In this document: one piece after another, positions 1-47,043 of the stretch | Position numbering within the stretch: the stretch's first letter is position 1 | Layout of the letters: the number at the start of each line of letters is the position of its first letter | Assembly (NCBI GenBank): GCA_003223215.1 | Contig: QHYH01000119.1 | Coordinates: 1-47,043, forward strand | DNA length: 47,043 bases | Direction of reading: 5' to 3' | Origin: Acidobacteriota bacterium | GTDB lineage: Bacteria; Acidobacteriota; Terriglobia; Acidiferrales; UBA7541 | Program-made: the position numbers and the translations under genes | The notes under the pieces: model-generated | Database searches by the model: none | What the model saw: the letters and a program-made list of their open reading frames with translations, nothing else | What the model was told of the DNA's origin: nothing

Positions 1-384
1 CATGACACCGCGGTTGTCCGCACCGATCGTGTACGTGCCGGTGAACGCTTGCGCGGTCAGCGCCGCGCCAGTACCGACGCCATTCGTGTCCAGCTTGCCG
101 CTGGTGAGGTTGCCGGCGCCATCCGCGGTAAACATGCCCACCGCCGCAGAAATAGAGACCGTTCCGTTCCCCTTGATCCCGCTGAAAGTAAAGGCGTAGT
201 TGCCCTTGAGCGCAGGGTTGTTGTTCGCCGCTGCGGGCGCACTTGGGCTGGCCGGGCCTGAGGTCGCGGCTCCACACGGGTTGGAGCATCCGGCTGACGC
301 TGCCGTACGGGCGCAACCGGCTCCCCATGTAACGGGAAGAAGCAACCCAAAACACACCATTAGCCGAACATTTCGTTGACGCAT
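1..384 (-). CDS. Surface/lipoprotein-like protein, 5' part only (runs off the window)
   Basis: An open minus-strand frame starts with ATG at 384 and continues past the window edge, giving 128 residues. GGAGG lies five bases before the ATG. The N-terminus (MRQRNVRLMVCFGLLLPV) is a signal peptide; a Cys about 24 residues in could be a lipobox. A low-complexity Ala/Ser/Pro linker follows, then a beta-rich repeat with the pattern GNYAFTFSGI, FTADGAGNLTSG and FTGTYTIGADNRG. From memory, this pattern recurs in acidobacterial putative cell-surface proteins of unknown function. What is missing lies to the left of the window. Confidence 0.7.
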   Translation of the reverse strand, partial: MRQRNVRLMVCFGLLLPVTWGAGCARTAASAGCSNPCGAATSGPASPSAPAAANNNPALKGNYAFTFSGIKGNGTVSISAAVGMFTADGAGNLTSGKLDTNGVGTGAALTAQAFTGTYTIGADNRGVM

Positions 385-943
385 CTTTCCTCCACGACCG
401 GTTAGGCGGTTTGAAGCTGCGGCTCTCGCTTCGGGACCGTCGCTACAACCGAGGCACCCGGGAGGGTAGAGCGCCATGTTTCTACTCCGCACCCACAAGG
501 GACGTCGCGGCGCGATTTTGATATCGGGGCAAACGACCTGAGACTCATTTCCGGGAAACACCCGAATCTTCCTGCTACAACGCAAAATGTTTGCTCGCAC
601 GGAGAGATCAGGAAGGTATGTTGCTCTTGCACATTGAGGCTGGCTTCACGAACGCATCGACGACAGGGAATGGCCCGCCCGGCCTTGGGATACCGATTCG
701 TGCATGCACGAGTATCCGGTCCTGCCATTCTTCCTCTAAGGGCGGAGAGGGGGGAATTCGCTTCAGTTCTTAGATCATTCAAAAGTTCATGTGGCAGACG
801 AGCTGCCATATTACGGTGCGGGCAGCAGTAGGAGAGTCGACCGGCAACATCAACTTCCGGCGTTTGTCCGTATCTGGTTGAACTCCAGACGGCCTGCGGC
901 GACCAGCATTTGTGCCTGTTCGGCGGGTGACACGCTCCCCGAA
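385..943. other. Intergenic, no gene recognised
   Basis: This 559-base stretch lies between the 3' end of the TonB-receptor gene and the start of the surface-protein gene, both on the minus strand. Frames of up to 135 codons exist but look like chance ORFs, with no signal peptide, domain or good ribosome binding site. The leader of the surface-protein gene (about 390-480) is GC-rich and could fold, but I could not match it to a known riboswitch. Confidence 0.5.
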
Positions 944-3900
944 TTAAAACTCCACACGCAGGGCGCCCTGAATCACGCGCGGTCCGCCGCCTAGGACGCC
1001 AGCAGTAGTGCCGACCGCCGTGGCCACAGCACTGCCCACAGTTGCTGTGATTTTGCTGAAGTTCCCGCTGCTCTGGTTCGCGACAGGATTGGCGAAATTA
1101 GTGTGGTTAAACAGATTAAAGAAGTCCGCGCGGAATCGCAGACGGACTCTTTCCGTGCCCAGCGGGAAGACCTTGGCCACGGCAAAATTCCAATTCTGCA
1201 GCCCTGGGCCGTAGTATTGATTGCGCCCTGAGGTTCCCACTCGCCCGGTAGGTGGAGTCGAAGAGAAGTAGGTTTTGTCGAAGGCCGCGTCCGGATTGCT
1301 ATTGTCGTGGTGAAGCGGCCCGGTTCCAACGACGTCGGGGCGGTCGTTGAACTGGTTGAAGCCACTGAAGTCGGCGGAGTTGTTAAACACCGTGAAGGGA
1401 GTGCCGGACTGGATCGAGACTATGCTGGAGACTTGCCAGCCGCCAAACACCTGGCGATTCACGCCGTTGTTCCAACCTAGGAGCCGGTGACCGGGTCCAA
1501 CCGGCAAGTCGTCGACGAGCGTGAATACGGCGCGGTGGCGAATGTCGAACGCCGATGGACCGCGTTCCGCGGCGAGGTTCGTAGAATCGGAAAGGCCAGC
1601 GCGTTCACCAGTCGAGCCGAAGTATGAGGAACCGTTATCGATAGATTTGCCGAGTGTGTAGGAACCTTCAAAATAGATGCCGTGGCGGCCTTGGTACCTA
1701 GCTATCGCCACCGCGCCATTGTAGTTCGAGTTGCCTATACCTACGCCTGTTCCAATCGAGCCGAAGAAGGAATTGGGGAACATCTGGGCGTTAGGTGCTT
1801 GGTTGCCTCGCTTAGTGGGGTCGTTCACCGTGACCTCTGGCTGGTTTCTGTCGATGAACAACCCCAGCTTGTGACCGGCCGAACCCTGATAGTCGACTTC
1901 CAGAGAGAATGCGCCGCCAAGCTGACGCTGAACACCGAAGCTATACTGGTAAATGTAGGCGCTGCGCAGACTCTGGTCTTCCGCACTGAATCCAACTAGA
2001 CCAACCTGGTTTGGCTGGCCGATGTTTTTCACCAGAGGAACATTTTGATTTAGCCCCACGGCATACGAGAAGTTGGCAGGCTGCGTCGTGCCAGCCACTT
2101 GTGTGGTGGTGAGGTTGAAAGGGGCATTCAGGGCCATGTTGGCAGGGATATTGTTGAAAACCTCGTCATAGCCTACACGGAATCCGCCGCGAATTACGGT
2201 GCTGTCATTTCCAAATAATCCTTTAGCGAATCGCGGAGTATAGGCAAATCCGAGGACGGGAGCGACATTGTTCTTATCCGAATTCACGCCGGTGTCGGAA
2301 AGCGTAAAGGGCGCCTGGGTATAAAAGAAAGAAGCAGGTCCGCTCTTCGTGGTGTCAATGGCGAGAACTTTGTTCGTGCCCAGTAGAACCGGACCCACCC
2401 CAGGGATGAAGTTGGTTGCCTGGTCGCGAACTTGGTGAATGGCTGAAGGGTATTCATAGCGGACGCCATAATTCAGCGTGAAATTGTCCTTCACCTTGTA
2501 GCTATCCTGCCAATAGAGATCCCAGGGGTACCGCTGCCAATAAGCCAGCGTAGAGCCAAAGAGGAGCGTTGCCGTATTGACCCTGCCCGCGGCGAAATCG
2601 GCAAAGTTGGAGAAATTGAACTGGCCACGCGCAGATCCATCCAGGAACCGGCGGGCATCTTCACGCCGAACGTGGGCGCCCCAGCGCCAGGAATGCTTTG
2701 AGGCACCGAACGGGCCGATCAACGACATATTGTCAAAGATCTCATAGGTGTTCGTGCGCCGACCTTGCGGCAGGTTGCTGGTGCTGCCCAAAGGAGCGAA
2801 GCCGCCACCGATCCCGATCGTCGGCAGTCCGGAATCAAGTTGATTTGTACTGGCATCCACTATGCCAGGGAGTGGGTTGCCATTTGCATCCACAAAGATC
2901 GTCGCGGCGTTAAATCCGGAATCCTGCACGGTGATGAAGGTCTTGTTGCGGGAAAAACCGAAACGGACTTCGTTCAGGAACCGCGCCGAAAAGGTGTGCG
3001 TGTAGTCAAGCACGCCGGAGTCGCTGCCAGGCGAGTTGGCGTTGCCGCCAACCAGCGGGAGCGCACCAGGGGTAAAGACGGTGCCGCCATACTGCGCCCA
3101 CCGTGCGGTAAGGCGATCGTTCTTGGTGAAGTTGTAATCCACCTTGGCGAGCCCGGTCTCATCGAAGGTTGTGGCACCAACGTTAGCTATGAAATTGTTG
3201 CTGCCGGTAGAGGCATTGGGATTCGTGGGAGCTGGCCAGAACTGCAGCAAAGACTGCGAGATGGGATCGGTAACCGAGGCGCGTTCGGCGGCGTTGGGAA
3301 CTCGCGTGCTGCTGACCGTCGGAGCTATCTGGCGGAAGCCCTCATAGGACAGAAAGGAGAACATCGTGTCCTTGAGGATTGGTCCACCAAGCGTAGCGCC
3401 ATACTGGTTGCGGTGCAGTGGATTCTTCGTTCCGTGGTTCTTGTTGGTGAAGAAATCGGCCGCGTCCAGCACCGAATTGCGCAGATACTCGAACGCGGTT
3501 CCGTGAAAATGGTTCGTGCCGCTTTTGGTAACAATGCTCACCTGACCGCCCGTGCCGCGCCCAAACTCCGCAGTGGCCACGCTGGTTTGCACGGCAAACT
3601 CTTGCACGGCGTCGGTAATGCGGAAGTTGCCGAGTGCGGAGTTGATTTGAGTATCGATGTTGCTCACGCCGTCAAGCAGGAAGACGTTGGACTGAGAACG
3701 GGCTCCGGCCACGTTGAAGCCGCCACCTTGTGTGCCAGCGGCGGAGGGCAACACGCCCGGGGTCAGAAGAGCGAGGTCCAGATATTGGCGGGCGTTCAAG
3801 GGCATATTCGATATCACTTCGCTCTCGACGACGTTGCTCAGCGTACTCCTATCATTTTCCAGCAGGGGAATTGCGCCGCCGCTGACTTCTACGGTCTGGC

Positions 3901-4252
3901 TAACGCTGCCAACCTGAAGCGTGGCCTCAACGTGCGTGATCTGGTCGACTTCCACGACGATGCCTTCCATAACGAGCTTCTTGAAGCCGTCGGCTTCCAC
4001 GTTTAGCGAATACACGGCCGGAGTCAGTTGCAGGAACTGAAAGGCGCCATTGCTGTCGCTTGCGGCTTCCACCTTGGCGTTTGTCGCGATGTTGACGAGC
4101 GTGAGTTTGGCCGACGAAATCACGGCTCCGCTCGGGTCTTTCACCGAGCCGGCGATGCTTCCCGTAGGCGACGCCCAGACCGTCGGGGCGAACATCAACC
4201 CGAACGCGCAAAATAGAGCTAACACGACCAAGAAAGGTCTGGATAGTTTCAT
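944..4252 (-). CDS. TonB-dependent receptor, Oar-like, with carboxypeptidase-regulatory N-terminus
   Basis: The protein has 1102 residues from the ATG at 4252, chosen because MKLSRPFLVVLALFCAFGL is a clear signal peptide and GGAG sits eight bases upstream; an in-frame start at 4327 adds only an unlikely extension. After the signal comes a carboxypeptidase-regulatory-like beta sandwich (GSIAGSVKDPSGAVI, roughly residues 30-115). A TonB plug follows (MPLNARQYLDLALLTPGVLP, VFLLDGVSN, then TGGQVSIVTKSGTN, about 145-250), and then a long outer-membrane barrel ending in Phe (LRVEF). Its likely role is energy-dependent uptake of a large substrate across the outer membrane. Acidobacteria carry many such receptors; the substrate cannot be told, and no neighbouring glycan or siderophore genes suggest one. 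Confidence 0.93.
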   Translation of the reverse strand: MKLSRPFLVVLALFCAFGLMFAPTVWASPTGSIAGSVKDPSGAVISSAKLTLVNIATNAKVEAASDSNGAFQFLQLTPAVYSLNVEADGFKKLVMEGIVVEVDQITHVEATLQVGSVSQTVEVSGGAIPLLENDRSTLSNVVESEVISNMPLNARQYLDLALLTPGVLPSAAGTQGGGFNVAGARSQSNVFLLDGVSNIDTQINSALGNFRITDAVQEFAVQTSVATAEFGRGTGGQVSIVTKSGTNHFHGTAFEYLRNSVLDAADFFTNKNHGTKNPLHRNQYGATLGGPILKDTMFSFLSYEGFRQIAPTVSSTRVPNAAERASVTDPISQSLLQFWPAPTNPNASTGSNNFIANVGATTFDETGLAKVDYNFTKNDRLTARWAQYGGTVFTPGALPLVGGNANSPGSDSGVLDYTHTFSARFLNEVRFGFSRNKTFITVQDSGFNAATIFVDANGNPLPGIVDASTNQLDSGLPTIGIGGGFAPLGSTSNLPQGRRTNTYEIFDNMSLIGPFGASKHSWRWGAHVRREDARRFLDGSARGQFNFSNFADFAAGRVNTATLLFGSTLAYWQRYPWDLYWQDSYKVKDNFTLNYGVRYEYPSAIHQVRDQATNFIPGVGPVLLGTNKVLAIDTTKSGPASFFYTQAPFTLSDTGVNSDKNNVAPVLGFAYTPRFAKGLFGNDSTVIRGGFRVGYDEVFNNIPANMALNAPFNLTTTQVAGTTQPANFSYAVGLNQNVPLVKNIGQPNQVGLVGFSAEDQSLRSAYIYQYSFGVQRQLGGAFSLEVDYQGSAGHKLGLFIDRNQPEVTVNDPTKRGNQAPNAQMFPNSFFGSIGTGVGIGNSNYNGAVAIARYQGRHGIYFEGSYTLGKSIDNGSSYFGSTGERAGLSDSTNLAAERGPSAFDIRHRAVFTLVDDLPVGPGHRLLGWNNGVNRQVFGGWQVSSIVSIQSGTPFTVFNNSADFSGFNQFNDRPDVVGTGPLHHDNSNPDAAFDKTYFSSTPPTGRVGTSGRNQYYGPGLQNWNFAVAKVFPLGTERVRLRFRADFFNLFNHTNFANPVANQSSGNFSKITATVGSAVATAVGTTAGVLGGGPRVIQGALRVEF

Positions 4253-4742
4253 AAGCAGGGCTCCGTCGAAAGAATCTGGGAATACCGCTAGCAACCTTGA
4301 TGCCAACGCGGGATGGACACACCTCATCCCTAAGTCCAGGTTTTTTCATGTAATTCCTCATGAGTAATAGAGAATTTAGAATATGAATCGACATAAAATA
4401 CAATTTTCAGGATTTCTCGCGCCTAAACCGTGTGGTGATAGCTGTACTCGCGACGAAATACCCGTGGCTATGCTCCGTCCGCTCTGTTCACCATGCAATA
4501 GACCATCGCCGGGCCGCGTTCCCGGCTGCTCTTCGTTCCTGCTAACGCGTTCTTGCCCAAGGTATTTAGCCGACTGCGTTTTGTCAGTTTTGTCACCTCA
4601 TAACCTTCTTCAGTCGCGGCGCTTGCTGGGTTCCGCATTTCTATTTTGCTCTGACAGCGGCACATGAGTGCTGAATGGCACAAGAGTATAATCGTGTGGC
4701 GATATCGGTACCATCACAGGGTGCAAGTCAGACGGGGATGTT
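4253..4742. other. Divergent intergenic region
   Basis: This 490-base region separates the TonB receptor (minus) from the STAS gene (plus), so it should hold both promoters. An AT-rich patch at about 4365-4412 is a likely place for the receptor promoter, and a TATAAT lies at 4687-4692 on the plus strand. The open frames here have no recognisable features. Confidence 0.5.
4687..4692 (+). promoter_or_regulatory. Candidate -10 box (TATAAT) for the STAS/anti-sigma pair
   Basis: A perfect TATAAT lies about 50 bases upstream of the GTG start at 4743. No convincing -35 hexamer stands 16-18 bases further upstream, so the assignment is tentative; an activator-dependent promoter is possible. Confidence 0.35.
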
Positions 4743-5111
4743 GTGGGTCTTACAATTTCAACCCGCAAGCGCGATGATGTCACCATAGTGGACCTCCGGG
4801 GAAGGTCGACTATCGGTGAGAGCGAGCTGCTGGACCGCCATCTACAAAAACTGCTCGCCAGTGGGGCGCGAAAGTTGTTGTTGAACTTAACAGAACTGAC
4901 CCAGGTCGACAGTTCCGGCCTCAGCATCATTATTGCGACGTGCGCTTCCCTCAGACGTCACGGTGGCGACCTGAAAATGCTACGTCCGAGCGGCCATGTA
5001 TTGGAGGTGTTCAGGGTACTTCGCCTGCTAGGAACCATCACTAGCTTTGACGATGAGACTCAGGCCCTTGCCAGCTTCCGGTCGCTAGGTCACGCCGCAT
5101 CGTCATCGTAG
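4743..5111 (+). CDS. STAS-domain anti-sigma factor antagonist
   Basis: The protein is 122 residues with a GTG start; one STAS domain fills residues 3-110, as in RsbV/SpoIIAA. The motif VDSSGL (residues 55-60) carries the serine that the partner kinase phosphorylates in this family, so the phospho-switch looks intact. When unphosphorylated, such proteins bind the RsbW-type kinase and free a sigma factor or other partner. The next gene, 14 bases downstream on the same strand, contains just such a HATPase domain, so the two very probably form a switch pair in one operon. No sigma factor gene is nearby. Confidence 0.9.
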   Translation: MGLTISTRKRDDVTIVDLRGRSTIGESELLDRHLQKLLASGARKLLLNLTELTQVDSSGLSIIIATCASLRRHGGDLKMLRPSGHVLEVFRVLRLLGTITSFDDETQALASFRSLGHAASSS

Positions 5112-5125
5112 AAGCGGGGTCATCT

Positions 5126-5998
5126 ATGACAACTCCCTGCAGCAGCACAGACCAGAAGACTGCGCTCGTTGTGGCATCCGGGGGCGATGTCGATGAACTG
5201 CTTACGAATGTTCTGGCCAGCGATGGCTGGACCATTCACCCCGCTGCTGACAATCAACATGCTCTCGCTCTGGCGACAACCGAGCCATTCGACTTGATCG
5301 TCACCGGGAGGAAAATGCTCGGCCCAGAGGATGTTGAGCTGCTTCGCAAAATCAGAAGTGCTCGCGCTCACGTCCGCCTGATTATCCTCACCGATAGATT
5401 TACTCCAGGGGACGTCATTTCTGCCATGCGCGAGGGAGCTTTCAGTTATTTCTCGGCTCCCTTCGATGCTTCTGAGCTCGCCGCAATGGTGCGAGCAGCC
5501 ATGGCCTCACCGTGCTGGGATGACGGTATCGAAGTCTTTTCGGCGACGCCCGCTTGGGTTCGCTTGGCGGCCCGCTGCGACATCTCCACCGCAAATCGCT
5601 TGGTCCAATTCCTTCGCGGGGTTAGAAATCCCGACATTCCCGAAGGCGTCATTTCCGCTTTCAAAGAAGTCCTTCTGAACGCCATGGAATATGGCGCGAA
5701 TTTCGATCCCAGCCAACACGTGGAGATCTCGTTCATTCGCGCCCGGCGCGCGGTGGCGTGCCGCGTCAAAGACCCGGGCCACGGCTTCTCGCTCCAGGAG
5801 CTTCGCCATGCCGCCCTCAACAACCCAGCCGACGATATGTTGAGCCACGTCGCCGTTCGAGAAGCTCAGGGTCTTCGGCCAGGCGGCTTCGGGCTTCTGT
5901 TGGCAAAGAAGCTCGTCGATGAACTCATTTACAGCGAGGAGGGCAACGAGGTTCTGCTTGTCAAGTATGTCGATCCGGCTGTTTCGCAAGTCGCATAG
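5126..5998 (+). CDS. Pseudo-receiver fused to an RsbW-type HATPase (anti-sigma kinase)
   Basis: The protein has 290 residues in two domains. Residues 12-128 follow the response-regulator fold (ALVVA, FDLIVT, LIILTD, AFSYFSAPF), but the usual acidic pocket is SGG, the phosphoacceptor Asp position is Gly61 (VTG) and the conserved Lys before Pro-Phe is Ala111. Residues 150-285 are a HATPase_c domain of the RsbW class, with an intact N-box (EVLLNAMEYGA, Asn185), G1 box (DPGHGF, Asp216) and G2 box (RPGGFGLLLAKKL). It should bind ATP and phosphorylate or sequester the adjacent STAS protein. The degenerate receiver cannot be phosphorylated in the usual way and may instead bind a ligand or a partner. 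Confidence 0.88.
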   Translation: MTTPCSSTDQKTALVVASGGDVDELLTNVLASDGWTIHPAADNQHALALATTEPFDLIVTGRKMLGPEDVELLRKIRSARAHVRLIILTDRFTPGDVISAMREGAFSYFSAPFDASELAAMVRAAMASPCWDDGIEVFSATPAWVRLAARCDISTANRLVQFLRGVRNPDIPEGVISAFKEVLLNAMEYGANFDPSQHVEISFIRARRAVACRVKDPGHGFSLQELRHAALNNPADDMLSHVAVREAQGLRPGGFGLLLAKKLVDELIYSEEGNEVLLVKYVDPAVSQVA

Positions 5999-6314
5999 TT
6001 TTCAGGTTACCGGTAGTCGGATTTTTGAGGTTCAGAAAACCGTCGCAAAGTTTGCAATGTGAGAATCAGGAGGTGTTGCAAGGGCCAGTTTGGGATCGAG
6101 AAATAGTCGGTTCTGGAATAGAGCGGGCCTCGTGATGGGCCTTGAACCCAAGCAATGACTGGGTCGAAAGTTAGACGCTGGTCTGGGGGTGAGAGCGGTA
6201 CAGGTTTTTAGCGTTTCTCCGTCTTGGGTTCGGCCGAAGGTGAACGGTGTCAGGCTGGGCCACGCTTCTCACGCCCTGCGAGTCGGTTCTCCCCGTTTCC
6301 GCCGGAACACTCAA
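5999..6314. other. Intergenic, nothing recognised
   Basis: This 316-base stretch lies between the HATPase gene and the small membrane protein. I see no gene. The last bases (from 6291) form the leader that is repeated at 6550. Confidence 0.4.
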
Positions 6315-6491
6315 ATGATCAGATTTCTGGCCAGTATCTTTCGCGGTTTGTCTTTCATCATCGGCATTACCGCACCTCCTCCCGAGGCGGACCAGCGTTC
6401 CTTCGTCTTCATGTGGCTCGGCATAACCGTGTTCGTTCTCGCTTTCTCGGCAGTTCTCTTCTATGCGCAATCCCGCGTGCGTCTTCCGTAA
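6315..6491 (+). CDS. Small single-pass membrane protein, unknown
   Basis: The gene encodes 58 residues from the ATG at 6315. It has an amphipathic N-terminus (MIRFLASIFRGL), a short Pro/Glu/Asp stretch, then one hydrophobic segment (FVFMWLGITVFVLAFSAVLFY) and a basic tail. The frame is open further upstream to 6189, but the leader before 6315 closely matches the leader of the next small gene, which favours this start. The Shine-Dalgarno sequence is poor. The function is not recognised. Confidence 0.5.
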   Translation: MIRFLASIFRGLSFIIGITAPPPEADQRSFVFMWLGITVFVLAFSAVLFYAQSRVRLP

Positions 6492-6572
6492 CGCGCTGAC
6501 GTTCTAGACCGTCCTGTCACCCCCCCCAGGCTCCGTGCTATCCTGTCGGCCCCGTTTCCGCTGGAGGACTCA

Positions 6573-6746
6573 ATGGATGAGCAGCGGAAGCACGCGATCC
6601 TTTTTGCAGCAACGATTCTGGCCGCCCGCAAACTTCACGAAATAGGCGACAAGCTATGCCCGGCGCGGGAATGCGCCATCGCCGACGCAGTCGAAAATGC
6701 CAAGCGCATCCTGGAGAAGATCGATGAACGGTGGCCGACAAAATGA
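6573..6746 (+). CDS. 57-residue conserved-looking helical protein, unknown
   Basis: The gene starts at the ATG at 6573 with GGAGG six bases upstream. It codes for a soluble, probably helical 57-residue protein: ILFAATILAARKLHE, a middle with two cysteines (KLCPARECAIADAV), then AKRILEKIDERWP. From memory, short acidobacterial hypotheticals share the pattern AARKL...CAIADAI...A.RI...IDERWP. Leader bases 6550-6575 repeat those of the preceding small gene. No function can be assigned. Confidence 0.65.
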   Translation: MDEQRKHAILFAATILAARKLHEIGDKLCPARECAIADAVENAKRILEKIDERWPTK

Positions 6747-6754
6747 CGCGCATT

Positions 6755-6840
6755 ATTTCTTACCCTGTAAGGGGGGTAAAGCCCCGTCCTGGAGGGGAAG
6801 CAGTAGGAATCCCCTCCCTTCAGGGAGGGGAGGAAGTCAA
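6755..6840 (+). mobile_element. Solo right end of an IS200/IS605-type TnpB element (relic A)
   Basis: The segment ends in a perfect 8-bp hairpin (CCCCTCCC, TTCA loop, GGGAGGGG; 6811-6830) followed by AGGAAGTCAA. This is the layout of the 3' end of tnpB transposons, where the omega-RNA scaffold stops. A matching short tnpB-tail reading (VKPRPGGEAVGIPSL) runs through it. The same arrangement, GGAATCC-hairpin-GAGGANGNCAAAGA, is seen on the minus strand at 30059. No transposase gene remains. A simple terminator is the alternative, but no U-tract follows. Confidence 0.5.
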
Positions 6841-6853
6841 AGAACTTAACCGG

Positions 6854-7117
6854 TTATTCAGAAAACTCCAGCCCCACGGCAAAGGTTGTGTTTGAGAGAG
6901 TCTCACAGTAAATGACTCGTGCTCTCGCCGACCGTTCGCTCTCGGAAGTTTCGACCAACAAGCGAGTGTCTGGCTTCCAGGGTCGGTCTGTTTGGACGCG
7001 CATCCCGCCAGAGCTTACGTTCTCCGTCGAAGCTAACATCAGAGTCAAAGGCTGTGTCGCGCTTGAGAGCATTGCGAGAAATGTCTTGAGATTCCGCTTT
7101 TCTTTCCGGTCATCCAT
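6854..7117 (-). CDS. PilZ-domain protein
   Basis: The protein has 87 residues from the ATG at 7117, chosen because GGAGGG stands seven bases upstream; the frame extends to 7234 without a better start. It is a stand-alone PilZ domain with both c-di-GMP-binding signatures: RxxxR near the N-terminus (RKEKR) and NxSxxG in the middle (NVSSGG). The ending AVGLEF is also typical of the domain. It probably acts as a c-di-GMP effector by binding a partner. A second PilZ protein lies at 22501. It converges with relic A, whose end is 14 bases from its stop codon. Confidence 0.8.
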   Translation of the reverse strand: MDDRKEKRNLKTFLAMLSSATQPLTLMLASTENVSSGGMRVQTDRPWKPDTRLLVETSESERSARARVIYCETLSNTTFAVGLEFSE

Positions 7118-7373
7118 CGTGGAGCCCTCCGCAGGACCCAGTCTACCAGCAGAGCCGTAGAGCCCCTGCCCTTGAGGCATGGGGATATGGGGATATCGTG
7201 CAACTGAAAGGAACAACACGGAGACTGTCAGCAATCCAAGTAGCGAAACTGGATTTTGTCCTCGATCCGGAGCCGCAAATAAAGAACTTAACGAATAGCG
7301 AACCAGGGCGGCTCGAAGGTTGCCGCTAACGGAGACGGTCCGCGAGCCTCAAGCCCAACCGAAACGTTGAAGC

Positions 7374-7547
7374 TCAATTCGCAGACCTGGCCTTGGCAGT
7401 CCCTGAGAAATGAATGGCGATTACGAAGCCATTCTTGCCGTCGTAAGAAACCTTGTGGCCGTCGCCTTCGAAGGCTTCATGTTTGTTCTTCCACATGCGG
7501 AAGCCATCGTGGGAGTGCGCATCCCAATATTTCAAGTTGCGAGATCT
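7374..7547 (-). pseudogene. Possible remnant of a secreted or enzyme gene, unrecognised
   Basis: A minus-strand frame is open between stops at 7548-7550 and 7374 and reads like real protein (YWDAHSHDGFRMWKNKHEAF, then KVSYDGKNGFVIAIHF), but it has no plausible start codon or ribosome binding site. It may be the 3' remnant of a larger gene whose 5' part is lost. The family is not recognised. Confidence 0.25.
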
Positions 7548-7920
7548 TTACGGTTCACTCGAGAATTTACCTCTTTCTTACAACTGATTTGCGCTTGAAC
7601 AAGATCTAGGTTCGAAACCTTCGTTACAATACGCACGAAAGTCCACGAGGTTGGGGCGCATTCCCGCCGCAGCGGTGTTCCGCGTGCCGACCCAAAGCGA
7701 GTGCCGCCGCAGCGAAGCAGCCCATCTGGCATTTTTGCCAGTGTTGCTGTCTACCAGACACTCGGTACATGTAGGCGGTGTGCCGCGTCGTTTCAGATGC
7801 CAAGATCCGGTATAGGTTTGATTTAAACTGAGGGCAGAAGCAATCGAGAGACCCTTTTGCTGCCCCCGCTGCCTGAAGACCTTCGGCGTGCGACGCTTGT
7901 GGCTGGCCAGGAAGGTACAA
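7548..7920. other. Intergenic upstream of the M16 peptidase
   Basis: This is 373 bases without a supportable gene. It should contain the promoter of the following peptidase, but I see no convincing -35/-10 pair. Confidence 0.4.
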
Positions 7921-10650
7921 GTGCAACGCCTCTTTCGTTACCTACCGACGTTGGCCTCGTTTTTAGCAGTTTTCGGAGCGGCCCCCCGCAACCTGCAGGA
8001 CTCGGCAGCTGGGATCCACCGCGCTCTAGTTCAACCAGCCTCTCCGGTGTCTTCGGTAACGCCTAGCGATGTCACCCGGGCAACGCTCGAGAACGGAATG
8101 AAAGTGGTGGTCATCCGAGACCCGCTGGCCCCGGTTGTAACCGTGGAGCAGAACTACCTGGTGGGAGGCAACGAATCACCAGAAGGATTTCCCGGAATGG
8201 CACACGCCCAGGAACACATGGTGTTTCGAGGCTGTGCTGGGCTGACGGCGGATCAGATCGCGGCGATTTTTGCCCGGTTGGGCGGATTCGAAAACGCTGA
8301 CACACAGCAGAACATCACACAGTACTTCTCGACGGTTCCGGCGGCGGACCTGGACATTGCTCTGCGGGTCGACTCTGCGTGTATGCGGGGCATTGATGAC
8401 TCAGAACAGGAGTGGGAGGAGGAGAAGGGCGCTATCGAGCAGGAGGTGGCGCGCGACCTTTCCAATCCGGCCTATAAATTCCTCAAGCGATTGAACGAGG
8501 ATATGTTTGCCGGCACGGTTTACACGCACGACGCGCTGGGGACGAAGGAATCCTTCGATGCGACCACGGGAGAAATGCTGAGGCAGTTCTACCGGCGCTG
8601 GTACGCACCGAACAACGCGATCCTGGTGATAGCCGGCGATGTGCAACCGGAGCAAGTACTGAACAAGGTCAAAGAGCTTTACGGCGGCATTCCCCGGAAG
8701 CAGCTGCCGCCGCGCCCCGAAATCAAATTGGCTCCGGTGAAGTCCGAAAGTTTCACGCTAGAAAGCAATCTCCCCTATTCGCTGGCCTTCATCGCCTATC
8801 GCGTGCCTGGCACTGACAGCCCAGATTTCGCGGGGACCAGGATCCTTGCCGATGTGCTCGCGAATGAGCGTGGAAAACTGTACGAAATGGTGCCGCAGGG
8901 AAAGGCCCTGCAGACCGATTTCGATCTCGAAGAGACGTATCGGAAGGCAAGCGTAGCGGTCAGTGTCGCGGTGCTGCCCGCGGGTCGTGACGCGGCCTCG
9001 GCAGTAGGAGAAATGCGGAAGATTCTTAACGACTATGCAACCAACGGACTGCCAACGGACCTGGTCGAAGCTGCTAAACGACGGATCATCGCCAGAGCCG
9101 AGTTTCACCGCAATTCCATTCCCGGGCTGGCTGACGCGTGGTCCGATGCTCTCGCCGGCAGGGGGCTGTATTCGCCGGATGAGGACGTCGATACGGCGAA
9201 ACTCGTCGAACTGCGAGACGTGAATCGCATCGCAAAGGAGTACCTCACCGACGCAAACTCGATTAGTGCGACGCTAATACCCGTGCCGGGCGGCGAGGCC
9301 GTTTCTCAAAAGGGTTTCGGACAAACGGAGCAGGTGACTTCTCCGCCAACCCGCACAGTCGAGCTGCCCGAATGGGCTTCATCACGGCTTATGGCACTTG
9401 AACTGCCGCCAACAGCGCCCCTGCCAGTGGAAACGGTACTGCCCAACGGCATTCGTCTCATCGTGCGGCAAGTGACGATAACTCCGACCATTACGGTGCG
9501 CGGCAAGGTGCGGCACAACGGCGAGACCGAGGCACCACGGGGCAAAGAGGGTGTCTCGGAGGTGCTCAACGAGCTCTTCTCATACGGAACAAAGACGCTG
9601 GACCGCATTGCTTTCCAAAAAGCGCTGGACGAAATCGCTGCCGAGCTGTCTGCCGGATACGACTTCTCCCTTGAGGTACGGAAGGAGGACTTCTCGCGCG
9701 GTATCGAACTGCTGGCCGACAACGAAATGAACCCTGCGCTGCCAGCTGAGGCCTTCGACATCACTCAGCGGCAATTGGCGCAATTCATCGCCGGTCGCAG
9801 CAAGAGCCCGGGCTATCGAACGGAACGCGCGCTCGCCAATGCCCTTCTGCCACAAAACGATCCTGGCCTCCGCGAGGAGACGCCGCAAACGGTGACTTCG
9901 CTGAAGCTCGATGATGTTAAGAACTATTACGCCAAAACCTTGCGTCCGGACCTGACGACAATTGTCGTAATTGGAGACACTACGCCGGACGAAGCGCGAG
10001 CGGTCGTCGAGAAATGGTTCGGGTCTTGGAAGGCCATGGGTGCACGACCGGACGTGGAGTTGCCTGCGGTGCCTCCAAACAAACCAACGGCAGCGACGGT
10101 GCTCGACCTAACCCAGCTGCAAGATTCCGTAAGCCTTTCTCAAATGGTTCCCATCAACCGGTTCGATCCCGACTACTACGCGCTCGCGCTTGGCAATCAC
10201 GTCCTCGGCGGAGGTTTTTATGCGACGCGACTCTATCATGATCTAAGGCAGACCACGGGGTATGTCTACAACGTGGATGTTGAACTGGACGCCAGGAAGA
10301 CTCGCGCCGTTTACACCGTGACCTACGCCTGTGATCCAAAAAACACGGCGAAGGCACACGGGCTGATCGAGCGAGACCTCATCGCCATGCAGAAGGACAA
10401 CGTCACTCCGGGCGAGCTCGAGCAGGCCAAGGCTCTGCTGCTGCGCCAGATTCCGTTGGCTGAATCGAGCCAGGAAACCATTGCCAACGGCCTTCTTGGG
10501 CGTGCTCAAATCGGCCTGCCGCTCGACGAGCCGCAGCGCGCGGCGAAACTGTACTTCGGCATGACAGCAAGCCAAGTGCGGGCGGCATTCGCAAAGTGGA
10601 TTCGTCCGGATGGGTTTGTGCAGATTGTCCGCGGACCAGCCTCCCATTGA
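7921..10650 (+). CDS. Secreted M16 zinc peptidase, double-length (active + inactive halves)
   Basis: The start is taken as GTG at 7921, because AGGAAGG lies six bases before it and the product begins with a good signal peptide (VQRLFRYLPTLASFLAVFG); the open frame begins 33 bases earlier. The 909-residue protein holds two M16 modules. The first has the inverted zinc motif HAQEH (about residues 95-99) and the downstream glutamates (EEEKGAIEQEV, about 168-178). The second (from about 460, LPNGIRLIVRQ) has SEVLNELF where the zinc motif should be, so it is non-catalytic and probably completes the chamber. The likely role is degradation of peptides in the periplasm or outside the cell. The same active/inactive pairing appears as two genes at 26421-29221. 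Confidence 0.92.
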   Translation: MQRLFRYLPTLASFLAVFGAAPRNLQDSAAGIHRALVQPASPVSSVTPSDVTRATLENGMKVVVIRDPLAPVVTVEQNYLVGGNESPEGFPGMAHAQEHMVFRGCAGLTADQIAAIFARLGGFENADTQQNITQYFSTVPAADLDIALRVDSACMRGIDDSEQEWEEEKGAIEQEVARDLSNPAYKFLKRLNEDMFAGTVYTHDALGTKESFDATTGEMLRQFYRRWYAPNNAILVIAGDVQPEQVLNKVKELYGGIPRKQLPPRPEIKLAPVKSESFTLESNLPYSLAFIAYRVPGTDSPDFAGTRILADVLANERGKLYEMVPQGKALQTDFDLEETYRKASVAVSVAVLPAGRDAASAVGEMRKILNDYATNGLPTDLVEAAKRRIIARAEFHRNSIPGLADAWSDALAGRGLYSPDEDVDTAKLVELRDVNRIAKEYLTDANSISATLIPVPGGEAVSQKGFGQTEQVTSPPTRTVELPEWASSRLMALELPPTAPLPVETVLPNGIRLIVRQVTITPTITVRGKVRHNGETEAPRGKEGVSEVLNELFSYGTKTLDRIAFQKALDEIAAELSAGYDFSLEVRKEDFSRGIELLADNEMNPALPAEAFDITQRQLAQFIAGRSKSPGYRTERALANALLPQNDPGLREETPQTVTSLKLDDVKNYYAKTLRPDLTTIVVIGDTTPDEARAVVEKWFGSWKAMGARPDVELPAVPPNKPTAATVLDLTQLQDSVSLSQMVPINRFDPDYYALALGNHVLGGGFYATRLYHDLRQTTGYVYNVDVELDARKTRAVYTVTYACDPKNTAKAHGLIERDLIAMQKDNVTPGELEQAKALLLRQIPLAESSQETIANGLLGRAQIGLPLDEPQRAAKLYFGMTASQVRAAFAKWIRPDGFVQIVRGPASH

Positions 10651-10655
10651 CCCAG

Positions 10656-10680
10656 TCCCGGCGACAGCCGGGATTTGGGC
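10656..10680 (+). terminator. Hairpin just after the M16 gene
   Basis: A perfect 7-bp stem TCCCGGC / GCCGGGA with a GACA loop begins six bases after the stop codon and is followed by a short TTT. It is a good stem-loop but a weak U-tract, so it could terminate transcription or protect the mRNA end. Confidence 0.5.
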
Positions 10681-10917
10681 CGACCAGGATTAGCATGGCC
10701 GCCCTCTTTTTCGTTCCGCTCATTCTTCAGGACCAGGCTGTTCCAAAAACTCAGGAAAGGGATTTTGGAACGCAATAGGGCTTCTCCTGGGCTGGTGGGC
10801 CACTTGGTCACAGCCTCCAGCGCTCCGTGGATTTTTGTCATCGCGACCTGCCACAAGGCGGGAATGCCTCTGCTGGTCGCCTAATCGCGTAGCGTGTTCG
10901 CGTCCCCTGTGGGCCGT

Positions 10918-11124
10918 TCACCGCTTGAGTTCAATTAGTTTCCGGAAGTCCAGATAGACATTCCGGCAAGACTCGCAACCACAATTGCCATTGCAGGGAT
11001 CAGGACACTCAGGTTTGCAGGTGCAGGGATACCGGGAGATTCCGTCGAAGTAGAAACCCTTGAAGTATTTATAACGGCTCAAGCCCTCTTTCGAGGGACG
11101 GTCTGAATATTCCTTACGGATCAT
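10918..11124 (-). CDS. Cysteine-rich 68-residue protein, unknown
   Basis: The start is the ATG at 11124, preceded by GGAGGAG at good spacing; the longer open frame to 11274 has no such site. The N-terminal half is basic and aromatic (SRYKYFKGFYFDG). Then seven cysteines fall within about 20 residues (CTCKPECPDPCNGNCGCESC), suggesting a zinc or iron-sulfur knuckle or a disulfide knot. There is no signal peptide, which favours a cytoplasmic metal site. It stands alone on this strand. No family is recognised. Confidence 0.6.
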   Translation of the reverse strand: MIRKEYSDRPSKEGLSRYKYFKGFYFDGISRYPCTCKPECPDPCNGNCGCESCRNVYLDFRKLIELKR

Positions 11125-11477
11125 GACTCCTCCCCCTCTCCCCCTCACTTCAGTTTCTTGTGGAAGAACGGAAAGGCGGCCTTCAAGAGAGCCTTGCTCC
11201 ATCGTGGCGGCAGGAGCGGCATGAACTGGAAAACGGAGATCGTGACCAGGATCAACCATAAAACGAACCTGCAAGTCCAGATGGCTGAAAGCCGTCAGGG
11301 TCAGGTGGGGCAGGGACTACCTGAAGCATAGGATGCATGGGCAGCGACCATGCCGGTGCTTCCTGCTGGAGTAAACAAACACAAAATCAAAAGTGGGTCA
11401 ACAGAACTAGGCACCAATTCCGTTCGCCGTCGGCGCGCCCTGTTTGGGAGCGATTTCTCTCCTTTTATTTCCTGTGT
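11125..11477. other. Intergenic, nothing recognised
   Basis: This is 353 bases between the Cys-rich gene and the 3' end of the hydrolase gene. Open frames here overlap known genes antisense and carry no features. Confidence 0.4.
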
Positions 11478-12743
11478 TCAAACCCAGTGATCGAACCAGT
11501 CCACCATTTTCCGCTGAGCCTGGAGGGGAAACTTGTGAGCGCCGTTGAAAAACAACGTGTCGAACCGCTCCGGCTTGCCGATCGCTTGATAGGACTGACG
11601 CAAGCTGTCAACGGCAGCCTTAACCCCGTCGGGAGGAAACAAGCTGTCCTGCTGTCCGTGGACCACGAGGAGCGCGCTCGGCATCGCCAGCGAGCCGATG
11701 TCCGGATAGTCCAAGTATTCGAGCAGACCAGGGACCATCCCCGAGGGAACCGTGTAAACCTCGTAGTGAGGGATCAAGTAGCGGAACGAGGTCATCCATC
11801 CCACCACGCACGCCGCTTTAATCCTCGGATCGAGTCCGGCGAGAAAGACGCTCCTCCAACCTCCGACTGAAAGCCCCGCACAGGCAATGCGATTCGGGTC
11901 GACTTCCGGACGTGTCTGCAAGTAATCCACGGTGCGAATATCGTCCCACACGAGCACGCCGCCCCAGGTGAATCCCGAGTGGAGAATATTCCGGAAAACC
12001 GTCTCTTCCGAGCTTCCGGTGCGCTGATTGATTTTGCGAATGATCTCTTCCGGCTCGTGCTTCGAACGATCGTTCGTGCCGCGCTCCAAGTCTTCATCAA
12101 GAATCAAGCGGCGCTCGCCGTGATAGAACATGTCGATCACGATCACGGCGTAGCCGCGCTGCGCGAGCAAGGCCGGAAAACTTACGCCGTCGTAATACTC
12201 CGTGCGATAGGCGGCGAGCATCGGGTGCTCGTTATCGGTTTCAACCAGCTTCTCCTTGCCCCAGTAGTAAAAGCCGCCGTGGTCATGCAACGCCACGACC
12301 GCAGGGACGGGGAATTTGGCGCGTTTGGGAATGAGGAAATAGCAGGGCACTTCCAGATCCGGAGTAGTCCAGAAGTTCAACCGCTCGCGCACGTAGTTGC
12401 CTTTATCCACGCGCTCGAGGATCCGAGGCCGAGGGTTTGTCACTTCCGGCCGGTAGGACATGAGCTCGAAGACTTTAGTTCGTGCTTTAGCCTTCCAAGC
12501 GTCGAGATCCTGTGGCTGGTGATGGAGAAAAGCAAGGGTCTGGTGCGTCTTTTCCTGTTGGTGCTTAACAAATGGGTACAGATTTCCAAGCGCCGAGCCC
12601 TTCCAGCGCTTGCTTTCGTCAGCCGTGGATCCGGCTTGCGATAGTGGAACAAAGGCTGAAGGTGCCTTTTCGGGTCGCCCCGCCTCGACGGCCAACGCGC
12701 TCAAGCCCCGCAAAAGCTCGCGTCGAGTAAGTGTTTGCCGCAC
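11478..12743 (-). CDS. Exported alpha/beta hydrolase (acetyl-xylan-esterase/dienelactone-hydrolase-like)
   Basis: The protein has 421 residues with a twin-arginine-like N-terminus (TRRELLRGLSALAVEAG), suggesting Tat or Sec export. The fold runs from about residue 120: oxyanion region ALHDHGGF, nucleophile elbow GLSVGG (Ser292), acid in HGQQDSLFPP (Asp366) and base in NGAHKFP (His403), so the catalytic triad is complete. Similar large hydrolases act on acetylated or esterified plant polysaccharides, but the substrate here is unknown. A GH18 remnant lies 2 kb away; there is no other glycan-degradation context. Confidence 0.82.
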   Translation of the reverse strand: MRQTLTRRELLRGLSALAVEAGRPEKAPSAFVPLSQAGSTADESKRWKGSALGNLYPFVKHQQEKTHQTLAFLHHQPQDLDAWKAKARTKVFELMSYRPEVTNPRPRILERVDKGNYVRERLNFWTTPDLEVPCYFLIPKRAKFPVPAVVALHDHGGFYYWGKEKLVETDNEHPMLAAYRTEYYDGVSFPALLAQRGYAVIVIDMFYHGERRLILDEDLERGTNDRSKHEPEEIIRKINQRTGSSEETVFRNILHSGFTWGGVLVWDDIRTVDYLQTRPEVDPNRIACAGLSVGGWRSVFLAGLDPRIKAACVVGWMTSFRYLIPHYEVYTVPSGMVPGLLEYLDYPDIGSLAMPSALLVVHGQQDSLFPPDGVKAAVDSLRQSYQAIGKPERFDTLFFNGAHKFPLQAQRKMVDWFDHWV

Positions 12744-12932
12744 GGCGCAGCTCCTTTATCGACGTAATCGAAGTCAGTGGTCAATTCTAGCGCCGGCTGA
12801 CCGCGCCAAAAAGCGGATCGGTCACGGCCACGGAAATATGGAAGCAACTTGTTGCTTGGCGGCCAGACAGCATTCGGGCTGACGCTGCACACAACGGCAC
12901 GGGAGTCAACCGGAGATCCCACCCATCTCAGT

Positions 12933-12974
12933 CTATGGCACTGTTGCGGAAGTCGCGCTGATGAGAAGTCTCAT
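12933..12974 (-). pseudogene. Stub of the PIN-like toxin partner of DUF433
   Basis: An ATG overlaps the DUF433 stop codon (ATGA at 12974-12971), exactly where the DUF5615/PIN-like toxin gene normally begins. It reads MRLLI, the usual start of such toxins, but then diverges and hits a stop after 13 codons. I infer that the toxin gene has been lost, leaving an orphan antitoxin. Confidence 0.4.
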
Positions 12975-13222
12975 CGTGTCTGGGCAATCACCAATTCCTT
13001 AGCATGCTCCAGCGCCGCGATGGCTGCCTGGCGTGTGACGAACGGAAACTCTTGCAAGAATTCGTCCAGAGTGTGACCGCCTTCGAGGTAATCGAGTAAG
13101 TTCTTGAAAGGCACGCGTGTTCCCAGGAATACTGGTATGCCGCCCAGGATTTCGGGATCACGAACGATAACCTTAGCCCCGGAGTCCATCTCCATTCTCT
13201 CCACTACGGATGAGTATATCAT
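12971..13222 (-). CDS. DUF433 antitoxin-like protein
   Basis: The protein is 83 residues. The DUF433 helix-turn-helix core is clear: VIVRDPEILGGIPVFLGTRV, then LLDYLEGGHTLDEFLQEFP and QAAIAALEHA. The true start may be one of the later Met codons (13195 or 13189), since DUF433 usually starts shortly before the DPEILGG segment. The family acts as the DNA-binding antitoxin for a PIN-like (DUF5615) nuclease encoded just downstream. Here only a 13-codon stub of that partner remains. Confidence 0.85.
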   Translation of the reverse strand: MIYSSVVERMEMDSGAKVIVRDPEILGGIPVFLGTRVPFKNLLDYLEGGHTLDEFLQEFPFVTRQAAIAALEHAKELVIAQTR

Positions 13223-13405
13223 TTGTGGGTGCTCGCGCCGATTGGCGCTTCTTGCCTTGTCAGGTACCGCCGCATTTCTCGTCTACTAGTCGTTCACGGC
13301 CGCGCCCACCGGTAAACACTTGGCGACTAATCATTACCTATCTGACCGCGCTGCTGTCGCCGATCGCCTAGGCAGAATCTTGTCGCCATGCGGGTTCGAA
13401 CATCA

Positions 13406-13585
13406 CTACCGACCACTCGCCTGCTGCGCACCGATAATCGAGGGGTTCAGGTCGAGATCTACACAGCCCGACATCGCGGCCATCTTCAAGTCATCGAAGA
13501 CCGTGAATGCTTTGTTACGTTCGATTGTCTCGGCAATGCGACAACCCAGCCGCAAGAAGCGCACCAGTCTGACCCGATAGTGCAT
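13406..13585 (-). CDS. Unrecognised 59-residue ORF
   Basis: An ATG frame at 13585 reads MHYRVRLVRFLRLGCRIAET and then a mixed helical stretch (NKAFTVFDDLKMAAMSGCVD). No good ribosome binding site is seen. It lies among decayed toxin-antitoxin genes, so it could be a fragment of one or a chance frame. Confidence 0.25.
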   Translation of the reverse strand: MHYRVRLVRFLRLGCRIAETIERNKAFTVFDDLKMAAMSGCVDLDLNPSIIGAQQASGR

Positions 13586-13723
13586 AGGCGGCGTGTGTCA
13601 CTCGACTGAGTCGAGCTCGTTTTGTAATTCTCGGTTTTTGGGGCCAGCTAGGGTTACCATGGCTGCCCGCTCTTTTCGCTGCCTTTCTTGCTTGTGGACT
13701 GCATTGTGGAGTAGACTCCACAT

Positions 13724-13957
13724 ATGGAAATAGTGCAGATCGTCCTCGACAAAAAGCTGTTGCGCGCAGCAGATGAAGCCGCCCGTCGCACCAAGCGGAA
13801 CCGCTCCGCACTGGTGCGTGATGCTCTCCGCGAGCACCTGCGGCGATTAGCAATCCGCGATCTGGAAGAACGCGACCGCGCCGGCTATTCCAAACAGCGG
13901 CAGACCCGCGATGAGGCAAGCGCGTGGGAAGCGGAGGCTGCGTGGCCGGCAGAATAA
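13724..13957 (+). CDS. mazE: Ribbon-helix-helix antitoxin (MazE-like)
   Basis: The protein is 77 residues. The N-terminus forms a ribbon-helix-helix DNA-binding fold (EIVQIVLDKKLLRAADEAAR, then NRSALVRDALREHL). The C-terminal tail (ERDRAGYSKQ...EAAWPAE) is of the kind that wraps the MazF toxin. It overlaps the toxin gene by 16 bases, so the two are translationally coupled and probably self-repressed. The sequence gives no sign of damage. Confidence 0.85.
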   Translation: MEIVQIVLDKKLLRAADEAARRTKRNRSALVRDALREHLRRLAIRDLEERDRAGYSKQRQTRDEASAWEAEAAWPAE

Positions 13958-14274
13958 GCCGAGGGGACGTTCGGCTTTACCAGTTTTCAACACCTGACAA
14001 GAAACGGCCTGTCGTGGTTCTCACGCGCGATAGCGCCGTTCCGTATCTATCCACTGTTACTGTGGCGCCGATCACGACCGCGATTCGCGGCGTGCCGTCC
14101 GAGGTTCTCCTCACGGAGGATGATGGCATGAAAACGCACTGCGCCGTAAATTTACACAATGTCGTGACCGTAACCCAGAATCGCTTAGGAAAACGAGTTG
14201 CACAGCTCAGTTCCCTAAGAATGGCGGAAATTTGTGCAGCGTTGCGCTTCAGCCTCGGTTGCGACGGCAGCTAG
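13942..14274 (+). CDS. mazF: MazF/PemK-type endoribonuclease toxin
   Basis: The start is taken as GTG at 13942, because GGAGG lies four bases before it inside the antitoxin gene; the frame is open from 13924. The 110-residue product has the MazF layout: ISRGDVRLYQF, then PDKKRPVVVLTRDSAVPYLS, then VTVAPITTAIRGVPSEVLL. These carry the Arg-Gly-Asp start, the PDKKRPVV strand and the conserved Ser/Thr-Arg pocket that cuts mRNA. It follows its MazE-like antitoxin. Its stop overlaps, tail to tail, the stop of the GH18 fragment on the other strand (CTAG at 14271-14274). Confidence 0.87.
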   Translation: MAGRISRGDVRLYQFSTPDKKRPVVVLTRDSAVPYLSTVTVAPITTAIRGVPSEVLLTEDDGMKTHCAVNLHNVVTVTQNRLGKRVAQLSSLRMAEICAALRFSLGCDGS

Positions 14275-14495
14275 CTTGGACCCTGTAGGTACTGTTCAAG
14301 GCCTGCCCCCATCGTTCTTACGATCGTGCCGTTGGCGTCGTCGTCTTTGAGTGCCCAGACAAACGCGCCCCCCAGACCGCCCGGCTCCCGTAGACGTACG
14401 TAAGCTGTCTTCAGCCACACGGTGACGGGATCGTCGTAGGACCAAAACGTTTGCCCGATGAGCGTGCGATACGTGATTACTCCCGGAGTCTGCAG
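14271..14495 (-). pseudogene. 3' fragment of a GH18 chitinase-like glycosidase
   Basis: A 74-codon open frame on the minus strand reads GQTFWSYDDPVTVWLKTAYV, then GGLGGAFVWALKDDDANGTI and ends properly with TAG. This is the C-terminal end of the GH18 TIM barrel, where the Trp in FVWAL closes the sugar site and the DD loop follows. The catalytic DxxDxDxE region is absent. The fragment begins exactly at the end of the TnpB relic (14495/14496), so the element inserted in, or deleted into, the gene. Confidence 0.65.
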
Positions 14496-14905
14496 TTGAG
14501 ACTCCCACGCCTAAAGACCGGGGATTCTTTGGAGTTACTAAGCAGCATTGCTGCTCGTCTCCAACGATGTTTCCTGCTTCACGGGCACATGCTTGAGTTC
14601 GCACCCAAGTCTTACTGTGCCTCCACAGGCGGATACCGAGCGTCCCTCGGCTAAGATTCGCAAACCTTCGACAAAGATATTGACGACAGCGTTTTCGTCT
14701 CGCTGGTGTTCCGTGCTGCAATGGCGGCACTTCCAACGGTCTTGGAGTTTGAGTTCGGCGTTCTTCTGATGGCAAACGCAGCACAACTTCGATGATGGGA
14801 AGAACGTGTCTACCTTAACGAGCGTCCTTCCATACCACTTGCATTTGTATTCCAGCATGCGGATAGAGTCACCGGAACCAGCGTCAGCGGCTGCGAACAC
14901 TGATT
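14496..14905 (-). mobile_element. Truncated IS200/IS605-type element with tnpB 3' part and right end (relic B)
   Basis: The right end (14496-14602) nearly repeats positions 21950-22058 on the other strand, including the tail of tnpB, the TAGTAACTCCAAAG segment, a G/C hairpin and the final GAGTCTCAA. The left part holds the tnpB fragment. The start of tnpB and the left end of the element are missing. The right end abuts the GH18 fragment at 14495, giving a precise junction. Confidence 0.7.
14538..14905 (-). pseudogene. tnpB: C-terminal fragment of TnpB (RNA-guided nuclease of IS605-type elements)
   Basis: About 120 residues are recognisable: IRMLEYKCKWYGRTLVKVD, FFPSSK, the zinc ribbon CCVC...CRHC, and HQRDENAVVNI with the last RuvC Asp. 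The first two RuvC acidic residues and the whole RNA-binding N-terminus are missing, so the protein cannot be active. The frame stays open upstream to 15044, but that part has no TnpB similarity I can see. It ends with KQETSLETSSNAA and a double stop. Confidence 0.75.
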
Positions 14906-15070
14906 CGTCATGGATACACCTCCGGACGGAAGCCACGAAATGCACGCGACTATAGACCTCTTTAGTGGTCGTGGCCACCGTAGTAGTCGCGAAGGAGGTC
15001 TTGCGCAGCGGCGCTGTGGAGCAATGTGGGGCTGCATGCGTCACAGACGAATGCGCGAACCGCGAGGCGC

Positions 15071-15202
15071 TGGCGAAGGATACTGCCGCGCGGGAAGGGG
15101 CGCAGCAAAATCCACGCCGCTAAAGGCTTTGGTCCTGAGAAGCTTCGCGATTTGCACTCTGACGTGTTGATCGCACTGACCGCCAGATCCTTAGATCCTT
15201 AG
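15071..15202 (+). pseudogene. C-terminal fragment of a PIN-domain toxin
   Basis: A plus-strand frame ending at TAG (15200-15202) reads GFGPEKLRDLHSDVLIALTA followed by RSLD. This matches the last helix of VapC-like PIN domains (LHxDxLIAxTAR), which carries a catalytic Asp. There is no start codon, and the upstream side meets decayed DNA near the TnpB fragment. Probably a relic; similarity was judged by eye. Confidence 0.4.
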
Positions 15203-15266
15203 GAGCGCGCCGAGTCACCTCAAATCGAGCGGATTTCGAATTGATCGCCAGCTGTGGACAAAGTGC

Positions 15267-17717
15267 TTATTCGTAGCGCAGCGCCACCATGGGATCGACT
15301 CGCGAAGCGCGCAGCGCCGGCACATAGCACGAAGCCAGCGTGACCAGCAGCAGGATCATGGGTACGAGCACGTAAGTAGCCGGATTGGGAGTCCCTAGCC
15401 CGATCAGGCCGGCGGCCATAAGACGCGCAACCGCGATGGCTGCCACGCCGCCCACTCCAATACCGGCGAGCGAGAGAACGAGGCCCTGGCGCAGAACCAT
15501 GCGCAGTATGTCCGACTGGGAGGCGCCGACGGCCATGCGGAGGCCGATCTCGCGCGTGCGTCGCCCGACCGAGTACGCAACAAGGCCGTAGAGACCGATC
15601 AGCGCCAGCGTTAGGCCCATGGCTCCCATGGTGCCGACAATCTCCATGATCATGCGGGGGATTGCAATGGCGCGTTGTTGGTAGAAGTTGGCGAAGGTGC
15701 GTACGTTGAACACGGGCTGGTTGGCGTCGAGGTCGTGCACGATCTGACGCAACGGAGCGACAACGGAAGCAGGATCACCCATCGTGTCGGTGAACATGAC
15801 CATGCGCGTGGCTTGGGTCTGTGCGAAGGGCAGATACAGGAAAGGCGTAGGCGACTCGCCGAGGAAGGTGTATTTGCCGGTCTTGGTCACTCCGACTACT
15901 TGCGCCCACTGGTCCTCCTTGCTCTTGAGCTGCAAGCGTTTGCCAATCGGGTCCTCACGCGGCCAATAGGTATCGGCAAACTGCTGGTTGACGATCGCCA
16001 CAAGTGGTGCGGCCTCTTTGTCGTTGGCGCTAAAGGTGCGACCGCGGATGATAGGCGTCTGCATCACGTCGAAGTAGTTCTCATCGACTATGCTGGCGAA
16101 GGCCGAGGCGTTCACCTGGCCTTTAGGGAACTGGTAGGCCTCTGGGATGAAGGTTTCCATGTCCTGGCTGGGAGCGAGAGGCATCACCTTTCCCAGTGTA
16201 ACCACTCGAACTCCCGGCACAGCGCTCGCGCGATTCAGGAGGTCTTTGTAAAAGTTGCGGGTCTGTGCTTGGGTGTAGCGCACCAACGAGGTGTCGAGCT
16301 CCATGGTCAGCAAGTGGTCGGTGCGGAAGCCCGGGTTCAGGACGAGGATCTTGCGGAAGCCGTCCATCAGCATGCCGGTGGCGATCAGCAGAATCATCGA
16401 CAGTGCGACCTGGCCGATCACCAGGACATTGCGGCCGAGCATGCGCCGCCTAACAGCAGCGCCGGGCTCGGCGCTCTTTAACGCCGGGACCAGATCGCTC
16501 TTCGAGGTTTGCAAGGCGGGAACCAGGCCGAAGATCAGGGCGCTGGCAATCGCGGAAAACAGGCTGAACAACAGGACGCGGTGATCAAGCTGAGGAGATA
16601 TTACGACCGGAATGTCGGTGGGAATGCGTATGGTCTGCAGGAAGCGGATGCCGCCGTAGGCGAATGCGAGTCCGGCGATGCCGCCCAGTAAGGCCAGCAG
16701 CAAGGATTCGATCAAGAGCTGGCGGACCAGGCGAGTGCGGCTGATGCCCAACGCGATGCGGATGGCCACCTCACGCGTGCGTGCGCGGGCACGACCGAGC
16801 TGGAGGTTAGCGACATTCGCGCACGCGATAATAAGCACCACGGCCACCAGCGCCATCAGCATGCCGATGAGGTAGGCATCGGGGGGCGACGACTGAACGC
16901 GCGCCTGCAGTTCCGTGCGAACCCCCACCACACGATTACGGTCGGCCTCGGAGTGCAATGGCTTGAGGCTGTTCCACAGGGTAGCCAATTCGGCCCGCGC
17001 CTGCTCGCGCGACACGCCGGGCTTAAGGCGACCCTTCACATCGAAAGCACGATTGGTGCGGTCCTCAAGCGGGTTCTCGGGCAGCGCGTTCAGGCGCTGC
17101 CACATCATGAGCGGCACGTAGAAGTGAGGTCGAACGTACTCGTCGACGCCGGTGAAGGGTTTCGGGGCGACGCCGATGATGTTGAAGTCTATGCCGTTGA
17201 CCCGCATGGTGCGGTTCAGGACCAAAGGGTCGGCAGCGAACTCGGTGCGCCAGAAATCGTAGGCCAGGATCACAACGGGGTTGCGCCCCGGGACTTGCCC
17301 CTCGTCCGGCAGGAAGCCTCGGCCGAGCACGGGTCGAATGCCCATCACTTGGTAGAAGTTGTCGCTGACCATCACGCCGACGCGGAGCTGAGGAGTCTCA
17401 CGTGCCGATTTCGCCACGCCAAAGGCGGAGAGCTGTAGCGCGGCCAGGCCCGCGAAGGACTGCGAACTCTCGCGAAAATCGCGATAGTCAGGATACGACA
17501 CGCCGCCGATGCCCTCCGAAAGGTTCGGGCGGTCAGTGCTGACGGTGACCACACTGCTAGGTTCGAGGACGGGCAGCGGCCGTAGCAGGAGTGCGTCGGC
17601 TAAGCTGAAGATGGCGCTGTTGGCGCCGATACCCAGCGCGAGCGACAGTGCCGCGATAGCGGTGAAGCCGAGATTTCGAGCCAGCAGGCGGAGGGCGTGA
17701 CGGATTTCTTGCAACAT
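15267..17717 (-). CDS. ADOP-type MacB/FtsX family permease
   Basis: The protein has 816 residues from the ATG at 17717; MLQEIRHALRLLARNLGFTA is the conserved family start, so the longer open frame to 17825 is rejected. A first transmembrane helix (AIAALSLALGIGANSAIF) leads into a MacB-like periplasmic domain. An FtsX block follows (MLMALVAVVLIIACANVANL...TREVAIRIALG), then a second periplasmic domain and a second FtsX block (LIGLYGLVAYSVGRRTREIG) ending in DPMVALRYE. Such duplicated permeases lack their own ATPase and abound in Acidobacteria. They are presumed to work with an ABC ATPase in export or envelope tasks. No ATPase gene is adjacent. Confidence 0.9.
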   Translation of the reverse strand: MLQEIRHALRLLARNLGFTAIAALSLALGIGANSAIFSLADALLLRPLPVLEPSSVVTVSTDRPNLSEGIGGVSYPDYRDFRESSQSFAGLAALQLSAFGVAKSARETPQLRVGVMVSDNFYQVMGIRPVLGRGFLPDEGQVPGRNPVVILAYDFWRTEFAADPLVLNRTMRVNGIDFNIIGVAPKPFTGVDEYVRPHFYVPLMMWQRLNALPENPLEDRTNRAFDVKGRLKPGVSREQARAELATLWNSLKPLHSEADRNRVVGVRTELQARVQSSPPDAYLIGMLMALVAVVLIIACANVANLQLGRARARTREVAIRIALGISRTRLVRQLLIESLLLALLGGIAGLAFAYGGIRFLQTIRIPTDIPVVISPQLDHRVLLFSLFSAIASALIFGLVPALQTSKSDLVPALKSAEPGAAVRRRMLGRNVLVIGQVALSMILLIATGMLMDGFRKILVLNPGFRTDHLLTMELDTSLVRYTQAQTRNFYKDLLNRASAVPGVRVVTLGKVMPLAPSQDMETFIPEAYQFPKGQVNASAFASIVDENYFDVMQTPIIRGRTFSANDKEAAPLVAIVNQQFADTYWPREDPIGKRLQLKSKEDQWAQVVGVTKTGKYTFLGESPTPFLYLPFAQTQATRMVMFTDTMGDPASVVAPLRQIVHDLDANQPVFNVRTFANFYQQRAIAIPRMIMEIVGTMGAMGLTLALIGLYGLVAYSVGRRTREIGLRMAVGASQSDILRMVLRQGLVLSLAGIGVGGVAAIAVARLMAAGLIGLGTPNPATYVLVPMILLLVTLASCYVPALRASRVDPMVALRYE

Positions 17718-17919
17718 AGATGTTAGTACGCAGGCTTTCTGGCGGAAGTTCCACCGAGTTGGGTTCCCAAGGCGCAAATCCCTTGCGGCGGTTCTTACCG
17801 CTCGGCTGGCGTGGTATAACCACACCAGCTCCTATGCGGCCCCAACCTATCCGACACCATCTGCCGGATCGGCGAAAGCGCGGCGTTCGCTGGAGGCAGG
17901 GTTCTCCATTCCCATCGAC

Positions 17920-17941
17920 AGAGGTCTTAGCAAAGACCTCT
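17920..17941 (+). promoter_or_regulatory. Perfect 9-bp inverted repeat before the globin gene
   Basis: AGAGGTCTT / AAGACCTCT with a 4-base spacer ends 20 bases before the ATG at 17962 and 9 bases before its Shine-Dalgarno GGAG. As DNA it could be an operator; as RNA it would be a stable 5'-UTR hairpin. It may regulate the globin gene. Confidence 0.5.
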
Positions 17942-17961
17942 GATCGATGCGGAGTATCACA

Positions 17962-18337
17962 ATGGTCGATGCGCTGTATGACCTAATTGGCGGGAGACAA
18001 ACAGTCTGGGCGGCTACTGATTCCTTCTACCGAAGAGTCCTGGCCGATGAAAGTGTCAGCCACTTCTTTAAGACCACCGATATGGGGCACTTGCTTGCAC
18101 GGCAGAGTATGTTCATCTCCATGCTCCTCGGCGGACGCGTCGTATATATATATACAGGCAAAGATATTACCGCCGCCCATGCACAGCCGCGGGAGCAGGG
18201 ATTGAACGACACCTCACTTCGATGCTTTTCTCAAGCACTCTCGCGCGGCGCTCGAGGAAGTGGGCGTCAAGGCTGACAAGGCGGAGAAAGTCATGAAACT
18301 CTTGGAAGGCAAGCGCGGCGCAGTCCTGAATCGCTGA
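17962..18337 (+). pseudogene. Truncated haemoglobin (group I-like), frameshifted
   Basis: The ATG at 17962 has GGAG seven bases upstream. The first frame reads ALYDLIGGRQTVWAATDSFY, SVSHFF, ARQSMFISMLLGG, YTGKDITAAHA with the proximal histidine, then REQGLND. One extra base at about 18212-18214 shifts the frame; the neighbouring frame resumes HFDAFLKHSRAALEEVGV... and ends at TGA 18335-18337. Restored, it is a full-length globin of about 124 residues for binding O2 or NO. A (TA)5 tract at about 18145-18155 may also have added two codons (VVYIYTG). Either a decayed gene or a sequencing error. Confidence 0.8.
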
Positions 18338-18423
18338 CTTGTGTTTTTTTTCACGCGGCAATGCTACGACAATTGGCAGGAAAGCGAGATCACTTTTTAT
18401 CGCGTATAGACGGTGTCCTCCCC

Positions 18424-18464
18424 TTGACATTCTACTAGAAAGGCCCTATTCTCCCCTAGAATGT
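18424..18464 (+). promoter_or_regulatory. Consensus promoter with palindromes, apparently leaderless, for padR-ADOP operon
   Basis: TTGACA (18424-18429) and TATTCT (18447-18452) are separated by 17 bases, a near-consensus sigma-70 promoter. The expected start of transcription falls at about 18459-18461, at or within two bases of the ATG (18461), with no Shine-Dalgarno. The palindrome TTCTACTAGAA (18430-18440) lies in the spacer. The arms ACATTCTA (18427-18434) and TAGAATGT (18457-18464) form a wider inverted repeat spanning the promoter. This is a likely auto-repression site for the PadR protein. Confidence 0.6.
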
Positions 18465-18808
18465 CTACTAAAGAGGAACGCGAACGCATCGAACTGTTGC
18501 AAGGCACGCTGGACCTGCTGATTCTCCGCACGCTGCTACGCGGCCCGGCGCACGGCCACGCCATCGCCAAAACAATCGAATTCAACTCCGACGAAGTGCT
18601 GCAGGTCGAGCAGGGATCGCTGTATCCGGCGCTGCACCGGCTCATCAAGCGGAGATGGATTTCGGTGGAAGAGGGCACTTCGGAGAACAACCGGCGGGCC
18701 AAGTTTTACCGCCTGACACGGAAAGGCCGGAAACAACTGAAAGTGGAAACCAGCAAGTGGGACAAACTGGCGGGAGCGATAGCGCGGATTCTCCGGCCGG
18801 CTGGGTAG
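18461..18808 (+). CDS. PadR-family transcriptional regulator
   Basis: The protein has 115 residues, all one winged-helix domain: [49 protein letters not shown] and [14 protein letters not shown] are the family marks. There is no C-terminal effector domain beyond the last helix, so it belongs to the short (s-PadR) class. It stands 12 bases before an ADOP permease, the usual arrangement in Acidobacteria. It probably represses its own operon through the palindrome in its promoter until a ligand, perhaps the permease substrate, releases it. Confidence 0.92.
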
Positions 18809-18820
18809 GGAGGGCGCGTC

Positions 18821-21800
18821 ATGAGGCGAGGCAGGCGAATACTGGAAGAGCTCGATCGAGACATTCGCGAGCACATTGAGAGAGAAACGCAGGACAACAT
18901 CGAGCGCGGGATGACTCCGGAAGAAGCGCGCTATGCGGCGGTGCGTAAATTCGGGAACGTGATGCGAGTGAAGGAAGATACGCGTGACGTGTGGAGAATC
19001 GCCTGGATCGAGGAACTGTGGCAAGACATCCGCTACGGCCTGCGCATGCTGCGTAATTCTCCGGGCTTCGCCGCTGTTGCTGTTCTTACGCTCGCGCTGG
19101 GAATTGGCGCCAACACAGCCATTTTCAGCTTGATTGATGCGGTGATGCTGCGCTCGCTGCCGGTCGAAAAGCCCTCGGAGTTGGTCGTGCTGCGATGGAG
19201 CGCGCGCAAGGCGCCGCGGATTAACGGTTACATGTCTTCGGGCGATTGCCCAAGCAATCTGCGCTTCGGCGCGGCAAATCCCTCCGGGTGCTCGTTTTCC
19301 GAGCCGATGTTTCGCGAGATCAGGAATACAAACCAGTTCTCGGGAGTGGCGGCGTTTGCCAACGCAGGTCCTCTGGCACTGACCGGGAATGGTCCGGCGA
19401 GCATGATCAGCGGTCAACTGGTTTCCGGAGACTTCTTCAACACGCTGGGATTGAGAGCTGCGGCGGGCCGCGTTCTGGAATTGAGCGACGACTCGCCGAC
19501 GGCAGCGCCCGTGGCGGTGCTCAATTATGGTCACTGGCAAAGCTCCTTCGGCGGGGCCCGGGACGCGGTGGGACGCACGATTGAGCTGAACGGAGTGGCT
19601 TTCACGATCGTCGGAGTCGTCGAGCAGCGGTTTACGGGGATTACGCCAGGAAGTGACTACGACGTTTGGCTGCCGCTCGCAGCCGGGCTGCGCATTAGCG
19701 ATCCCCGGATGTGGGACAACCGGCAGGACAAAGTTACGTTTTGGTGGCTAACCATCCTCGGTCGGCTGAAAGCCGAGAGGCCCATCTTGCAGGCTCAAGC
19801 CGCAATTAGCGGGATATTCCGCAACGAGATGCTGCACGGATCCATACCGCTGTTCGAGGCGGGAGGAATGCCGGGCCCTCCAGAACCGCGAGGTGGAGGA
19901 GGGCCTGCGTCGAGACAAGTAGTTATAGGCGGCCCGGCGCCTGCCGGCGCGAGAGCTGTGCCGCCACCACCAGTCGGGGGTTCGCAAAGCTCTGTAGTAG
20001 TTGGCGGCGGCATGCCTCCGGCCGCGGGGGGCCAGGGATCTGCCAGGGTTCCGGCCCCGTCCGCGCCGGTTGCACAAGGTCAAGCGCCTCCCGATACGCC
20101 GAACGAGCCAAGGACCTTCTCGAAGCCTGACGATGAGCCGACCGTAACTCTTGTGAATGCGCAGACGGGATTGACGGGGTCGCGCGGGCGATTTGCGAAC
20201 CCCTTGTACGTACTGATGTTCGCGGTGGGAATTATTTTGCTGATTGCCTGCTCGAACGTCGCGGGACTGATGCTGGCTCGCGGAGCAGCGCGGCAAAAGG
20301 AGATGGCATTGCGGCTGGCGCTCGGGGCGGGGCGAATGCGAATCGTGCGCCAGCTCTTGACGGAAAGCCTGCTTTTGGCAGCGACTGGCGGCATTTTGGG
20401 AATCGTTTTTGCGTCGTGGGGCTCGCATGCGATCGTTTCTTTCGTATCGAACAATCAGCCGCGGCCGCTGACGTTTGCAACGGGGCTCGATCTTCGCGTG
20501 CTGGGGTTCACCGGTGCCGTTTCTCTTCTTACCGGAGTCCTGTTCGGCCTTGCGCCAGCTTTTCGCAGCGTACGTGTGGATGTAACTCCTGCATTGAAGG
20601 AAGGATTCAGCGCTTCGACGAAAATTTCCCGGGGCGGCGGGAGAAGGTTTAGCATCGGCAACGCGCTGGTGGTGACCCAAGTGGCGCTGGCGATCGTGGT
20701 GCTGGTTGGCGCTGGCCTGCTGGTACGAACGCTACAAAACCTGCGCAGCCTTGACGTGGGTTTCGATTCTCACAACCTCGTGATTTTCGGAATCAACCCG
20801 TCGCTTGCGGGTTACAAGGATGCGCAGATCGATAGCTTTTACCGTGATTTGCAGGGCCGCCTTACGGAAACGCCGGGCGTGAAGTCAGCAAGCTACTCCA
20901 TGGTCCCTCTGCTGAGCGGCGCATTGATGGCAACGATGTTCCACTGGCCGGGAACTCCTCAAGATCGGCAGTCAGAATCCGATGTGCTGGAGGTCGGACC
21001 GGATTTCTTCAGCACCATGCAGATTCCCTTTGTTGCCGGCCGCGGTTTCGACTCTTCGGACTACGGAATCGCCGCCCAGGCGCGTCAATCATTGTTCAGC
21101 GGTAGCAAGCAACCTGCTGTACCGACACCCGTGATTGTGGACCAGGCGTTCGTCGCAAAGTTTCTTGGGAAAGAGAATCCTTTGGGAAAACGCTTTGGCC
21201 AATCCACTGCAAGCCAAGATGGACCGGCGAGTCCGGGCTATGAAATCATCGGCGTGGTTCGTGACACGAAGTATAACGATCTGCGGCGGGAAATCAGTCC
21301 GAAGATGTACGTGCCGCTGAGCGCCTTGGCCGCGTCGTTCGAGGTGCGCACGGCGGGCGATCCACAAGCTTTAGTTCCCGCGATTCGGCGCACAGTGGCG
21401 CAGATCAATCCGAACTTGCCGCTCCGCGACGTCACGACGGAATCACAGCAAATCGACCGCTTGCTGTTTCAGGAACGGCTTGTGGCGGAATTGTCGGGCC
21501 TCCTTGGCCTGCTGGCGCTTGCGCTGGCGTGCATCGGGCTCTACGGTTTGCTAGCTTATGAGGTCGCGCGACGAACACGCGAAATCGGCATTCGCACAGC
21601 CCTGGGCGCGCAAAGAGGGGATGTGTTGCGCCTGGTGGTGAAGCAAGGATTGTCGCTGGCGCTGGTGGGGGCCGTAGCTGGCACCGGAGTGGCGATGGGC
21701 GTGACGCGCTATCTGAAATCGATGTTATATGACGTGAAGGCGGACGATCCCGTAACAATAGCCGTGGTTGGGACCCTGCTGGTACTGGTCGCGCTGGCAG

Positions 21801-21865
21801 CGTGCTTCCTGCCGGCGCAGCGGGCGACGAATGTGGATCCCATGGTTGCGTTGAGGTACGAATAG
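18821..21865 (+). CDS. ADOP-type MacB/FtsX permease with Pro/Gly-rich insert
   Basis: The protein has 1014 residues from an ATG preceded by GGGAGG. The cytoplasmic N-terminus (LDRDIREHIERETQDNIERG...ARYAAVRKFGN, residues 10-55) is the helical extension typical of PadR-linked ADOPs. A helix (VAVLTLALGIGANTAIF), a MacB periplasmic domain, an FtsX block (MFAVGIILLIACSNVAGLML), a second periplasmic domain and a second FtsX block follow, ending in DPMVALRYE. Unusually, residues about 345-436 form a Gly/Pro/Ala-rich low-complexity stretch (PPPPVGGSQSSVVVGGG and similar) in the first periplasmic domain. No ATPase gene accompanies it. Confidence 0.92.
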   Translation: MRRGRRILEELDRDIREHIERETQDNIERGMTPEEARYAAVRKFGNVMRVKEDTRDVWRIAWIEELWQDIRYGLRMLRNSPGFAAVAVLTLALGIGANTAIFSLIDAVMLRSLPVEKPSELVVLRWSARKAPRINGYMSSGDCPSNLRFGAANPSGCSFSEPMFREIRNTNQFSGVAAFANAGPLALTGNGPASMISGQLVSGDFFNTLGLRAAAGRVLELSDDSPTAAPVAVLNYGHWQSSFGGARDAVGRTIELNGVAFTIVGVVEQRFTGITPGSDYDVWLPLAAGLRISDPRMWDNRQDKVTFWWLTILGRLKAERPILQAQAAISGIFRNEMLHGSIPLFEAGGMPGPPEPRGGGGPASRQVVIGGPAPAGARAVPPPPVGGSQSSVVVGGGMPPAAGGQGSARVPAPSAPVAQGQAPPDTPNEPRTFSKPDDEPTVTLVNAQTGLTGSRGRFANPLYVLMFAVGIILLIACSNVAGLMLARGAARQKEMALRLALGAGRMRIVRQLLTESLLLAATGGILGIVFASWGSHAIVSFVSNNQPRPLTFATGLDLRVLGFTGAVSLLTGVLFGLAPAFRSVRVDVTPALKEGFSASTKISRGGGRRFSIGNALVVTQVALAIVVLVGAGLLVRTLQNLRSLDVGFDSHNLVIFGINPSLAGYKDAQIDSFYRDLQGRLTETPGVKSASYSMVPLLSGALMATMFHWPGTPQDRQSESDVLEVGPDFFSTMQIPFVAGRGFDSSDYGIAAQARQSLFSGSKQPAVPTPVIVDQAFVAKFLGKENPLGKRFGQSTASQDGPASPGYEIIGVVRDTKYNDLRREISPKMYVPLSALAASFEVRTAGDPQALVPAIRRTVAQINPNLPLRDVTTESQQIDRLLFQERLVAELSGLLGLLALALACIGLYGLLAYEVARRTREIGIRTALGAQRGDVLRLVVKQGLSLALVGAVAGTGVAMGVTRYLKSMLYDVKADDPVTIAVVGTLLVLVALAACFLPAQRATNVDPMVALRYE

Positions 21866-21949
21866 CGCGTTGGTTGAGATTATGCGTGGCGGGTCAGTGT
21901 GAGACCGTGTCATTGAACACGCTAGTCTTCGAGACGGAATCGCCGGTCA

Positions 21950-22058
21950 CGAACTCGAGCATGTGCCTCCTGAAGCAGGAAACATCGTTGGAGACGAGCA
22001 GCAATGCTGCCTAGTAACTCCAAAGCATCCCCCGCCTGTAAGGCGTGGGGAGTCTCAA
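21950..22058 (+). mobile_element. Solo right end of an IS200/IS605-type TnpB element (relic C)
   Basis: These 109 bases nearly match 14602-14496 on the minus strand (relic B). They include the last codons of tnpB, TAGTAACTCCAAAG, a hairpin built from CCCC-CGCCT and AGGCG-GGGG (about 22029-22050), and the final GAGTCTCAA. No transposase coding sequence lies upstream; instead the ADOP gene ends 84 bases before it on the same strand. Its hairpin pairs better than that of relic B. Confidence 0.65.
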
Positions 22059-22197
22059 TCCAAGTCTTTTCAAAAGAAGAAGAAAAAAAGCCGAAGAAAT
22101 AACAGTACCCGCTGGCGAGTCTCGGCTCGCTTCCCTGGCCGTTTGGCCAGTAGACAAATGGAGCAGACCCGGGTAGATTCGCGCCACGGTTGGGCGA

Positions 22198-22461
22198 ATG
22201 CCTCAATGTGAATCCAAGGTGTTCTTCCCTGACGGCTCCACGCAGCCGCCGCAGTTCAACGATTGCCCGCGACGAGCCGAAACCACGCGCAGGCTGTCAG
22301 GCTTTAAGGTCGTAAAATTGTGCACGAGGTGCGCGAAGGTGTGGGACGAAACAGACTTTCTATCGGTTGGTACATTTCGCGGTGAAAAGAATAATGAAGT
22401 TCGCGGAGAGAAAAAATTGAGCAATGAACGTCCGCGTACTATTGCTTTCACCCCACGATGA
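22198..22461 (+). CDS. Small hypothetical protein with CxxC
   Basis: The ATG frame gives 87 residues with FFPDGSTQPPQFNDCPRRAE and VVKLCTRCAKVWDETDF; four cysteines in all, possibly a zinc site. The C-terminal third is charged and low in structure. The ribosome binding site is weak and no family is recognised, so it may not be a gene. Confidence 0.35.
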   Translation: MPQCESKVFFPDGSTQPPQFNDCPRRAETTRRLSGFKVVKLCTRCAKVWDETDFLSVGTFRGEKNNEVRGEKKLSNERPRTIAFTPR

Positions 22462-22500
22462 GCATACTGATAAAGCCCAACGCAGGTTGATGAGGTCTCC

Positions 22501-22845
22501 TTGCAGTGCGTCCCTGAGCAGTCCGGTCGCAACACACGTCGATACCCGCGCATTTCGTTGCCAAAGGGTATGCCTGTAAGTTGGTATGGGGCAGACCTTC
22601 AACTCTTTTCCCCTGTCAAAACGTTAGGCATGGGAGGATTGTTCATCTCCACGCCCAATCCACCGCCCGTGGGGACAGAACTCAGGATGGCATTTGAAGT
22701 GCCCGGTGGAAGCGTACGGGCAGGTGCAATCGTGCGAAACATTGCCCCCGCCGAAGGCTTTGGTGCCGAGTTCACCCGCATAGCCTTAGGAGACAAGATC
22801 TTGCTGCAAAAGTTGATGAACAGATTGCTGCGTGACTTTGTATGA
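22501..22845 (+). CDS. PilZ-domain protein, degenerate second motif
   Basis: The frame starts with TTG at 22501, with GAGG five to nine bases upstream. The 114-residue product has the RxxxR motif (TRRYPRISL). The usual [D/N]xSxxG motif is replaced by TLGMGGLFIS, so c-di-GMP binding may be lost or changed. The rest fits the PilZ barrel (GTELRMAFEVP, GAIVRNIAPAEGFGAEF). A rho-independent terminator follows 11 bases after the stop, so it is the last gene of its transcript. Confidence 0.75.
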   Translation: MQCVPEQSGRNTRRYPRISLPKGMPVSWYGADLQLFSPVKTLGMGGLFISTPNPPPVGTELRMAFEVPGGSVRAGAIVRNIAPAEGFGAEFTRIALGDKILLQKLMNRLLRDFV

Positions 22846-22856
22846 CGTTTTCTAGA

Positions 22857-22880
22857 GCCCGCTCGGGCCTTTGCTTTTTT
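22857..22880 (+). terminator. Rho-independent terminator after PilZ
   Basis: GCCC-GCTC-GGGC is followed by CTTTGCTTTTTT, eleven bases after the stop codon at 22845. The stem is short but G/C-only and the T tract is good. Confidence 0.6.
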
Positions 22881-23448
22881 CCAGCCAAACTGGATTCGTG
22901 CATAGCGTTTCTGTTTTATCCACCCCCCGGTACCTAATCGGCACCGAGGCATCACCCTTCAAAATTCAGGTCTTTACCCGATGGAGTGCTACCGTAAAAA
23001 CCTGCAAATAAGGACTAAATAGCTGGGGGTTCGCTGACCCATGCCCAAGGACGTGAGGACATGCTGCCACACCTGATTGCAGTGGCGCTTACTGCGGGTA
23101 CGATTGTGGTTCCCGTGTGCCTGCTCCGCTTTGTGTATCGCTTCGTGAAAAAGCCTGCAACTCGGCGATAGGCCAGCTTGCCAGCGTCGATGCTACCGCA
23201 ATTCGCTATCTGCACGTTTTCCTGCGCTAGTGGTGCTGGTTCGCTCCGCTGGTCATCCGTGCAAAGCCCGGCTCCGCACTGTCGCCACTGAATCTGAAGG
23301 AGTCAAGATTGTCGTAAGCTGTAAGAGTAAAGTGGGGCGAACCTTGGCCCCACTTTGACGGGCAAACAGGTAAGAACCACATTGTTTTGGCACGTATTCT
23401 TTCGGACAAAAAATTGGTGATACGCTACCGCACGATCGAAATCTCGCC
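22881..23448. other. Intergenic; one possible 36-residue membrane peptide
   Basis: This is 568 bases with no firm gene. An ATG at 23061 opens a 36-codon frame (to 23171) with one hydrophobic helix (AVALTAGTIVVPVCLLRF) and a basic end; GAGG sits only two bases before it, so its translation is doubtful. The rest should contain the promoter of the winged-helix gene. Confidence 0.35.
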
Positions 23449-24200
23449 ATGGAAGCCCCTGCCCGAAACCCCAGGACCCGCTTCGGTCCTTTCGAAGAGG
23501 ATTCGCGTTCGGGCGAAATGTACAAGCACGGCATCCGCCTGAAGCTTCAGGACCAACCTTTCCAAGTGCTTGCCCTGTTGCTGGAGCGTCCCGGTGACGT
23601 GGTTACGCGCGAGGACCTTCGTCAGAAACTCTGGCCTGCAGACACTTTTGTTGACTTCGATAACGGACTGAACAGCGCCATCAAGAAACTGCGCGACGTG
23701 CTGGGTGATTCGGCTGACGAGCCCGCTACATCGAGACGCTGCCCCGCCGTGGGTATCGATTTATCGCGCCGGTCGCCGGAGGAGGTGGAATAGCGACAGG
23801 CACTAGCCCCGGTCCGCGTGCAGCAGCGCCGTCGCACCGTCGAAAAGTGGTCGTGGTGGTGGCCGTCGTAGTGCTCGCAGCGGGAATAGCCGGAGGAATA
23901 GCGTGTCGCTCGCGGCAGGCGCGTCGGCTGACGGACAAGGACACAATCGTTCTCGGAGATTTCGCTAATTCCACCGGCGATTCGGTCTTCGATGGAACGC
24001 GAAAATGCTATGAGTCAGTGTTGCTATGCCCGAATATTGCGGCTATCGTAGGGAATATTCAGGTATTCGTGTTTCCGGAATTTGCGGTTTGCATGGCTTG
24101 CGGTGTCGCACAGTTTGCCTACCCGGAAGCGGAGCTGCGTGCGCTCGCGAAACTGCTGGTGGTTGATTCAACCTGCCGGGGAATAGCGCGGAATCCGTAG
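23449..24200 (+). pseudogene. CadC-like winged-helix regulator, frameshifted and truncated
   Basis: The first frame is an OmpR/CadC-type winged helix (FGPFEEDSRSGEMYKHGIRL, QDQPFQVLALLLERPGDVV, REDLRQKLWPADTFVDFD, LNSAIKKLRDVLGDSAD). A missing C in the run at about 23721-23725 shifts the frame; the adjacent frame continues RYIETLPRRGYRFIAPV, a membrane helix (VVVVVAVVVLAAGIAGG) and LTDKDTIVLGDFANSTGDSV. Similarity to such regulators, which normally continue into a long TPR or WD-like sensor, stops at about 24000. The remaining frame to 24200 (CMACGVAQFAYPEAELRALA) looks like the tail of an unrelated zinc-ribbon protein. So the gene is broken twice. Confidence 0.75.
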
Positions 24201-24276
24201 CAGAGCTTAGATGCTATTGACCATTGCACGCAGCGCAAGGGTCACTGCAGCTCAGGCCCATGCAGCAGGCAAAGCA

Positions 24277-25098
24277 ATGAGAGTGAGACTATTCTTCGTA
24301 CCGTTACTACTTTTCGCGCTGGCCTGCAGCGGTTTCGCTCAAGTGGACCACGCGCTGATCAAGAACAAACCTGACGCCCCGTTGCACATTACTGAGGCCC
24401 ATTGCGGCCAGAATGCGCAGGGGAGCTACTGCTCCGCAGCGCTTGAATTCGGAGACACCAAGGAAACCTGGGATGGTTACGGTCTTCTCTGGACTCTAAC
24501 GTTCGAGAACGGTAGCAAGGCGACCGGCCGCCAGGCTACCGATCGGAGCATCGAACGGACGGGAGACCCCAGTGGCTCTTATAAACCCAGTGGCCGCTTT
24601 TACAAACCCCGCGAGATAGTGGACATAGGTAACGGAGTGATCGGAGGGACAGGGTTCGGGATGAAGGACCGGGATGGAAAAATACTTCGCCTTACTGATG
24701 CTCAGGTCGAAGTTGAATTTGTGGTCAACACAAACGGGACTGTATGGGGCGACAGCAAGTCACCCAGCTATCTGCGGATGATGGCAAACCGTAAGGCTGC
24801 CAAAGAAGGATCGCAGAAGGCGGAGCCGCCTCCCCATCCGTTGCGCTGGCAGAAGCCTCGCGAGCCTTCCGTGTCTCCTGAACTCGCTCGAGCTCTTCGA
24901 CTGCCCTGTAGAGCGCGCGACTTGTCGCCGTCGAATATCGCGAGGTGCGATCGAGGCAGTGAACCACACGAGCAAGGTTATACCCTGGCTCAGGTTGCTC
25001 GACTTGTTCGAGTGCCACAACGCGACCGTAACGGGCGGTCTCAACGACGATTTTCTGGACGAGGAGCTCTTCCAGGCGGGCTTGTAGTATTCCCGTAG
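24277..25098 (+). CDS. Secreted hypothetical protein with run-on C-terminus
   Basis: The start is the ATG at 24277, giving a signal peptide (MRVRLFFVPLLLFALACSGF) with a possible lipobox Cys; the frame opens 66 bases earlier. Residues 25-175 look like a compact secreted domain (HCGQNAQGSYCSAALEFG, two cysteines; GYGLLWTLTFENGSKATG). From about residue 185 the product becomes low-complexity, because this part is antisense to a decayed gene on the other strand (24725-25191). The original stop was therefore probably lost. The function is unknown. Confidence 0.55.
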   Translation: MRVRLFFVPLLLFALACSGFAQVDHALIKNKPDAPLHITEAHCGQNAQGSYCSAALEFGDTKETWDGYGLLWTLTFENGSKATGRQATDRSIERTGDPSGSYKPSGRFYKPREIVDIGNGVIGGTGFGMKDRDGKILRLTDAQVEVEFVVNTNGTVWGDSKSPSYLRMMANRKAAKEGSQKAEPPPHPLRWQKPREPSVSPELARALRLPCRARDLSPSNIARCDRGSEPHEQGYTLAQVARLVRVPQRDRNGRSQRRFSGRGALPGGLVVFP

Positions 25099-25191
25099 GC
25101 CCCCAGCCAGCTCCTGGATTTCCGCAATCGTCTCGGGCGCGGCTCCGTGAAGATACTGCTTCACGAAAATCCCGCGCGTCGTGGCATTCAT
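24725..25191 (-). pseudogene. Transposition-associated 'NATxxGIF' family protein, frameshifted
   Basis: From 25191 the minus strand reads NATTRGIFVKQYL and IAEIQELAGGLREYYKP, then in the next frame LEELLVQKIVVETARYGRVV, LDRTSRYSTATSRALYRAVE and ELERVQETRKAREA. One C is missing from a CCC run near 25075. From memory, proteins starting like SRNATTHGIFAK with this EELLVEK core are common small acidobacterial hypotheticals of unknown role. The start of the gene is also missing. It overlaps the plus-strand gene tail to tail. Confidence 0.55.
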
Positions 25192-25211
25192 AAAGAGACA
25201 CCGTGCGCTTG

Positions 25212-25997
25212 CTAGTGGTCGACAGGTGTACGGGCGCGCGTCTCAGCTGACGTACAGAGATACTCCCGATAGGAGCACAGTTGGTCCAGCAGATCCTTTG
25301 AGTTCTCGAGAATTTTTGCTTTCTCTGCTTCGCCGACGAGCAGGATGATGTAGTCATCGCGACCGGGATTCATATCCAGTATGAACGGATACTGCTTGCT
25401 GAAGCCGTGCCCGCCGATGTCGGCGTCCTTAAGCCCTGGCGCATAAAACATATAATGAGGCATGTTCATAGTGACGGGTCCAGGTGCGCTTGTATAGCCA
25501 CGCATGATCGGCGCAATCATGTAGGCAACCCCGGTGCGCAATGGGTTCGCGTACCCTGGCGTTCCGAACCGGCTCGTCACTGCCTCATGAACCTGCTTGG
25601 AGTCCATACCCCGGGCTCTCAACTCAGCGGCATAGAAATAGTCTTGCAGCAGGGTCTTTGAACCTTCGGCGTCGTAGCAAACCGGCCAGTAAATATCGTC
25701 ACGAAACGGCGGACTCGCCCATTGCCAGTCGCTTCGCACCACAATGCAACTTACGCCATTTGTTCCCTTGCGGCTTAACACATAACCTTTCGTCGGGTCC
25801 AAGACATAAGCGGCTGCACTGTCCCGCACGTGTGGAGGCGAGGCGCTCAAAGCAAAGCGGATTTCCAGCGCCTCCGGCATTTTCTCCAGCTTCGGAGGCC
25901 GGTCAGAAACGCTGCCTCCAGCCTCCCTCGTTTGTGCAAGGCAAGTCATACAGGATATGACTCCGAAGATTAGAAACTGCGAAACAAGCTTTGTCAT
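25212..25997 (-). CDS. Secreted conserved hypothetical protein
   Basis: The protein has 261 residues from the ATG at 25997, with GGAGA nine bases upstream and a signal peptide (MTKLVSQFLIFGVISCMTCL). The mature part has patterns I associate with a family of acidobacterial secreted hypotheticals: ALSASPPHVRDSAAAYVLDP, GYVLSRKGTNGVSCIV, GVAYMIAPIM, MPHYMFYAPGLKDADIGG and ILLVGEAEKA. The conserved Cys, Arg and His suggest an ordered domain, but no function is known. It is followed on the same strand by the decayed NATxxGIF gene. Confidence 0.7.
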   Translation of the reverse strand: MTKLVSQFLIFGVISCMTCLAQTREAGGSVSDRPPKLEKMPEALEIRFALSASPPHVRDSAAAYVLDPTKGYVLSRKGTNGVSCIVVRSDWQWASPPFRDDIYWPVCYDAEGSKTLLQDYFYAAELRARGMDSKQVHEAVTSRFGTPGYANPLRTGVAYMIAPIMRGYTSAPGPVTMNMPHYMFYAPGLKDADIGGHGFSKQYPFILDMNPGRDDYIILLVGEAEKAKILENSKDLLDQLCSYREYLCTSAETRARTPVDH

Positions 25998-26420
25998 TTG
26001 GTTTGTCTCCACGGGAAGCACAGTTCTTGGTTGAAGCCGTTCTCAGACCACACGCTACCTTTGCCGTGTTGCAGTTGGGCAGTAAAGGCCAGATGGCCAA
26101 ACCATAGATATTAGGCAAAGAGGTGAAGGAAAGAAATGACCTAATTGCGCCGCTTGCGCCGCTAGACTTATAACGAAACATAGATTTCACCGGTGAACCA
26201 GTCTACTCGGCTCGTCGTCAGGCCGACCTCGTTATGACATCAACGGGTGAAGCGGGGACCAGGACAACGACGGGCCGAGCGAACGAACGATTCGTCCCAG
26301 ATAAGTCTCCATCGCACGAGCTAGCAGTGAGATGAGTGCTGGCCAGCGGACGCCAGAAAATTGTAGGCTATACCCGCCAACAAGGCCCTACGTCTACGGG
26401 TAGCAGGAGCGAAATCCCTC
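25998..26420. other. Divergent intergenic region
   Basis: This is 423 bases between the secreted hypothetical (minus) and the M16 operon (plus). It contains no supportable gene. A short tandem CGCCGCTTGCGCCGC lies near 26147-26161. Promoters for both sides are expected here but not identified. Confidence 0.4.
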
Positions 26421-27815
26421 GTGAGAAGAGTGATTCATCTTTTGACTCATGTTTTGACTTCTGTTTTTCTGTTTAGCTTTGTAGCGGCCGCGCAGGGGCA
26501 GGAGTGGAAAGCCCCTACGGCGATGAAGAAGCTATCCAATGGCCTGACCGTGGCGGTCTCCGAGGACCACTCCGCGCCGACCTTCGGGCTGTGTATCAGC
26601 TATGGGATTGGCTTCCGTCTGGAACCGCAAGGCCGCACCGGCTTCGCCCATCTCTTCGAGCACATGATGTTTGAAGGCACGCCCGATGCGCCTAAGGGTG
26701 TTTTTGACCGCGTGATCGAGGGCGGAGGCGGCTTCAACAATGGCGATACGCGTTACGACTTCACCGAGTACATCGAGTCGGGACCAATCTCCACGCTCGA
26801 TCCTGTGTTGTGGCTGGAAGCCGACCGCATGAAGACCCTGGATTTTTCTGTCAAGAACCTGGATAACCAGCGCAGCGTGGTTGAGGAGGAGGTCCGCGTC
26901 AACGTCCTTAACCAACCGTACGGATCCTTCTACTGGCTCGACCTGCCGCAAAAGGCTTTTGACACGTATCCGAACGCGCACAATTTCTATGGGGATTTCA
27001 AGGACCTGGATGCCGCGAATATCGAGGACGTTAAGAAATTCTACGAGCAGTACTACACGCCGAACAATGCTGTGCTGGCAATCGTGGGCGACGTGAAAAC
27101 CGCCGATGTATTCGACAAGGCTGAAAAATATTTTGCGGGTATTCCTTCCCGGCCTACTCCACCGCGACCGGACGTCAACGAGCCGCTTCAGAAAAGTGAG
27201 CGACGTTTCACGGAGTCCGACAAGCTGGCCAGAATTCCCGCCTTCGCCATCGGCTACCACATGCCATCGCGCAGCTCTCCCGACGCCATTGTAGGCGCGG
27301 TTACCGCGGAGTTGCTGCACAATGGACAAGCTTCGCTGCTGTACCAGGCGCTAGTGAAAGAAAAGCAGGTAGCAGTTTCGGTCGACGGCGGCATGAACTG
27401 GCCGCTCGGAAATCCGTTTGAATATAACGGCCCGACGCTCATGACTTCCTTCCTTGTGTATCCGCAAAACGTCACTGAGGATCAGCTCCTGGCGGCCTAC
27501 GACGGAGTCATGGCTGAGCTCGCGCGAAAGGGCCCCAGCCGCGAACAGGTCGAGAGTATCGCGGCCAAGATGCGCTCGGACTGGTACAGTCAGCTGGAGA
27601 TTCCGATCGACCGAGCTTCGGCCCTGTCGCATGCAGTGTTGTTCGAAGGCCATTTCGACAGCGTTTACCAGATACCGGACCGCGTAGCCAAAGTCACGCC
27701 GGAAGAGGTTCGCAGCTTCGTTGCCAAGTATCTGGTACCGACAAACCGCACCATCATCAACCGGGTGCCGACGCCGGCAGACAAAACATCCAGCGGCGCC
27801 CGAGGTGAGAAATGA
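26421..27815 (+). CDS. Secreted M16 zinc peptidase (catalytic subunit)
   Basis: The GTG at 26421 gives 464 residues with a signal peptide (LLTHVLTSVFLFSFVAAAQG); a GTG at 26430 is a possible alternative. The zinc motif HLFEH is at residues 77-81 and the third ligand lies in VVEEEV (about 155-157). The C-terminal M16 domain (LARIPAFAIGYHMPSRSSPD) is complete. The next gene, overlapping by ATGA, lacks the zinc motif. Such active/inactive pairs form one periplasmic or exported peptidase like the two halves of mitochondrial processing peptidase. Confidence 0.93.
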   Translation: MRRVIHLLTHVLTSVFLFSFVAAAQGQEWKAPTAMKKLSNGLTVAVSEDHSAPTFGLCISYGIGFRLEPQGRTGFAHLFEHMMFEGTPDAPKGVFDRVIEGGGGFNNGDTRYDFTEYIESGPISTLDPVLWLEADRMKTLDFSVKNLDNQRSVVEEEVRVNVLNQPYGSFYWLDLPQKAFDTYPNAHNFYGDFKDLDAANIEDVKKFYEQYYTPNNAVLAIVGDVKTADVFDKAEKYFAGIPSRPTPPRPDVNEPLQKSERRFTESDKLARIPAFAIGYHMPSRSSPDAIVGAVTAELLHNGQASLLYQALVKEKQVAVSVDGGMNWPLGNPFEYNGPTLMTSFLVYPQNVTEDQLLAAYDGVMAELARKGPSREQVESIAAKMRSDWYSQLEIPIDRASALSHAVLFEGHFDSVYQIPDRVAKVTPEEVRSFVAKYLVPTNRTIINRVPTPADKTSSGARGEK

Positions 27816-29221
27816 AAAATGCGCTCGCAGTGATGTTTGTGATGCTGTTTGCGGCCGCCGCCCACGCGCAAAAGGAAGCGCCCTTGCCCAAGGATCTGCC
27901 TCCGTATGGGACACAGCCTTCGTTTCAGCCGCCGGAAGTCAAGGTCGAGAAATTCGAGAACGGCTTGACGCTATGGCTGGTGGCTCAGCCAGGTCTACCC
28001 ACAGTGTCCTTCCGTATCGTGGTGCTCGGCGGACTCGCGCTGGACCCAACGGACCGACCCGGCTTGTCAGAGCTTCTTGCCAGGGCGCTTAATCAAGGTA
28101 CTAAGACCCGGAATGCGAAGCAGATTGCAGAGGAGATCCAGTCGGCTGGAGGCGACCTGAGTGTGCGCGCGGACCGCGACGCCATTTTCGTCAGCACCTC
28201 CGTGCTTTCCTCAAAGACCGAGCTTGCGGCGGGCCTGCTTGCCGACGTGCTCGAGAACGCTTCCTTCCCCGACAGCGAGGTAGCACTGGCCAAGCGCAAT
28301 TTAAGCGATTCGCTGCGGCAACGCGAAGCCCAGCCCGGTTTTCAGGCGAACCGGGCTCTCGCGCGCGTGCTGTTCGGCTCCGGACCTTACAGCGTGATCG
28401 CCCCGACACAAGACTCTCTTGGCAAAATGACGGCCCAAGAGCTCCGCCAGGAATTCGGCCGGCGCTTCCGCCCCGACCAAGCCATCCTGGTGGCAGTGGG
28501 CGATTTCGATCCCGCAAAGATGAGCACACTGGTCAAGGAAAAACTCGGAGGATGGAAAGCGCCTGCGGCGCCAACCGCAGGTGTGAACGCCAAGCCTTCC
28601 GGGCCTGCGCCACACCAAGTCACTTTCGTGGCGCGGCCCAATTCCGTGCAGACCACGCTAGTACTCGCCGGTTTTGGGCCGCTGCGCAGCGACCCTGATT
28701 ATGAAGGAGCTGAAGTGGCAGATGCCATTTACGGCGGAACCTTCACTTCGCGCTTGGTGACGAACATTCGTGAGGACAAGGGTTATACGTACAGCCCTGG
28801 TTCCAATCTCGCTACCTTACGGCAAGCGGCAACTTTGCGCACGCAGGCCGATGTGCGCAATGCCGTCACTGGGGCCAGCTTGAATGAGATCATCTACGAG
28901 TTGAACCGCATGGCCACCACTAGCCCCACGGAAGAGGAACTCACCCGGGCTAAGCGCTCCCTTCTCGGCATCGAGGCCATCCTTCTGCAATCGCGCGGCG
29001 CGGTGGCCGGCGAACTCGCCGACCTGTGGCTTAATGGCCTTGGGCCCGATGCTATCGGGAGGTACAACCGAAAGATCAACGCCACGACGGCAGAAGACGT
29101 CGATGCCATTGCGCGCAAATACTTTCCCGCCTCGCACATGACCATTGTGGCCGTGGGCGAAGAAAAAGTGATTCGCGACGCTCTAGCACCGTTCGCACTG
29201 CCCATGGAGACCCCAAAGTAA
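27812..29221 (+). CDS. Secreted M16 family protein, non-catalytic partner
   Basis: The protein has 469 residues with a signal peptide (MKNALAVMFVMLFAAAAHA). Its M16 fold is clear (VEKFENGLTLWLVAQPGLPT, DKGYTYSPGSNLATLR), but the zinc motif is replaced by GLSELLARAL, so it cannot bind zinc. It starts inside the stop of the catalytic gene (ATGA), implying equal, coupled translation and a heterodimer. A hairpin stands 71 bases after its stop codon. Confidence 0.93.
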   Translation: MKNALAVMFVMLFAAAAHAQKEAPLPKDLPPYGTQPSFQPPEVKVEKFENGLTLWLVAQPGLPTVSFRIVVLGGLALDPTDRPGLSELLARALNQGTKTRNAKQIAEEIQSAGGDLSVRADRDAIFVSTSVLSSKTELAAGLLADVLENASFPDSEVALAKRNLSDSLRQREAQPGFQANRALARVLFGSGPYSVIAPTQDSLGKMTAQELRQEFGRRFRPDQAILVAVGDFDPAKMSTLVKEKLGGWKAPAAPTAGVNAKPSGPAPHQVTFVARPNSVQTTLVLAGFGPLRSDPDYEGAEVADAIYGGTFTSRLVTNIREDKGYTYSPGSNLATLRQAATLRTQADVRNAVTGASLNEIIYELNRMATTSPTEEELTRAKRSLLGIEAILLQSRGAVAGELADLWLNGLGPDAIGRYNRKINATTAEDVDAIARKYFPASHMTIVAVGEEKVIRDALAPFALPMETPK

Positions 29222-29291
29222 CTGCGGAATCGTTTATCCGTGGTGCCGCGCTGAAGTAGCAGTTGGAAAGCAATTCATTCAATGAAGGGAC

Positions 29292-29326
29292 CGCGGGAAT
29301 CCGAGGGGTTAGTGCGGACTCCCGCG
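29292..29326. terminator. Long hairpin between convergent genes
   Basis: CGCGGGA-A-TCCG and CGGA-C-TCCCGCG form a 12-pair stem with a single mismatch and an 11-base loop. It lies between the end of the M16 operon (29221, plus) and the end of the secreted protein gene (29355, minus). There is no strong T run on either side, so it may act as a bidirectional terminator or mRNA end stabiliser. Confidence 0.5.
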
Positions 29327-29354
29327 TGTTAGTTAGCCGCCCGTTCTGGAGGCA

Positions 29355-29798
29355 CTAATGGTTGGATGTAACGAGGCGGGCTACAATCGTGACCTGGTCA
29401 GACGCATGGTTGTGGGCTGCCAGAGCTTGCTCTTTCTCTTTGGCCGATTTTGGCAGCTCGCGTCCCAGGGAACTGCCTGCGCTCCACACCTGCGTCAGAA
29501 AATAGCGGTTGCCATAACGATGGAAGACCAGCTTGGATTTGGCTTGCGGCGCGTTTATCGAAGCGGCGTGGGTCATCACCATCGTGGCTCCGTTCCCGTC
29601 CGTGCTTCGTATCACCAGCGCGGAAGAGTAATCCCTCTCTTTCTGCACTCTGTATTCACCCGCACGGAGCGTCATCGCCCCCGCTGTGAATTGAAATGGA
29701 ATATTCGCAACCACAGGCTCCTGCGCTCGGGCGACCTCGGTTGTTGCCAGGAAGGCAAGGGCCAAAATCCCTGTGATTCTGCATAGCGTGTTCTTCAT
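29355..29798 (-). CDS. Small secreted conserved hypothetical protein
   Basis: The protein has 147 residues from the ATG at 29798, with AGGAGG five bases upstream. A signal peptide (RITGILALAFLATTEVARAQ) precedes a beta-rich domain: VVANIPFQFTAGAMTLRAGE, then KSKLVFHRYGNRYFLTQVWS, and GRELPKSAKEKEQAL. This layout is familiar to me from many short acidobacterial exported hypotheticals of unknown role. Nothing in the context suggests a function. Confidence 0.75.
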   Translation of the reverse strand: MKNTLCRITGILALAFLATTEVARAQEPVVANIPFQFTAGAMTLRAGEYRVQKERDYSSALVIRSTDGNGATMVMTHAASINAPQAKSKLVFHRYGNRYFLTQVWSAGSSLGRELPKSAKEKEQALAAHNHASDQVTIVARLVTSNH

Positions 29799-30058
29799 GG
29801 AATCCTCCTGTCTGCCAATTTCAGCGCCGTTCCAGATCATCCAGCTTGAGCCCTTTCACCTGAATCCGCGCTGTGATGACGCGCACTCTCACGTATTTCT
29901 GGACGGATGACAATGCACTGCAGGTGAATTGCAAGCCAACTTCAAGTGGACAGCAAAGTCCAGAAGGATAGCGGGTTTACTCTCGCGCGCTCGTGCGCCT
30001 TCATCCCGCAAAGGGAGCTGCGTAGGTTTCTACGTGCGTGGCAAAAAGACCGTCCTCT

Positions 30059-30250
30059 TTGGCATCCTCCGCCCTTAAAAAAGGGCGAGGATTCCTAGGA
30101 AGCCTGGTTTGGTTGCAACGAGAGCACTTTCGGCGGGTTCCTGTTTCATCGATCGGCCTTACTGCGCCGCATCTCCGCAGGCTTCACATCGGGCCTGCCC
30201 GGCCCTAGGTCCTGCAACAAAACAACTATACACCAAAAATTGCCGCAACC
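30059..30250 (-). mobile_element. Right end of an IS200/IS605-type TnpB element with a short tnpB tail (relic D)
   Basis: On the minus strand a tnpB-like tail (DLGPGRPDVKPAEMRRSKAD, then stop at about 30146) is followed by GGAATCC, a hairpin (CCTC-GCCCTT / AAGGGC-GAGG, 30066-30090) and GGATGCCAAAGA. The order and spacing match relic A. Only about 30 codons of the nuclease remain. The tail was recognised by eye, so the family assignment is moderate. Confidence 0.5.
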
Positions 30251-30339
30251 CCTTTGGTGTGACTCTGCATCGAAATCATGGGCGGCACTCTCGTCGGAGA
30301 GTAGACTAAACTAACTGTTCGCTTCGTTGAGGAGGAACC

Positions 30340-30909
30340 ATGTCATCGAGGCTCTTTAAGGTGAGTTTTCAAGTGGCGCTTGCTCTGGCCGCGATAGGCT
30401 CTGTCGCAGCTTCCCAGAGCGATCAGGCTTCCACAAACGTCATTACCGGCACAGTCGAAAAAGTAGATTCCGGCGCGAAAACTATTGCCGTAAAAACTGC
30501 CGACGGCACGATCGAAACGGTAAAGTTCACGGAAAAGACCACGGTCCACGGCCTCAAAAATGCCACAAAGGGAGGTGACCTGGCTGGCAAAGAAGGCAGC
30601 CATGTCATTGTCCATACTGTCGGAGAAGGTGCCGACAAGACGGCCCACTCGGTCGAATGGGTCGGCGATAAAACAGTCCACGCGACTGAGGGTACAGTGG
30701 AGGACGTGGGCGAGGGTTCAAAGACCGTGGCCGTAAAGACGGCCGATGGCACTGAGGAAACCTTCGTCGTTGCCGATCATGCGGTGGTTAACTCAGGCAA
30801 AGACATCACCCGCTACTCTGTGCGAGGCGCTAAGAAAGGCGAGCACGTGACGGTGTATTACACCGAAGAGGCTGGGAAGAAAATCGCCCACGTGTTCAAA
30901 CACCTCTAA
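30340..30909 (+). CDS. Secreted protein made of two tandem repeats
   Basis: The start is an ATG with GAGGAGG just upstream. The 189-residue product has a signal peptide (FQVALALAAIGSVAASQ). It then consists of two copies of a 75-residue unit (about 35-109 and 115-189), each with GTVExV..G.KT.AVKTADGT.ET, a loop and GxHVxVxxxxEGxxKxAH. The shape resembles DUF5666-like small beta-barrels. The C-terminus is basic (KIAHVFKHL). The function is unknown. Confidence 0.75.
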   Translation: MSSRLFKVSFQVALALAAIGSVAASQSDQASTNVITGTVEKVDSGAKTIAVKTADGTIETVKFTEKTTVHGLKNATKGGDLAGKEGSHVIVHTVGEGADKTAHSVEWVGDKTVHATEGTVEDVGEGSKTVAVKTADGTEETFVVADHAVVNSGKDITRYSVRGAKKGEHVTVYYTEEAGKKIAHVFKHL

Positions 30910-31200
30910 AAACAGGCGCAATCCTCCTCAGCGCAACAATCCTTAGGATTCGTCTGTTCAACGGACATTCTGCCCGCCCATCATGCGCGCAGTTTTCGAG
31001 ACGTTACTGTCCATTCGTGCAGCTGGAGGTTGCCGAGCAGCCAAAATGAGCCAGCCACCAGCACTCACTTCATTCTTCATTCGACAAAGCAGACGGCTGA
31101 CAAAGCTGACCCGGAACTGCCTGGTGAGACCGGCTTCGTGGCATTAGATGCGCACCCAATGCACCAGCGGCACGAGGTACGGAACGCGCTAGGGCGTCAA

Positions 31201-33572
31201 CTATTCAGCTCGTAGGGCGGAAACAGGTTCCAGCAAAGCGGCTCGTCGAGCAGGCAAGTAACCGGCCGCTAGCCCAGCCATCAACAGCACGCCAAGGCAA
31301 GCAAGGGCAGTGATTGGATCCTGCGGCTCCACTCCGAAGAGCATGCTCTTGAGCACGCGGGTACATACAAACGCGAGCGGCAAACCCACAATCGCTCCCG
31401 CCGCGACAAGCGTGAGCGTTTCGCGCACAATCATTCCCAGAACGTTGGCCGGCGTGGCCCCTAGTATCGCAGTCAAAACCAGCGCAAGCGAGCCAAAAAA
31501 ACTGGCCAGAATCGCCATCATGCGGTCTGGACGCTGCGCCAGCGACAACCGCTCAGCCAGTGTGGTCACGTCACGGACGGGAAAGTGCGGATTGAGCGCG
31601 CGGACTTCGGCCCGCACTCGATCCGTCATCAATTTCGGGTTTCCTCTTGTGCGCACATGCAGGACCACGTTGAGTGACGTTGCCCACTCATCTTGCAATA
31701 AGGGCAGGTAAAAAAAAGGCCCGGCAGCGTTCTTCAAGAATATGTTTCTCGTGTCCGCCGCCACGCCGATGACTTCGTACTTAAACGTGGACTTTTCGCC
31801 TTCAGCGCCCAGGTGGCGGCCAAGCGGGTTTTGCGACGGGAAATATTGCTTCGCGAATGCCTCATTAATGATCACGACTTTGGGCGCGCCTGCGGCGTCG
31901 CGCGGCGAAAATTCGCGCCCCTGGACCAGGAGGATTCTCGCAGTAGAAAAGAAACCTGGCCCCACCACGTTGAACCCGGCCATCTGTCCCTTCTCAGGCG
32001 GCTGCCCTTCGACCCAAACCGATCTAAAATGGCCGCCCGACCCGAACGCGAAGTCCCAGCCCAGGGCAGTGGACACCACGCCCGGCACGCGCTGGACGCG
32101 CTCTACAAGCTCCTGATACACCAACAGCGGATATGCCTGCTGATACTCCCGTGGGCTCAGCCCAATCCTCATGACCAGCATGTTTTCTACGGGCATGCCG
32201 GGGTGCACTGCGGTCAATTTAGTGAAGCTTCGCGCCAATAAGCCTGCTCCTGTAAGCAGCAGCACCGATGCGGCCACCTGAAGTACGATGAGCCCCTTGG
32301 CCAAAACTGGCCGCGATACGCGGGCACCGCTTGCCTCACTTTTCAACAAGGGCAGGACGTCCGCATTCGTGGCATGCAGCGCAGGCGCAAGACCAAAGAG
32401 CAGCAGAGTGACAATCGCCGCGGCCGCACTGAATGCCAGAACGTGGGCGTTGAGCGTAAAGTGGATTGCTTGGCGGGCTTCATCGTCCAGCAGCAGGACG
32501 ACCAGCGCGCGTTGCATCCAGAAAGCAAGGGCAATTCCGGCCACAGCCGCCAGGCCCGAAAGCAAGACGCTCTCCGTGAGAAGCTGCCGTACCAATCGGC
32601 CCCGGCTCGCTCCCAATGTCAGCCGAACCCCGATCTCAGGCGTCCTGGCGCTAAATCGCGCAAGCAGCACGTTGGCGATGTTCACGCAGGCGATAAGCAG
32701 GACTGCGCCGGAAAGCAGCATCAGGGTTTGCAGCGAAGCCGTATACGAGTCGAGTGCATACCCCAGACCTCTATCCCCACGCGTCAAGACCGCACGCTGC
32801 GTCGATATGTCTTCGCGGTCGCTCTCTCGATAGTTCGCCAAGCCTGGACGCATCGATTCCAGAGCGTGCTGCAAAGCGACTTCAGCCTCCCCCTGTGCCT
32901 GCTTGTCGCTGACACCTGGCTTGAGTCTTACTGTGCCCCAAACATTTGCGAACTGAATGGGATTATCGAGAGGAATGGTGATATCTGGCGAAACGCCCTC
33001 ATCCGTGCCGAAGAATGCCGGCGGCGTCACGCCAATGACTTCCGTCGGGACGCCACTTAAGTTAATGGTCTTGCCGACGGCCGGACCGCTGCCAAAGCGC
33101 CTGGCCCAAAACGAATAGCTGAGCACCGCAACGCGTTGGCGGTTCCTCTCATCCGGCTCGTCAATGGTCCGTCCAAGGAAACGGCGAACCCGAGAGTCGA
33201 ATAGTAGCCGCCTGACACCATCTGCACCAAAACACGGTCAATATCTCCGCCCGTGTCAAAATTCAATTGCTCTCGAAAGAATCCGAAGACCCCGGAAAAG
33301 GATTGCGGCTCCTTGCGCAACTCATTGAAAAACTCAGAGGGAATATTGGACATCTCGACGCCCGAGCGCGTCACCACCTCGACGGTCCGCAAGCTCCCGG
33401 GGTCATGCACGGGAAGGGTTTGCAATAACGCGGTATCAAGCAGGCTGAAAATGGCGGCGTTCGCGCCAATCCCGATGGCCAGAGTGATCACGGCGACGCA
33501 AGCCACCATGGGCGTGGCGGCGAATTGCCGCCAACTATAACGGAGGTCCCGTACGCAATCGCGAAGAACCAT
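31201..33572 (-). pseudogene. ADOP-type MacB/FtsX permease, one frameshift
   Basis: From the ATG at 33572 the first frame reads RDCVRDLRYSWRQFAATPMV and LAIGIGANAAIFSLLD. It breaks at about 33185-33193, where one base seems missing; the next frame continues FLGRTIDEPDER...RVAVLSYSFWARRFGSGPAVG through the rest of the periplasmic domain and two FtsX blocks to VSALRAE. Restored, it is a normal permease of about 790 residues, like those at 15267 and 18821. No PadR gene precedes it. The break may be real decay or a sequencing error. Confidence 0.85.
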
Positions 33573-33980
33573 TGCTTGCTTCGTCACCGACGGGTTCGTA
33601 GCTACTCCACTCGCACCAAACCGTGTCCTAAACCAATTGTAAACACGATCGGGCCGCAACCGCGACGACCTTCGTACTATAAGGAACTTTGTCCAGCAAT
33701 GCCGTCGGTGACACAACTCTCATTTCTTCGGTCGCGATACGCTTAGCGCGGATGAAGGCACGAGGAACCCCTTCGTCCCGGTCGCTACGAGTTGCTTGTA
33801 GGCCTCGGCCTCACCGGCGCTTTCTGGCCCCTTGCGCGTCGGCCTAAACGCGCCGCCTACGGCGTCGCGGGCCTCCGCGGACCCGCAAGAGTTAAATGCC
33901 TTTGAATGCAGGCAAGTAGACGCAGGCTATCATCCTCACTTTGGCAACAACAAAGAGTCCTCGAACGGGTTTATAGGAAT
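33573..33980. other. Divergent intergenic region, nothing recognised
   Basis: This is 408 bases between the frameshifted permease and the 33981 gene. Open frames on both strands have no features. GC-rich stretches (33780-33890) lack long inverted repeats. Confidence 0.4.
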
Positions 33981-35477
33981 ATGGAATTTAGGGGTCTAGT
34001 ACCGTGCCTTGCGAATTGGCGAAAGGAGCGGCTCGTCGTCAAGAGGGCACCTGCTAAGGGGTTGTTCTCGCTTGCACTGACCTTGGGGCTTGCTTGCCTG
34101 ACGTGTCCGCACGCCCGGGGCGACGTGGGAATCGTACTTAACGAGTCGATGGATTCGAGCGTGGACCGAATCTCAGGTACGGGACACAGCGCTGTGTATT
34201 TTTCGCGAATTTGTGCGGAGTCGCCCGTGCGATTGAGGTTGTGCCGTCCGAATGAAAATGGCTCGGTGATGAGCACTTACATCAACATCGGGGAGGATCA
34301 GAGGTTCGAGTGGAACATCGTGCCCCTCAATATTTACCTTTATGGAGTGGAGGATCCCCGGTTTCGCGCACTTTTCGGGTCTTACAGGGTCAAGACTTTA
34401 TTGGAGGAAAGATACCGGACGAAATATCTGGCCGGGTATTGCGATGGCCCGCCATGCTCGACAAGTTACAAGGCGGAATGGCGAGAGATGGTTGCGGCAA
34501 CGCTCATCCGCAGCGTGTACATTTTCGTGATGGATACGACGGTCGAGCAGGATAAGGAACTGATCTCGCAGTTTAATGCCTCGCGCAATGAAAATCACTT
34601 TAACGGAATCACCCGGAACTGTGCGGATTTCACGAAGCGTGTGATCAATACCTATTTCCCGCACGCAGCCACCACTGACTACATCAACGACTTCGGGATG
34701 ACCAGCCCGAAGGCCATTGCGCGGTCGTTCGTTCGCTATGCCGTCCGGAACCCGAAATCCAACCTGCGAGTGCTGCACTTTGCTCAAGTGCCGGGCACCA
34801 TTAAGAGAAGCAATGAGGTTCGATCCGGAACAGAGCAGTTGTACCGTTCCGGGAAACTGCTCATTCCCATGCTGATTTTTGCGGGTTACGGAGTGCCGGC
34901 CGTGGCGGCCTCCTACCTTCTAACAGGCCGATTCAATCCCGAGCGCGAGTTCGAAAAGCATCCTGCTGAAGAGGAGAATCGTCGTGACGCGACGGAACCT
35001 GTGAAGACTCAGGAGGACCAAGCCCAGATCATTGGCACCCGGGCAGAATGGAAACGATATCGGCAGGCGCTGGACTCTCTATTGCAGGAAACAGGAGAAG
35101 CGAAATTCATCGGGGAGCAGGGAGACTTCCGTCGTTTTTTCAAGCATCTGAACAAGCTGGGCACACCTCGAGTGGACGCCGACGGAGCGTTGTGGATGGA
35201 GATTCCCGGCAAGAGTAAAGCTCTCAATGTGGGATTGAGCGCGAACAACATTCTCGAGCGGAGTTCGAACACGCAATTGGCGTACTCCTTGCTCCTCTGC
35301 CGCGCCAATGGCGTCTTGAAAAGCCCGAAGCACAGCCGAGAGACGATGCCGGAATTTGAAAGGGATTGGGAACTCCTGCAGCGGGCGCGTGTGAAAAACG
35401 CGTTGGTCGTCGCAGGAGATCGCACGCCAGACAAAGACATCCTTAGCACGGATGCTTCCACCGGTGGCAAGGATTGA
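33981..35477 (+). CDS. Secreted conserved protein with His...Cys pair, possible papain-like fold
   Basis: The ATG at 33981 (AGGA three bases before) gives 498 residues, with a signal segment at about 24-45 (GLFSLALTLGLACLTC); starts nearer that segment are possible. The conserved part (60-320) includes GTGHSAVYFSRIC (His69), YINIGEDQRFEWN, WREMVAATLIRSVY and NGITRNCADFTKRVINTYFP (Cys214). A His followed at a distance by an NCxDF cysteine is the order seen in permuted NlpC/P60 or LRAT-like enzymes, so a cysteine hydrolase or acyltransferase is a reasonable guess. The rest (330-498) is charged and unrecognised. I know the family only as an acidobacterial hypothetical. Confidence 0.65.
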   Translation: MEFRGLVPCLANWRKERLVVKRAPAKGLFSLALTLGLACLTCPHARGDVGIVLNESMDSSVDRISGTGHSAVYFSRICAESPVRLRLCRPNENGSVMSTYINIGEDQRFEWNIVPLNIYLYGVEDPRFRALFGSYRVKTLLEERYRTKYLAGYCDGPPCSTSYKAEWREMVAATLIRSVYIFVMDTTVEQDKELISQFNASRNENHFNGITRNCADFTKRVINTYFPHAATTDYINDFGMTSPKAIARSFVRYAVRNPKSNLRVLHFAQVPGTIKRSNEVRSGTEQLYRSGKLLIPMLIFAGYGVPAVAASYLLTGRFNPEREFEKHPAEEENRRDATEPVKTQEDQAQIIGTRAEWKRYRQALDSLLQETGEAKFIGEQGDFRRFFKHLNKLGTPRVDADGALWMEIPGKSKALNVGLSANNILERSSNTQLAYSLLLCRANGVLKSPKHSRETMPEFERDWELLQRARVKNALVVAGDRTPDKDILSTDASTGGKD

Positions 35478-35603
35478 GAGGGGTGCGGATTTTCAGCTCC
35501 CTCCTGGTTTTGAATTGTTGGACTAATTTCTTCGGCTCGAATCAACGCGTAATATCCGACAGAGCTTAGGCTGGTGTTCTTCACACCTTGGCCACGTTGC
35601 GCG

Positions 35604-36377
35604 TCAAATCCCCAAAACAGGACTGCTCGTTTCAGCCGATGCAGTTCCGGTCGGTGAGGGGAGTTTTGAACGGATCAAGGATTCCACTTGATTCCAGACG
35701 TTCGGGTCGCATTCGATCTCGATGTGCGACTTCATGAAGAGGCGGCCGAACCAGGGATAGTTTGGGCAACTAACTGGATGAGCTTTATAGTCAAAACGAA
35801 AATTTCCGATGATTTGTGTGTGCGTGGCATCGGCCGCAAGAATTTCGGGCCGCCCGCGTAGAAGTCCATTTGACTGGTAGAAGTTGGCTGCCTCCCTGAC
35901 GTTAGCAGGGATGAGCAAGTCATTTTGCTCGCGCTTCGTGATGCTGTCCACTTGGATGGTAAGCAGCACCGGGATGCCATCTTTCTCTAGCTCTCGCGCG
36001 AGAGTAACGGTTTCGGAAGCTCCCCAACTATGCCCGTATATGATGATGCGCGCTTGCTGTTTTTCTTGGGCCGACAGGGAACCCGTATTGTGGATATCGA
36101 GAAGTCGCAGGATCTGCTGGTGGGCTTTCTCCCGTCGCTGATTCTCAAAAACTTCCACGTGGACGCCGAAGGGATAATCCTGGCGGAGACGCGTAGCAAG
36201 CTGGACCTCGCTGTGGACCGCATTGTCGTGTTTGACGAAACCACCGACAAATCCGATAACAATAACGGGACGCCCCGCCGGCGGTTCATCCGCGGAGGCG
36301 GAGGGCGTGGGAATCATTGCGCCGAAAGCCAGGAGCAAAGAAAGAAGTGACCCGGGGAAACGCCTATTGCTCGGCAT
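35604..36377 (-). CDS. Secreted alpha/beta-hydrolase-like protein with EF-hand-like loop
   Basis: The ATG at 36377 gives 257 residues and a signal peptide (GSLLSLLLAFGAMIPTPSAS). The strand-turn VIVIGFVGGFVKHDNAVHSE and the elbow IIIYGHSWGASE (Ser117) fit a lipase-like hydrolase; Asp144 and His218 or His186 are candidates for the rest of the triad. A segment at residues 94-105 (DIHNTGSLSAQE) has the spacing of a calcium-binding EF-hand loop, partly degenerate. The substrate is unknown. The open frame extends to 36620, but that part overlaps repeat DNA. Confidence 0.68.
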   Translation of the reverse strand: MPSNRRFPGSLLSLLLAFGAMIPTPSASADEPPAGRPVIVIGFVGGFVKHDNAVHSEVQLATRLRQDYPFGVHVEVFENQRREKAHQQILRLLDIHNTGSLSAQEKQQARIIIYGHSWGASETVTLARELEKDGIPVLLTIQVDSITKREQNDLLIPANVREAANFYQSNGLLRGRPEILAADATHTQIIGNFRFDYKAHPVSCPNYPWFGRLFMKSHIEIECDPNVWNQVESLIRSKLPSPTGTASAETSSPVLGI

Positions 36378-36500
36378 GGGTCGTGCCTTTTCTGAGGACT
36401 TAGTGATGATAGCAGAAAGCGGGTTCGTTGGCGTGAACGTGGAACGATTCCAGTGGACCGTACCCAAGCTTGTGGCTGGCGAATTGTTGTTTTGCTTCGG

Positions 36501-36545
36501 TGACATCGCGTTGAACCTTGACACCGTACCAATTCGCCAGGGACA
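36501..36545. repeat. Dispersed 45-bp repeat, copy 1
   Basis: These 45 bases match 41715-41759 in the same orientation with about three differences; the core GTTGAACCTTGACACCGT is identical. The reverse strand reads SLANWYGVKVQRDVTEAKQQ in an open frame running about 36400-36610. The repeat may thus be part of a decayed gene or insertion element; its family is not recognised. Confidence 0.7.
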
Positions 36546-36720
36546 CCGACTGCTGACGATGCTTTTGGCACCAAGGCTTTCGCGCTCCGGGAGCGATTCC
36601 GGTTCTTCGGCTGCCCCCATTGCTGATTGGGCACAGCGAAGAGTAACTGGCTGAAATGTTGGATATAGTTTTAATTCAGTTTGGCATCATTGCAGTTTGC
36701 GATCATTCTTGACAGGCGCT

Positions 36721-37527
36721 ATGCAAACTTTGAAGAGACTCCTCGCTCTACTCGTATGTTCGGCTTTCGTCGCCTGGGCGCAGGGCAATTCATTCGACAA
36801 GGTTCGATATAACGGCGGCTCTGTAGATTCAAAAGTCGATCCGAAGGATTGGAATAATCACCTGACGGTGACATCGGACCTGATCACTTTGGCTCTGAAA
36901 GATGGCAAGAAGCTCGAAATCCCGCCGAAGTCTGTTACTTCACTGAGTTATGGCCAGGAGGCGCACAGGCGCGTCGGAACGATGGTTGCATTGGCCATAC
37001 TCGTCGCCCCGGTCGCTTTGTTTGGGCTGTTTCACAAAACACGGCTTCACTACATAGGGATTCAGTACACCACGCCAGACAACAAAACAGGCGGCATCCT
37101 GCTACAAGGTGACAAAGACAACTACCGTGCAATCCTAGTTTCTCTCCAGGGCGTAACGGGTGTGCCTGTGGCTGTGGGTGAAAAAGACCGTGAGTTTGTT
37201 CCTGTGACCGTCCGAGAGGAAGTGACCAAGGGAGACGAGGGAAAGGATGCGAAGGAGAAGACTGCCGGGGGCAAATCGGCAGAGAGCAAGCCGACCGAAA
37301 CCGCACCTGCTGAATCCGCTAAAGGAACCGTCAATGTTTCCTCCAGCCCCACCGGAGCGGATGTGCTCGTGGACGGAGAGTTTGTGGGAGACTCACCAGC
37401 TTCGCTGAAGCTAACACCAGGGAAGCACGCAGTCACCGTGAAGATGTCCGGCTATAAGGATTGGTCGAAAGAGATCACGGTGCAGTCCGGGTCGGAAGTG
37501 CAGCTCACGGCGAACCTAGAGAAGTAA
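36721..37527 (+). CDS. Secreted PEGA-domain protein
   Basis: The ATG at 36721 gives 268 residues with a signal peptide (RLLALLVCSAFVAWAQG). An N-terminal domain of unknown type (residues 22-150) contains a hydrophobic helix (TMVALAILVAPVALFGL). A charged Lys/Glu/Ala linker follows. The C-terminal PEGA domain (about 195-268) reads GTVNVSSSPTGADVLVDGEF, PASLKLTPGKHAVTVKMSGY and WSKEITVQSGS. PEGA modules usually bind surfaces or partners. It may sit in the inner membrane with the PEGA domain outside. Confidence 0.8.
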   Translation: MQTLKRLLALLVCSAFVAWAQGNSFDKVRYNGGSVDSKVDPKDWNNHLTVTSDLITLALKDGKKLEIPPKSVTSLSYGQEAHRRVGTMVALAILVAPVALFGLFHKTRLHYIGIQYTTPDNKTGGILLQGDKDNYRAILVSLQGVTGVPVAVGEKDREFVPVTVREEVTKGDEGKDAKEKTAGGKSAESKPTETAPAESAKGTVNVSSSPTGADVLVDGEFVGDSPASLKLTPGKHAVTVKMSGYKDWSKEITVQSGSEVQLTANLEK

Positions 37528-37573
37528 CAGGACATACCCTCTCTGGAATGAAGAACCTACTCCGTGTCCTGTT
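37526..37573 (+). terminator. Inverted repeat at the end of the PEGA gene
   Basis: AACAGGACA (37526-37534) and TGTCCTGTT (37565-37573) are a perfect 9-bp inverted repeat with a 30-base loop, starting at the stop codon. It might form the 3' end of the mRNA; there is no T run. Confidence 0.3.
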
Positions 37574-37722
37574 CAACGGAATCGTGTCAAAATCTTCTAT
37601 ACTCGCCTGAGGCATGTGCGTTCTGATCTTTGGAGCAACAGGTTGGTCTTCTCGCTCACGCCCCTGCTTGCGAGCTCCCAGAAAAGCGCCCAATTTTAAT
37701 CATGAGCGGAGGCCAGATTGCG

Positions 37723-38076
37723 ATGAAACGGGTCGTCAGGTTCTCTCCTGCGGTTCTCCTAATGAGTGTTCTGCTCGCCGTGAGTCCGAGGGCGGAACAA
37801 AACATGGACAAAACTACTTGCTCTCTAGTTGAGCAGGCGCTAAGAGATTACCGGCAGGTGAAGAACGCTACCACACGCGGGGACGTAGTGAAATACTTCG
37901 TTCCCGACGGAGGCCTGCAGTTTCCAGCTAAGACCCGGTACGTCCATCCCAGGTGTGAATACCTGCATGTCGACGTTGAGTTCGAGCTCGTCAAGCCTTC
38001 GGAGATCGCCTCCCTTCCCGACGACAAGGTCATAGGTGTGTCAAAGCTATACGTGGAATACCCAGCGAAAGACTGA
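37723..38076 (+). CDS. Small secreted conserved hypothetical protein
   Basis: The ATG at 37723 (GGAGG ten bases before) gives 117 residues with a signal peptide (RFSPAVLLMSVLLAVS). The mature part has SLVEQALRDYRQVKNATTRG, VVKYFVPDGGLQF and RYVHPRCEYLHVDVEFEL. This resembles small acidobacterial exported hypotheticals whose helix-then-sheet layout recalls BamE/SmpA-like folds, but that is a guess. An in-frame ATG at 37702 is an alternative start. Confidence 0.6.
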   Translation: MKRVVRFSPAVLLMSVLLAVSPRAEQNMDKTTCSLVEQALRDYRQVKNATTRGDVVKYFVPDGGLQFPAKTRYVHPRCEYLHVDVEFELVKPSEIASLPDDKVIGVSKLYVEYPAKD

Positions 38077-38291
38077 CTCATGCTCACCAACCAGGCGGGT
38101 CGCCCGTAGGTTGTGGGATTCGAATCCGCTGACTGCATGGAAACAAAGGAGTTTTGCGGCGCACCTTGGCCTTCTAAGTCATTGAAAGGAATACAGCAGA
38201 ATCTCTAGCGCCCCCTTATTGCCCCCAAGATTTTGAGCGGGGCGGCTGCTGTTATGCTAGAAGAGCGACATAACAGGAGAAGACGGCAGAA

Positions 38292-40112
38292 TTGGCACCG
38301 TTGATTAGCGCACAAGGACTTTCCAAAAGATACGGAAGCGCACCGCTTTTCCAGAACCTTTCCTTCACCGTTTCGGAAGGGGAACGGATCGGTGTTATTG
38401 GACCCAATGGGTCCGGCAAATCCACGCTGATCGAGATGCTCTACGGCCGCGTGAAACCGGATGGCGGGGATGTCGCCGTGCGCAAGGGGACGCGGATGAG
38501 CTGCGTGACGCAGATATCCGAGTTTTCGCCGGGCGTGACGGTGCGCGGCGTGATTGAGGGCGCACTGAAACGAGCGCGCGTAGCGGAAGAGGAACACGCT
38601 TCGGAATTCGCGGAGACGCTTGGGCGGGCGGGTTTTACCGCTTTGGATGCGTTGGCGGCGGAGCTTTCGGGCGGCTGGAAAAAACGACTGGCGATTGCGG
38701 AAGCGCTGGTGCAGCGGCCGGATATCCTGCTGCTGGACGAACCGACGAACCATCTGGACTTCGCGGGAATTGGCTGGTTGGAGGGCGTGCTGCAAAGCGC
38801 GGGATTTGCATGCGTGGTGGTGAGCCATGACCGGTATTTCCTGGAAAATGTCGCAAACGAAATGGTGGAAATCAGTCGCGCGTACGAAGAAGGGGCGCTG
38901 CGCGTGTCCGGAAATTACAGCAAGTTTCTGGAGGCCAAGGAAGAGTACCTGCATGCGCAGCAAAAGCGGCAACAGGCCTTGGAAAACCGTGTGCGCACAG
39001 AAATCGCCTGGCTGAGGCGAGGACCAAAAGCACGCACCACGAAATCGAAGGCGCGCATCGACGATGCGCACGGGATGATCGGCGAGCTTGCGGAAATGAA
39101 GGCGCGGACGCGGACTTCCGCGGCGGAGATTGATTTTTCCGCGACCAGCCGGAAAACCAAGCAGCTGCTTACTCTCGATGACGTTTCCTACGGGTTTGGC
39201 GAGCGGACGCTGATCGCCGGGCTGCACTTTATTGTCACGCAGGGAATGCGCGTGGGGCTGGTGGGGCCGAACGGCAGCGGGAAAACGACGCTGCTGCGTT
39301 TGCTGCGCGGGGATATCGAGCCGCCGAAGGGGAAAATTCGCAAGGCGGACGGTTTGCGGATCGTGTACTTCGACCAGAACCGCCAGCTCGATCCGGAAGT
39401 TACACTGCGGCGGGCGCTGGCGCCGGACAGCGATGCGGTGGTTTATCAGGAACGGGTGATTCACGTGGCGTCGTGGGCGGAGCGATTTTTGTTCGCCAGC
39501 GAGCAGCTAAATCAGTGGGTAGGCCGGCTTTCTGGAGGCGAGCGGGCACGGGTGCTCATTGCGCAGTTGATGCTGCAACCCGCGGACGTGCTGCTGCTGG
39601 ATGAGCCCACGAACGATTTGGATATTCCGACGCTGGAAATATTGGAAGAGAGCCTGCTGGAATATCGCGGAGCGTTGGTACTGGTAACGCACGACCGTTA
39701 CCTGCTGGATCGTGTTTCGACGGTGGTGCTGGGGCTGGATGGAATGGGCAAGGCCGAGCGGTTTGCGGATTATTCGCAGTGGGAAGAATGGCAAAGTGCG
39801 CAAAAAGCTGCAAAGAAAATGAGCGGTCTGAAGGATGAGCCGCGGTCAAAGGCAGCGGGAAACGGGAGCAAGACGCCTGCTACAGCGCAGAAGAAGCTTT
39901 CCTATCAAGAGCGCATGGAATTGGCGGGAATCGAGGGGCGGATCACCGAGGCGGAGCAGGAGTTGCAAATCCGCCACAAGGCGCTGGAGGATCCCGAGGT
40001 GATGGGCGATCACATCCGGCTACAAAACGTGCTGGCGGAAATGGCCAAGGCGCAGAAGATTGTGGATGCGTTGTACGCGCGTTGGGCGGAGCTGGAACAG
40101 GAACAGGGGTGA
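38292..40112 (+). CDS. uup: ABC-F ATPase, Uup type
   Basis: A TTG at 38292 with AGGAGA upstream begins this 606-residue protein. Two ABC domains without membrane segments are complete: Walker A GPNGSGKST, signature LSGGWKKRL and Walker B LLLDEPTNHLD in the first; GPNGSGKTT, LSGGERARV and LLLDEPTNDLD in the second. They are joined by the long charged ABC-F linker (YLHAQQKRQQALENRVRTEI). The C-terminus (about 535-606) is a coiled coil (ELAGIEGRITEAEQELQI), the mark of Uup, which acts on ribosomes and on branched DNA. This is probably a housekeeping gene amid accessory DNA. Confidence 0.92.
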   Translation: MAPLISAQGLSKRYGSAPLFQNLSFTVSEGERIGVIGPNGSGKSTLIEMLYGRVKPDGGDVAVRKGTRMSCVTQISEFSPGVTVRGVIEGALKRARVAEEEHASEFAETLGRAGFTALDALAAELSGGWKKRLAIAEALVQRPDILLLDEPTNHLDFAGIGWLEGVLQSAGFACVVVSHDRYFLENVANEMVEISRAYEEGALRVSGNYSKFLEAKEEYLHAQQKRQQALENRVRTEIAWLRRGPKARTTKSKARIDDAHGMIGELAEMKARTRTSAAEIDFSATSRKTKQLLTLDDVSYGFGERTLIAGLHFIVTQGMRVGLVGPNGSGKTTLLRLLRGDIEPPKGKIRKADGLRIVYFDQNRQLDPEVTLRRALAPDSDAVVYQERVIHVASWAERFLFASEQLNQWVGRLSGGERARVLIAQLMLQPADVLLLDEPTNDLDIPTLEILEESLLEYRGALVLVTHDRYLLDRVSTVVLGLDGMGKAERFADYSQWEEWQSAQKAAKKMSGLKDEPRSKAAGNGSKTPATAQKKLSYQERMELAGIEGRITEAEQELQIRHKALEDPEVMGDHIRLQNVLAEMAKAQKIVDALYARWAELEQEQG

Positions 40113-41172
40113 AGGATTCGTACTCGATGACCCGAGCAAGCCTGAAGAAATGAACCAGTATGAAAGACTGGTCGCACTGATAGAGCCGAGGCAGATATCT
40201 GTTGCCAACCTTGGCGGGCTTAAGGCGAGCGGTAGTTCAACAAGTAGCGACCAGGCTCGGAAAGAAATTCACACTTCACAGCCATCTGATCATAAGGATT
40301 ACATCTATACTCCCAGCGTGGGTGGACTTCCTCGTAGGTAAGCTGAGTGACGCGGCGACCCATGATCTGGTGCTAAAAGGACCGCCAGCCGGGGCGTAAA
40401 ACAATTGGGTTTGCAGGTATGCTAGGCATTGATGCGACGAAGCCGCCCAAACAGGTTGGAATCTCTCCCGAGAAGAAAAGCCGCCTTCATCGAACCAATG
40501 GAATGCGCCACCGTCCCAAATCTCCCGGACGGGTCGGAATGGACCTTCTGTGGCGGACCACATAAAAGTTCATACATCCAAATCCGGCCCCTTCTGGGAG
40601 CTGTGCGACAAGATCACACTCCATTGGCTCGCCAGCCAACGTCGAAGTTCTAGCTGCCACTAACAAGCGCGCGCTGAACCTGGTCACTTGCTTTCCCTTC
40701 AATTACGTGGGCGCAGCTCCCCGTCGTTTCATCGTACGGGCATTACAGGTCCAAGCCTCTGAGCTTTTGGAACAGAGAAACGGGCGTACGTCCCAAAGTG
40801 TGAATCCCCACGGGCAGGCATTGGTCTCATCATAGCAATTAAGGCGACCTCTTAAATTGCCCAGCCTCAACTCTCAATCATTCGGCCAGGTGAGGGCTTT
40901 TGGACCGAACCTCCGCGTCCTTTCGGCTGAGAATAGACATCCTCAATCTCAGAACAGCCAGAACCGGATCGTCGGCCTTTTTCCTGCCGCGGCCAACTCC
41001 TTCCTGACGGTTTCCGGCGAACTCCCAATCAGGTTGCTCTCAACGACTTTGCAAATCGTGCGACGGTGGCGAGCTGTGATCTTCCGCATGTATGCGTGTG
41101 ACTCCGCGCACATCCGTCCCGCGCTTGCGGTGGTACTTGATAGGAGGACTTTGGGCTATCGAAGGAAGTCGT
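40113..41172. other. 1-kb intergenic stretch, no gene recognised
   Basis: Several short frames exist on both strands (for example EMNQYERLVALIEPRQISVA at about 40150-40210), but none has a signal, domain or clear ribosome binding site together. The stretch probably holds decayed DNA. It ends at the cytochrome c gene. Confidence 0.45.
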
Positions 41173-41605
41173 ATGAGCGTTCGAATGACTGTGTTTCTGT
41201 TTCTCATTTCTTCTTCAGTCGCAGGAATGGTTCGTACGACGCGGGGTGCGGCGATCCAGGAATCCGAGCTACCGGCCGTCTATGCCCCGCCCGGCAGGCA
41301 GACGTACAAAGACTACTGTGCGGCTTGCCACGGCTCGGAGGGGAAAGGCCATGGACCTGTATGCCCGCTCTCTGCGAAAGGCTCCGCCGGACCTCACCAC
41401 TCTCGCGAAGCGGCACGGAGGAACGTTCCCGGAAGAGTACGTGACAAACGTTCTGCGCTTCGGTTTCAGATTTTCCGCGCATGGCTCGTCCGAGATGCCC
41501 GTGTGGGGACCGATCTTCCAGTATGAGGAACACTACAACGAAGCGGCGGTCCGGCAGCGCATCAAGAACTTGTGCGAATACCTCAAATCCATTCAGCGAG
41601 ACTAG
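41173..41605 (+). pseudogene. Class I cytochrome c, frameshifted
   Basis: The ATG at 41173 (AAGGAAG upstream) leads to a signal peptide (MTVFLFLISSSVAGMV) and the haem site YCAACHGSEGKGHGP. An extra base at about 41361-41363 shifts the frame; the other frame continues ARSLRKAPPDLTTLAKRHGG, then FRFSAHGSSEMPVWGPIF, whose Met is the likely sixth ligand, and ends at 41605. Restored, it is a small periplasmic electron carrier of about 144 residues. The break could be real or a sequencing error. Confidence 0.82.
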
Positions 41606-41714
41606 CGGTTCGCACATGACCAACGAGCGGTGCCCACGTGGAACTCCTGAGGAAGCGCTTTCATGGTATTTGCTGATCCCGCCGCAGCCTTGCCTGTCGT
41701 TCGGTGTAACCATG

Positions 41715-41759
41715 TGCCATTGCGTTGAACCTTGACACCGTATCAATTCGCCAGGGACA
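41715..41759. repeat. Dispersed 45-bp repeat, copy 2
   Basis: This copy matches 36501-36545 with about three differences. It lies directly at the point where the NmrA-like gene is cut off at its 5' side, so it marks a recombination or insertion breakpoint. A TTG inside it could start a chimeric reading frame into the gene fragment. Confidence 0.7.
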
Positions 41760-41784
41760 GGCCGGCTGCCCGTTTCGGAGCCTG

Positions 41785-42387
41785 TGCTACGCGGTGCACT
41801 TGAGCAGCTACGGCGCGCATGTACCGGAAGGCACCGGACCAGTCACCGGGCTGCATTCTTCGGAGGAAAAACTGAACGCCATCAACGATTTGAACGTTCT
41901 GCACCTTCGAGCTGCGTATTTCATGGAGAACAATCTGACGGCGATCGACATGATCCATGGGATGGGACTGTTCGGGCATGCCCTGCTACCCGACCTGAAG
42001 TTGCCCATGATCGCGACACGAGACGTCGGCGACTACGCCGGGCAGCGCCTCCTGGACCTGGATTTTTCCGGCAAACAAACGCGCGAACTGCTTGGCGAGC
42101 GCGACCTATCGATGGCGGAAGCTACCGCGGTGATTGCTCGCGGTATTGGCAAGCCGGATCTGCGTTACGAGCAGTTTCCGTACGACCAGGTGCAGCAGGC
42201 GTTGACACAAATGGGTTTTTCCCCGAGGAAAGCCGCGGTATACATCGAGATGTTCCAAGCCATCAATGCGGGAGTCCTCACTCCGCAGGAGCCGCGTTCG
42301 CCGCAGAACAGCACGCCGACTTCGTTCGAAGAATTTGTGCAGGATGTCTTTGCGGCCGCGTATCACGGAAAGGCTACAACCGCTTAG
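41785..42387 (+). pseudogene. NmrA/azoreductase-like NAD(P)-binding protein, 5' end lost
   Basis: The recognisable part starts at LSSYGAHVPEGTGPVTGLHS, the strand after the middle of the Rossmann fold, and continues EKLNAINDLNVLHLRAAYFM, IDMIHGMGLFGHALLPDLKL and DVGDYAG to a normal end. The nucleotide-binding GxxGxxG N-terminus, about 95 residues, is missing and is replaced by repeat copy 2. The frame can be read from a TTG at 41725, but the product would not bind cofactor. It leads a row of small genes on the same strand. Confidence 0.7.
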
Positions 42388-42478
42388 GCCGGCGCCCGAG
42401 TAGCCACCGGTTGCGCCTGTTTGTAGACCAGAATTTCGTGAAGCAGCTTATGAGAATTGCGGATGCGGAGATCTAGTC

Positions 42479-43093
42479 ATGCATAGAACGCCCTCTAAGA
42501 AAAGAGAGTTGTCCAAGCGCGGTAAGAAACCGAGTACTTACCGTCGTATCGTCACGGGAAATGTAAACGGGAAGGCTGTCGTTCAAAGCGACGAACCGTT
42601 GTTGGCCTATCAGTTCAAGACTGTCCGCGGCTACGAGCACACGCTCGTCTGGGTCAACCCGGCGATCCCGGACCTCAGCAAGGAGCAGAGGTTTGACCGA
42701 TATCCCGACTCCGTTGTTCCAGGGCCTGGCGGTACCAGCCTGCACTTCGTGACCTTTCCGCCCGGCTCAGTCTTCGCGGATCCGTCTTTCGATGGCGAGG
42801 CCGCACAAGAAGAGGCGCTCGTTCGTCTGCGAGGATTAGCGGATCACTTCGAAAAGGAAGACCCGGGAATGCACAAAACGAATACGGTGGACTATGCAGT
42901 TATCTACGGCGGAGAGATGTGGCTGGAGTTGGACGACGGCGAGACTCTGCATTTGAACCGCGGCGACGTGGTCGTGCAAAACGGTACGCGCCATGTATGG
43001 CGAAACAAAGGCAACAAGCCCGTCACGATGCTGTTTTTCTTGAACGGCGCAAGAGCTCGCGAAACCTCGCAAGCCAAAAGGGGGATCCGATGA
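42479..43093 (+). CDS. Cupin-domain protein
   Basis: The protein has 204 residues. A basic N-terminal tail precedes a beta-rich region (AVVQSDEPLLAYQFKTVRGY). Then comes the cupin core at about 128-195: GMHKTNTVDYAVIYGGEMWL, ELDDGETLHLNRGDVVVQNG and TRHVWRNKG. The metal-binding motifs are partial (His131, Glu146 and His181 are the candidate ligands; the first motif has HKT where HxH is usual). It overlaps the next gene by ATGA. The role may be binding or converting a small aromatic or acid, but the substrate is unknown. Confidence 0.82.
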   Translation: MHRTPSKKRELSKRGKKPSTYRRIVTGNVNGKAVVQSDEPLLAYQFKTVRGYEHTLVWVNPAIPDLSKEQRFDRYPDSVVPGPGGTSLHFVTFPPGSVFADPSFDGEAAQEEALVRLRGLADHFEKEDPGMHKTNTVDYAVIYGGEMWLELDDGETLHLNRGDVVVQNGTRHVWRNKGNKPVTMLFFLNGARARETSQAKRGIR

Positions 43094-43620
43094 CCCATGA
43101 AAATAATCTTATGACCGTTAGGCAGTTCGACGGCAACGCCTACAAGAGCTCGCAGACCGCTGAGCTAACCCTGAACGCGGCGATCCTGCGTGCCGAAATC
43201 GCCAGGAGCTACGAAGAGTTTCTGGAAATCTTTGACAAGTTTTACGCCGATGATGTCGAGGTAAGCAGTGAAGATTCGCCGGAGACAATCCATGGAAAGG
43301 AGAGGGTGCGTCCCTTTCTATTGAATTTTCTGGTGCCGCTTCACGTAATGGCTGAAGTTGCCGGATTGTCGATGTCAGTTCAGCTGACTCAGGTTCCCCG
43401 AGACAGCGCCAACGAGACACACTCCGAATGGAGGATCGACTTCACCGGCGTCGGCGGGAGACGGTGCACTTTGAAGTGGTACGCGATTCGGGGATGGGCG
43501 GCGTCTAGGGTTGTGTACGAACACCACTACGGTCATGAGCAGATCGGCGGACCCCTGACCCAGGACGACCTGAATTTCAAATGGGGTCGTTCGGAGGTCG
43601 GGTTTCAATCGCCCTCTTGA
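43090..43620 (+). CDS. NTF2/SnoaL-like protein
   Basis: The ATG at 43090 overlaps the cupin stop codon, so the genes are coupled. The 176-residue product has the helix-then-sheet pattern of the NTF2-like fold (ARSYEEFLEIFDKFYADDVE, ETIHGKERVRPFLLNFL, then SEWRIDFTGVGGRRCTLKWY). No catalytic residue is certain. It ends LNFKWG.... It could bind the product of a neighbouring enzyme. Confidence 0.68.
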   Translation: MTHENNLMTVRQFDGNAYKSSQTAELTLNAAILRAEIARSYEEFLEIFDKFYADDVEVSSEDSPETIHGKERVRPFLLNFLVPLHVMAEVAGLSMSVQLTQVPRDSANETHSEWRIDFTGVGGRRCTLKWYAIRGWAASRVVYEHHYGHEQIGGPLTQDDLNFKWGRSEVGFQSPS

Positions 43621-43665
43621 GGCTTGAAGGGTGGACCGATTATTCAGGACTGGAGGAAACAAGCA

Positions 43666-44066
43666 ATGGCCAGCGAACTCGAGGAGAAGAACAAGGCACT
43701 GGTACTCAGGGCTTTCGACTTCAACAAGCGTGACTATGCGACGGCGGAGCAATTCTGGTCACCGCAATACATTCAACATAGCGCTCACATCGCTCCCGGT
43801 CGTGAAGGCCTGTTCGATCTCATCGAGAGCCTTCCGCCAACGTTGAGTACGAGGCGGGAACGATCGTGGCGGAGGGCAATTTCGTCATTGTGCACGGACG
43901 GTTTTCGGCATTCGGCGCCCCTGTAAATTGGATCGCTGCCGACATCTTACGCATCGAGGACGGATTACTCGTCGAACATTGGGATGTGATTCAGGATGAG
44001 GCCACAGAAGAGCAATCGAAAAGTGGCGCGCCCATGTTCGGAAAGACTTTTCCAAAATACAAATGA
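43666..44066 (+). pseudogene. SnoaL-like polyketide-cyclase-family protein, frameshifted
   Basis: The ATG at 43666 with GGAGG nine bases before begins EEKNKALVLRAFDFNKRDYA and EQFWSPQYIQHSAHIAPGRE. Near 43841 one base seems missing; the next frame goes on YEAGTIVAEGNFVIVHGRFS, NWIAADILRIEDGLLVEHWD and VIQDEATEEQSKSG to 44066. The restored 133-residue protein is a typical SnoaL-like enzyme with the EHWDVIQ motif. Whether the break is biological cannot be told from this sequence. Confidence 0.8.
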
Positions 44067-44094
44067 AACGGACTGGTTGACAGGAGACGAACTG

Positions 44095-44577
44095 ATGGGA
44101 AACGAAGGCTCTTACGTAGCTCTCGGGCTGAAAACATGGAACGCTCAAATTGAGCGCGCGGACAAGCTTTTTGCAGGCTTCTCGTCCGAGGAGATTCTCC
44201 GGGAAATAGCGCCTGGCAGGAACAGGCTTCTTTACTTGTGGGGACATCTCACAGCCGTACACGACGCGATGCTCCCGCTGTTGTCGTTGGGAGAACGACT
44301 TCATCCCGAGTTTGATGCCCCCTTCGTCTCGAATCCCGACAAATCGCGAGCCGACATTCCTTCGCACGAACAAGTTCGCCGGGCATGGAACGTCGTCAAG
44401 GCTGAATTGCGGAAGGGATTTGAAAAAATGTCTTGGTCCGATTGGGTCCAGAGGCACTCGGCCGCATCGGAGGAAGATTTCGCCAAAGATGCTTCGCGCA
44501 ATCGCTTCGCCATCCTACTGAGCCGCACGAACCATCTCTCCTATCACCTCGGCCAAGCGGTGCTCGGAAGCAAGTGA
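44095..44577 (+). CDS. DinB-superfamily protein
   Basis: The ATG at 44095, with AGGAG eight bases upstream, gives 160 residues forming a four-helix bundle. Metal-site histidines typical of the family are visible: [12 protein letters not shown] and [14 protein letters not shown]. Related proteins are bacillithiol or mycothiol S-transferases and other small metal enzymes of stress response. It follows the SnoaL gene by 28 bases and precedes an SDR gene by 58 bases. Confidence 0.78.
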
Positions 44578-44635
44578 TCGAGAGTGCGGGATCGGGGGTC
44601 GCGAGTTCAGAGCTCAGCAACAACGGAGAAAACGA

Positions 44636-45370
44636 ATGACCAAAAAACTCCAAGGCAAGACCGCCGTCGTCACCGGCGGGACAGAAGGGATTGGGTTAGC
44701 TGCGGCAAAGCTTTTCGTCAATGAGGGTGCTTATGTCTTCATTACGGGCCGCCGCCAGAAGGAACTCGACGAGGCCGTGAAGACAATCGGCAGCAACGTT
44801 TCCGGCGTTCAGGGCGACGTTGCCAAACTCGCCGACCTTGATCGTCTTTACGAGACTGTTTCCAAGGTGAAAGGCCGAATCGATATTGTTTTCGCCAATG
44901 CCGGCGTTGGCGAATTTGTTCCCTTTGGGGCCGTCACCGAAGAGCATTTCGACAAACTATTCAACATCAATGTGAGGGGAACGCTGTTCACGGTGCAAAA
45001 GGCCTTACCGCTACTGAAGGATGGCAGCTCTATCATTCTCAATGGCTCTGTCGCCAGTGTTAAGGGTACTGCCGCCTTCGGCGTCTACGCTGCGAGTAAG
45101 GCTGCAATCCGCTCTTTCGTGCGAACCTGGACTACGGACCTGAAGGACCGTCGTATCCGCTCAAACGTTGTTAGTCCGGGTCCAATCAATACCCCTCTGG
45201 TGAGTCGGCAATCTGCAGACGTGATTGCGCGGATTGTATCAACCATCCCGATGGGACGCATGGGAGAACCTGAGGAAGTTGCCAAGGTCGCGTTGTTTCT
45301 GGCGTCGGATGACTCCAGCTTCGTCACCGGTGTCGAACTGTTCGTTGACGGCGGCAGAGCTCAGATCTAA
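44636..45370 (+). CDS. Short-chain dehydrogenase/reductase
   Basis: The protein has 244 residues, a classical SDR. It shows the nucleotide motif TGGTEGIG (14-21), NAGVGEF (about 90), the catalytic Ser in NGSVASV and Tyr/Lys in YAASK (about 153-157), and the SPGPINTPL segment. The Arg-Arg after the second strand (ITGRRQKEL) suggests NADPH preference. The C-terminus, [11 protein letters not shown], is standard. The substrate cannot be told. It lies 16 bases before the metallo-beta-lactamase gene. Confidence 0.92.
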
Positions 45371-45386
45371 CTGAAAGGGGGCCATA

Positions 45387-46376
45387 GTGACTTCAAGACG
45401 TGAGTTTCTATCGAATGCCTTCGGAATTGCTCTCGTATCGGCTACGAATCGGCCAATCCGAGCTGACCAAGCCCGCTCAACTCAGGAGCAATCCAACACC
45501 AGTGAGTCCAAAACCGGCCGAACAACTCAAAAAACAGTTCTGGGATGGGACGTGTTCTTGGCGCCCAGCATACCTGCCATCACGAGCGATTTGCCCCCAG
45601 GCGAAAAACAGCGGCCGTGGCCGCCTATTTCGTCAACCCTTATTTCTGGGGAGCGCGACGCTGTCCTGGTCGACACCCTTATTACAGTCGAGCAGGCACG
45701 TGCCCTGGCGAATTGGGTTGTGGCGAGCGGAAAGAATCTGACGACGATCTACGCCACTCATGGCCACGGCGATCATTTCTTTGGCACCGGTACAGTTCTG
45801 GAGCGATTTCCTGGTGCCCGCTTTGTCGCGCGGCCGGATGTGATTAAGGTTATGCGCCAGCAGGCATCGCCAGAGTCTCTCGCTACGTTTTGGAATCCGC
45901 GTTTTCCCGGCCAGATTTCCGGTCATCTTGCAATTGCTGAAGAGCTGACCGGAAACGTCATTAACCTGGAAGGCCACGATTTAGTCAGTGTGCCACTCGG
46001 ATACACCGACACTGCTAGCACAAGCTGCCTTCACGTTCCGTCCATAGGTTTGATCGTTGCCGGTGATGCCGCCTACAACGGCGATCATCTGCATCTGTCA
46101 GAGTCGCCAGATCAGCAGAAGCGGCAAGAGTGGATTGCTGCCCTCGATAAAATGGAGTCGCTTAAGCCACGTGCAGTAATCGCCGGACATAAGCGCGTCG
46201 GGAACGATGATAGCCCTCGGATCCTTGGAGAAACGCGGCAGTATATACGCGATTTCGAGCGCCTCGCCATGCAGACGGCGACCGCGCGGGAACTATATGA
46301 CGAAATGCTCAAGCTGTACCCTGATTGGATCAATCGAGGTGCGCTCTGGACTTCAGTGCATGCCGTAAAAACTTAA
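45387..46376 (+). CDS. Tat-exported metallo-beta-lactamase-fold hydrolase with a Tyr in the metal site
   Basis: GTG at 45387, with GGGGG upstream, gives 329 residues. The N-terminus has a Tat signal (SRREFLSNAFGIALVSA). The main motif THGHGDH (residues 124-130) is intact, as are Asp228 (VAGDAAY) and the late His in VIAGHK. At the usual third-motif His (GHTD in similar enzymes) this protein has GYTD (Tyr207), so one metal ligand is replaced. It may therefore bind one metal or work differently. It is the last gene of the same-strand row from 41785. Confidence 0.87.
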   Translation: MTSRREFLSNAFGIALVSATNRPIRADQARSTQEQSNTSESKTGRTTQKTVLGWDVFLAPSIPAITSDLPPGEKQRPWPPISSTLISGERDAVLVDTLITVEQARALANWVVASGKNLTTIYATHGHGDHFFGTGTVLERFPGARFVARPDVIKVMRQQASPESLATFWNPRFPGQISGHLAIAEELTGNVINLEGHDLVSVPLGYTDTASTSCLHVPSIGLIVAGDAAYNGDHLHLSESPDQQKRQEWIAALDKMESLKPRAVIAGHKRVGNDDSPRILGETRQYIRDFERLAMQTATARELYDEMLKLYPDWINRGALWTSVHAVKT

Positions 46377-46770
46377 TTATTCAGCTTGCGCCTTCGGGGC
46401 GGTTCCAGCGCAAGTCTAAGAGCTGCCCGTGGGAAAGCGCTCTGCGAAACCCGGAGTGAACTATGTGCTAGTTTGGCGATTGCTTACGTGCAGTCGACCA
46501 CCTGGAAGGTGGCCAGCCCAGTCAATACAAGCGCGTTTGTCGGTACTAATCCGACGGACGAATCGATAGTCTCCGACTTGCCCGTCGGTCGGCAGCTGTT
46601 CGGCAATCCGATACTATGTACGCTCTTGACGCAAAGGCTGCCATATTTCGAAGTGAGCGGCGACTCTTGCCCGCTTTGGCCGCGATCCTAATCCCAGAGA
46701 GCGTGCTCTCAAAGAAGTCTGCCATGGTATCAAGACCTGCATCTGAACTGATTTCTCTCTGGTTTTTTGC
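46377..46770. other. Intergenic, nothing recognised
   Basis: This is 394 bases between the metallo-hydrolase and the insertion element. One plus-strand frame (46386-46691) has no features. Confidence 0.4.
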
Positions 46771-47043
46771 CCTAGCAGGCTGCGGAAAAATTCCGTGAAA
46801 GTGCAGCTTCTGTCTTCGTTTGCTTCATTTTTCAAGATGTAAGGCGGTTTTTCGGTCGTTTTTTTCGCGCTGCCGTGCCCCAGGTGGGCTTTGGAGCGCC
46901 GTTCAGAGACACTACGACCTGGGCTTACTGCGCCGGAACTGTCGCAGCCATCAGGTTTCGCATGCGCACCAGGTTGTAGGCTGCGCACGCGAAGGTAAAG
47001 ATCCAATCTACCTTCAAGGTTCCGCGATGACGCACTTTACGCA
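46771..47043 (-). mobile_element. Insertion sequence, IS1182-like, 3' end only
   Basis: The plus strand at 46771-46790 reads CCTAGCAGGCTGCGGAAAAA, of the type used as terminal inverted repeat by IS1182-like elements. Inside it, on the minus strand, lies the C-terminus of a DDE transposase. The other end lies outside the window, so the repeat pair and target duplication cannot be checked. Confidence 0.6.
46925..47043 (-). CDS. DDE transposase, C-terminal part (runs off the window)
   Basis: 38 complete codons end with TAA at 46927-46925: RKVRHRGTLKVDWIFTFACA followed by AYNLVRMRNLMA. The pattern K.R.RG...V.W.FT...AAYNLVR is the usual end of IS1182/IS5-type transposases. The catalytic core is outside the window. 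Confidence 0.72.
   Translation of the reverse strand, partial: RKVRHRGTLKVDWIFTFACAAYNLVRMRNLMAATVPAQ

Follow-up and report, generated by a model that had tools for sequence, protein, structure and literature searches.

The question raised by this locus is what an apparently exported protein, in which a conserved histidine is followed at a distance by a conserved cysteine, does in the cell envelope of an acidobacterium. The window, i.e. the whole stretch of 47,043 nucleotides that was analysed, carries on its forward strand a coding sequence of 498 amino acids (33981..35477), delimited from the open reading frame and its homologues; an in-frame ATG lies upstream at 33906 and, if used as start, would lengthen the product to 523 amino acids. 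Residues 27-46 (34059..34118) form a hydrophobic stretch, GLFSLALTLGLACLTC, followed by ARG|DV, or by ARA|DV in some homologues. From hydropathy and the N-termini of homologues this was judged, by eye and without a predictor, to be a signal peptide of the Sec/SPase I type, in keeping with the signal-bearing protein proposed in a preliminary description of the locus. The conserved core common to the aligned members comprises residues 47-320 (34119..34940), and residues 321-498 (34941..35474), recognised by comparison of homologues, make up a C-terminal extension, which occurs in some forms of the family only. Towards the end of the core, residues 291-314 (34851..34922) constitute a hydrophobic segment, placed after the catalytic part and detected by hydropathy in 46/46 members, which is a candidate for membrane association. 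The best 19-residue hydropathy averages 1.60 over the members (range 1.07-2.19) and 25/46 of them reach 1.6, so that a true membrane span is no more than possible. All of these features, as well as the codons given below, lie on the forward strand.

Both candidate catalytic residues proved to be invariant. His69 (codon 34185..34187), the candidate base, in the motif GTGHSAVY, and Cys214 (codon 34620..34622), the candidate nucleophile, in TRNCADF, are each found in 61/61 aligned Acidobacteriota homologue cores, and likewise in 46/46 cores of a smaller alignment (A1), which bears out the conservation that had been suspected from the single sequence. His69 is the sole invariant histidine of the 61-core alignment, and its only invariant cysteines are Cys214 and a close pair, Cys78 (34212..34214) and Cys88 (34242..34244), which, judging from the alignment, probably form a disulphide. 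Other residues invariant in the 61 cores include Trp111, Trp167, Arg177, Asn203 and Asn213, while polar candidates for the third residue of a triad are E92 (61/61), D191 (60/61) and N203 (61/61). Left out of the 61 rows were the homologue L012, the fragments L022 (of genome G015) and L023 (of G032), a locus of G221 that is divided between two frames, and rows duplicating a locus in the set; L012, of genome G017, contains an in-frame TAG and is read in two frames, which may reflect a pseudogene, recoding or an assembly error. Within the window, the pattern GH[ST]x[VIL][YF]...NC[AT], with 80-180 residues between its halves and composed after the family had been seen, occurs in 1/159 stop-to-stop frames of at least 100 residues, namely that of the secreted His/Cys protein. 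The order of the two residues, His69 before Cys214, is that of permuted papain-like or permuted NlpC/P60 (PPNE) enzymes, and to this extent, as a matter of order and fold aside, the permuted arrangement proposed earlier holds.

The secreted His/Cys family was found in 16/61 genomes, i.e. the window's own, where one copy was found, and 60 relatives, and in 41/396 sampled Acidobacteriota genomes, distributed over 13/211 genera; the carrier genomes of both sets together number 55. The broad homologue search covered Acidobacteriota, and elsewhere patterns derived from the query were run over genome contigs, yielding six loci, all titled Acidobacteria, Terriglobia or Terriglobales. The nearest named records are contigs of 'Acidobacteria bacterium isolate gp2', at 76-78% identity. 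Among viral contigs, 39 stretches fitted the patterns and none was a relative, and plasmids and phages gave no match to the family.

Three architectures, for which the names short, mid and long are coined here, can be distinguished. The short form consists of the core and a variable tail of 24 to 161 residues, the mid form is represented by four members (L018, L019, L020 and L162), and the long form corresponds to the clade of the window, with an extension of 166-203 residues; the C-terminal extension is thus a feature of the long and mid forms. In a tree of the 61 cores, the 13 long forms group together (92/96), as do the four mid forms (93/94). The long-form row of G131, a genome from another family, sits within the long clade, which suggests transfer between lineages. 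A profile of the extension (A4) matched 3/297 phylum genomes, each time at the C-terminus of a member of the secreted His/Cys family, in a search that scored at most 11 candidates per genome and could miss weak parallels; in Pfam, the extension gave six weak matches, each in 1/16 members. On these grounds, the C-terminal extension pointed out in the preliminary description is real.

Among the families compared by profile, the nearest was DUF4105/Lnb_N (PF13387; Lnb is the lipoprotein N-acyltransferase of Bacteroides), represented by an alignment of 14 Acidobacteriota sequences. When the 61-row core was compared with it in hhalign, 61 columns aligned around the cysteine with a probability of 49% and a score of 37.9, a value reached in 0/40 column shuffles (at most 26.8). 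The same core scored 16.8 against the neighbouring hydrolase described below, 16.8 against Lnt, 14.7 against its own C-terminal extension and 12.0 against C92. The 46-row core reached a score of 35.2 and a probability of 34%, with 0/60 shuffles as high, and an untrimmed set-up gave a probability of only 20%. The 46-row core was also compared with DUF4105 subsets of 11 rows (probability 3.9%, score 25.9, 0/60 shuffles as high) and three rows (1.9%, 24.9, 1/60 shuffles as high). The aligned columns run from the strand before the cysteine into the helix after it and hold both cysteines in register, FNGITRNCADF in the secreted protein against YNAITSNCTTN in DUF4105. The two families share the His-then-Cys order and a strand-helix-[FY]N..T.NC pattern around the cysteine. 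The His half of the core did not align with the DUF4105 profile. On these alignments, we read the similarity as real but local, and not as a sign of membership.

Several features set the secreted family apart from DUF4105/Lnb_N. The window protein has no match to Pfam Lnb_N (gathering score 22.2 bits) at E<=1, and a weak subthreshold match appears in 2/46 cores (best E 0.012), fewer than the 3/46 matched by Flu_B_NS1, surely by chance. The spacing between His and Cys is 138-146 residues, against 101-108 in the 12 of 14 DUF4105 rows that could be measured, and the secreted family has the Cys78/Cys88 pair and the hydrophobic segment after the core. Permuted structures are described as carrying a signature tyrosine 7 to 27 residues before the cysteine (PMC3142127). 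Across the 61 cores, no tyrosine is at least 97% conserved in the 68 residues before Cys214, and the site needs a fold to be fixed; seven residues before the cysteine, Phe is found in 55/61 and Tyr in 6/61, a further difference from DUF4105.

Within the NlpC/P60 cluster, permuted members are described as belonging mainly to C97, C92 and LRAT (PMC10318531). LRAT (PF04970) had no Pfam match in the 46 members at E<=1, nor any at E<=0.001 in 267 phylum genomes. A 13-row C92 alignment was matched neither by the secreted family nor by DUF4105 and is therefore a blunt yardstick, which cannot rank one against the other. The window protein matched zero NCBIfam models, and Pfam models only beneath their cut-offs; among the subthreshold Pfam matches of the 46 members, Peptidase_C97 (21/46) and Lnb_N (2/46) are both of the permuted papain-like kind, which speaks for the acyl-enzyme reading given below. 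In PHROGs and PADLOC nothing was found for the core at E<=1, and a profile search of the PDB with the 46-core alignment gave an irrelevant best match (E 0.67). In the open-access literature no paper joining DUF4105 with Acidobacteria was found, an absence which is weak evidence, and among the matches listed for acidobacterial lipoprotein N-acyltransferases and NlpC no title concerned the secreted His/Cys family.

Structure models contributed little. AlphaFold2, given seven sequences in each run, reached a pLDDT of 33.3 for the mature protein and 32.3 for the core. At this low confidence (pLDDT 32-33), both models show a strand followed by two helices, the second of which (mature residues 166-179) begins two residues ahead of the cysteine at 168; such a helix start would be as expected of the cysteine helix of a papain-like enzyme, and little weight is attached to it. 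A Foldseek search of the second model (pLDDT 32.3) against the PDB returned 36 matches at E<=10 and none at E<=0.001. Many of them were to UCH-L1, which is a papain-like enzyme, with TM scores of 0.10-0.13 and E values of 0.54 or worse, and at such values they constitute no evidence.

Downstream of the secreted protein, on the reverse strand of the window, lies a secreted-looking gene resembling alpha/beta-hydrolases (35604..36380, with a probable start at 36380), which has a GHSWG serine and an invariant Asp and His. The known long-form loci number 14, i.e. the 13 of the tree and L012, and the hydrolase is the next gene downstream, in either orientation, in 13/13 of those with downstream sequence; the fourteenth, L004, stops at a contig edge, and its genome (G026) has a hydrolase on another contig. 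The two genes are convergent in six loci (the window, L002, L003, L005, L010 and L012) and on the same strand in seven (L006, L007, L026, L079, L080, L081 and L082), and the distance to the conserved part is at most 291 nt in the 12 loci measured. That the neighbour has been kept through a change of orientation suggests a functional link. This pairing of genes in long-form loci is new in this analysis.

The hydrolase gene is absent from 12 short-form regions (L085-L095 and L097, with flanks of 2.5 to 9 kb) and from four mid-form regions, some of them short (L084, L162, L170 and L171), and the genome G015, which is 63% complete and holds a broken fragment of the family, gave no hydrolase match. 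Several genomes also contain hydrolase relatives at other sites, with no secreted His/Cys neighbour. In an alignment of 13 neighbours and 13 such relatives, from which fragments and a few others were left out, Ser81, Asp108 and His182 (numbering of the aligned part) are each conserved in 26/26 sequences. Pfam gave the hydrolase a subthreshold match to Thioesterase only, and the PDB search a subthreshold match to surfactin thioesterase. A survey of 23 loci revealed no other neighbour of equal constancy: a frame of 593 amino acids recurs in five loci at scattered distances, one of 248 amino acids in four short-form loci, and the remaining recurrent frames overlap one of the two genes. If the hydrolase frame is read longer, its N-terminal part, before 36380, has matches on several further contigs of the same genome, and the region upstream of the hydrolase therefore probably contains a dispersed repeat. 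A direct repeat of 46 nt, 93% alike, was also observed at positions 36500-36545 and 41714-41759 of the window.

A second neighbour was encountered among mid forms. The genomes G001 and G003 carry an Lnb_N gene immediately 5' of their mid-form homologue and codirectional with it, the gene of G001 matching in two pieces and containing X; these genomes are near relatives, and the two adjacencies may represent one event. In the mid-form carrier G142, Lnb_N is located on a separate contig, and it is missing from G004. At E<=0.001, Lnb_N was found in 4/54 carriers (G015 not included), three of them above the cut-off, and was missing from 50/54 and from the window's own genome. A general link with Lnb_N was rejected: in the phylum samples the gene occurs in 2/41 carriers and 14/355 other genomes, i.e. 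with no enrichment, and it adjoins the homologue in G001 and G003 only. Equally rejected was the idea of a substitute for a missing Lnt. Lnt (LNT_N, PF20154) is present in 27/27 carriers searched, out of 55, and there is accordingly no gap in lipoprotein acylation to fill; this, too, distinguishes the secreted family from DUF4105/Lnb_N.

Some observations concern other parts of the window and the phylum. A match to the Rfam family CyVA-1 RNA (RF02965) lies at 6192-6268 on the forward strand (48.1 bits, gathering score 41.4), and no other Rfam family reached its gathering score in the window, where ARAGORN found no tRNA. On the reverse strand, the overlapping frames 31201-33126 and 33057-33716 appear to be one gene for an FtsX/MacB-type permease (family judged by eye) split by a frame change. 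In the acidobacteriotal locus L072, the forward frame 1-1716 encodes an RHS-like protein, again judged by eye, whose C-terminus, WGHAVIK...NCAHY, shows a His/Cys pattern of the permuted NlpC/P60 kind and is possibly a toxin-type domain.

The reading that we favour, with a probability of roughly 0.55 for the mechanism in full, is that of a secreted, permuted papain-like acyl-enzyme acting on envelope lipids or lipoproteins. The protein would be exported by Sec and held at the membrane face by its conserved hydrophobic segment, and its core, presumed to be related to DUF4105/Lnb, would work as an acyl-enzyme domain of the permuted papain-like (NlpC/P60-like) kind. With His69 as the base that deprotonates it, Cys214 would attack an acyl group bound as ester or amide in a lipid or lipoprotein of the envelope. 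The resulting acyl-thioester would then hand its acyl chain over to water or to an acceptor, either an amine or an alcohol. The adjoining secreted serine hydrolase may cooperate in the long-form lineage and could supply, trim or remove acyl chains. A lipid or lipoprotein is put forward as the most likely substrate because permuted relatives bind or act on lipids (PMC3142127, PMC12994826, PMC7387801): permuted members are described as having a hydrophobic pocket, in which YiiX held a fatty acid (PMC3142127), and Tox-Act1 as a phospholipase whose sister clade DUF4105 was identified as Lnb (PMC12994826). Most likely, Cys214 moves or removes fatty acyl chains in the cell envelope of this soil bacterium.

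The preliminary description had placed the cutting of peptidoglycan and the transfer of acyl groups side by side as equals. Acyl chemistry is now favoured by the permuted order, the similarity to Lnb_N, the hydrophobic segment and the neighbours. An endopeptidase or amidase that used this Cys-His pair to cleave stem-peptide bonds would also be secreted-looking and would have a papain-like catalytic pair, and canonical NlpC/P60 enzymes are described as cutting peptidoglycan (PMC12994826). However, canonical NlpC/P60 has its cysteine N-terminal to the histidine, which is the reverse of the order found here; no Pfam wall-binding domain was detected in the 498 amino acids at E<=1; the best profile similarity, in a comparison without a canonical NlpC/P60 profile, was to DUF4105/Lnb_N; and there is a conserved hydrophobic segment C-terminal to the catalytic part. 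A periplasmic acyl-enzyme is thus preferred, and a peptidoglycan peptidase is considered unlikely. The permuted order itself is common to Peptidase_C97 (PPPDE; PF05903), in which PPPDE1 is reported to have Tyr101 seven residues before Cys108 (PMC3142127), and C97 is the commonest subthreshold Pfam match of the family (21/46 members, best E 0.0046). A permuted isopeptidase or protease of this type, acting on envelope proteins, nevertheless seems rather improbable: the window protein scores 13.1-14.5 bits, about half the gathering score of 29.2, and is not a member, no C97 was found at E<=0.001 in 267 phylum genomes, and C97 proteins are described as protein deconjugases, namely deubiquitinases and deSUMOylases (PMC10318531).

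The description of Tox-Act1 as a permuted NlpC/P60 phospholipase in a sister clade of DUF4105 (PMC12994826) could also point to a contact-dependent or secreted antibacterial lipid toxin, with the neighbouring gene serving for protection or release, and the occurrence of the two-gene module in G131, of another family but inside the long-form clade, would be in line with this. The N-terminal signal-like segment is ordinary, though, the sole clear recurrent neighbour is an enzyme with a signal-like segment of its own rather than an immunity-like membrane protein, and neither PADLOC nor PHROGs recognised the core; a toxin is accordingly very unlikely. Were the His/Cys pair structural, the protein would be a non-enzymatic envelope or lipid-binding factor. 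No activity is known, Phe occupies the position seven residues before the cysteine in 55/61, and the invariant Cys78 and Cys88 show that stability is under selection as well; a single invariant His, combined in 61/61 cores with a single invariant Cys that has no partner and stands in an NC motif, is hard to explain without catalysis, and little credence is given to this possibility.

The favoured acyl-enzyme can be set beside known systems by description. The enzymes of the Tox-Act1 and TseH clades likewise have a permuted His/Cys pair and act on the acyl chains of phospholipids, but are described as secretion-system effectors in toxin contexts (PMC12994826), whereas the window protein has a Sec-like signal segment. 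LnsA, an NlpC/P60 protein with an inferred permuted active site, needs a second protein for lipoprotein N-acylation, as encoded by the two-gene LnsAB system (PMC7387801); its partner LnsB is a CPBP-like membrane protein according to the same account, while here the partner gene encodes a secreted-looking serine hydrolase. As a more tentative and doubtful proposal, the two genes may represent a novel module of Acidobacteriota for the remodelling of envelope lipids, by which cells already equipped with Lnt would exchange the acyl chains of lipoproteins or of membrane lipids, using a permuted papain-like acyltransferase, sister to Lnb yet distinct from it, together with a dedicated secreted serine hydrolase.

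Lnb, LnsA and Tox-Act1 exemplify the growing recognition of permuted NlpC/P60 proteins as acyltransferases and phospholipases of bacteria. If the acyl reading is true, the secreted His/Cys family, present in 41/396 Acidobacteriota genomes, would extend such enzymes to soil bacteria, and the constant pairing with a hydrolase in one clade provides a directly testable two-enzyme hypothesis.
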